IMG/VR virus record: IMGVR_UViG_3300035158_000404
Location: 1-31,721 of that record
From: a virus
Direction: 5' to 3' (one strand)
DNA length: 31,721 bases
In this document: one piece after another, positions 1-31,721 of the stretch
Position numbering within the stretch: the stretch's first letter is position 1
Layout of the letters: the number at the start of each line of letters is the position of its first letter
Notes under the pieces: model-generated
Told to the model about the DNA's origin: nothing
The model's input: the letters and a program-made list of their open reading frames with translations, nothing else
Databases searched by the model: none
Program-made: the position numbers and the translations under genes

Positions 1-34
1 AAATTGGGCACATGCCTCCGATTCCCTCTTCTAT

Positions 35-123
35 GTCATTCTGAGCGACCGTAGGGAGCGAAGAATCTCTAAGGATATGAAAATACACTGAGATTCTTCG
101 TCGCTCCGCTCCTCAGAATGACA
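35..123. repeat. Imperfect hairpin repeat, probably chromosomal intergenic element
   Basis: The outer arms are GTCATTCTGAG (35-45) and CTCAGAATGAC (about 112-122), and the inner arms are AGCGAAGAATCTC and GAGATTCTTCG, around a ~20-nt AT-rich centre. Together they form a long imperfect inverted repeat. Repeats beginning GTCATTCTGAGCG and containing GAAGAATCT are, from memory, scattered through intergenic DNA of many environmental bacteria. It is therefore more likely host flank than phage. It could fold as a transcript hairpin and stop transcription reading out of the prophage. No gene is visible in bases 1-238. Confidence 0.6.
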
Positions 124-164
124 ACCTTTTTCAATAGACTTAATCGGCTTTCAATCATTCGTGT

Positions 165-238
165 CGAGTGAAATCTATTTTGCGAGAAAATGAAACAGAA
201 AATGCGAAAACGAAATGAAAAGTGAGAGAAAATACCAG
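165..238. other. Purine-rich AT tract at the phage right end, possible transposase end sites
   Basis: On the plus strand this stretch is a run of A-rich elements: GAGAAAATGAAACAG, GCGAAAACGAAATG, GTGAGAGAAAATACC. On the other strand it reads TGTTTCATTTTCTCGCAAAA and TTTCATTTCGTTTTCGCA, two adjacent similar elements. They resemble the MuA end-site consensus (YGTTTCAYT...CGAAAR). A related stretch (GAAAACG...AAAAGAGAAAAT) lies, read inward, just before the first early gene at the other end of the window. This is suggestive only, because A-rich DNA matches easily by chance. Confidence 0.3.
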
Positions 239-439
239 CTAACGATTTATGGAGGTCGGGTCATCCGGGGCACAACTAAGTGACCGAACTTCCTTGATAA
301 TTGCCTCTATACGTTGCCTCCAGCGTTCGATCTCCTCATTAGGTGCTCCCCTGCTCGAGCAATCGTGTCGGAGATCATAGAAAAGCCCAAGAAGCTTGTT
401 TGTGACGATGTCCTCGATCGGACATCGCGGCTTTTTCAT
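239..439 (-). CDS. Small hypothetical protein, last gene of the phage tail operon
   Basis: A 66-residue charged, helical protein with no recognised domain. It begins with MKKPRCPIEDI and has two cysteines in its first 30 residues (C6, C27) and one near the end. Its ATG overlaps the stop codon of the upstream tail fibre gene (ATGA), so translation is probably coupled. It is the last gene before the AT-rich stretch and hairpin repeat that mark the end of the phage. Its position after a tail fibre would suit a fibre-assembly factor or a small end-of-genome cargo gene, but nothing in the sequence decides this. Confidence 0.6.
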   Translation of the reverse strand: MKKPRCPIEDIVTNKLLGLFYDLRHDCSSRGAPNEEIERWRQRIEAIIKEVRSLSCAPDDPTSINR

Positions 440-1359
440 ACAGATACTGGTTTGATCATGACCCGATCTGTAAAGCCGGGAATTTCTCCTAGACCGAGGT
501 CAATGATACCGTTCTTGCCAATCGGTGGATTGATTTTGCCTTCAAGATCTTCAAGGATTGTATCCTTTTGCCTGGTCCATAACTGCGCTTGCGTCCATTC
601 CCAATCCTTTAATAACAGATCTCTCGTATCGATCAGCACGATTTCAAGCCCGTCGTCCTCGGGCTTCCGCAGAAAGTAGTCGCTAAAAGGATGGGGGATA
701 GCGATGATCCGCTCTTTCTCGTCCTTCGGGTTCCATCCGGGTCCGTTGTAGGCCCAAGGAGGTTCCGGGGCCTCGTAGGCCGACACGATCGTCCCGTCGA
801 TCGCCTTGCGGAGCAGGTAGATCCAGTGCCCCCACTCGTGGTCGACGAGCGAGTAAGGCGGTGACGATTGTACGTAGTACTGCTGCGCGTAGGCCGTGTA
901 GGGCGATCCGTCGATCCGCAGACGGATCGTGTTCGCGTACGACGTCCCGCCCGTCTTGATCGCCTCCGTATCGCGACCGACCAGTGCGTAGGCGGAGGCA
1001 TTGTTCGTCTTGAGACACACCCAGAACCCGAACGCCCCTCCGGGCAGTATCAGGGTCTCTCCGACCGTCGAGGTCGTGCTCACCGAGCCGTGGTCGTGCT
1101 TGAGCTCCGCCTGGCCGACCGCGGCATCCTGCATCTGCGTCTGGCCCACGGCGTTGGCCGCGACCGATGCCACCGGTTTGGAGTTCGCCCCGTCGTGGTC
1201 GTGTTCCGCGTCGGGCGTGTACGTCCCGCCGATCCCGTAACAAAACTCCTTCAGATGATAGAGGTCCTGGCGGATCGCGTCCATGAGCGGCTGGTTGATC
1301 GGGCTGTCGGCGTCCGTCTGGCCCGTGGTGATCGCCGAGAAGGAATAGGTCATGGTCAT
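436..1359 (-). CDS. Putative tail fibre / receptor-region protein with HDHDG motifs
   Basis: A 307-residue protein. Residues about 50-90 hold EHDHDGANSKPV followed by alternating small and polar residues and ELKHDHG. This pattern is common in phage tail fibres and tail-tip proteins, where His-Asp motifs can bind metal ions along a trimeric shaft. The C-terminal ~150 residues are rich in Trp, Tyr and Pro and look globular, as expected of a host-contact domain. It is the last large gene of the tail module, where tail fibres usually lie. An AAAGGAG motif 10-11 nt upstream supports the ATG; a second ATG six bases in is possible. No fibre chaperone is recognised, unless the 66-residue gene after it serves. 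Confidence 0.6.
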   Translation of the reverse strand: MTMTYSFSAITTGQTDADSPINQPLMDAIRQDLYHLKEFCYGIGGTYTPDAEHDHDGANSKPVASVAANAVGQTQMQDAAVGQAELKHDHGSVSTTSTVGETLILPGGAFGFWVCLKTNNASAYALVGRDTEAIKTGGTSYANTIRLRIDGSPYTAYAQQYYVQSSPPYSLVDHEWGHWIYLLRKAIDGTIVSAYEAPEPPWAYNGPGWNPKDEKERIIAIPHPFSDYFLRKPEDDGLEIVLIDTRDLLLKDWEWTQAQLWTRQKDTILEDLEGKINPPIGKNGIIDLGLGEIPGFTDRVMIKPVSV

Positions 1360-1360
1360 C

Positions 1361-1627
1361 TTAGCGTGTCTCCTTTCGCGCCGATCTCATCCGCACATGG
1401 CGCTCGATCGCCTGGGCCTTGGGGATCGCGTGGATCACGACGCGCTCGGGCCGGTCCCGAATCTCGACGAGCCATTCGCACGGACCGTCGGCGTTCATCG
1501 GACCGCCCCTCAGACAAAACTCGACCGGGACGTATGTCCGCATTGGCTGGCAGTAGACCATTTCCTGCCAGTCGGCGTCCTCGCGGCTCACCGTCCTGAC
1601 GTCACCAGATGTGATAGGCGGGGTCAT
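1361..1627 (-). CDS. Hypothetical tail-module protein, 88 aa
   Basis: A small protein without a recognised domain. It has three Cys residues (in YCQPM, FCLRGG and PCEWLV) and a basic C-terminus ending KETR. It lies between the tail hub gene and the tail fibre gene, overlaps the end of the hub gene by 26 bases and stops one base before the fibre start, so it is an integral part of the tail operon. The upstream GGGAACGAACA is only a weak ribosome site, so translation may be coupled to the hub gene. A small tail-tip component is a reasonable guess from position alone. Confidence 0.6.
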   Translation of the reverse strand: MTPPITSGDVRTVSREDADWQEMVYCQPMRTYVPVEFCLRGGPMNADGPCEWLVEIRDRPERVVIHAIPKAQAIERHVRMRSARKETR

Positions 1628-3233
1628 TGTTCGTTCCCAAATAGTTGCTCGCGTCCGCGATGAATGCGTACTCCCGCTCGTCGTCGGTCGCCCCGTCGTA
1701 ATCCGCCGTCACGGTCGACGGTGCGATGAATCCATAGCGCTTCGCGAAGGTCGTCTGCATTCCGGTCATTCGCATTCGCTTCTTTTGAAAGTCCGGTCTC
1801 GCGGAGGTGAGGAAAATCAGTTCATCGGACCATTCCGGTTTTCCTTTTGTGATAATACGTTCGGAGGAGATCTTGATCACGTCCGAGACTTTGAGAAATC
1901 GATTCAAGTAGATCGCGTTGCCGAAATCGAGATCAAATGTCAGTTCGGCTTGGGGGTCGCGATAACGGGCGACCCAATGGGTAGCCAGAGCAGTCGCAAA
2001 GAGCGAACCCGAGATGTCAGTCACCGCGAGATTTTCATTTTGATTGCTCCCAGGAAGCGACGCGTACGTGACGACGACGCGGATCCACTTGGTCGCTGTT
2101 CCCGAAAAAAGCTGGTACTTTCCGTCCTTGTCGACTTTGGTCACGGTTCCGGATGAATCGCCGGGCGCCGTCCATGAGAGGGTCTTGTTCGTAACATTAT
2201 AAGAAAGAAGTCCCGTGCCCGGTCCGTTGTGGCGGTTGATACAGTAAATTGAAACACCGGTCACGGCCGTTGGTTGCGCCACCGTGTAGGAGCGGATCCA
2301 TTTGCTTTCGATGATCTTTTCGACTACTTCGTCCCATTCGGACGCGCCCTGCGAGGCGGCGTCAGCGACGATCACGACCGAGTCATAATGCTCCTCTCCG
2401 TCGCTTCCACTTTCGTCGTAGTCATAGAGTACGACGCACTTATTGCACATGAGTTCGGTCATGGCTCCGGAGACTTCAAGACTCCCCCGAAGCCATCCGT
2501 CCTCGATCTGGAGAAGGCCTGTTTTCATTCCAGGGATCGGTGGGGCGAAGGTGGCACATGTGATTTTGTCACCATCCGTGAAAAGGGTATTAAGGGTCTG
2601 CCCGTCCAGCTCGTTGAGAAGGGTCTTGATTTCCACGGGCGAGGTCAGAACGCGGTCGAACGTCCATCCCTGAAACCACTTTTCCTTCTCCGTGGTAAAG
2701 GTTGTGGAATCGATCCGGGCTGCCGGCACGCCTCCGTAAGTCTCGAGGAGAGCGGTCTTGATGTCGATCGGATTCTGATTCTGGAAGGCCAGCGTCTGGG
2801 TTTTGGTATCGTTTTCCTCCGGTATTTTCGCCTGCGTCACGTAGAGGTCGTCCTCGATCTCCAGAGTCAGCACGTCGTTTTTGATCGTAAAATCCACAAT
2901 GAGGCCTGTAAAAAAGCTCCAGAAGGAGGCCGCCTCTCCGCCACGCAGCCCGACCTTAAGCGTGGCCCGACGATTCTTGATGTATTCGTGGGCGACCATA
3001 TCGCGCCATTGGGGGCGATCGATGAGTTCGATCTCGATCCTCGCGACCGACGTCTTGCCGAACTCGGCCTGAAGCTTGTGGTGCAAGGTCGGCACCGATG
3101 CCAGGACGGGGATTCCGTGGGCCCGGCTTTGACTGTAGGTAACGGTCCCACTGTCCAAGGCGAGATCGGCCACGATTTCCAGATCAGTGGAGCCCTTTCG
3201 TATCGCATTGAGCAAAAGCGGCGGGAGTGCCAT
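1602..3233 (-). CDS. Putative tail-tip / hub protein
   Basis: A 543-residue protein of mixed beta character. The N-terminal ~150 residues alternate beta strands and have the feel of siphophage tail hub proteins that sit under the tape measure. Residues ~265-410 look like an inserted beta-sandwich: a Cys pair in MCNKC, an acidic stretch DESGSDGEEHYD, and WIRVVVTYAS. Its TAATG junction with the upstream tail protein (one-base overlap) and a GGAGCTCTA site before the ATG support the start. Order tape measure, distal tail, hub, fibre is the usual siphophage order, and that is the main basis for the call. I do not recognise a catalytic motif for peptidoglycan hydrolysis. Confidence 0.55.
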   Translation of the reverse strand: MALPPLLLNAIRKGSTDLEIVADLALDSGTVTYSQSRAHGIPVLASVPTLHHKLQAEFGKTSVARIEIELIDRPQWRDMVAHEYIKNRRATLKVGLRGGEAASFWSFFTGLIVDFTIKNDVLTLEIEDDLYVTQAKIPEENDTKTQTLAFQNQNPIDIKTALLETYGGVPAARIDSTTFTTEKEKWFQGWTFDRVLTSPVEIKTLLNELDGQTLNTLFTDGDKITCATFAPPIPGMKTGLLQIEDGWLRGSLEVSGAMTELMCNKCVVLYDYDESGSDGEEHYDSVVIVADAASQGASEWDEVVEKIIESKWIRSYTVAQPTAVTGVSIYCINRHNGPGTGLLSYNVTNKTLSWTAPGDSSGTVTKVDKDGKYQLFSGTATKWIRVVVTYASLPGSNQNENLAVTDISGSLFATALATHWVARYRDPQAELTFDLDFGNAIYLNRFLKVSDVIKISSERIITKGKPEWSDELIFLTSARPDFQKKRMRMTGMQTTFAKRYGFIAPSTVTADYDGATDDEREYAFIADASNYLGTNNDPAYHIW

Positions 3234-4783
3234 TAGAGCTCCTCTCTCAATGTGATCCGGCCCCCTCGGAGGACTGGATCGTAAGCAAATAGCCAGTTCG
3301 ATTCCGAGCGGACGAGTTTGATTTTGTCCGGGGCCGAGGTTTCGTCAAAGCAGAAAAAGAATGGAAAATGATCCCGACCAACTTCCTCCCACCAGTCTCT
3401 GAGGCTCGAGTAAAAGGACGAATTGACCTTTGTGAGAACAATCTCGTAAGGCCCGCCCCGATGAAAATCTTTATGAAATCGCCTGACGCCGCCCTGGGTC
3501 TCGTTCATGACGCCGACCGCTTCCTCCGCATCCGGATCGAAGGGAAAGTCCATTTGCTTCGAGAAAGCCATCGCCGGACCAAGGAATATCTCACCAGCTT
3601 CGTAGGTGAGCCAGGATTTGGCATTGAGACGGATGCGGTATATGGGATAGTCAGCAGAGAGGGTCACGGTCTTGAGGATCGGTTCGCTTCCCTGCTGGGT
3701 CCAGCCGTCGAGACCGTTCTCTCGATCCGCGCTCGTCGTTTGGGTGCGACTGGGATTCAGATACCATCCCTGGACGATGATGGAGCTGGCGTCGCCGCTC
3801 ACCCAGACGCCGGCGTCCCAGTTGTGATCGAATACCATCAGCCTGTCGACCGAGATTTTCTCCCAGATATATAGCTCATCAACGTCAAAGCCAGTACATC
3901 CTCCCCACGTTCCCGACGATCCGCGTCCGGTGAGCCATATCCGCACGCGATCGGTCGTCTGATCCGGCACGAAGTCCGACGTCACCCACGTCTCCGACGT
4001 CGTGATCTCTGGATCCCAGTGCCCCCCATCCTCCCAATCCGCGTCGAGCAGGAGATCCGTGTCGACGTTCTTGTCCAGGAGGTAGACGCGAAGGATGTCG
4101 TTGGCAGCAGGAGGAGCGGTCAGGGCCTTTACCAGCATCACGATCCGATAGGTCTTCCCCTTCTCGAACGTCCCCGTAAGACCCTGCCTGAGAACGGCAT
4201 TGGTCGCGCCCTTAGTGTATTCGACGTATCGAACGCCACGCATACCGCTTCCAACCGAATCGACGATCTGCCAGTCGCCACTTCCCGAATACCAATCGTC
4301 GCCCGGATTACCGGCGGATTGCTGCTCGAATCCCCCGTCCGCCACGAAGTTCGGCAGTAAGGCCGGAACGTATATGACAATATCGGCTGCGTTCGCCTTC
4401 CACTTCGTCTCGCGTCTTCCGTCCACCGCGAGGCAGACCGGATAAGCCACGTCAGAATCGTCCTCGTAGAGGGTCAGCCGGATCTCGCATGCTCCCGTGT
4501 CATCGGTATCGGGCGTCTCATAGACCGTGGCCGTGTCGCTCGATGCGACCCAATCAACGATGTGGTAAACGTTTCCGGAGGCCGGAAAATAGAGGACGTA
4601 TCCGTTGAACTTATCATTCGCATCGGCGCCCAGGTCCGCGATGATGGAGAGGCCGGCCAGGACGAACGTCTTTGCCGATTGATCCGACGTGGCTCCGGTG
4701 GCCGTGGCATACTTAGTCCCGTCGCCGAGACCCGCCTCGGCACGGCGCAAAACGTTCTTGTAATAGAAGCGGCTCGTGATCAT
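3233..4783 (-). CDS. Distal-tail-like protein with an internal carbohydrate-binding-like jelly roll
   Basis: A 516-residue protein directly after the tape measure gene, where distal tail proteins lie. Residues ~145-310 look like a CBM4/9-type jelly roll: it opens with a GGFEQ turn, has a DDWYSGSGDW patch, strands such as YRIVMLVKA and RVRIWLTG, and closes with FDVDELYIWE. The C-terminal ~120 residues (RDWWEEVG, FFFCFDE) look like a separate beta domain that could contact the hub. Carbohydrate-binding inserts in tail-tip proteins are known to help first contact with surface glycans; that role here is inference. The start lies two bases after the tape measure stop, and the ribosome site is weak. 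Confidence 0.55.
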   Translation of the reverse strand: MITSRFYYKNVLRRAEAGLGDGTKYATATGATSDQSAKTFVLAGLSIIADLGADANDKFNGYVLYFPASGNVYHIVDWVASSDTATVYETPDTDDTGACEIRLTLYEDDSDVAYPVCLAVDGRRETKWKANAADIVIYVPALLPNFVADGGFEQQSAGNPGDDWYSGSGDWQIVDSVGSGMRGVRYVEYTKGATNAVLRQGLTGTFEKGKTYRIVMLVKALTAPPAANDILRVYLLDKNVDTDLLLDADWEDGGHWDPEITTSETWVTSDFVPDQTTDRVRIWLTGRGSSGTWGGCTGFDVDELYIWEKISVDRLMVFDHNWDAGVWVSGDASSIIVQGWYLNPSRTQTTSADRENGLDGWTQQGSEPILKTVTLSADYPIYRIRLNAKSWLTYEAGEIFLGPAMAFSKQMDFPFDPDAEEAVGVMNETQGGVRRFHKDFHRGGPYEIVLTKVNSSFYSSLRDWWEEVGRDHFPFFFCFDETSAPDKIKLVRSESNWLFAYDPVLRGGRITLREEL

Positions 4784-4784
4784 A

Positions 4785-6560
4785 TCAGGAGTATCTCACC
4801 GTGATCTCTACGTCGCGCTTTGCGACCTTTTTCAATTCGGGAATGAGCGTGGCCTCGACCCACTCGGTCGTGCCGATGGGGTTGACGATGGTGATCTCGT
4901 ATTTTTGCGCGTATTCCGTGGGTTCGGCCTCCCGGGCCAGAGCGGAGACTCCTCCGACTCCCGCTCCCCGTGCCTCCGCGTATCCGGCGCGCTCGGCTCC
5001 GGTAGGTGCTGCAGCCGCTTTTTGGAGGGCCATCGCCGCCGCTCCCGCCATCACCGCGATCGCTCCGAACATCGCGGCGGCCTTGAACTGTGCGGCTGCC
5101 GGGCCATAGGCGGCGGCGCCCCACGGAGTCAGGGCGGCGATTCCCATCGCGGTATGCCAGAGGGCGCGAATCGCGGCCTCGGCGGCTAGTTGGGCAAGCA
5201 CCTGGGCTGTCGCCTTTTTCAGGGCCGCACCGAAGTTCTCGTATCCTAAAATATAAGCTACGAGGGAATCACGCACCGCATTATGGAGGGCCAGGCCGAT
5301 CTGCTGGGCTTCGACAAATTCCTGAAATGCCTCGGTGGCTTTCGAGCTTTGCGAGGTCGCCTCTCCCAGGGCCTCGGCATAAGCGTACCAGCCCTCAGTG
5401 AGCGTCGCCTGAGAATCGGCTGTCTTTTCGGCCCAATCGGGAAAATCCATCCAGAAATCCGCAACAGCAATGGTGACCCAAGGCGCGGGGGTTTCTGGTG
5501 GTGGAGGCTGTTGCCGCGGCGGAGGTGTTGCTGGTGGCGGTGTCTTGGCCCGGTCGGCTTCGATTGCGGCAATGGTGCGCTCCATTTCGATTCGCTCTCG
5601 AAACAAGTCGTTGAGCCTCTGCTCGACTGTCTCCCGATTGAGACCGGCCCGAGCTGCCATCGCGCCTGCCGCTTCCAACCCGCGCATCTGGGCCTCAAGG
5701 GTTCGGATCTCCGTATTGATTTGCTCAAGAGTCGCGCGGGCCTTGTCGAGTTCCGAAGGATAGAGCCATTTTTTGATTGCACTTCCCGCCCTTTCGGCCC
5801 ATTTGATGATCGCCTTAAGCCATTTGATGACCTCTATGAGAACCGGGATGAGGAGCCCTCCGATCTTTTCCTTGAGATCTCCCCACATGTTGGCAAGCTG
5901 GGCAACTTGAATCCGGTAAGTATTTACCTCCGCCTGGGCCCTTCCGCCGAAGCGCTCGTTGATAAGTTTGAGGACCGCGGCGAATTTTTCGGTCTTGGGG
6001 ATATTTTCGTCAAGGATGATGCCATAGCGCGACAGCGTTCCGGTCTCCCCCACAAAGGCTTTCCCAACGAGTTCGGAGGCTGAAAAAAGATCCATCTTTT
6101 TTGCTACGGCGAGATCCATCGTGGCCACGGTGGCGCGTTTGAGCTCATCGGTCGTCATGCCGTAAGTCTGAAGATTTGCCATCATAGAGAGTGTGAGCTC
6201 GTCACCGAAGCGGGTCACTTCTTGAAGCTCTGCTGCATATTTTTTCAGCATCTCAAAGCTTGCCTCGGTGTACGTGCCCGCGTTTATCATTGCGCTCATA
6301 AGATCGTTTTCCGCTGACTCCTGGACGCCATAAGCATTGGCCAGGCCCAGGACCGCGTCTATGCCCTTCTTGATCGCGTAGACCCCTGCGGCAAGCGCCG
6401 CGGTGTAGGCCATCCAGTGCGCCCGCACGCTCTGAAAAGTTCGGCCCGATCGCTCTGCAGTTTTGTCGAGGCGATCGATCTCGCCTTCGACGAGCCGCAC
6501 GGTCGGTGTTCCCTTCTCGTCCACCTCAATGATGAATTTTAGCCGATCGGTTTCTGGCAC
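4785..6560 (-). CDS. Tail tape measure protein
   Basis: A 591-residue protein that should fill the tail tube and set its length. The N-terminus (LKFIIEVDEKGTPTV) followed by helical, coiled-coil-prone sequence is typical of phage tape measures. Residues ~215-270 hold amphipathic helices with Trp and Ile runs, residues ~340-365 a Pro-rich linker (PPPATPPPRQQPPPP), and residues ~440-530 long Ala-rich hydrophobic helices. The start is a GTG with AGGAGCTAGAGC upstream, inside the end of the frameshifted chaperone frame; tape measure genes normally follow that pair. It is short for the family, predicting a short tail of roughly 90 nm by the usual 1.5 Å per residue rule. Confidence 0.85.
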   Translation of the reverse strand: MPETDRLKFIIEVDEKGTPTVRLVEGEIDRLDKTAERSGRTFQSVRAHWMAYTAALAAGVYAIKKGIDAVLGLANAYGVQESAENDLMSAMINAGTYTEASFEMLKKYAAELQEVTRFGDELTLSMMANLQTYGMTTDELKRATVATMDLAVAKKMDLFSASELVGKAFVGETGTLSRYGIILDENIPKTEKFAAVLKLINERFGGRAQAEVNTYRIQVAQLANMWGDLKEKIGGLLIPVLIEVIKWLKAIIKWAERAGSAIKKWLYPSELDKARATLEQINTEIRTLEAQMRGLEAAGAMAARAGLNRETVEQRLNDLFRERIEMERTIAAIEADRAKTPPPATPPPRQQPPPPETPAPWVTIAVADFWMDFPDWAEKTADSQATLTEGWYAYAEALGEATSQSSKATEAFQEFVEAQQIGLALHNAVRDSLVAYILGYENFGAALKKATAQVLAQLAAEAAIRALWHTAMGIAALTPWGAAAYGPAAAQFKAAAMFGAIAVMAGAAAMALQKAAAAPTGAERAGYAEARGAGVGGVSALAREAEPTEYAQKYEITIVNPIGTTEWVEATLIPELKKVAKRDVEITVRYS

Positions 6561-7265
6561 GCTCTAGCTCCTGGGCCCTGTGCTCCTCGATTGCCTGGTC
6601 GACCGCGACCAGGGCCCTCCATTGCCAATGGGTAAGATCGTCGGGCTCAAATCGGTAGCCCGCTTGTTTGAGGCCCCGGATTTCGAGAATCTGGCTTGTT
6701 GACTGGCCGATCCCGACCGAACGGCCCTCCTCCAGGGCCCGGGCCATGCACGCCTCGCACTCGGCCTCCGGATCGGGCTGGTTGTCAATATCGCAGTTTT
6801 CACAGTTTTCGATGCGCTTAGCGAGAATTGCCCGGACGTCCGTAAGGACGTCCTCGATCAGTTTTTTTCGATTTCCTCAAGCCCGGCTAGCACTTCCTCG
6901 ATAAATTGAAACATCATGAGCGGCCGGCGCATGGCCAGAAGCTCTTTCCAGGTTCCGGGCGATCGGCCCTCAACCTGAATGTGGGCGATCTCCTCTGGCA
7001 CCGTCGTTCGATCGAGCGTTTTTGCCTCACCCTCTCTGTCGCGATAGCCCGCCCCCTCGACATTGATGAGAATCTCCATTGCCAGGGCGAGCTGTTGATG
7101 AGCGGATTGGCTTGTGAAGTCTTTGCCCTTGCGGCGGAATTTGATCGAGTTTTTGTAGTTGACGATTTCCCGCGTGGTCGGTTGACGATAGATAAAGACG
7201 ACGCCGTTTTCGAACTCGTATCGATCGTTATCGTCCGTGAGAATCAGAAATTTTTCGGAGCTCAT
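6526..7265 (-). CDS. Tail assembly chaperone, -1 frameshift product (gpGT-like fusion)
   Basis: Translation starts at 7265, reads 135 codons, slips back one base on A-AAA-AAC (6861-6867) and continues in the -1 frame for 111 codons to the stop at 6526. The -1 frame is open across the whole junction, beginning LIEDVLTDVRAIL. The T-like part has a Cys cluster (ENCENC, ECEAC) that could bind zinc, then a helical part with HWQWRALVAVDQ. In lambda-like tails the G and G-T proteins hold the tape measure and recruit tube subunits in a fixed ratio set by slippage. The fusion is 246 residues. It ends 35 bases inside the tape measure gene. Confidence 0.8.
6834..6867 (-). other. Programmed -1 ribosomal frameshift site with stimulatory hairpin
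   Basis: The heptamer A-AAA-AAC (6867-6861) lies exactly in the zero frame as GAA AAA AAC, followed at once by a TGA stop. Seven bases after the heptamer comes a perfect hairpin, GGACGTCC (6853-6846), loop TTAC, GGACGTCC (6841-6834). Heptamer, spacer and stem all match the classical bacterial and phage -1 frameshift design. Because GGACGTCC is itself a palindrome, two copies could also pair intermolecularly. Confidence 0.85.
6858..7265 (-). CDS. Tail assembly chaperone, zero-frame product (gpG-like)
   Basis: A 135-residue protein made when the ribosome does not slip. It begins MSSEKFLILTDDN, is acidic and mixed alpha/beta, and ends EEIEKN directly on the slippery site. By position (between the tail tube and tape measure genes) and by its frameshift signal it is the G-type chaperone. 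It should coat the tape measure during tail assembly and be absent from the finished virion. An AAGGAGG site six bases before the ATG predicts strong translation. I do not recognise its family by sequence, so the call rests on gene order and on the recoding signal. Confidence 0.75.
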   Translation of the reverse strand: MSSEKFLILTDDNDRYEFENGVVFIYRQPTTREIVNYKNSIKFRRKGKDFTSQSAHQQLALAMEILINVEGAGYRDREGEAKTLDRTTVPEEIAHIQVEGRSPGTWKELLAMRRPLMMFQFIEEVLAGLEEIEKN

Positions 7266-7301
7266 GGAGGGCCTCCTTCCCTTTGTCGTCTGTGCCCTGC
7301 A

Positions 7302-8378
7302 TCAGGCGAGATATGTCTGCTGGGCGTTATAAACGTAGAGGATTACCTCGTCGTTGGTGCCGTCGTTCATGACGTCGCCTGCGAGCGTGATCGTATGAAA
7401 ATCGTCTTGCACTCCCCGCTCAATCGGATCGAGTTTGGTGAGGGGAATGATCAAGATAAAACCGTAATTGAACGTGCCGGATCCGGTGATCACGACTCCC
7501 ATATCAACATTGATCTCGATCGCACAGGGATCCATATTTTCGTAATAACCGAGCTCGGTCGCCCAAGTTGTCGAGAGCGCCTTGATGGTGAGGGAGATGC
7601 GCGATTCTCTGCGGCCGTATTCCAGATCGCTTCGCACCTGGCCGCCGCCGGCGTAGTAGCCGAGATCTGCTCTGAGATTGTTATTGAAGGTCCATTCGAA
7701 CGAGAGAAGCCTGCTTGTGAGGTCGTCCTGCGTGCCGCTTGAGATATTCTCGCTGCCCTGAGCGGGTGTCGCTGCGATTGAAATATCCTCTCCGGTCTCG
7801 ATCCATATTCCGGCAATTTTGCCTGTGCGAAGCCAGGATTCCGAGATCTTGGCCGGAAATTCGGTCGAATCGCTCGAACGCGTGCCCGAGCCCAAGAGCG
7901 GACAGGATAGCGAAAACCAGCTTCCATTGTGGCGCAGGGAGAGAGATTGGGCCTTGATTCCGGTTGCCAGATACTGGCTTGCTGCCTGTTTGTAAAGCGC
8001 ACCGATCGACGGCAAGGCAGTTCCGATAGCCACGGGGACGATCTTGTGGCGATAGGCTGCGACCGTGCCTTCCTCGGCGGTTTCGATCGACCCCAGGGTC
8101 AGTGCGGCAAGCCCTGCCAGATCGTTCGGCTTGATACGGGAGATCGAAAGATCGAGGGACCAGTCTTTCTTTTCGATCTCTTTCTGAGTGGCGAATTCGC
8201 TTCCGCTCACGCCTTCCCTGTCGTCCACGACCGCGTCGGCAATCTGGGCTATTCCATCAAATCCGGAAAGTTGGCAGGCGTTGGCTGCCGCCCAGGCGGC
8301 CGGGCCGGCATCGTAGCTGGCCTCTTTATCAAAAAGAGAGAGCGCGAGCTGATCGACGTTTCTCAGTTCGAGAGTCAT
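7302..8378 (-). CDS. Major tail tube protein
   Basis: A 358-residue beta-rich protein that should polymerise into the tail tube. It starts MTLELRNVDQLALSLF and has internal stretches such as KDWSLDLSISRI and SLSLRHNGSWFSLSC typical of tube-type beta barrels. The length is about right for a siphophage tube protein with one extra domain. It is preceded by a near-perfect Shine-Dalgarno sequence (ATAGGAGGTGATTT), fitting a protein needed in hundreds of copies. Upstream lies a heptamer repeat tract; downstream come the chaperone pair and tape measure. No contractile sheath gene is present, so this tube probably stands alone in a flexible, non-contractile tail. Confidence 0.75.
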   Translation of the reverse strand: MTLELRNVDQLALSLFDKEASYDAGPAAWAAANACQLSGFDGIAQIADAVVDDREGVSGSEFATQKEIEKKDWSLDLSISRIKPNDLAGLAALTLGSIETAEEGTVAAYRHKIVPVAIGTALPSIGALYKQAASQYLATGIKAQSLSLRHNGSWFSLSCPLLGSGTRSSDSTEFPAKISESWLRTGKIAGIWIETGEDISIAATPAQGSENISSGTQDDLTSRLLSFEWTFNNNLRADLGYYAGGGQVRSDLEYGRRESRISLTIKALSTTWATELGYYENMDPCAIEINVDMGVVITGSGTFNYGFILIIPLTKLDPIERGVQDDFHTITLAGDVMNDGTNDEVILYVYNAQQTYLA

Positions 8379-8393
8379 AAATCACCTCCTATA

Positions 8394-8428
8394 GCAAGGC
8401 GTAGGGCATAAGGCGCAAGGCGATGAGT
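8394..8428. repeat. Degenerate heptamer tract at a gene junction
   Basis: Reads GCAAGGC, GTAGGGC, ATAAGGC, GCAAGGC, then GATGAGT in plus-strand sequence, four to five units of seven bases. It fills the gap between the 75-residue connector gene and the tail tube gene, just upstream of the tube ribosome site. The unit differs from the CATTGCT-type heptamers seen elsewhere in the window, but the period is the same. Confidence 0.7.
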
Positions 8429-8451
8429 CGAATGTGCGAGCCAAAAAGCGC

Positions 8452-8679
8452 CTATTGTGCGATTTCGATTTTTTCATGTAAGTTCCGGCAGAAGTCCTCC
8501 TCGAGGATCTCTATCTCGTCACCCGATTCGAGGCGGATAAAGCCCGCGATATTGAGATCCTTATCGACCTTAGTAATTTCGTGAGCCTGGATTATCCGCA
8601 CGCGGATCCGGGCGGGCGCCCGATCTTTTGATTTGGCTTTTTCTCCGAGATCGATCACGTTGCTTTTCTTTCCTTTCAT
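8452..8679 (-). CDS. Small hypothetical connector-region protein, 75 aa
   Basis: A small basic-to-acidic protein (starts MKGKKSNVIDLGEK, ends LHEKIEIAQ) whose central part, residues ~25-65, alternates strands (RIRVRIIQAHEI, GFIRLESGDEIEIL) and could be a small beta barrel. I start it at 8679, where GAGAGGATTCCG precedes the ATG; a longer reading to 8751 would run through a nonamer repeat tract and has a badly spaced ribosome site. It lies between the DUF1834 connector and the tail tube gene, a position often held by small neck or tail-terminator proteins. No function can be shown. Confidence 0.6.
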   Translation of the reverse strand: MKGKKSNVIDLGEKAKSKDRAPARIRVRIIQAHEITKVDKDLNIAGFIRLESGDEIEILEEDFCRNLHEKIEIAQ

Positions 8680-8700
8680 CGGAATCCTCTCTTTATCCTC

Positions 8701-8750
8701 TTGAACGAGTGCAGCGATCGAACGGCTCGAACGACTTGATCGTTTGAACA
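8701..8750. repeat. Degenerate nonamer tract at a gene junction
   Basis: Reads CGATCGAAC, GGCTCGAAC, GACTTGATC, GTTTGAACA (8715-8750), units of nine bases built on TCGAAC/TTGAAC, with a looser unit TTGAACGAG at 8701. It fills the gap between the DUF1834-like gene and the next gene. It belongs to the same family as the tract at 12507-12542 (TTCGAGTCG-type units). Confidence 0.65.
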
Positions 8751-8754
8751 TTCC

Positions 8755-9192
8755 TCACGACTCCTCGCACCAAGTCCTGAAGCGGATCTGATAGACGGCT
8801 TCTGTCTCTGTGCCTTCAATGGCATCCTCGTCGATCGGTTGAAGCTCGGCGATGGAAAGACCCAGAGTCTGGCCTGAAAGCGCGTCTCGCGCATCCTCGA
8901 GAAGATCATAGACTCCTTTTTCAGTCCCCTGGCCGTGTCGGGCCGCCTCCTCATTTCGAAAGCTTCTCGCCATGACGACCACAGCAAAGATCATCTCTCG
9001 GTCCTGGGTTCCACCCGTACGGTTATGATATGTGCCGCCCACATAGCAAACATAGGCAGCCGGGAAGAGCAGCGTCTTATCCGAGATTTCCGTCTTGAGA
9101 TACTCAGCCAGAGGCTCGCAGGTGCGCAGATAGCTCATCTGCGATTCAAGTCTCGTGATCATGGCATCTTCGATCTGTGTAATCGTATACAC
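8755..9192 (-). CDS. DUF1834 / Mu gp37-like head-tail or tail completion protein
   Basis: A 145-residue protein that resembles the Mu gp37 (DUF1834) family: N-terminal ITQIEDAMITRLES, a central FPAAYVCYVGGTY strand region with the usual test-of-quality FAVVVMARSFRNEEAARHG, and a helix GVYDLLEDARDALSG. In Mu this gene directly follows gp36 (DUF1320); here the two are parted by a three-gene block of secreted proteins. The start is GTG with AAAGGGATAACC upstream. It probably caps the tail tube or joins tube and head, inferred from family position. Confidence in the family is good, in the exact role moderate. Confidence 0.7.
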   Translation of the reverse strand: MYTITQIEDAMITRLESQMSYLRTCEPLAEYLKTEISDKTLLFPAAYVCYVGGTYHNRTGGTQDREMIFAVVVMARSFRNEEAARHGQGTEKGVYDLLEDARDALSGQTLGLSIAELQPIDEDAIEGTETEAVYQIRFRTWCEES

Positions 9193-9202
9193 GGTTATCC
9201 CT

Positions 9203-11062
9203 TTATGGCTGGAGCGACGGCAAAATCATCCCGTCGTCTAATATCACCATCACTCTTCGGCTTTGATAGGCTCCGATGTCTGGAGGATCTATGATTTCTC
9301 GCCCTCGAAAATCCTCTGTCAAGCCGACATCGGTGCCGGCATTGATGCAGGGAGAATTGGCCCGAAGGCGATAGTCCTTTGTGGTAGGAGAAATGAACAG
9401 CGGATCTACCTGTTTGCTTGTTTCATGCAAAGCAGGCAAATCTTCTGCCCCCGCTCTTCCCCAATCCCTATCACCAGTAATCGAATCATACCAATCACAA
9501 TACTGCTCGTCTGGGTCAATAAGACGGTCAGGATCGGCAATCTGTTTGTAAAACTCATAGCTTACATTGTCATAAGCTATACTGTTTCGGATGTGGAGAA
9601 GACCATACACACAAAAACCATAGGTCCCATTATTGTGAGCGACACAGTTATTGACATACATATCTTTGGTATTGTCGGGAACTCCACCGGTGACATGATG
9701 ATTAAGCCCCTTCTGAATGTTATTCACAAAAAGGCAATAATTCGTATACGTCCCATCTCCAAAGTTCTGGATACCATGATGGGCATTATACTCACAGCGT
9801 CCATAGTAGATTTTATGCCCTAAATCCTCTGCGGCAGGGACATAGATTCCGTATTTAGCAAATCGAAAGATTCCACCATAGATATGATAATAATTCTCAT
9901 CAAGCCGTAAACCAGCCTCCCTTTGATGGGCTTCCATATTCCAGCCGACCGTATCGGGGTCTCCGGTGTCATCCCGTAGATAGATTGTGTTATACCCCAA
10001 GGTGTCATTGTCTCCCCATTTCCATTCATGGTCCCCCAAGGCACCTAATGTAGAGCCATTTGTTAAAGCCGTAAAATAATCCGAAGCAGACTCGTACCAG
10101 AGCCCTAACGGTTCAGATAAGCTAGGATCGCCACCGGCAGCAAGTTCAAGGTGATATTCATTAGGCGATTTGCGGACATTGAACGCATCAAAGTATACAA
10201 CCCCATTATTTGTAGAAGACTTAATACGAACCTGAACAGTCTCAGGAGAGTCTCCAGTTGAGGCCATATAGAAGTGTATTTCTTTTTTTGTGAAATCCGT
10301 ATCCGAAGTTAAAACCGCAAGATCATCAATCCAGTTTTCCGATGTTGACCACGTTGTTAGGTCGTCTTGCAGATAGTAAAACGATCCACTATATGCAAAA
10401 CGCAACCATACTTCCCCTGTTCCGGTCCCATCCGATTTGCCATAGAAGGTAACAGCATAACCTTGATCCAAATTCATTGTGGCGGATTGGTAAGCCAACG
10501 ATTCCACACCAGCGCCACGATTTATTTTGATAGAATAGGTTCCGGCATGGCAGGTTGTAGAGGCATCGAGATAGCCCCCTGCCCCTCCAGCACTTTCACC
10601 CCAATTGTCAAAATCGTCGGTTGTCTCGTCGTCTGCCGTGCCGGTGAAGCTCTCGAAGCCTGGATTGCTGATAAGCTCCGATCCGTCTGCTGTCCTTGTC
10701 CACTTGTAACCGGAAGACAGATTGACACTGCCATGAACCTTGGCTTGGTGCGAAGGCAACCTTGATCTAGTCGTACCCGTGCCAGTAGCGTCAAAGTAGA
10801 TCGTTATTTCGGTCCCACTCCCCCCCGCTACGGATGTATCGACGAGCTCGCGATATGTTTGCCCGCCTTCTACATATATCGTATCCCCGGCTGAAACGGC
10901 GGCAACAGCAGTCGAAATCGTTGTCGCCGCCTTGGCCCACGTGTCATAGGGGCTTGTATTGGAACCCGATGCAGAGACATAAAGTGTCGCTCCCCATCCA
11001 GGCACGGCCAGGGCCAGTGTCAAGAGACATGAAAGCAATAAGATTTTCAGCTTACCATTCAC
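9203..11062 (-). CDS. Secreted right-handed parallel beta-helix protein with inserted jelly-roll domain
   Basis: A 619-residue exported protein. A GTG start with GGGGGAGGACAG upstream gives a clean signal peptide (KLKILLLSCLLTLALAVPGWGA, two charged residues then a hydrophobic core and an Ala cleavage site); an in-frame ATG nine codons earlier has no such site. After cleavage comes TLYVSASGSN and AGDTIYVEGGQTY, the usual opening of a right-handed parallel beta helix. Residues ~120-285 form a CBM4/9-like jelly roll (NPGFESF...VVYFDAFNV). The helix resumes with NCVAHNNGTYGF and IRNSIAYDN coils and closes with DFRGREI...DIGAYQ, the common end of such proteins. It is visibly more AT-rich than its neighbours. 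Folds of this type bind or cleave polysaccharide; no catalytic site is recognised. Confidence 0.7.
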   Translation of the reverse strand: MNGKLKILLLSCLLTLALAVPGWGATLYVSASGSNTSPYDTWAKAATTISTAVAAVSAGDTIYVEGGQTYRELVDTSVAGGSGTEITIYFDATGTGTTRSRLPSHQAKVHGSVNLSSGYKWTRTADGSELISNPGFESFTGTADDETTDDFDNWGESAGGAGGYLDASTTCHAGTYSIKINRGAGVESLAYQSATMNLDQGYAVTFYGKSDGTGTGEVWLRFAYSGSFYYLQDDLTTWSTSENWIDDLAVLTSDTDFTKKEIHFYMASTGDSPETVQVRIKSSTNNGVVYFDAFNVRKSPNEYHLELAAGGDPSLSEPLGLWYESASDYFTALTNGSTLGALGDHEWKWGDNDTLGYNTIYLRDDTGDPDTVGWNMEAHQREAGLRLDENYYHIYGGIFRFAKYGIYVPAAEDLGHKIYYGRCEYNAHHGIQNFGDGTYTNYCLFVNNIQKGLNHHVTGGVPDNTKDMYVNNCVAHNNGTYGFCVYGLLHIRNSIAYDNVSYEFYKQIADPDRLIDPDEQYCDWYDSITGDRDWGRAGAEDLPALHETSKQVDPLFISPTTKDYRLRANSPCINAGTDVGLTEDFRGREIIDPPDIGAYQSRRVMVILDDGMILPSLQP

Positions 11063-11543
11063 AATCTGTCCTCCCCCAATCCTCGCCAAATAATAGCCAA
11101 TCTTGCATATCGCAAGATCCGTCTCGATTCAGATCACACCAGCAGTCAGGACTATCTTGGACGAATCTGCTTGGAAGACTTTCGTTGCCGGACGTGTCAT
11201 AAGCTGTCACAAAGAATATCTTGCCGCGATCTTCGGGTGCGCCGAGATCTGCAAGGATCTTTTCTGTCACGTTGCCCACGTCCACCATTGTCGTATCTTG
11301 GCCTGGACTCCCCCAATACACCTTGTAGCCTGCTAGGTCCTCCTCCGTGTTCGCGTTCCATTTGAGGCTCTTTGGGCTGTTCGATTCTATCCTCAGCCCA
11401 AGGGGTTGTGCCGGGTATGTAGTCCAGCTTAATGCCGGCATCTGTAGCGCTAAGAGGGAAAGCCATAGCAAAGAAAGCCCGAGCAACGTCCCAGCCAGCA
11501 GGAGGTTCGTTTTTGAATTTTTTCTTGAATCGTGCTGCTTCAC
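11052..11543 (-). CDS. Exported Fn3-like protein with C-terminal dockerin-like EF-hand
   Basis: A 163-residue protein starting at GTG. A basic N-terminus is followed by a hydrophobic segment (TNLLLAGTLLGLSLLWLSLL) that is a signal peptide or membrane anchor. Residues ~55-125 are fibronectin-III-like (LKWNANTEEDLAGYKVYW and FFVTAYDTSGNESLPS). The C-terminus has DLNRDGSCDMQDW, a calcium-binding loop of the type found in dockerins and related EF-hands, but only one copy, framed by cysteines. Such modules normally sit on extracellular bacterial enzymes, not in virions. Its end overlaps the start of the beta-helix gene by 11 bases, so the two are probably co-translated. The nearest Shine-Dalgarno (ATAGGAGC) is rather far upstream. 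Confidence 0.65.
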   Translation of the reverse strand: MKQHDSRKNSKTNLLLAGTLLGLSLLWLSLLALQMPALSWTTYPAQPLGLRIESNSPKSLKWNANTEEDLAGYKVYWGSPGQDTTMVDVGNVTEKILADLGAPEDRGKIFFVTAYDTSGNESLPSRFVQDSPDCWCDLNRDGSCDMQDWLLFGEDWGRTDCEW

Positions 11544-11559
11544 GTCTTCTATTCAGCTC

Positions 11560-12018
11560 CTATTGCCTTACAGTAAGGAAAATCGTCCCGCTTTTGGCAT
11601 TCCCCGCGTTTTGCACTTTTGGCGTGAGCGTTGCCTGAAATAGATAGACAAAACCGCCCTCGGCTGTAAAAGGTGTCTTTAGATTGGTGCTCGCACTCGC
11701 GCTGTTGGACAGATCCGCCCCCACTCCTTGAAGCACGTCAACGCCGTTTTCATCATTGATCTCGATATCGTACAGGTCGGAAACGCCCGATCCGGGAACG
11801 AATCGCACCATCAGAATCATGCCGCTGACGCGAGTGATTGCACCTTCGCCAGAGACGTTGCCGTCCGTATCGCTTGTCCATTCCCATTTATGGATCTTTG
11901 TCGAAGCTCCGTACGCCGGGGCGGGCGTCGGAGTGCAACTTCCGGCGGCACCAACGAGTGAAGCCGATCCGAGAATGATCAAAGCAAGTCCAATCACTGC
12001 GAAAGCTTTTCGATTCAT
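11560..12018 (-). CDS. Exported small beta-sandwich protein in the phage structural operon
   Basis: A 152-residue protein. Residues 1-25 are a signal peptide (MNRKAFAVIGLALIILGSASLVGAAG). The next residues include a Cys that could carry lipid, though the lipobox is poor. The mature part alternates beta strands: KIHKWEWTSDTDGNVSGEG, VRFVPGSGVSDLYDIEINDENGVDVL, then a final NAGNAKSGTIFLTVRQ. From memory, proteins with this mature pattern (a GSGVSDLYD turn followed by DxxGxDVL and NAGNAKSG) occur without signal peptides among phage structural genes. A secreted form would be unusual. A TGGAGGAGCC site precedes the ATG. It is the first gene of the three-gene exported cassette. Confidence 0.65.
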   Translation of the reverse strand: MNRKAFAVIGLALIILGSASLVGAAGSCTPTPAPAYGASTKIHKWEWTSDTDGNVSGEGAITRVSGMILMVRFVPGSGVSDLYDIEINDENGVDVLQGVGADLSNSASASTNLKTPFTAEGGFVYLFQATLTPKVQNAGNAKSGTIFLTVRQ

Positions 12019-12039
12019 TGGCTCCTCCAGTCTATTTTC

Positions 12040-12489
12040 TTAATAGTTATCCAGACTTCCCGATTCGCCGGTCGACTTCTTTCCGATCGTGAAGGTCCGG
12101 TCCTCATCCGTCCGGCTCGTCTTGACCTGCTGCTCGCCGCCCGAAGGCTCGGGGTCGACGCCCAGGGTGGCCACGCCCTTGGCCATCTTCTCCAGAAGCC
12201 CCACGGCCGCCTTGTAGCGCTCCTGACGCATCTCGTCGACGATCCCCCGGCGACTGTAGAGGTTCCAGATGGCGATCGCGACCGAGAGGGTCTTGATCAC
12301 CGTGGGAATGGGCGTGAGGGGAACCGTGTAGCGGGCCGACAGATACGAGTCGATCTCGGCATCCGCCTCGTCGATTGCTGCCGAGACGCGATCTTCATTG
12401 ATGACGCCGAGACCCTCGTCGTCGGTAAGCTGGATCAGGACCTCCTCGTCAATCCGATCTTTGATATCAGAGAGCGTACAATAGGCCAT
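12040..12489 (-). CDS. DUF1320 / Mu gp36-like head-tail connector
   Basis: A 149-residue protein of the DUF1320 family. It begins MAYCTLSDIKDRIDEEVLIQLTDD, continues with a helical VSAAIDEADAEIDSYLSARYTVPL core and a WNLYSRR motif, and ends in a polar tail. All of these are typical of Mu gp36 and its siphophage relatives. It should form part of the ring that joins capsid portal to tail. A CAAGGAGAGATC site lies directly before the ATG. The gap upstream is filled by a nonamer repeat tract. Directly downstream lies the secreted cassette instead of the expected DUF1834 gene. Confidence 0.85.
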   Translation of the reverse strand: MAYCTLSDIKDRIDEEVLIQLTDDEGLGVINEDRVSAAIDEADAEIDSYLSARYTVPLTPIPTVIKTLSVAIAIWNLYSRRGIVDEMRQERYKAAVGLLEKMAKGVATLGVDPEPSGGEQQVKTSRTDEDRTFTIGKKSTGESGSLDNY

Positions 12490-12506
12490 GATCTCTCCTT
12501 GAGATG

Positions 12507-12542
12507 TTCGAGTCGTTCAAATCGTTTGAATTGTTCGAATCG
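12507..12542. repeat. Degenerate nonamer tract at a gene junction
   Basis: Four units of nine bases: TTCGAGTCG, TTCAAATCG, TTTGAATTG, TTCGAATCG. The tract fills almost the whole gap between the end of the 78-residue gene and the ribosome site of the DUF1320 gene. Confidence 0.75.
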
Positions 12543-12779
12543 TCAAGGCTTTTTCCGGGCCTTTTTTGGCTTTTTCGGGGCGGCCTTAGATTCGGGCCGT
12601 GCCCCTTCGGCCTTGACATTTCGCTCAGGTTCGTCCACGGCCTCAAAATGCTGCTTCGTGCTCGTCGCAAGGAGCTCGCGGGCAAAGGAGTCCGGATAGT
12701 TTCGGATTTCATCCCGATAGTGAGGACCGTACGGGACCACATAGACCCGGTCCATCGGCCCGAGATATCTGATCTTCAT
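12543..12779 (-). CDS. Small head-module protein with Lys/Pro/Ala-rich tail
   Basis: A 78-residue protein. The N-terminal half (KIRYLGPMDRVYVVPYGPHYRDEI) looks like a small beta fold; the C-terminal third (ARPESKAAPKKPKKARKKP) is strongly basic and disordered and could touch DNA or the acidic capsid lining. Genes of this size are common between major capsid and DUF1320 genes in siphophages and may be minor capsid or connector parts. GAAGGGAGG upstream supports the ATG. No family is recognised. Confidence 0.65.
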   Translation of the reverse strand: MKIRYLGPMDRVYVVPYGPHYRDEIRNYPDSFARELLATSTKQHFEAVDEPERNVKAEGARPESKAAPKKPKKARKKP

Positions 12780-12827
12780 GATCAGCCTCCCTTCAGACGC
12801 GGTCTGCGGTCTTTATCTGCGCCCGGC

Positions 12828-13805
12828 TTACGTTACGATCGTGTCGTACCACAAAAAACCAAGGTCGGCGCCGGTGATGAGAATGTCCGTCTCCTCAGCC
12901 ACCTCATACACGTCCTGGTGCTCGGCCGCCTCTCGCCAGGTAGTGGTTCGCCTGGGAAGGCCGTTCTCATAGGCTGCCCTTGCCTGGAGGCCCGCAGAAG
13001 GGACCTTCAGACCTGGCCGGGGCGGACGGTAAAAAAGAAACACCGATCCTTTTGTGGCATTTTTCTCCCAGACGTTTACCGCCGTAAAGTCCGAGCCATC
13101 GGCCTTTTCTGCCGTGCTCGAGTAAATGGCATCCCCGACGAGGACCTCCTCGAGCTCGAAGATCGCGGCGATAAGCGGCGCCGTGACGATTCCGCGTTCG
13201 GTGTATTTGATCCGGTCGAGCACGGTCGATTCCTGCTTGATCTCCCTGAGCGTGTTGGCCGAAAGGATCAGGACGTTTGGCCGAATGCCGGTATTGCCGC
13301 GGATCGTTTCAATCCGGGTCTCGACATCGGTGATGAACGTATTCCCGCTTCCGGCTGCCCAACCTCCCTCGGCATCCTCGCCGGCCACGCCGCTCCAGGT
13401 GCCCGCAAGAATGAGCGAGGCGATGCGGCGCTCCTTTTTGAGATCGATTCGATCCGCACAGTACTCCAGGGCATCCTCGTCCGGACGGAGCGGCGGCGCT
13501 CCCGGATGCTGGACGGCCCGGCGGTCCTCGTCGGTCACTTCCTTGGCAATCGCATATTCCTTGGGCGCCACGTCGATGTAATCGACCGGGTAGCCGCCGC
13601 GCGCGGCCCGGCTGCCGGGCCCCCGGATCTGGGCCTCGTCGCGAAACCAGGCTCCCTTGAGATAACGGGCAATTTTGGCCTTCGGGGGAACGTTGTCGAC
13701 GATCGGGAAAGTCCGATCGGCGATGTAACTTTTGTTGCGGTAAGCGATCGACACGTTTGCGAGCGGACCCGCAACGACAAGCTCTCTCACATTTGGCTGT
13801 GGCAT
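12828..13805 (-). CDS. Major capsid protein (HK97-fold, presumed)
   Basis: A 325-residue protein that should form the head shell. The order protease-scaffold, decoration, capsid, connector fixes its place. Sequence features common in this capsid group are present: the N-terminal arm with IADRTFPIVDNVPPKAKIARYLKG, the YIDVAPKEYAIAKEVTDEDRR segment, the helix RIDLKKERRIASLIL and the APLIAAIFELEEVLVGDAIY stretch, close to sequences seen in many siphophage capsids next to DUF2190 genes. The strong AAAGGAGAGAAACCC site suits high expression. There is no N-terminal scaffold-like extension; scaffold is supplied by the protease gene. Confidence 0.85.
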   Translation of the reverse strand: MPQPNVRELVVAGPLANVSIAYRNKSYIADRTFPIVDNVPPKAKIARYLKGAWFRDEAQIRGPGSRAARGGYPVDYIDVAPKEYAIAKEVTDEDRRAVQHPGAPPLRPDEDALEYCADRIDLKKERRIASLILAGTWSGVAGEDAEGGWAAGSGNTFITDVETRIETIRGNTGIRPNVLILSANTLREIKQESTVLDRIKYTERGIVTAPLIAAIFELEEVLVGDAIYSSTAEKADGSDFTAVNVWEKNATKGSVFLFYRPPRPGLKVPSAGLQARAAYENGLPRRTTTWREAAEHQDVYEVAEETDILITGADLGFLWYDTIVT

Positions 13806-13865
13806 GGGTTTCTCTCCTTTTCTCTCAGGCGATTAGTGGTTCGCCTTCGTGATTCATGACGGTTT

Positions 13866-14261
13866 TTATGAGGCAGCGTTGACCTGATGGACCGCACCGG
13901 AAAGCAAGATCTCGCCCAGCTCGTCCTCGTCTCCACCTTTGAGACACCGCCCGATTGCCAGATCGAGCGCCGCATCAGCGTCGAGACCCTTTCCTGCATC
14001 GGCAGCATCGACGTACTCGAGCTTGATCCATTCGTTTTCGGCCACGGTTTCGCCGAAAACGATCTTGCTTATACCGATCAGGCGAACGACGGTGGCCTGC
14101 CCTGCCTCCGGAGCGTTCTGCAGAATGCCCAGAGGAATATCGGTCGCTGCATCGGGGCGCTGCACCTTGCCGCCTGAGAGGACCATGATCCGATACTGAT
14201 CGTTCGAAAGATCCTCACCGGCCTCAAACGATACGTCCAGAACTCTATTTTCGGTTGCCAT
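13866..14261 (-). CDS. DUF2190-type capsid decoration/cement protein
   Basis: A 131-residue beta-rich protein: RVLDVSFEAGEDLSNDQYRIMVLSGG, then PLGILQNAPEAGQATVVRLIGISKIVFGE. This is the usual pattern of DUF2190 proteins, which trimerise on the capsid surface and lock the shell. It lies between protease-scaffold and major capsid genes, a standard place. AAAGGAGGAAATAGAAC precedes the ATG. The C-terminal half has an Asp/Ala-rich loop (DAADAGKGLDADAALD) and a single Cys. Family assignment is good, though made by eye. Confidence 0.75.
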   Translation of the reverse strand: MATENRVLDVSFEAGEDLSNDQYRIMVLSGGKVQRPDAATDIPLGILQNAPEAGQATVVRLIGISKIVFGETVAENEWIKLEYVDAADAGKGLDADAALDLAIGRCLKGGDEDELGEILLSGAVHQVNAAS

Positions 14262-14312
14262 GTTCTATTTCCTCCTTTTAGTCTCGGCTTTTTTTGGCTT
14301 TTGGCGGCGCTT

Positions 14313-14930
14313 TTATGCGCGCGCCGGGCTCAGGTTGATTCCCTGCTCTTCGGCATATTCCTTGACGAGATCGGGGTTTTCCCTCTGTACCTCGGTGAAG
14401 GCCTGGGCATAGGTGAGATCCTTTCGCTCTTCCATTTTCTTCCGGGTGAGGTCCTCGAGCTTTTTTGTTGCCGCGCCCTGGCCGGAGACATCCTTGTCGC
14501 GCGTGGCAATCTCGCCAAAGTGGATGACCTTGGGAAGCCCCTCGAGAAAGCCCCTGAACCAGTCGAGGCGGGACTGCTTGTCCTTGCCTTCGGCGAACTG
14601 GAGGGGTTCGTCGGCATCGAGGGACTCCATGAACTCACAGAGGCCCGCTTTCTGCCAGGCGGGGATCGCCTTGCCTTGCTTGACGAGGCCCTCGACATAG
14701 GCCTTGATCTCGGCGTTCCGCTTTTCGGCGCGCTCCTTTTTCTCGCGCTCGGCGAACTCGGCCTCGGCCTTTTTCCGTTCGTCCTCGCGGGCCCGCCTGG
14801 CCGCTTCATCTTCTTTGGCCTCGAGTTCGGCCTCGGTATACGTGCGGGGCGGATCCGGCTGGAGCTGATCGTCGGGAAGCTCGTCGATGGCCTTGGTAAA
14901 AAGCGATTTCAAAGTGTTTTTGAGCGACAT
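14313..14930 (-). CDS. Nested capsid scaffold (Mu gpZ-like) from an internal start
   Basis: An internal ATG at codon 308 of the protease gene is preceded by AAAGGAGA seven bases away, a strong ribosome site in the middle of a reading frame. It would yield a 205-residue protein beginning MSLKNTLKSLFTKAIDEL. The next ~90 residues are charged and helical (TEAELEAKEDEAARRAREDERKKAEAEF), which is what a scaffold needs. The end reads GINLSPARA. In Mu the scaffold Z is made in the same way from the 3' half of protease gene I. Expression here is inferred from the signal and from that parallel. Confidence 0.75.
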   Translation of the reverse strand: MSLKNTLKSLFTKAIDELPDDQLQPDPPRTYTEAELEAKEDEAARRAREDERKKAEAEFAEREKKERAEKRNAEIKAYVEGLVKQGKAIPAWQKAGLCEFMESLDADEPLQFAEGKDKQSRLDWFRGFLEGLPKVIHFGEIATRDKDVSGQGAATKKLEDLTRKKMEERKDLTYAQAFTEVQRENPDLVKEYAEEQGINLSPARA

Positions 14931-15851
14931 TGTGTAGTCTCCTTTCTCTTTTTTGGATTCGCCGATCTTGAAGCGCTTCTTTTTCTCTTCAAGCCGGCGA
15001 TCGATCGTGGCCTGCTCTTTTTCAGTGTACTGGGCCCGATTTTTCTCTTTTCCCCAGTAGCTTGCGGCTGCCCGGGTCTGGTCCGCATCCGGGCACGGGT
15101 AGCGGTAATTGACCGGGTCGAGAAAATCGTCGTCCGGAACATCCTCCCACTCCGAGGGCTTGGTCACGTGACCGCCCTCCTTGATGCCGATCCCGTACTT
15201 CTTGGAGCGCTTCTCCTGGGCCTCTTTCTCCTCGTCGGTGCCGGCAAACTCATAGGTTTCTGCCACTTCGCCGCTTTTGAAGCCCACATCGGGAAGGCCC
15301 TTGACGGCCGGAGGCGCCGCCCCGAGAAAGCCGATATGCCGGAGTGAAAGATCCGGATAGAGCGAGATCGAGCGCTTCTTGAAACGCCCCTGCTTGACCA
15401 TGTTCACGAATTCGGGAACAAGCTGCTTGAGCCTGGCATAGAGGATCTCCCCCTCGCGCTTGAGCGCCTCGGCCCAACCGTAGGCCGGAGCGTTCTCGTC
15501 CGGATGGCCGATTACGACCGGCGCCTCGTGGGAGGCAGGATCGTACTGGCTCGCGATCCGGTCGAGATCCTCACGGGTAAAGTCCCGGGTCCTTCCGGCA
15601 GAATCGGTGTGCCTTCCCGTGCGAAAGATAGGGATCCACTTTCCTTCCATGTGCTCGCCCCCTCTGGCGACCCAGCGGTCGCCGCGTTTTTCGTATTTCC
15701 GTTTCACGGCCGCCCAGGCCGTACCAAAAGCCTTCTCCTCGTCGCCGTACTGCTCGAAGGCGGCGTTGAAGGCAGAAAGCCAGATCTGCTGGGCGTGTTT
15801 GGGAAGGGCCCTGATTTCTTCGGGCAGGTCCTTCACGCTTTCGTATGGCAC
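14313..15851 (-). CDS. ChaB-domain prohead protease with scaffold tail (Mu gpI-like)
   Basis: A 512-residue protein with four parts. Residues ~1-60 form a ChaB domain (YESVKDLPEEIRALP, IWLSAFNAAFEQY, AFGTAWAAVKRKYEK). Residues ~70-190 match the Mu I protease region (IFRTGRHTDSAGR, APVVIGHPDENAPAYGW, KRSISLYPDLSLRHIGFLG). Residues ~205-300 hold a DUF6582-like stretch (KYGIGIKEGGHVTKPSEW, DDFLDPVNYRYPCPD, YWGKEKNRAQYT). Residues 308-512 are the scaffold also made separately. It should cleave scaffold and itself in the prohead. The start is GTG with AAGGAGCAGAGCG upstream. ChaB in front of a prohead protease is a noteworthy fusion. Confidence 0.85.
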   Translation of the reverse strand: MPYESVKDLPEEIRALPKHAQQIWLSAFNAAFEQYGDEEKAFGTAWAAVKRKYEKRGDRWVARGGEHMEGKWIPIFRTGRHTDSAGRTRDFTREDLDRIASQYDPASHEAPVVIGHPDENAPAYGWAEALKREGEILYARLKQLVPEFVNMVKQGRFKKRSISLYPDLSLRHIGFLGAAPPAVKGLPDVGFKSGEVAETYEFAGTDEEKEAQEKRSKKYGIGIKEGGHVTKPSEWEDVPDDDFLDPVNYRYPCPDADQTRAAASYWGKEKNRAQYTEKEQATIDRRLEEKKKRFKIGESKKEKGDYTMSLKNTLKSLFTKAIDELPDDQLQPDPPRTYTEAELEAKEDEAARRAREDERKKAEAEFAEREKKERAEKRNAEIKAYVEGLVKQGKAIPAWQKAGLCEFMESLDADEPLQFAEGKDKQSRLDWFRGFLEGLPKVIHFGEIATRDKDVSGQGAATKKLEDLTRKKMEERKDLTYAQAFTEVQRENPDLVKEYAEEQGINLSPARA

Positions 15852-16177
15852 CGCTCTGCTCCTTCGGGTCCAAGGGCCTCAATCACGACCACCGTGGTGA
15901 TCCGGACCCGCCGACCGTCGATCGAAATGATTCGCTTGTCCGTCTCTTCCTTAATGACGGCCCAGAGATTTCGGAGATCGGCCTCGGGAACGCCGTGCTC
16001 TCGCATGGAGGCCTCGATACGGCGACGCTGGCCGGTATCGTCCGTCCCCCGCTGGCCATAATTCCCGCCCAAAACCCGGATCACCGTGGCCTTGGGAATC
16101 TCGGTCTCTCTGCAAAACCGGCTGACCGATCCAAAGTGTTTGACGATTCGGTCCCGGGCGATAGGATACTTGTCCAT
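15833..16177 (-). CDS. HTH DNA-binding protein in the late head operon
   Basis: A 114-residue protein. Residues ~8-40 form a helix-turn-helix (IVKHFGSVSRFCRETEIP, KATVIRVLGGN), followed by MREHGVPEADL, a pattern shared in outline with two other HTH proteins of this phage (WLKDHGCPEKHL at 31.4 kb and WLKGHGCPSEYF at 26.0 kb). The C-terminal ~40 residues are beta-like (RRVRITTVVVIEALG) and could dimerise. It overlaps the protease start by 19 bases, so the two are coupled. The gene starts 44 bases after a GGTTAA-N7-TTAACC palindrome that recurs before the lysis-like genes. It could therefore regulate late transcription or itself. The ribosome site is weak. Confidence 0.65.
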   Translation of the reverse strand: MDKYPIARDRIVKHFGSVSRFCRETEIPKATVIRVLGGNYGQRGTDDTGQRRRIEASMREHGVPEADLRNLWAVIKEETDKRIISIDGRRVRITTVVVIEALGPEGAERCHTKA

Positions 16178-16376
16178 CTCGGATATCTTTCAAAAATGCC
16201 TCTCTGACCTCGACAAACCCCGGTTAAAAAATTGTTAACCGGCCTTCCGAAGGGTATTGGCGCCATCCTATCGAGATCGTCGATCCTGAGGCCTCCTGGC
16301 GCGTCGGTCGTGACTCGTGTTCGTGACTCGTTGCTCATTGCTCAGTCCTCGGTCCTCATCCCTCAATCAGCATTCC
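16178..16376 (-). promoter_or_regulatory. Intergenic control region ahead of HTH/protease/capsid genes
   Basis: About 200 bases without a credible gene, one of only two large gaps in the late region. It holds the palindrome at 16222-16240 and most of a heptamer repeat tract at 16309-16384. I find no convincing sigma-70 -10 element at a fixed distance from the palindrome. That would fit an activator-dependent or host-specific promoter, or an attenuating hairpin instead of a promoter. The location matches Mu promoter PI. Confidence 0.5.
16222..16240. promoter_or_regulatory. Palindromic operator candidate, copy 2 (GGTTAA-N7-TTAACC)
   Basis: Perfect six-base arms GGTTAA and TTAACC separated by seven bases; here the dyad extends to eight bases (CCGGTTAA...TTAACCGG). 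Minus-strand reading is GGTTAACAATTTTTTAACC, identical at 15 of 19 positions to the other copy at 23455-23473 (GGTTAACATTCCATTAACC). A transcript hairpin is also possible, but the stem is AT-rich and the shared spacing and loop start (CA) favour a protein site. Confidence 0.65.
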
Positions 16377-16384
16377 TCATCCCT
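16309..16384. repeat. Degenerate heptamer tract
   Basis: About eleven units in plus-strand sequence: CGTGACT, CGTGTT (one base short), CGTGACT, CGTTGCT, CATTGCT, CAGTCCT, CGGTCCT, CATCCCT, CAATCAG, CATTCCT, CATCCCT. The tract runs over the stop codon of the gpG gene at 16377. Confidence 0.8.
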
Positions 16385-16835
16385 TGACAAAATCCATGAG
16401 CGTCTCACGGATCTCCTTCCGATCCTCGGTCTGAAGCATCATGAAAGGCCTGGCCGGAATGGTGACCTTGCGGCCCCGGCCGGCCTCGCCGCCAAAATGG
16501 TGGATGGCGGCATAGATCTTTTTGGCCGTAAAGACGAGCCGGCTTCTTCCCGCCTGGTAATAAATCGATCCCAGAAGACCGCCGCCCACACCCCGGCGGA
16601 TCAGGATCTGCCCCGGCCATTTGCCTTCGCGCTCGCGCTGCCGGATGGTTGCCGGTCGCAGAGGCTTCCATTTTCGAGGCCGGCCTTCCTCTTCGAAGTT
16701 TCTCTGGATGGAGGTGAGGCCGATCTCGCCGATGGTCTGAAGCGCGGGCTTGAGATTATGCAGCCGGCGATCCATGCCCCCGAGCCGCCTTCTGATTCCG
16801 AAATCCTTGCTCGAGATCTTGATTTCAATCGGCAT
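16377..16835 (-). CDS. Mu gpG-like virion morphogenesis protein
   Basis: A 152-residue protein of the phage virion morphogenesis family (Mu gpG, Pfam Phage_tail_S type). Typical parts are IGEIGLTSIQRNFEEEGRPRKWKPL, then ATIRQREREGKWPGQILIRRG with LLGSIYYQ, and the late IHHFGGEAGRGRKVTIPARPFM motif that nearly all members share. It is thought to act at the head-tail junction or in tail completion. The start codon lies directly after a heptamer repeat tract and has no clear Shine-Dalgarno sequence. This is odd for this operon, where most genes have good sites. It follows a winged-helix gene instead of F directly. Confidence 0.85.
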   Translation of the reverse strand: MPIEIKISSKDFGIRRRLGGMDRRLHNLKPALQTIGEIGLTSIQRNFEEEGRPRKWKPLRPATIRQREREGKWPGQILIRRGVGGGLLGSIYYQAGRSRLVFTAKKIYAAIHHFGGEAGRGRKVTIPARPFMMLQTEDRKEIRETLMDFVKG

Positions 16836-16846
16836 TATTCGCGGCT

Positions 16847-16921
16847 CGTGTTCGTGATTCGTATTCGTAACTCATTACTCATTGTTCAGTGCTCAGTTCT
16901 GGTTGCTCAGCACTCAGTCCC
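16847..16921. repeat. Degenerate heptamer tract
   Basis: About eleven units: CGTGTT, CGTGATT, CGTATT, CGTAACT, CATTACT, CATTGTT, CAGTGCT, CAGTTCT, GGTTGCT, CAGCACT, CAGTCCC. It fills the gap between the winged-helix gene and the gpG gene and reaches into the last codons of the former. Confidence 0.8.
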
Positions 16922-17440
16922 CATCCGGGCCTCTGCCATGTGCGGGATGCCTCTATCCCGAATGCATGGCCAGGCGGACTTCCACGGCTCTGGAGCATTC
17001 GACGCAAAAATTGAATTATGGGTCATCCTCCAGAGGATCGCGTGGAGCAATTGCCGTCTTCTTTTGATGATGTTTATCTGAACCGGGTCGGTCTTGACGT
17101 CTTGTCTCCGAATGATTTTTGCCAGAATCCAGAGCTCCTGATGATAGGCATTTATGGCTTTCTCGGTCCTGAAAACTTCCGGATATTTTTCTTTCAGGCC
17201 GGAAGCTTCCTCTTTCCGATTTTCCACAATGGGAGTTTTCTCTTTTCGACCTTTCGCAATGCGATACCGGTAGGGCTTTCCCTCGCGCGCGAGCCGATTC
17301 CTGGTATACAGATAAATCAATGTGCCCGATATCCGCCCATCGATTGGAGAATATCCCAGAGCTTTCGCAATCTCTCTCTGTGTCAGATCTGGGTGAATCG
17401 CGATGTAATCAAGCAGAGTCTCTGCCAAATAGCTTCGCAT
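16907..17440 (-). CDS. Winged-helix protein between portal-F and gpG
   Basis: A 177-residue protein. Residues ~5-65 read as a winged helix: ETLLDYIAIHPDLTQREIAKALGYSP, ISGTLIYLYTRNRLARE, YRYRIAKG. A basic linker and a helical part follow (YPEVFRTEKAINAYHQELWILAKIIRRQ). The last ~15 residues run into a heptamer repeat tract, so the present C-terminus may have been extended or replaced. A ribosome site AAAGGATAAAAATCG that uses the end of the portal gene supports the ATG. A DNA-binding gene inside the head operon is unusual; it could control late transcription or be a passenger. Function unknown. Confidence 0.65.
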   Translation of the reverse strand: MRSYLAETLLDYIAIHPDLTQREIAKALGYSPIDGRISGTLIYLYTRNRLAREGKPYRYRIAKGRKEKTPIVENRKEEASGLKEKYPEVFRTEKAINAYHQELWILAKIIRRQDVKTDPVQINIIKRRRQLLHAILWRMTHNSIFASNAPEPWKSAWPCIRDRGIPHMAEARMGTEC

Positions 17441-17446
17441 CGATTT

Positions 17447-19618
17447 TTATCCTTTAAGTCGTCTCAGGCGCTCATCCAGAATCGTCCTGAGATCCTGTCT
17501 TCCCGGCAGATGGTCCCATCCGGGATCGGGCATGAGCGCCCGGGCCGGAAGCTTTGCCCCGGTTTCGGGGTCGGTGGGCTCAAAAAGTCTCCCTGTCGGG
17601 TCCTCGCTCTCGATGGTCCACCCGCTTCGCTCGACCTCCCGGGCCGAGAGCGTCTGCACGTCGCATCGGCAGTTAAACCCATTGGGCGGATGCCAGGTCT
17701 GCCAGATCGGATGGTCGGCCGGATAGATTTTCCCGTGCATGGCCGCGTGGCTAGGCCGGGTCGCCGCATCCCGGGTGGCCACGTATCGCCAGTAAGGCCT
17801 CGCTGCGAGCACCGCCGGTTCGGTCTTCTGTCTGAGACGGCCCCCCTGAAACGCATCCTGGAGATTGGTCCTGTAGATCGTTTCGATCCGCCAGGGATTG
17901 GCCCGCGTATAGCCGTGCCGTTCGAAGATCTCAGGCATGGCCTTTTGAAATTCCTGGAGGCTCTGGCCCTCCTCGATCGCCCGGATGAGTTCCTCCTTGA
18001 TATCACTCAAAAGCTCGGCCTTGGTGATTCCGGAGATCCAGAGGGCCCGGTCGCGAAAGCATGCAAGGGCATCCTCGAAGGGGGTTCCCGGACCCCAGCG
18101 GGCCTCCTGGAACTCGGCTGCCACGGACCCGGCGCCGATCCGGTCCGCCTCCAGAAGCGTCTGCGCCAGGTGATCCGTTAACGAGCCGTCCGGGAGCTTT
18201 TCAAAGAGATCCGGGACCGCCATCCGGAGATCGACGAGCGATTCGGCCCGGCCGGCGGCCCGCTCCAGGGCGTCTATGAGGTCCCTGAAAAACGGCGCGG
18301 CTTCCTGGGATGCCTGCCCGGCGAGCCGATCGACCCGGTCCTGGGCATGAGCCCCGGCCTCCTGGAATTCCCTGAACCCCGGCATTCCGGGCGCTGGAGG
18401 CGAAACCAGCGCCTCACCCTCCTCGGGCCGGGGAAGATTGTAGGTATCGTAAAAATATTGCTCGCCGAGAGGCACGCCGATATCCTTGACCAGGATCTTG
18501 TCGCGCTCGGCCAGGGCCTTGAGATCCGGCTCATCCTCGATCCGGATCCAGATTCGGGGATAGGCCGAAATGTCCGGGAAATTATAGTCGACGATCCAAG
18601 GAACGAGGCTGTTGTTGAGATCCTCGCAGAGAAGGTCCGCGTCGGCCTTGAGAATATCCTCCCGGACCTTCTCGTGGACCCGGCCGGCCGCATAGGATCC
18701 CTTATTGCCCACCTCCGTGGTGAGGGTCTGGCCGAGCACCGCCTTGGAGATCTGAAGGTCCATGAAGGCGCAAAGCGATTCGTAGGTATTGAGGGAGCTC
18801 GTCCGCGAGGCTTCGAGGAGCTCGACCGCCATGCTTTCCGGGACGATGATCCCGGTTTCCTGCTGGATCGCCTCGATGGCGGAAAGCAGTTTGTCCTGGT
18901 CTTCCTTGCTGGTACCGGGCGGATACTTGCCGACAGCGGTCGGGCTTCCGAACTTTTCGCAGAAGACGACCCAGAACTTGATCCCGTGCTTTTTGAACCA
19001 GACGGGCCACCAGAGCTTCTGGCCCAGGCCCTTGCCGTAGGGGTTGTCGGTCGAGCCGTAGGTAAAGACGATAAATTTCCGGTCCGGAACGGGCTCGCCA
19101 TCGACCATATTGGACGGCGTAAGGAGCCGGAGCGAGCGCTCGGGCGTGAAAGAAAAGCGCCTGGGATGCTTGGCGACGAGCTTTTCGATCCAGATCTGGC
19201 CCTCGGAGTAGCCCCACATCACTTCCCAGACGTAATAGCCGTAGAGAATCCCCTGGAGGAGCTCCTGGCGGGCCTGGTCGAAGTTGGTCTTCAGGAAAGC
19301 CTCTGAAACGAAATCGGCGATCTTTTGCTCCCGGGTTTCTGCGGCGGGCCTTCCGGGCGTCCGGCGCGGCGGCGGGGAGGCGGGCTCGATCTGCCATTCC
19401 TTGCCAACGACCGAGAGATACCGGGTCTGAAGGACGGCGCTTGCATGGGCGTCGCGGTCGACCTCGTCATAAAGCTTCAGGCCCTTCCCGGCCGACTCGG
19501 TTCGAAGGACCGGGTCCGGGTTTTCGAGTCGCTTGGTCCAGCCGGAAAAGATGTCGATGTCCTTTTCGACCGTTGCGATCTCGGCCGTCTCGGGCTTTTT
19601 TGTCTGCTTGCGCGGCAT
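17447..19618 (-). CDS. Portal protein (DUF935, Mu gp29-like) fused to Mu F-like head morphogenesis domain
   Basis: A 723-residue fusion. The N-terminal ~440 residues match DUF935 portals: ILYGYYVWEVMWGY, YGSTDNPYGKGLGQKLWWPVWFKK, FCEKFGSPTAVGKYP, and LGQTLTTEVGNKGSYAAGRVH, ending with LPRPEEGE. The C-terminal part, about residues 530-710, is a Mu F / SPP1 gp7-type domain: IETIYRTNLQDAFQ, YWRYVATRDAATRPSHAAMHGK, and HPPNGFNCRCDVQTLS. In Mu these are separate genes 29 and 30. The portal part makes the DNA entry ring; F-type proteins are minor head parts that may travel with the DNA. Fusion would fix F at the portal in one-to-one ratio. No stop or frameshift is seen at the junction (~440-520). 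Confidence 0.9.
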   Translation of the reverse strand: MPRKQTKKPETAEIATVEKDIDIFSGWTKRLENPDPVLRTESAGKGLKLYDEVDRDAHASAVLQTRYLSVVGKEWQIEPASPPPRRTPGRPAAETREQKIADFVSEAFLKTNFDQARQELLQGILYGYYVWEVMWGYSEGQIWIEKLVAKHPRRFSFTPERSLRLLTPSNMVDGEPVPDRKFIVFTYGSTDNPYGKGLGQKLWWPVWFKKHGIKFWVVFCEKFGSPTAVGKYPPGTSKEDQDKLLSAIEAIQQETGIIVPESMAVELLEASRTSSLNTYESLCAFMDLQISKAVLGQTLTTEVGNKGSYAAGRVHEKVREDILKADADLLCEDLNNSLVPWIVDYNFPDISAYPRIWIRIEDEPDLKALAERDKILVKDIGVPLGEQYFYDTYNLPRPEEGEALVSPPAPGMPGFREFQEAGAHAQDRVDRLAGQASQEAAPFFRDLIDALERAAGRAESLVDLRMAVPDLFEKLPDGSLTDHLAQTLLEADRIGAGSVAAEFQEARWGPGTPFEDALACFRDRALWISGITKAELLSDIKEELIRAIEEGQSLQEFQKAMPEIFERHGYTRANPWRIETIYRTNLQDAFQGGRLRQKTEPAVLAARPYWRYVATRDAATRPSHAAMHGKIYPADHPIWQTWHPPNGFNCRCDVQTLSAREVERSGWTIESEDPTGRLFEPTDPETGAKLPARALMPDPGWDHLPGRQDLRTILDERLRRLKG

Positions 19619-19628
19619 CGGGTCTCTC

Positions 19629-21164
19629 TTACCTCATGCAGTACCGGTCTACCGTTCTGAAGTCTCTCTGGATGCCGGTCCCCCGGTGTTCGATCATGCC
19701 GGCCCCTGCCTGGAGGACGGACACGGCGCCTTCCAGGGCGTCCGGGCCGTCATCGTTGATATTGGCATTCAGGATATAGACGAGCTGCTCGACGAGAAGG
19801 TCCTGGTCCGAATGGCCCTTCTCGAAAAGGATCTTTCCGAATTCGACCAGATACGAGAGGGTCCCGACGATCCGGGCCTCTTTGTTGGTCGTGTGCTTGA
19901 CCGGGACCCAGGGAAGATAGCGGCCGGCTTCCCGCGCGTAATTGGCGATCGCCTCGTGGAGAAAATCCTCCAGCATGTTTTCCTCGATCCCGATCCTTCC
20001 GCCGTACTGGTCGACCTGGCGGTAGGCCTGGGCGAACATCTCGCCCGGGGAGGCGTGGCGGATCCAGGCATGGAGGCAGTGAAAGAGCATCCTTTCCCGA
20101 TCGAGGCCCACGGTGATGATGGCCTTGAAATCGTTCGCCTCCCCCTGCTTGGCCGAAGGGTCGACAAAGGAGGCCACAACGAGTTTAGGGAGAAGAACCT
20201 CAACGCGCGAGTAATACTGGAACCACTCTTCCCGGAAGGGGCTCTCCTCGGCGCCTGTGAGGTTCATCATCTCGGCGTTGAAAGCCACGGTCCCCATCAT
20301 GCGGCGCTTTTTCTCCAGGCGCGCGATCGGCCAGAGGGCGGGCCACAGGGGTCGCTCGGTGGGCTTTCCGGGATCCAGGATCGCCCGGTAAATCCGGGAT
20401 AGATAGAGGAGCTCCCCGTCCTCGTCCTTTTCGGCCATGAACTGGGCCAGAACGCTCTTCGGATGAAAGATGTTTCCAACCATGAGAAAGCAGTAGCCGG
20501 CTCCGAGAGAGCCGATCACCGCCTTGAGGAGCCAGTCTCTTCCGTCTTTGACCCGTTTGGGGTTTTTCACGTTTTCGTCGTTCTCGAAGTCATCGACGAT
20601 TGCCTTGTCCGGCCGGTGCTGCCGGTTCTTGAGACCCCGGATCTTCTCGCCCCGTCCCCGGGCAAGCACCCGCACCCCGTTGCGGGTCGTGAAATCGTTC
20701 TTGGTCCAGGTGGAGCCCACGAGATCCCCGAAGTCGTGGCGGATCCTCGGGTTGTCCTCGAATTCGAGGCGGACGGGAAGGGTAAAGCCCGTGGCCTGAT
20801 CGTTGGTATCCGAGACGATGAGAATGAACCACCGGAGGCTGTAGCAAATGTCGTGAATGGGGTCCCCGAACGTAAAAAAGGTCGATTTGGCATGCTCCCT
20901 GGGAGCAGCCACAAAGGCGCATTCGTCGCGCAGGTCCCACAGCCCGGCCCACTCCTCGTGAAATCCCCCAAAGGGGGCCGTGAAATAGTGGGGAAGATAG
21001 GTCTTCATGAAATAGAGCTTGTCATGGCGGGCGCGGCGCTTTCGCTCTTTCTGCTTTTTGGGAGTATCGTCCTCGAAGGGCGAGACCGACTCCTGGATCC
21101 AGGACTTGAGATCCTCGGCCCACTGGTCGAAACGGTACTCGGTGATCTTAGGCCGCTTGCGCAT
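19629..21164 (-). CDS. Terminase large subunit (Mu gp28-like)
   Basis: A 511-residue DNA-packaging motor. Residues 88-95 form the Walker A variant PREHAKST, residues 189-194 the Walker B IVDDFE, and FLMVGNIFHP lies where the coupling motif is expected. The nuclease half has VASFVDPSAKQGEANDFKAI, carrying the first acidic metal ligand, and ends in a DDGPDALEGAV motif with the last ones. I start at the ATG at 21164 because AAGGAACGCC precedes it; it overlaps the small subunit gene by 17 bases. Mu-like terminases fill heads from integrated copies and so package some flanking host DNA. Confidence 0.9.
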   Translation of the reverse strand: MRKRPKITEYRFDQWAEDLKSWIQESVSPFEDDTPKKQKERKRRARHDKLYFMKTYLPHYFTAPFGGFHEEWAGLWDLRDECAFVAAPREHAKSTFFTFGDPIHDICYSLRWFILIVSDTNDQATGFTLPVRLEFEDNPRIRHDFGDLVGSTWTKNDFTTRNGVRVLARGRGEKIRGLKNRQHRPDKAIVDDFENDENVKNPKRVKDGRDWLLKAVIGSLGAGYCFLMVGNIFHPKSVLAQFMAEKDEDGELLYLSRIYRAILDPGKPTERPLWPALWPIARLEKKRRMMGTVAFNAEMMNLTGAEESPFREEWFQYYSRVEVLLPKLVVASFVDPSAKQGEANDFKAIITVGLDRERMLFHCLHAWIRHASPGEMFAQAYRQVDQYGGRIGIEENMLEDFLHEAIANYAREAGRYLPWVPVKHTTNKEARIVGTLSYLVEFGKILFEKGHSDQDLLVEQLVYILNANINDDGPDALEGAVSVLQAGAGMIEHRGTGIQRDFRTVDRYCMR

Positions 21165-21621
21165 GGCGTTCCTTGAACCGGTCGATGATGATGTCAAAGT
21201 TTCTGGAGAGGATCTTTAGCCCTTCGGGGTCGACCTCGCCCAGAGTCTCGGAGATGAATCGCAGATCCTCGAGAAACAATGCCGGCCGGTCGATATCGCC
21301 CCCGCCCGGCGTGAGCTTCTGGTCGATCATGGCGTCGGCCTGCCGGAGTCCGGCAAGCAGCTGGGTGACCGTTCCTGGTTGAATCTCGCCTTCCAGGTGC
21401 TCGATGATCCGATCGCGAACGCCGATGAGACGCGTGAGGTTCTGAGATTTGCTCTGAAGATACTGATCGCGTTTCTGTTTCCATTCGCCGGCTTTGGACC
21501 AGCGCATGAGCTGGCTCACCGAGACGGAAATCTCCCGGGATATCTCGTCATAGGTGCGGCCCCGGAAGACATAGAGCTGTTCGGCCAGGGCCCGGGTGGC
21601 GTAACTGTATGCTTCAGCCAT
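21148..21621 (-). CDS. Terminase small subunit (DUF1804 / Mu gp27-like)
   Basis: A 157-residue protein. Residues ~8-55 hold an HTH: ALAEQLYVFRGRTYDEIS, REISVSVSQLMRWSKAGEW, matching the DNA-binding domain of Mu-type small terminases. A coiled-coil oligomerisation part follows (RLIGVRDRIIEHLEGEI), then the C-terminal segment that should contact the large subunit. The chosen ATG overlaps the upstream gene by eight bases (ATGGCTGA). It should recognise the packaging start near the phage end and stimulate the large subunit. Confidence 0.8.
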   Translation of the reverse strand: MAEAYSYATRALAEQLYVFRGRTYDEISREISVSVSQLMRWSKAGEWKQKRDQYLQSKSQNLTRLIGVRDRIIEHLEGEIQPGTVTQLLAGLRQADAMIDQKLTPGGGDIDRPALFLEDLRFISETLGEVDPEGLKILSRNFDIIIDRFKERHAQAA

Positions 21622-21868
21622 CGCGATCGGCTCCGAGCTCTTTTTGAAGCGCGCAGATCTCGCGATTGAGCTCGCGGATCGCGAGGACATGCTTTTCCAG
21701 ATCCTCGGCCTGCGCGCGAATCTGATCGACGACCAGGGTCTCGATCGGCACATAGGGGGAGCATTGCATATGAAGATTCGTGACCAGGGCGTTTGCCCGG
21801 GTGACGAGTTCCTTGAGCTTGAGTTTCTTTTCGGCGAGAAGGCCTTGGATCTGGGTTCTGTAACTCAT
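21614..21868 (-). CDS. Small coiled-coil protein before terminase (DUF-type, Mu-like gp25/26 position)
   Basis: An 84-residue, almost wholly helical protein: YRTQIQGLLAEKKLKLKELVTRANAL, then VDQIRAQAEDLEKHVLAIRELNREICALQKELG. Similar short coiled-coil proteins stand just upstream of the small terminase gene in many Mu-like phages; their role is not known. The ATG overlaps the stop of the preceding gene (ATGA) and has AAGGATGAGCC upstream, so the gene is translationally coupled. One Cys lies near the centre. Confidence 0.75.
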   Translation of the reverse strand: MSYRTQIQGLLAEKKLKLKELVTRANALVTNLHMQCSPYVPIETLVVDQIRAQAEDLEKHVLAIRELNREICALQKELGADRDG

Positions 21869-22221
21869 GGCTCATCCTTGCCCGACGCTTGCTTCCTGAG
21901 TCGGACATGGGGACAATATTGGTTGTTCCGGATATCGTCGCTTGCCCGCTGCCAGGATTGGGTATTGAGAATAATCACGTCCTTGAGATCCTTGGCCAGA
22001 TCCTCGTATGCCTGGACGAGCTTGACGTTGCTTTCGTACATGCGGCGGGCTTCCTGGACATCCTCCTTGTACTTTTGGAGGATCTTCTGGATATTCTCCC
22101 GATAAGTCTGCATGTCTCGGTTTCTGGCCCGATCGTTCACCCACCAGAGGACCAAGATGAGTCCTGGAAGCCCGAATTCTGCGGCAATCTCAACGAGTTT
22201 TATAAAGGACAGGCCTTCCAT
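21865..22221 (-). CDS. Membrane-anchored coiled-coil protein of the lysis-like region
   Basis: A 118-residue protein with a hydrophobic helix at about residues 17-30 (FGLPGLILVLWWV), followed by a long charged coiled coil (MQTYRENIQKILQKYKEDV, ARRMYESNVKLVQAYEDLAKDL). This layout is that of inner-membrane spanins (Rz) or of class III/related holins with cytoplasmic tails; in Mu-like phages a protein of this kind often lies just before the terminase genes. It starts three bases after the stop of an uncertain small gene. An Rz1-type outer lipoprotein could be the 154-residue lipoprotein at 22.7 kb. Function is inferred from topology only. Confidence 0.65.
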   Translation of the reverse strand: MEGLSFIKLVEIAAEFGLPGLILVLWWVNDRARNRDMQTYRENIQKILQKYKEDVQEARRMYESNVKLVQAYEDLAKDLKDVIILNTQSWQRASDDIRNNQYCPHVRLRKQASGKDEP

Positions 22222-22224
22222 TCT

Positions 22225-22407
22225 TTATGGAGGGGAGGACAGTGCCTGGCTGATGATATCTCGATCCCGCTGCCCTCCCTGATCGTTCGGTTTCGGCCCA
22301 GGCAGCCTAGCCGCTCCTGTCCGGTCCGGGAAACGGCCTCCTCTTTCGTCGCGGACGTTTGCCGGAAACCTTCCCACGACGCCCGCCGGTAGCGTTTGCC
22401 CGATCAC
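22225..22407 (-). CDS. Uncertain small protein, 60 aa
   Basis: A 60-residue reading frame starting at GTG with AAGGGGGATA upstream; the GTG shares one base with the stop of the gene before (TAGTG), and its stop lies three bases before the next gene. These couplings favour a real gene. Against it, the protein is Gly/Arg/Pro-rich (VVGRFPANVRDERGGRFP), as out-of-frame GC-rich DNA tends to be, and a competing frame overlaps it. Function unknown. Confidence 0.35.
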   Translation of the reverse strand: MIGQTLPAGVVGRFPANVRDERGGRFPDRTGAARLPGPKPNDQGGQRDRDIISQALSSPP

Positions 22408-22504
22408 TATCCCCCTTTTGTTCTCGGCGCCATGCCGGCGGGATCTTCGCGCGGTATTTCGGTCTCTTGGTTGGCTTTAACTTGGGAGGCCGTTTCGTCC
22501 CCAA
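22307..22504 (-). CDS. Alternative overlapping frame: basic 65-aa protein
   Basis: A frame opening at TTG with GAAGAGGG upstream and encoding a very basic protein (KRPPKLKPTKRPKYRAKIPP, then AWRREQKGDSD and a C-terminus with KRPRRKRRP). It overlaps both neighbouring small frames, so not all three can be ordinary genes. The Lys/Pro-rich first half looks more protein-like than the competing frames, so a frameshift linking the first frame (from 22592) to this one is worth considering. Confidence 0.3.
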   Translation of the reverse strand: MGTKRPPKLKPTKRPKYRAKIPPAWRREQKGDSDRANATGGRRGKVSGKRPRRKRRPFPGPDRSG

Positions 22505-22592
22505 GGCACCCTCTTCCAGGCTTTGCGTAGAGGCCTGGCAAGGCCAACCGGCGCGCTCTCACAGGTTCATCGCTCAGGCTCTTCTTGGCCAT
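22407..22592 (-). CDS. Uncertain small protein, 61 aa
   Basis: A 61-residue frame with a good GTGGGGGAGCG site before its ATG; the start MAKKSLSDEPVRARRLALPG looks like a genuine N-terminus with GC-rich third positions. The second half is less convincing and is overlapped by a basic frame. It might be a short gene, or the first part of a gene disrupted or recoded near 22500. The region 22593-22703 upstream of it holds no gene that I can see. Confidence 0.4.
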   Translation of the reverse strand: MAKKSLSDEPVRARRLALPGLYAKPGRGCLGDETASQVKANQETEIPREDPAGMAPRTKGG

Positions 22593-22703
22593 CGCTCCCC
22601 CACGGCTGTAAGCATTCGATTCAAGCCATAACCCGAAAGAACCGAACGGCGCCCATCCAGACCGCCCGCGGCCAAAAGGGCTCTTTCGGGCCAGGGCGGG
22701 ATA

Positions 22704-23168
22704 TCAGAGCAGGAATTCCTTGCCGAGCTTTACGATCGAGGGCGCGTAGCGCTTGATGATCTCGTAAGTCATGCTTCCGCCGAGCCTGAGACGGACCCCG
22801 CCATAGTAGCCGAGAACGAACTGTGCGATCTGCTCTTCTGACATGTTTTCAAGATTGTATTGTCTAATCATGTCATCGGGCACATTGGTCGGATCGATCG
22901 TGGCAAAGAGATCTGCTTCGATCCAGGCGGCGATCGCATACTGGGGCAGCGCATAATAAAAATCCGGTCCCAGGGCGCCCTTGGCGAGCGCGGACCAGAC
23001 CATCCAGCGCTTTTGAAGATTCTGGCAGACGGTCATGACCGTGTCGGCGTTTTTGATGTCCGATTCGCTCCATGAAATGGCGCGTCTCCGGATCTCGATC
23101 ATCGAACAGCCACAAAACGGAGTCACGATAAGGCCCAGAATCAGAACGAGAAACAATAACCGTTTCAT
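22704..23168 (-). CDS. Putative lipoprotein of the lysis-like region
   Basis: A 154-residue protein starting MKRLLFLVLILGLIVTPFCGCS: basic start, hydrophobic core, and a Cys near residue 21 in an imperfect lipobox (FCGC). The mature part is helical (SWSESDIKNADTVMTVCQNLQKRW) and ends IIKRYAPSIVKLGKEFLL. The ATG overlaps the stop of the preceding small membrane protein (ATGA). It is too large for a typical Rz1 spanin lipoprotein. It could be a lysis partner, a superinfection-exclusion lipoprotein or an assembly factor. A much longer reading upstream is a frame artefact over the neighbouring gene. Confidence 0.65.
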   Translation of the reverse strand: MKRLLFLVLILGLIVTPFCGCSMIEIRRRAISWSESDIKNADTVMTVCQNLQKRWMVWSALAKGALGPDFYYALPQYAIAAWIEADLFATIDPTNVPDDMIRQYNLENMSEEQIAQFVLGYYGGVRLRLGGSMTYEIIKRYAPSIVKLGKEFLL

Positions 23169-23359
23169 CCTGTCACTCCTTCGCTTGGCGGATCGGGCTT
23201 TTTGAAATACCAGGCGATCACCGCGCCATCGAGGGCCCAGAGTTCGCCCGGGGCCGATCCGGTTACAGCGACCAGGGCAATCGTGGACCCGACAAGCCCC
23301 AACGCAAGCGCTCCGCGCACAGAGCCCGGAGGCATCCAGAGAGGAAAGAGCTTTTTCAT
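23165..23359 (-). CDS. Small membrane protein, holin-like candidate
   Basis: A 64-residue protein with one hydrophobic segment around residues 14-34 (VRGALALGLVGSTIALVAV) and possibly a second, weaker one (LWALDGAVIAWYF). It has a strong AAAAGGAGGCAGCG ribosome site. It is the first gene after the large gap that carries palindrome copy 1, so it opens the late, lysis-like block, where Mu places lys. One or two membrane helices and small size suit a holin or pinholin; that is inference from topology and position. Confidence 0.6.
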   Translation of the reverse strand: MKKLFPLWMPPGSVRGALALGLVGSTIALVAVTGSAPGELWALDGAVIAWYFKKPDPPSEGVTG

Positions 23360-23558
23360 CGCATCGCTGCCTCCTTTTTGAAATGGGGCCGCAGGCGCCG
23401 ATTGGTCGCGACACCGGAAGGACTTTCGGCGTCTGCAGCCGGTGAAATGGAAATGGTTAATGGAATGTTAACCGATAGCGGAAGTGGAATCTGAAGAGGT
23501 TGCACAGAATGCAAAAAAAGGGAAGTACTTCGCTTGGAAGGTCCATCTAGCAAGAATG
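23360..23558 (-). promoter_or_regulatory. Intergenic control region ahead of the lysis-like block
   Basis: About 200 bases between the excisionase-like HTH gene and the first lysis-like gene. It holds palindrome copy 1 at 23455-23473. A 65-codon open frame over this stretch has unnatural composition and no ribosome site, and I do not believe it. No strong -10/-35 pair is apparent. The place corresponds to Mu promoter Plys. Confidence 0.5.
23455..23473. promoter_or_regulatory. Palindromic operator candidate, copy 1 (GGTTAA-N7-TTAACC)
   Basis: Perfect arms GGTTAA (23455-23460) and TTAACC (23468-23473) with seven bases between. Read on the minus strand it is GGTTAACATTCCATTAACC. The centre lies ~105 bases before the start of the first lysis-like gene. 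The same 19-base layout occurs at 16222-16240. Confidence 0.65.
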
Positions 23559-23771
23559 CTACGGCTCGTTTTCCAAAAGAGCAACCAGACTTTCGGTCTT
23601 GATTCGAAGGCTTTTCCTGATATGCACCGGTTCTAAAACCCTCAGCTCACACAGATAGTATATCTGGCGCAGAGAGATACGCAGCACGCGGGCTGCCTCG
23701 TCCGGACGAAGCAGAATCTTGTTTTTAACCAGTTGAAGGTCGGAGATCTCGGTCATCGTCTGTCCCGTCAC
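23559..23771 (-). CDS. Excisionase/MerR-type HTH protein, candidate middle/late regulator
   Basis: A 70-residue protein of the HTH_17 kind: ILLRPDEAARVLRISLRQIYYLCELRVL, then a wing-like HIRKSLRIKTESLVALL. Such domains bind DNA as excisionases or small regulators. It lies last in the early/middle block, just ahead of the late-region gap, the place of the Mor/C regulators in Mu, although the sequence is not of the Mor/C family. The GTG start overlaps the preceding stop (GTGA); an ATG five codons later is possible. It is a natural candidate to bind the palindromes, but nothing proves this. Confidence 0.7.
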   Translation of the reverse strand: MTGQTMTEISDLQLVKNKILLRPDEAARVLRISLRQIYYLCELRVLEPVHIRKSLRIKTESLVALLENEP

Positions 23772-23920
23772 ATTTCAAGCAGATCGTCAACGATATAGAG
23801 TCCGAGCACAGTAAGCCCCCCTATAAACCAGGCTGCCCGGACATCGATAATGGTCAGGCGAGTTAATAGACAACTTGCTCCGGATATGATCATGTACAGC
23901 AATATTTTGATTGCGTTCAT
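23768..23920 (-). CDS. Tiny membrane protein, 50 aa
   Basis: A 50-residue protein with two hydrophobic segments, AIKILLYMIISGASCLL and AAWFIGGLTVLGLYIV, joined by a short charged loop and ending DDLLEM. AAAGGATCTAA before the ATG supports the start, and ATGA overlap couples it to the gene upstream. It could be a holin, but it lies on the early side of the late gap; superinfection exclusion would be another possibility. Confidence 0.55.
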   Translation of the reverse strand: MNAIKILLYMIISGASCLLTRLTIIDVRAAWFIGGLTVLGLYIVDDLLEM

Positions 23921-24267
23921 TTTAGATCCTTTTTGGTTTCGTTCGGGCACCGCCTCGTGCCGTGCCGAATCAGACAGCGCTGGCAGATCTCGGCCCAGAA
24001 GTTGAATTTGCCCGGACAGACCGGGGCCCCAAGTTTGTTTAATCTTTGCAACTCCGGACTCAGTTCGCGCTCCAATTCGTTGATGATCATGTCGAAGAGC
24101 GCCATGCGGCCTCGGATGCTTTCGATAATATTCTGGATCTCCTCTTTTTTCCCCTCTCGGGCCACGGATTTATGTGCTTTTAGCCGGGCAAGTTGGCGAG
24201 ACAAATCGAGATTGCCCCGCATATATTCAACCAGACGGAGTTCTCGGCCGTTATTTTTGGAGAACAT
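23917..24267 (-). CDS. Coiled-coil protein with C-terminal Cys cluster
   Basis: A 116-residue protein. The first ~80 residues are helical and charged (RLVEYMRGNLDLSRQLARLKAHKS, then KKEEIQNIIESIRGRMALFDMIINELEREL). The end has four Cys (PVCPG, EICQRCL, RRCPNE) that could hold zinc. AAGGAGGTAAGATCG before the ATG is a strong ribosome site. It follows a zinc-binding gene after a 48-base gap and is part of the early/middle block. No family recognised. Confidence 0.65.
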   Translation of the reverse strand: MFSKNNGRELRLVEYMRGNLDLSRQLARLKAHKSVAREGKKEEIQNIIESIRGRMALFDMIINELERELSPELQRLNKLGAPVCPGKFNFWAEICQRCLIRHGTRRCPNETKKDLK

Positions 24268-24315
24268 CGATCTTACCTCCTTCGTCGATAATCATGGAGG
24301 AACGACGTCGCCATC

Positions 24316-24573
24316 TCAATAGACGTCATACTCGTCATCCAGATCCTCATATCTACCCGTCAGATCGGGATCGTCCTGACAATTCGGACAGAGCCCATGC
24401 GGAGAGAATTCAAAGCTCTCCACTCCGCCCCAAAATTGACCACAGCCCCAGCAGAATCCTTTATCGTGGATGTGATCTCCACAGTACCAGTAGATCAATT
24501 CTTCCCCGGTATCAGGATCATCCATCCTGCATCGGATCCCCTCGTTAGTGCATCCTTCATGCTCGCAGCGCAT
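24316..24573 (-). CDS. Small Cys/His-rich zinc-binding protein
   Basis: An 85-residue acidic protein with at least eight metal-ligand candidates: CEHEGC, CRMDD, YCGDHIHDKGFCWGCG, and a closing CPNCQ. The pattern suggests two zinc sites, like small treble-clef or ribbon proteins of phage early regions. The C-terminus is strongly acidic (DLTGRYEDLDDEYDVY). A GAGGAATTTGAA site and a start one base after the stop of the upstream gene support it. Function unknown; protein-protein or nucleic-acid contact is a general expectation. Confidence 0.65.
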   Translation of the reverse strand: MRCEHEGCTNEGIRCRMDDPDTGEELIYWYCGDHIHDKGFCWGCGQFWGGVESFEFSPHGLCPNCQDDPDLTGRYEDLDDEYDVY

Positions 24574-24574
24574 T

Positions 24575-25075
24575 TCAAATTCCTCGCAGTTTTTCTTTCA
24601 CCCAGCCGGGCATGGCCATCCCCCGCTCGGGGATCTCGTCAGGTCCGGATCGGCGCCTTTCGGAATCCTTCCGGCGCTCCTCCTCCTCGCGCTCTTCCAG
24701 GGCGGAGCGCTTTTTTAGGAGCCCGATTATGATCGCCTTGAGATAATTGTGATTTGTGAAGGCGCGTTTTTCTGTGTCGACTGTCTTCTGGATCGCCTCG
24801 AGGACGATCGAGCGATCGCAGGCGTAGGATCTTCGGGCGTACGCGAAACGGCCTTCCTCCAGGAGGATTGCCGTCTCCCGAAGGATCCGGAGATGTTTTC
24901 TCGGCGACATGTCCGCGTGGGATGAGATCCGGAAGCAATCCACGTATTCGCCCACCAGAGAGGCCTCGATGGCGGAAAGGCGCTTGTAGATCTCGATAAT
25001 CTCCCGGAAGTCGCGCGCCTCGCGGAGGCGATCGATGTCGATGGTGGATCCGCAATCGGGGCATTTGATCTTCAT
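24575..25075 (-). CDS. Zinc-ribbon helical protein, 166 aa
   Basis: Starts at the ATG that overlaps the upstream stop (ATGA): MKIKCPDCGSTIDIDRLREA. One CxxC pair is followed by long helices (FREIIEIYKRLSAIEASLVGEY, KHLRILRETAILLEEGRFAYARR, then AIQKTVDTEKRAFTNHNYLKAI) and a charged Glu/Arg tail. A longer frame upstream would add a poor N-terminus over the neighbouring gene and is rejected. It may be a nucleic-acid-binding early protein. No family recognised. Confidence 0.65.
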   Translation of the reverse strand: MKIKCPDCGSTIDIDRLREARDFREIIEIYKRLSAIEASLVGEYVDCFRISSHADMSPRKHLRILRETAILLEEGRFAYARRSYACDRSIVLEAIQKTVDTEKRAFTNHNYLKAIIIGLLKKRSALEEREEEERRKDSERRRSGPDEIPERGMAMPGWVKEKLRGI

Positions 25076-25293
25076 TTCGAAGGAACCGGGCGGACAATGA
25101 TACAGCGCGCGTGCAAGCCTTTGTGTTGATTGATAGATAGCGCAAGCTTCGCAAATTTCCATGCCATGCGCTCGTATTCTTCGCCCCTGCCTTTGACCTC
25201 TGCCAGGATCTTTTCCTTGCTATCGCCATCTTGCTTTATCAAAATGCGATAAATTTTTTCCTTCCCTTTGGCATCGATGGGAGTTTCTCCCAT
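25072..25293 (-). CDS. Small hypothetical early protein, 73 aa
   Basis: A 73-residue basic protein (MGETPIDAKGKEKIYRILIK, then GRGEEYERMAWKFAKLALSI) with alternating strand and helix. It has an AAAGGAG site that also forms the end of the upstream gene, and overlaps the next start by four bases. It is a linked member of the early/middle block. No function can be assigned. Confidence 0.6.
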   Translation of the reverse strand: MGETPIDAKGKEKIYRILIKQDGDSKEKILAEVKGRGEEYERMAWKFAKLALSINQHKGLHARCIIVRPVPSK

Positions 25294-25295
25294 TT

Positions 25296-25763
25296 TTACT
25301 CCTTTGTGAGTGATAAGAAATCGCTCGTCGAGTAGCCTTCGACCCGCGCCTGGAGGATCTCGACCTCGCGCATCAGCTTCAGAATCTGGCGATCCTTTTC
25401 CTCGATGATCTTGTCCTTGGTTTCCATCTCGATGCGAAGCGCGTCCCTTTCGGCGATCATCTGGTGCCCCCAGTTCATGAAGTGATCCACGGCGATCATG
25501 ACCTGATCAGATTTGGAAGCTTCCGACTTTTCAGATAGGGATCCGGGTTCGGATTCATCTTTATGATCGATCGAAAAGTATATGTAACGCCTTCGAGGGC
25601 CTATCTTTTTTTTGATCCTTCCGTCGCCTGAAAGCTCAGCCAATCGAGGGCTTACAAACGCCAGAGGCAAGTCTGTTCCTTGGCTAATCTGGCGATAATC
25701 CTGGCCAGGATGATCGCCTATATAAGCCAAGAGCAAAACTGTTTTCGACCGGGTCTTTTGCAT
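25296..25763 (-). CDS. Winged-helix protein with C-terminal coiled coil
   Basis: A 155-residue protein. Residues ~8-62 form a winged helix: VLLLAYIGDHPGQDYRQIS, ALPL-like recognition part LAFVSPRLAELSGDGRIKK, and a wing RRRYIYFSI. Residues ~90-145 are a coiled coil (RDALRIEMETKDKIIEEKDRQI, MREVEILQARVEGY), which would make it a dimer. AAGGAGTTTTTCC before the ATG is a good ribosome site. It is a plausible phage regulator; promoter targets cannot be named. Confidence 0.7.
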   Translation of the reverse strand: MQKTRSKTVLLLAYIGDHPGQDYRQISQGTDLPLAFVSPRLAELSGDGRIKKKIGPRRRYIYFSIDHKDESEPGSLSEKSEASKSDQVMIAVDHFMNWGHQMIAERDALRIEMETKDKIIEEKDRQILKLMREVEILQARVEGYSTSDFLSLTKE

Positions 25764-25781
25764 GGAAAAACTCCTTGAAAA

Positions 25782-26147
25782 TTAGGTTGCATGAACCGAA
25801 TAGGATCGCGAAAGGACGCTTGCATTGGCCTCGGTGCATTTGGGGCAGATCCGGTTGAATCGTCCTTTGGCGAGAAACGGGCGATCGCATTTCAGACACC
25901 GCCGCCGCACTCGCTCGATCTTGGCCTGGTCTTTGTTTTTCCAGGTCCGCCTGCTCGGAGCTTGATCAAAATCGAAATATTCGCTGGGGCACCCGTGACC
26001 TTTCAGCCAATCGACAACCGGCTGCCCGCTGTATTCTCCCCGAATTATCGAGGCAACATGAGTGCGGCTGAATCCGGTCTCAAGGGCGATCCTCGATGAG
26101 AGATATCCCTTCTCTTTCATCCACTCCCGGATGGCTTCGCTGTCCAT
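25782..26147 (-). CDS. HTH protein with C-terminal zinc ribbon
   Basis: A 121-residue protein. Residues ~3-45 are an HTH (AIREWMKEKGYLSSRIALETGFSRTHVASIIRGEY), followed by VVDWLKGHGCPSEYF, a motif shared with the small early HTH protein at 31.4 kb (VQQWLKDHGCPEKHL). The C-terminal part holds a C-x2-C...C-x2-C ribbon (RCLKCDRPF, RICPKCTEAN). The start, with GGGGAGACTG upstream, lies inside the end of the preceding zinc-ribbon gene. It probably binds phage DNA as a regulator. Confidence 0.7.
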   Translation of the reverse strand: MDSEAIREWMKEKGYLSSRIALETGFSRTHVASIIRGEYSGQPVVDWLKGHGCPSEYFDFDQAPSRRTWKNKDQAKIERVRRRCLKCDRPFLAKGRFNRICPKCTEANASVLSRSYSVHAT

Positions 26148-26358
26148 CAGTCTCCCCGCGCAGCAATTTGGCGTCTTTTTCGAAAGCCCGAAGTTCCTCT
26201 TTAGAACACCTCGGGCAGATCAGCGACTCGTGAAAAAGATTCCGGCTACCCTGAAAGACCTGGAGCCGATCCATCGGCCGGCCGCAGTTCGGGCAATCCG
26301 AGCCCTCATTGCTCATCGCTCGTTGCTCGGTCCTCAGTCCTCGTTGCTCATTGCTCAT
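26080..26358 (-). CDS. Zinc-ribbon protein whose N-terminus is encoded by a heptamer repeat tract
   Basis: A 92-residue protein starting at the ATG 26358, six bases after AAGGAG. Residues 1-21 come from the repeat tract and show a seven-residue period, MSNEQRG, LRTEQRA, MSNEGSD, because three heptamers make seven codons. The body has CPNCGRPM and LICPRCSKEEL, a simple two-Cys-pair ribbon, then a charged helix. It overlaps the following HTH gene by 68 bases. The same pair, a zinc-ribbon gene overlapping the next gene, occurs at 31.1-31.3 kb. An internal ATG after two repeats may be the older start. Confidence 0.6.
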   Translation of the reverse strand: MSNEQRGLRTEQRAMSNEGSDCPNCGRPMDRLQVFQGSRNLFHESLICPRCSKEELRAFEKDAKLLRGETDGQRSHPGVDEREGISLIEDRP

Positions 26359-26369
26359 CACTCACTCCT
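26307..26369. repeat. Heptamer tract, nine uninterrupted units
   Basis: Exact units in plus-strand sequence: CATTGCT, CATCGCT, CGTTGCT, CGGTCCT, CAGTCCT, CGTTGCT, CATTGCT, CATCACT, CACTCCT. The regular phase over 63 bases excludes chance. It covers the end of the Gam-like gene, the ribosome site and first codons of the zinc-ribbon gene. Confidence 0.9.
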
Positions 26370-26847
26370 TGATCTCATAGCTGAAATCCTCGGTCCGCTT
26401 CCGGCTGGCCCCGATTACGGCGAGCCGCTCGTCGGGCCATTTCTCGACGATCTCGCGAATCACGGTTTTGACTATCTTGATCGCTTCCATCCATCCCTGG
26501 GCCTCGATGCGTTCGAGGGCGCCCTTGGGAATCCTGACTTTGTGGCCCTTCTCGTAGATCAATACCCCGTTGGGAAGATCGACCAGATCCCGATCCTCGA
26601 ACAGAACGCCCCGGTTTTGTTTCATGAGAGTTTTCAATTGCTTATCAAATTCGACAAGCAGGCCTTGATGAATATATATGTCCTGCTCGTAACGTTTCCG
26701 GATTCGCTCGATTTCGGTGTTGGCTGTGTCTTGCAATTGAGCGATGTCAGCCTTGATAATTCGAATTCCTTCCAGAATTTCATCCGCCTGATCACGGATC
26801 TCCAAAAGCTTGGGATTCACGGTCCATGTCTCCTCACGCTGCGGCAT
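26362..26847 (-). CDS. gam: Mu Gam-like host-nuclease inhibitor
   Basis: A 161-residue protein of the Mu Gam family. Gam (a Ku relative) binds DNA ends and protects them from host exonucleases. Typical parts are the long N-terminal coiled coil (RDQADEILEGIRIIKADIAQL, ERIRKRYEQDIYI), the strand pair RGVLFEDRDLVDLPNGVLIYEKGHKVRIPKG and the closing helix. I start at the ATG 26847 (MPQREETW) because AGAGGAACAAGACG precedes it; it overlaps the upstream gene by 14 bases. It is of normal length and looks intact. The stop is next to the heptamer tract. Confidence 0.85.
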   Translation of the reverse strand: MPQREETWTVNPKLLEIRDQADEILEGIRIIKADIAQLQDTANTEIERIRKRYEQDIYIHQGLLVEFDKQLKTLMKQNRGVLFEDRDLVDLPNGVLIYEKGHKVRIPKGALERIEAQGWMEAIKIVKTVIREIVEKWPDERLAVIGASRKRTEDFSYEIKE

Positions 26848-27301
26848 CGTCTTGTTCCTCTTTGGCCAAGGCGCGCGCATTCAGGTTAAGCTGCATCTGC
26901 CCCAGGAGCTCGGGCAGCCCGATCTTTTTGAGCCGCGCCTCCTGAACGAGCGATTTCAGGGCCCGGCGCCTGAGACGGGCACAGAATTCCTCGAGTTCCG
27001 AACCGGCAGCAGCAAGCCAGTATCCCGATTCATCCGAGCAGATGGGAACCCCTCTGCGTCGGAGCTTCTCAATAACATCCCGGAGTGGCCGGGTATCATT
27101 GATGCGATTCTGCCAACTGTTGCCATATACACTCTCGTATAGTTCGCCCATGCCGATGGCCTTGTGCCGGCCGACATGCCAGGTGAGAATCTGGAGGACT
27201 TTGGCAGCTCGAGGTCGAGCAAATGGCTTTCTTTGTCTGGCAGAGGAGGCAGCGGCTTTGGAGCCTCTCCCGATGCTGAAAAGTGTTTGAAACCATTTCA
27301 T
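26834..27301 (-). CDS. Early winged-helix-like protein, 155 aa
   Basis: A 155-residue protein. After a basic, disordered N-terminus comes VLQILTWHVGRHKAIGMGEL, VYGNSWQNRINDTRPLRDVIEKLRRRGVPICSDESGYWLA, a winged-helix layout in which the Arg-rich helix would be for recognition. The C-terminal ~50 residues are helical and basic. It overlaps the GemA gene by ATGA. In other Mu-like phages a protein with this SGYWLA ending often accompanies gemA and gam; a regulator or host-DNA contact protein is likely. Confidence 0.7.
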   Translation of the reverse strand: MKWFQTLFSIGRGSKAAASSARQRKPFARPRAAKVLQILTWHVGRHKAIGMGELYESVYGNSWQNRINDTRPLRDVIEKLRRRGVPICSDESGYWLAAAGSELEEFCARLRRRALKSLVQEARLKKIGLPELLGQMQLNLNARALAKEEQDDAAA

Positions 27302-27750
27302 GGCTTTTCTTCCTCCCGCTTGATTTTTTCGAAAACGGCCAAAAGCCGTTTGAGCTTCTCAGGGTCGTTGCACCATATGGGATCCGATACGCCCAGGATG
27401 GAGCGCGACAGACCGCGAAGCCTCCCGGGATCGCTCGATATTTCCCCGGCCGTCTCTCGAATGCGGTCCCGGAGGGCGAGAAGGTGGCTCTCCTTCCGGG
27501 GCCCTCTTCTTTTGCTCGGAATCCAGCCGTATTCCCTCACAAAGATCCTGACGAGTTTTTCAAGCTCAAACGTCGAAAGGGCCTGGGCCGACCGCACGCG
27601 AAACCGGCTCACCAGGATCTCCCGATAGGTCTCATCATCGAGACCGAGGTCCTTTTTGGCGATATGGACCTTGGCCAGAAGTCCCCACTTCTGGGCGGAG
27701 ACGCCGCGCGGATTTTCGGGCCGATTATTGCCGCCTCTGATGGATTTCAT
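27298..27750 (-). CDS. gemA: GemA-like regulatory protein (Mu gp16, DUF1018)
   Basis: A 150-residue protein of the GemA family, recognised by LAKVHIAKKDLGLDDETYREIL near residue 25 and SAQALSTFELEKLVRIF near residue 55, with the late WCNDPEKLKRLLAVFEKI helix. Mu GemA changes host gene expression and DNA supercoiling, probably helping the lytic cycle. The gene overlaps its upstream neighbour by 26 bases and is coupled downstream by ATGA. It seems intact and of normal length. Confidence 0.85.
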   Translation of the reverse strand: MKSIRGGNNRPENPRGVSAQKWGLLAKVHIAKKDLGLDDETYREILVSRFRVRSAQALSTFELEKLVRIFVREYGWIPSKRRGPRKESHLLALRDRIRETAGEISSDPGRLRGLSRSILGVSDPIWCNDPEKLKRLLAVFEKIKREEEKP

Positions 27751-28228
27751 TTTTCCCCGTCACCCATTCCAAATAAAATCGATCCCGATCCTTGACCCGA
27801 AACACCGTCTCCTTGCCTCCCCGCGGGCCAGTTTGCCAGCCGCGGAGCTCTATCTGGCCCTGCGCCACAAGTTCCCGGAGCATCTTTTGCACGAAATTGG
27901 GCCTGGAATCCGAAAGGACCGCGATTTCCCGGGCCGAAAAGCGCACAGACGCATGAATTGCCCTGAAAAGCCGCAAGCGGGCGGGCGATATTTGCTGCGC
28001 ACGGAGCATTCCGCTCCCAAGGTACCGGTACTGCCCCGGGCCGACCCGCGCCACTTCCCCCCGGCGCTTCATATCGCGAAGCGCGTTGCGGACGGCCTGC
28101 GAAGGCTCTTTCAAGACGCGGGAGAGGGCAAAAGGCCGGAAGGTCACGCCTTCCATCTCTTGAAGGTGCGTTCTGATCTTCCCGATCGCACCCCTTCGGT
28201 AGATTTTTCCTCGTGGCTCATTGCTCAT
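27725..28228 (-). CDS. Double winged-helix early DNA-binding protein
   Basis: A 167-residue protein with two winged-helix units: residues ~15-70 (KIRTHLQEMEG, PFALSRVLKEPSQAVRNALRDMKRRGEVARVGPGQYRYL) and residues ~80-150 (RLRLFRAIHASVRFSAREIAVLSD, NFVQKMLRELVAQGQIELRG, KETVFRVKDRDRFYLEW). Its first codons (MSNEPRG) lie in a short heptamer tract, like those of the zinc-ribbon gene at 26.3 kb. It follows the MuB-like gene directly, so it may take part in replication or early control. No named family recognised. Confidence 0.7.
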   Translation of the reverse strand: MSNEPRGKIYRRGAIGKIRTHLQEMEGVTFRPFALSRVLKEPSQAVRNALRDMKRRGEVARVGPGQYRYLGSGMLRAQQISPARLRLFRAIHASVRFSAREIAVLSDSRPNFVQKMLRELVAQGQIELRGWQTGPRGGKETVFRVKDRDRFYLEWVTGKNEIHQRRQ

Positions 28229-28239
28229 GAGTCAGCCCT
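28212..28239. repeat. Short heptamer tract at a gene junction
   Basis: Four units, CGTGGCT, CATTGCT, CATGAGT, CAGCCCT, spanning the gap between the MuB-like gene and the next and supplying the start codon of the latter. Confidence 0.6.
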
Positions 28240-28919
28240 TATTTGCACACTTTCTCGATCAGGCCGTCCGTAATCTCTGTGAGACCGCTTGCCTTCATCA
28301 TCTGCTCGATGGCCAAGGCATCTTTGACCACAAGCCGGAAGTCCCCCTGGGCGTGCCGGGAGAGATCGGCCGAAGCTTCAGGAAGGATTGCAAGATCGAG
28401 AGCCTCCCGATAGAAGACAACAACGTCCATCTGCCCCACGGATTCGAACTTGAGCACGTCCCGCACCCGGCTCATCACACGGCGCTCCTGGCGGAGCTTG
28501 CCCTCCAGCGGCTCTTCTCCAATAAAAACGATCGGAGTTCCGCAGGCATCGTGCAGATCGCGAAGTGTATTGAAATGTTTGAGAGTCATCCGATCGGCCT
28601 CATCGACCATGATGACGCGATTCTGCCCACAAAGGGCCCCTTGAATGAGATCGAAACAGGCCTGGGTCCGGGCGTGCCGGATACCGGCCGTGGCAAAGGC
28701 GATCTCCCGAAGAAGACCGATATGGGTCAGCCATTCCTCGAAGCGCACAAAGATCGCCTCCGGATTCATGGTGTAGATCCTTGCAGCCGCCGTGGTCTTT
28801 CCGCGACCTGCCCGGCCCAAAACGGCTGCAAGATCCACCCCGAACTGGTTGGCCCGAAGCCATCCGTAAAGCTCTTCAAACCGTTGATAATTGGGTGTCG
28901 AAACAAAGCAATCCTTCAT
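28239..28919 (-). CDS. MuB-like AAA+ ATPase, transposition target activator
   Basis: A 226-residue ATPase. Walker A is at residues ~35-42 (GRAGRGKTT), Walker B at ~102-109 (VIMVDEAD), and PIVFIGEEP is the sensor strand. MuB-type proteins polymerise on DNA with ATP, choose target sites and activate the transposase. The start at 28919 (MKDCFVSTPN) has AAGGAGGGAAATC upstream and overlaps the transposase stop by ATGA; a longer frame is an artefact. It is shorter than Mu B (312) and seems to lack the B N-terminal HTH, like the compact B proteins of D3112-type phages. Confidence 0.85.
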   Translation of the reverse strand: MKDCFVSTPNYQRFEELYGWLRANQFGVDLAAVLGRAGRGKTTAAARIYTMNPEAIFVRFEEWLTHIGLLREIAFATAGIRHARTQACFDLIQGALCGQNRVIMVDEADRMTLKHFNTLRDLHDACGTPIVFIGEEPLEGKLRQERRVMSRVRDVLKFESVGQMDVVVFYREALDLAILPEASADLSRHAQGDFRLVVKDALAIEQMMKASGLTEITDGLIEKVCK

Positions 28920-31222
28920 GATTTCCCTCCTTGAGATGAAACAAGCCCGATCGTTTCTTTGTAAATGGCAAAATAGCGACGGGATTCCGGATTGAGTTTC
29001 GATTCGAATTGGGAGACGAACTCTTCGTCTTCCGCCTCGATCGCCTCCCCGCGGGCAAGCGTGTCGAGGCACCATTGATATCGGTCCCGTTCCCGCGTAA
29101 AAACGGGCCTCGTCCGTGGGGGCGTCCAGTCGTCGATCTTCTTGATCTCGGCAGCAAGCTCCTCAGGTGCCCGGATGCGGTAACGATCCTCCTCGGCCTC
29201 GCGGCGGGCCAGGGCCTCGCGCTTGGCCTTGCCAACGATCGCGGCCGTGCGCTCGGCTTCGGGCACGGTCGAGTATTGCCTCAGGTCCGGCACCCAGGAG
29301 GTGAGATCGCGGTATTCGTCGAGAAAGATCCTCCGGCGCCTGGCCTTCTGCGCGATCTTTCGGCGGGCAAGCTCCTGGTCCTTCATGCTGGAGTACTCCA
29401 TGAGCACGGCCCGACATAAAAACTCGCCCCGATGAAACACAAGAATCCATGAGGGATCGAGCGGATCGTATCGGATTTCGACGCGCTCGCCGGGATCGAG
29501 CCCGACCAGGGCATCGGCCTCGTAGCGCTCTTTGTGGAAGGTGATGCGGCCCCGGTCCACGGTTCGCCTTTCCCGGCAAAGAAAAACGAGATCGATCGCA
29601 TCATCCGAAAGGCGCCTGGGCCGCCATCCGTCGCGGCGGCACATAAAAAGACACTGCATGGGTGTGGCCTGGCCAGGCTTTGGGTCCCAAAGCCATTCCC
29701 CAAGGACGCCACGGTGAGGCCTCTTTGCGTTGTAAAAGTCCATCGCCCGGTAAACGGCGAGGATGAATTCACGAAATGTCAAAAGCCTCCCTTTCTGGGC
29801 AAGTCGGGCAATCTCCTTCTCGTCATACTCCTGCTCCTCTTTGGGCGCCGTGAGCCGCTTGACCCGTCCGGGAAGTCGCGTCTCGCTTCGGAGAATTGTC
29901 TCCAGAACGCGAAACGTGCCCTCGATCATCTTGGCTTTGGCCTTGCGGACGATCGCGCGGCGATGATCGCCAGGAAATTCGACCCGACAGTTTGTTTCTT
30001 CCGGATCCGCGTGCCCGATGTCCGCATCCACATCGAGCGATTGATCCGCACGCAGGCCGAGCGCGCGCATCTCCTTGAGGATGGAAAGGACATATCTGGA
30101 TTCTTCAGATTTGCCATGATCCGTATAGATCGCCCCGAAGGCTCCAAATCGTTTGAGACCGATTCTCAGGGCAAGCCCCATGAGCTGGGCATCATAGCGA
30201 ACGCCGACGGCGCCGCCATAGAAGAGGCGCGTTCGCAAGTCCTGCCAGAAATATCCTTCCGGTCGGAAGACCTGGCCTGTTTCTTCGTCCTGGATCCAGA
30301 AATCGAAACGATGTTGATCACCGACAAGGATTTCAAAAGGCTTGAGATCCGAATAATCGCGGCAAATCGGAGGAAGCGTATTGTCCAGGGCGCGGGTCCC
30401 ACCGCGTTGCAGCGCCAGGAGTTGGGGCGTCACGCGCTTGTCAAACCACCATAGGGCCGACCGGTAGCCGCCGATCTGCCACCCGCGGCGACGGGCCTCG
30501 ATTGTAAGACATTCGTAGAGTTTATCTTTCGAAATATCTTTGTGCTCACGTTTGAGGCAGAGACCGACCCAGAAATCCAGGGCTTCGGGCGTCCAGGAGC
30601 GAACCCGCCCCCGGGTATTCTTTCTGTGCTTCAGGCCGGCAAGGCCCGCCTGGTTATATCGTTTGAGATAGCGATAGATCTGGGCTACGCTCATATTGTG
30701 GCGGATGGCGATGAGCTCGATCCATTTCGATTTCTTGTATCCTGGATCCGGGCTATTTGCCTCCTGGACGATCCGGGCGATGCTGCCGACCCGATCGTCC
30801 CGCAACACGTCGGCGTCGAGAGAAAATGACTTTTCTCCAAAAAAAGAAACCGGCGACCGGCAAAAAGGAAGTTTCTGCTGCCGATTCAGAAGCTCTTTCC
30901 GCACGGTCGCCGGCAAGGAGGGAAACGATGAGAAGGAAGAGAAAGATGGCTGGTCTGAAAAAAGCCTTTTGTACGTCTCGAGCTGGGCCTCCGGGCCGAG
31001 CTTGGCAATATCCTCGGGGGAGAGATCATCACCGATCGCCTCGATGACACGCTTTTGAACGTCTGAAGGGAGATTGGGAAGATAATAGATATATCGCTTG
31101 CCTCCTCCATTTCGATTATTGACCGTCTGAAAATCCCAACTCTCCTTTTTGGATCGTCGAATAACAGCGCTTTTTGACATTTTGAGCATTTCGCTGAGAT
31201 CTTTTGCTGTGAATTCGAGCAT
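28916..31222 (-). CDS. MuA-like DDE transposase
   Basis: A 768-residue transposase. Residues ~5-60 are the winged DNA-binding domain (EFTAKDLSEMLKMSKSAVIRR, GKRYIYYLPNLPSDVQ) that in Mu recognises the internal activation site. Residues ~165-270 hold the end-binding HTH parts (MSVAQIYRYLKRYNQAGLAGLKH). The catalytic triad is D302 (VGDQHRFD), D368 (YTDHGKS) and E434 (KMIEGTF). The beta-barrel and the C-terminal tail, needed for contact with MuB, follow. A Ser/Phe-rich linker lies at ~92-105. The ATG follows GGAGGAGGGAGAGGG. It is about 100 residues longer than Mu A (663). All key residues are present, so it should be active. Confidence 0.95.
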   Translation of the reverse strand: MLEFTAKDLSEMLKMSKSAVIRRSKKESWDFQTVNNRNGGGKRYIYYLPNLPSDVQKRVIEAIGDDLSPEDIAKLGPEAQLETYKRLFSDQPSFSSFSSFPSLPATVRKELLNRQQKLPFCRSPVSFFGEKSFSLDADVLRDDRVGSIARIVQEANSPDPGYKKSKWIELIAIRHNMSVAQIYRYLKRYNQAGLAGLKHRKNTRGRVRSWTPEALDFWVGLCLKREHKDISKDKLYECLTIEARRRGWQIGGYRSALWWFDKRVTPQLLALQRGGTRALDNTLPPICRDYSDLKPFEILVGDQHRFDFWIQDEETGQVFRPEGYFWQDLRTRLFYGGAVGVRYDAQLMGLALRIGLKRFGAFGAIYTDHGKSEESRYVLSILKEMRALGLRADQSLDVDADIGHADPEETNCRVEFPGDHRRAIVRKAKAKMIEGTFRVLETILRSETRLPGRVKRLTAPKEEQEYDEKEIARLAQKGRLLTFREFILAVYRAMDFYNAKRPHRGVLGEWLWDPKPGQATPMQCLFMCRRDGWRPRRLSDDAIDLVFLCRERRTVDRGRITFHKERYEADALVGLDPGERVEIRYDPLDPSWILVFHRGEFLCRAVLMEYSSMKDQELARRKIAQKARRRRIFLDEYRDLTSWVPDLRQYSTVPEAERTAAIVGKAKREALARREAEEDRYRIRAPEELAAEIKKIDDWTPPRTRPVFTRERDRYQWCLDTLARGEAIEAEDEEFVSQFESKLNPESRRYFAIYKETIGLVSSQGGKS

Positions 31223-31334
31223 CCCTCTCCCTCCTCCATTGATTCAGTTCTGTCTTTTTGCAGCTAGGGCAGATCCCATGCGTCATATCAAATTTTGCCT
31301 CTCTTATCTTCTTGCCGCACCATGCGCAGATCAT
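31116..31334 (-). CDS. Small zinc-ribbon protein overlapping the transposase start
   Basis: A 72-residue protein starting at the ATG that overlaps the upstream stop (ATGA), eight bases after AAGAGGA. Residues 3-25 hold CAWCGKKI and GICPSCKK, a two-pair zinc ribbon. The C-terminal ~35 residues are read from DNA that also encodes the start of the transposase (107-base overlap) and are Arg/Lys-rich. Either the overlap is real or the gene has lost its old stop codon. Similar in kind to the zinc-ribbon gene at 26.3 kb. Confidence 0.6.
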   Translation of the reverse strand: MICAWCGKKIREAKFDMTHGICPSCKKTELNQWRRERDARIHSKRSQRNAQNVKKRCYSTIQKGELGFSDGQ

Positions 31335-31531
31335 GCGGCATTCCTCTTGGGAAAATCGAGATGTTTCTCCGGGCAGCCGTGATCCTTGAGCCATTGCTGT
31401 ACTCGGCGATTCCTGCTTGTCCCATTCACGGTCATCCAGACGAGATTAAGGCTAACGCCAAGATCCTTGGCGATCTGGGTGAGCTTGATTCTCTTTTTCA
31501 TCAGCCAAATTTTGATCTCAATATTATTCAT
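31331..31531 (-). CDS. Ner-like small HTH protein, first early gene
   Basis: A 66-residue protein: IEIKIWLMKKRIKLTQIAKDLGVSLNLVWMTVNG is a lambda-repressor-type HTH, followed by VQQWLKDHGCPEKHL and a short basic tail. Mu Ner, of similar size, is the first early gene and turns down early transcription; position and size agree. I start at the second ATG (31531), seven bases after AAAGG. It shares its C-terminal pattern with two other HTH proteins in this phage. It could instead be the lysogeny repressor, since none is visible elsewhere in the window. Confidence 0.75.
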   Translation of the reverse strand: MNNIEIKIWLMKKRIKLTQIAKDLGVSLNLVWMTVNGTSRNRRVQQWLKDHGCPEKHLDFPKRNAA

Positions 31532-31638
31532 GATCATCCTTTCAAAAAGTTTTGGCTCTCTTTGGCCATTTTCTCTTTTCGATTTGACACGTTTTCAAAA
31601 TTCTGCTATCTTGGGCTCAAATTGAAATATCAATTCTT

Positions 31639-31669
31639 ATTATAAGCCAAAAAGTGAGGTTCACGGCAA
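31639..31669 (-). promoter_or_regulatory. Candidate early promoter
   Basis: On the minus strand a perfect -10 TATAAT (31644-31639) follows TTGCCG (31669-31664) with a 19-base spacer, long for sigma-70. The gap between it and the first early gene is ~108 bases and AT-rich. The A-rich stretch inside it (around 31560-31605, GAAAACG...AAAAGAGAAAAT) may be an operator or transposase site. Bases 31538-31721 hold no gene. Confidence 0.45.
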
Positions 31670-31721
31670 GGTCACAGCAAAAAAGTCCCGGCGCTTAAGC
31701 TAAAATGAATATAACCCCTAA

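Follow-up and report, generated by a model that had tools for sequence, protein, structure and literature searches.

Three genes for proteins with predicted export signals part the gp36-like and gp37-like genes of an environmental transposable phage. They occupy a swap site: the interval from the major capsid protein (MCP) gene over gp36 to gp37 exchanges its contents among relatives. We tentatively read the three genes as a late-expressed, exported module of virion-type adhesin or decoration parts that would be re-addressed to the envelope, a reading to which we give slightly less than an even chance.

The insert and its flanks

The window, by which we mean the whole stretch of DNA analyzed here, is a 31.7-kb phage contig with MuA-like and Mu portal/F genes, and its matches to PF09299, PF06074, PF04233, PF07030 and PF08873 identify it as a Mu-type transposable phage. 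Between gp36 and gp37 it carries three tightly packed minus-strand open reading frames (11560-12018, 11052-11543 and 9203-11089), referred to as sp1, sp2 and sp3 in the following.

13866-14261: head-type gene (phrog_673)
16377..16835, minus strand: gpG-like (Phage_tail_S) gene (profile match, E 5.3e-39)
12828..13805, minus strand: major capsid protein gene (phrog_1005, E 1.5e-63)
12040..12489, minus strand: gp36-like (DUF1320) connector gene, upstream flank (PF07030, E 1.7e-36; phrog_195 head-tail adaptor, E 2.9e-43)
11560..12018, minus strand: sp1, 152-aa predicted-export small beta-sandwich with cement-protein-like fold (ORF, SD, model)
11947..12018, minus strand: sp1 predicted signal peptide, residues 1-24, cleavage LVGA^AGS (rule-based)
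11052..11543, minus strand: sp2, 163 aa, N-terminal signal or anchor, Fn3 and single EF-hand (half dockerin) (ORF; homology to host Fn3 exoproteins)
11169..11414, minus strand: sp2 Fn3-like domain, approximate (51% identity to an Fn3 exoprotein in genome G006; PF00041 in homologs)
11073..11135, minus strand: sp2 EF-hand / half-dockerin motif DLNRDGSCDMQDWLLFGEDWG (homology to Desulfobacterota exoprotein tails)
9203..11062, minus strand: sp3, 619-aa predicted-export beta-helix-type protein (GTG start; SD GGAGGA at 11069-11074)
10988..11062, minus strand: sp3 predicted signal peptide, residues 1-25, cleavage GWGA^TLY (rule-based)
10733..10987, minus strand: sp3 N-terminal cap (..GSNTSPYDTWAKAA..), common to signal-less phage proteins (alignment)
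9260..9385, minus strand: sp3 choice-of-anchor Q domain (NF041518, E 7e-7, 29.4 bits against a cut-off of 25)
8755..9192, minus strand: gp37-like (DUF1834) gene, downstream flank (PF08873, E 7.6e-21; PF23840 tail terminator, E 3e-9)

The first-pass annotation had described three signal-bearing genes at this place, and we confirm both the reading frames and the predicted signals. The signals were called with our own rule-based predictor; that of sp2, an extended hydrophobic segment in which the cleavage site is hard to place, may instead be an uncleaved anchor. Neighboring genes, gp36 included, either overlap or are separated by 16-21 bases, a spacing typical of co-translation with late genes, and strong ribosome-binding sites precede sp1 (GGAGGAG at 12022-12028) and sp3. 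The most likely start of sp3 is the GTG at 11062, which stands behind GGAGGA and overlaps the sp2 stop; the TTG at 11089 is merely the mechanical start of the reading frame.

The AT-richness attributed to the third gene is borne out, as sp3 has the lowest values (GC 0.48, GC3 0.46), and it extends to sp1 and sp2 (GC3 0.55-0.56); nearly all other genes of the window have a GC3 of 0.61-0.80, and one small gene has 0.57. The edges of the insert were compared for direct repeats and for a target-site duplication, and the two junctions share no match of at least 8 bases. The window has neither Rfam nor tRNA matches.

The encoded proteins

The structural model of sp1 (mean pLDDT 77.6) is a beta-sandwich, in agreement with the initial description. 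Its fold neighbors include the cement proteins of phages Pam1, KHP30 and GP4 (101-119 aligned residues, identity below 15%), and the cement-like fold assigned to the model rests on Z-scores of 6.3-7.1, which common beta-sandwiches also reach; the fold alone is common. The signal, MNRKAFAVIGLALIILGSASLVGA^AGS, is credible by rule-based prediction. Homologs were found in two relatives, L008 and L026, and the nearest of them, in L026, is signal-less and begins with MAGSC, at the mature N-terminus of sp1. We considered that sp1 might be a lipoprotein (..AAGSC) and hold this to be unlikely, as the cysteine is absent in L008 and present without a signal in L026. A profile of sp1 retrieved no further viral locus and had no match in 297 genomes of the phylum of genome G001.

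Of the three proteins, only sp2, with its Fn3 and half-dockerin parts, looks like a host exoprotein. The first-pass assignment of an Fn3 domain and an EF-hand is supported through homologs: PF00041 has no direct match in sp2, and it matches one homolog with 29.9 bits (cut-off 25) and a second below the cut-off. Motifs of the DLNRDGSCDMQDWLLFGEDWG type form multi-copy C-terminal tails in Desulfobacterota exoproteins, two of which match Dockerin_1. A type I dockerin consists of two duplicated calcium-binding F-hand repeats, whereas sp2 has one repeat only; its two-repeat relatives match PF00404 and sp2 does not. The tail of sp2 contains four cysteines.

The signal of sp3 (..KILLLSCLLTLALAVPGWGA^TLY) is likewise credible by rule-based prediction, and signal-less homologs begin at sp3 residues 25-27. 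Of 26 viral loci with the N-terminal cap, 23 lack a signal; the loci were retrieved with a PYDTWAK pattern, so that the conservation of this motif among them is partly by construction. Several of these loci adjoin genes for scaffold, major head protein, portal or head protease. Given this, and given the signal-less sp1 homolog in L026, sp1 and the sp3 cap belong to phage families and are virion-type parts.

Of the beta-helix and jelly roll first proposed for sp3, the beta-helix is supported only through homologs and the anchor-Q domain. Pfam's PF13229 does not match sp3 directly and is present in two homologs, L152 (E 9e-13, aligned over sp3 residues 412-601) and L003, the latter a polysaccharide deacetylase fused to an sp3-type cap. 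The jelly roll is unconfirmed; residues 120-300, searched for a carbohydrate-binding jelly roll, have no Pfam match up to E 10 and do not resemble the weak CBM_4_9 region in the tail protein at 3233-4783. The analysis of sp3 revealed no catalytic site, and a structure model from nine partial homologs (pLDDT 31) was set aside. PDB sequence searches with all three proteins gave no meaningful match; tblastn against 50,697 phage records found no relatives of sp1 or sp3 and, for sp2, only weak Fn3 matches, to minor tail proteins.

L008 and L026 have the genes for sp1-like and beta-helix-type proteins side by side, and in the window only sp2 parts them. Within each pair the signal status is matched, both proteins being signaled in the window and in L008 and both signal-less in L026. 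These are three independent cases, although the beta-helix gene of L026 looks truncated.

The interval between capsid and gp37 genes in relatives

With the major capsid protein as an anchor, we fetched 89 relatives, of which 65 are comparable at the gp36-gp37 site. None of the 65 carries the trio. Conservation in all relatives, which together with presence in virions would have marked the three as structural genes, is thus not what the junctions show; with gp36 and gp37 adjacent in 35 relatives, the trio is an insertion in a phage operon relative to related phages, as a moron is. That gp36 and gp37 are normally neighbors, as first assumed, holds for these 35, but 22 others have a gpG-like gene alone between them, and the remaining 8 have other inserts. 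The two genes are therefore not always neighbors. The closest relative, L026, is among those with a gpG-like gene, there of family PF05069. We also rejected the cassette as a replacement of this gene, because the window retains its own gpG-like gene.

Other signal-bearing genes, encoding beta-helices, fiber-like proteins and an M14 peptidase, occur in the MCP-gp36-gp37 interval of 10 of the 65 relatives. Under a strict rule, 19 of 87 genes in the interval bear signals versus 38 of 840 elsewhere (Fisher P 1.6e-7), and none of 182 core genes does; a looser rule gives 23 of 111 in the interval (P 7e-6). On the capsid tree the signal-bearing state is scattered, with 10 changes against a shuffled mean of 10.3, and well-supported branches require at least 6 of them; this points to repeated acquisition or loss of signal-bearing genes. 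The occupants include an O-antigen-ligase-like gene in L028 and L048 (Wzy_C, below Pfam's cut-off), an M14 carboxypeptidase in L114, beta-helices in L042 and L066, and, in L112 and L102, a diversity-generating retroelement (DGR) with a target that is of a tail-protein family and lacks a signal.

Possible functions of the cassette

The cassette had been interpreted as secreted cargo directed at polysaccharide. The predicted signals agree with this, and action on surface glycans or the envelope fits the sequence-based gene company in related phages, namely the deacetylase fusion, the O-antigen-ligase-like genes, the carboxypeptidase and the beta-helices; the cassette probably acts on surface polysaccharide. 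The notion that the cargo is foreign suits sp2, which is of host-exoprotein type, but not sp1 and the sp3 cap with their signal-less phage homologs.

In the reading that we favor, sp1-sp3 would share a transcript with the structural genes, leave the cytoplasm through the Sec pathway during the final stage of infection, and bind or cleave polysaccharide of the cell surface or the matrix. The sp3 beta-helix with its anchor-Q domain would be the polysaccharide-binding or -cutting part, and sp2 with Fn3 and half-dockerin the bridging part, while sp1 would pair with the beta-helix protein or serve as its base. As a result, progeny would be neither held back by nor re-adsorbed to the host's own glycans. 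An objection to this reading is that in a diderm host a protein that is soluble in the periplasm would get outside only at lysis unless it is secreted further.

Alternatively, the proteins may be adhesins or decorations of the virion head and end up on the particle: folded outside the cytoplasm, they would attach to the heads once the cell has lysed, sp1 being the cement-like base and sp3 the glycan-binding spike. We consider this unlikely. The cement-type proteins among the best fold neighbors of sp1 and the signal-less homologs near head genes speak for it, as do the four cysteines of sp2 and paired cysteines in several signal-bearing relatives, which would suit extracytoplasmic folding. The DGR targets in L112 and L102 mark the interval as a place for ligand-binding virion proteins, but they are themselves signal-less, as phage DGR targets generally are (PMC6199706). 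Moreover, a Sec signal diverts a protein from head assembly in the cytoplasm, and we know of no precedent for post-lysis docking of an exported phage protein.

Somewhat less probable again is lysogenic conversion, in which the exported proteins would act on the surface of the lysogen, altering its glycans or blocking superinfecting phages, as SieA and gtrABC do in P22-like phages. The insert is variable among relatives and dispensable to them, it is AT-richer and contains a host-type exoprotein part, O-antigen-ligase-like genes occupy the same site in L028 and L048, and variable morons at one fixed place in a structural operon are known (PMC2629481). However, no sigma-70-like promoter or terminator exceeded shuffled sequences on the coding strand near the cassette start, a scan that would miss non-sigma-70 promoters. 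For the lysogen-surface role considered in the first-pass annotation, expression in the lysogen is therefore without support, and late co-transcription, with which the tight spacing up to gp36 agrees, is more likely. That the genes are functionless passengers from host exoproteins is very improbable: AT-richness and the host-type Fn3/half-dockerin and anchor-Q parts would fit, but all three frames are open behind good ribosome-binding sites, sp1 belongs to a phage family, and a random insert does not explain why signal-bearing genes recur in this interval in at least 10 relatives.

Returning to the exported module of virion-type parts, two of its proteins have close relatives without export signals among the virion genes of other phages, which suggests that certain phages produce surface proteins of virion type in a version destined for the host cell's exterior. 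If true, this would add a category of late phage products intermediate between structural proteins and cargo, adhesin parts for the envelope rather than the particle. The interval in the Mu-head group would then be a place to seek host-recognition or surface-modifying genes in uncultured phages; it is worth searching because its occupants vary from phage to phage, an exported beta-helix or fiber-like protein in one being exchanged for an O-antigen-ligase-like gene or a DGR target in another. A broader proposal, which we make with considerable doubt, is that transposable phages of anaerobic uncultured bacteria keep this capsid-connector swap site and that their decoration or adhesin proteins switch between a particle-bound, signal-less and an exported, signal-bearing form. 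If so, one recognition module could be displayed either on the virion or on the envelope of the dying host. The presence or absence of signals on homologous proteins makes the question of particle versus envelope directly testable.

Comparison with known systems

An Ig-like fold has been described for the capsid cement proteins of Pam1, KHP30 and Ralstonia phage GP4 (gp1) (PMC9698820), and the sp1 model resembles them in size and in its small Ig-like beta-sandwich. Unlike them, sp1 has a predicted export signal; it shares less than 15% identity with them, and a head-type gene (phrog_673) is already present elsewhere in the window. Ig-like cement proteins are synthesized in the cytoplasm and attach to the outside of the capsid.

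With choice-of-anchor Q beta-helix exoproteins, sp3 shares the signal, a YVSASGSN-type N-cap and a C-terminal anchor-Q domain that scores above the NF041518 cut-off. It differs from them in its place in a phage structural operon, in a variant cap that is mostly shared with signal-less phage proteins, and in having no recognizable sorting signal after the anchor-Q domain. Like the DGR targets of L112 and L102, the cassette lies in the MCP-gp36-gp37 interval; unlike them, it has no accompanying DGR, as the window contains neither a reverse transcriptase nor a template repeat and a repeat-pair scan of it was empty.

The closest known counterparts of the cassette are morons in late operons, among them HK97 gp15. 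Morons usually are expressed independently, from their own promoter and terminator, and have no function in morphogenesis or lysis. In the 'ant moron' of P22-like phages, variable genes, some of which act on the envelope or exclude phages, stand at a fixed place in the structural operon (PMC2629481). The cassette shares this arrangement of variable genes at a fixed structural-operon place with the P22-like and HK97 gp15 morons. It differs from them in lacking a detected sigma-70-type promoter or terminator, in its location between the capsid and gp37 genes, and in encoding predicted-export, adhesin-type proteins that derive in part from virion-type families.

Results

The window encodes a MuA-type transposase, an AAA protein, a Mu-type major capsid protein (MCP, 12828-13805), a Mu portal fused or joined to a Mu F-like domain, and homologues of gp36 and gp37, the latter followed by a tail-tube-like protein and a probable tape measure. 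All these genes, found by ORF and profile searches, lie on the minus strand; Rfam and tRNA scans of the 31,721-base window returned no family and no tRNA. The capsid gene has its nearest cellular relatives in assemblies of Desulfobacteraceae, Desulfobulbus, Brocadia and Nitrospirae. At 3233-4783 (minus strand), a probable tail protein gives a weak carbohydrate-binding match (CBM_4_9, E 0.0013, under the cut-off).

As the first-pass annotation had stated, three genes part gp36 from gp37, lying exactly between them:

12040-12489, minus strand: gp36 (DUF1320, PF07030)
11560-12018, minus strand: sp1, small beta-sandwich
11052-11543, minus strand: sp2, Fn3 and EF-hand
9203-11062, minus strand: sp3, beta-helix-type
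8755-9192, minus strand: gp37 (DUF1834, PF08873)

sp1 starts 21 bases past gp36 (SD GGAGGAG), sp2 16 bases past sp1, and sp3 at a GTG (11062, SD GGAGGA) with an 11-base overlap with the end of sp2; gp37 begins 10 bases past sp3. Since no sigma-70-like promoter and no terminator for the cassette scored above shuffles, it is probably co-transcribed with the late genes. Our own rule-based predictor assigns canonical signal peptides to sp1 and sp3, and to sp2 a long hydrophobic N-terminal segment of uncertain cleavage. The AT-richness previously noticed for the third gene is real: GC3 is 0.46 in sp3, against 0.57-0.80 in the other window genes, with sp1 and sp2 mildly AT-rich (0.55-0.56).

Capsid-anchored scans yielded 89 relatives, 65 distinct ones of which also carry gp36 and gp37. 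The expectation that these two are normally neighbours holds for 35 of the 65; in 22, a gpG-like gene (PF05069) is the sole gene between them, and eight have other inserts. The sp1-sp2-sp3 trio occurs in none of the 65. A gpG-like gene is still present in the window, at 16377-16835, and the cassette is therefore no replacement of that gene.

Inspection of all genes lying between MCP and gp37 revealed repeated, differing inserts across the relatives: this interval is a swap site. Under a strict rule, signal-bearing genes are enriched in it (19/87, versus 38/840 elsewhere on the same contigs; Fisher P 1.6e-7) and make up 0/182 of the core genes; a looser rule gives 23/111 for the interval. Because some signal-scored genes encode membrane proteins (the Wzy_C-like genes of the comparison loci L028/L048, and L093), ten rather than eleven loci were counted as truly signal-bearing. 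These are scattered on the capsid tree, with 10 changes, at least six of them forced by well-supported branches.

The inserts include beta-helix proteins (L042, twice, and L066), a signal-bearing M14 carboxypeptidase adjoining a LamG protein (L114), and fibre-like signal-bearing proteins with weak profile support (L109, L042, L083, L028), which we judge to be fibre-like by repeats (SGTNTGDQ and NRTISTTAPLAGGGDLS, for example) of a kind familiar from tail fibres. Although from different phages, the L114 carboxypeptidase (12481-14016) and the signal-bearing L066 beta-helix protein (11806-14055) have a common C-terminal domain of ~160 residues (E 1e-11), with one further match among 247 genomes (G117); it is perhaps an anchoring or docking domain. 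Between MCP and gp36, L028 (11974-13080) and L048 (11883-12953) encode Wzy_C O-antigen-ligase-like membrane proteins (E 1e-5 to 2e-7, slightly under Pfam's cut-off), each adjoining a signal-bearing fibre-like protein, which makes serotype conversion from within the late operon possible. In the L112 prophage, three more signal-bearing genes (76, 90 and 282 aa) lie immediately past gp37 (15971-17315), so that export-signal genes are not restricted there to the interval.

Two relatives carry complete diversity-generating retroelements in the interval, between capsid and connector genes:

L112, 13353-13671: diversity-generating retroelement
L102, 12956-13271: diversity-generating retroelement

VR and TR lie 196 (L102) and 199 (L112) bases apart and mismatch at template adenines only across an 80-base window. 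Both elements have a reverse transcriptase (the L112 one, which was tested, matches phrog_1423, E 3e-116) and a 101-aa accessory-like gene. Their targets belong to the tail-protein family phrog_11262 (E 1e-51 to 1e-59) and are without signals, as is general for phage DGR targets (PMC6199706).

Three independent members of the sp1 family were found, and no more. L026, which by capsid is nearest to the window of all the relatives, has a homologue with 42% identity; this begins MAGSC, precisely where mature sp1 is predicted to start, and thus has no signal. The L008 homologue has one. Structure prediction gives sp1 a beta-sandwich fold (pLDDT 77.6). Capsid chains of Pam1, KHP30 and GP4 are among its nearest solved folds (Z 7.1, 6.8 and 6.3), a likeness to cement proteins that we treat only as a lead, because Z below 8 may also reflect a common arrangement. 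One paper (PMC9698820) describes the Ig-like cement proteins of all three and identifies chain J of the GP4 entry as such a protein; the matched Pam1 and KHP30 chains are presumably cement proteins too.

The best matches of the sp2 Fn3 domain are Fn3 exoproteins encoded in bacterial genomes, for example G006 (51% over 63 residues). The tail of sp2 is a single repeat of a dockerin-like module, of which some Desulfobacterota genomes have as many as ten copies, and lacks the second repeat that defines type I dockerins. Dockerin-like tails with one or two repeats and DFGRTDC-type end motifs occur in many copies per genome in G051, G149 and G307 (loci L128-L150). Among these proteins, L130 additionally contains a cohesin-like domain, a hint that Desulfobacterota may build cohesin-dockerin assemblies.

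In sp3, the signal is followed by an N-terminal cap (..GSNTSPYDTWAKAA..) present in 26 viral loci. These were retrieved with the pattern PYDTWAK, which is thus conserved by construction; the position of the start codon was not fixed by that search. In 23 of the 26, the protein begins at the cap, without a signal; three entries, two distinct sequences (L003, L008), have a signal ahead of it, as in the window. Signal-less carriers neighbour scaffold and major head protein (L023), scaffold (L015), head maturation protease (L012) or portal (L006), and the signal-bearing carrier of L008 lies between terminase and portal. Past the cap, sp3 resembles bacterial beta-helix exoproteins: a Desulfobacterota homologue with PF13229 aligns to residues 412-601, and an anchor-Q domain scores 29.4 bits (cut-off 25). 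Beta-helix adhesins are common. A single L003 protein (7959-10016), encoded just ahead of an apparent lysis cassette, combines signal, phage-type cap, beta-helix, polysaccharide deacetylase and anchor-Q domain.

An sp1-like gene precedes a beta-helix-type gene in three settings: in the window, both signal-bearing with sp2 in between; in L008, both signal-bearing and adjacent, between terminase and portal; and in L026, both signal-less and adjacent, past the tail-tube-like gene, the beta-helix gene being apparently truncated. The pairing and its matched signal status suggest, from three cases, a joint function in one compartment.

Discussion

The cassette occupies an exchangeable site, and its sp1 and sp3 components have signal-less, virion-type relatives. 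The first-pass annotation had read it as inserted secreted cargo that probably acts on extracellular polysaccharide. Export agrees with the predicted signals and the polysaccharide theme is likely, but foreign origin fits poorly with those relatives; a description that suits the cassette better is one host-type protein plus adhesin or decoration parts of phage type that have been redirected to the envelope. Its products would be exported by Sec, might bind or cleave polysaccharide, and could thereby benefit the phage at release. The main rival is that they are assembled onto the particle after lysis; lysogenic conversion comes next. In the literature searched, mostly open-access papers, we found no description of fibre or decoration proteins that carry signals and are encoded at a swap site among head genes. 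The arrangement itself has a parallel in P22-like phages, whose variable morons sit at one fixed place in the structural operon (PMC2629481), much as the cassette does here.
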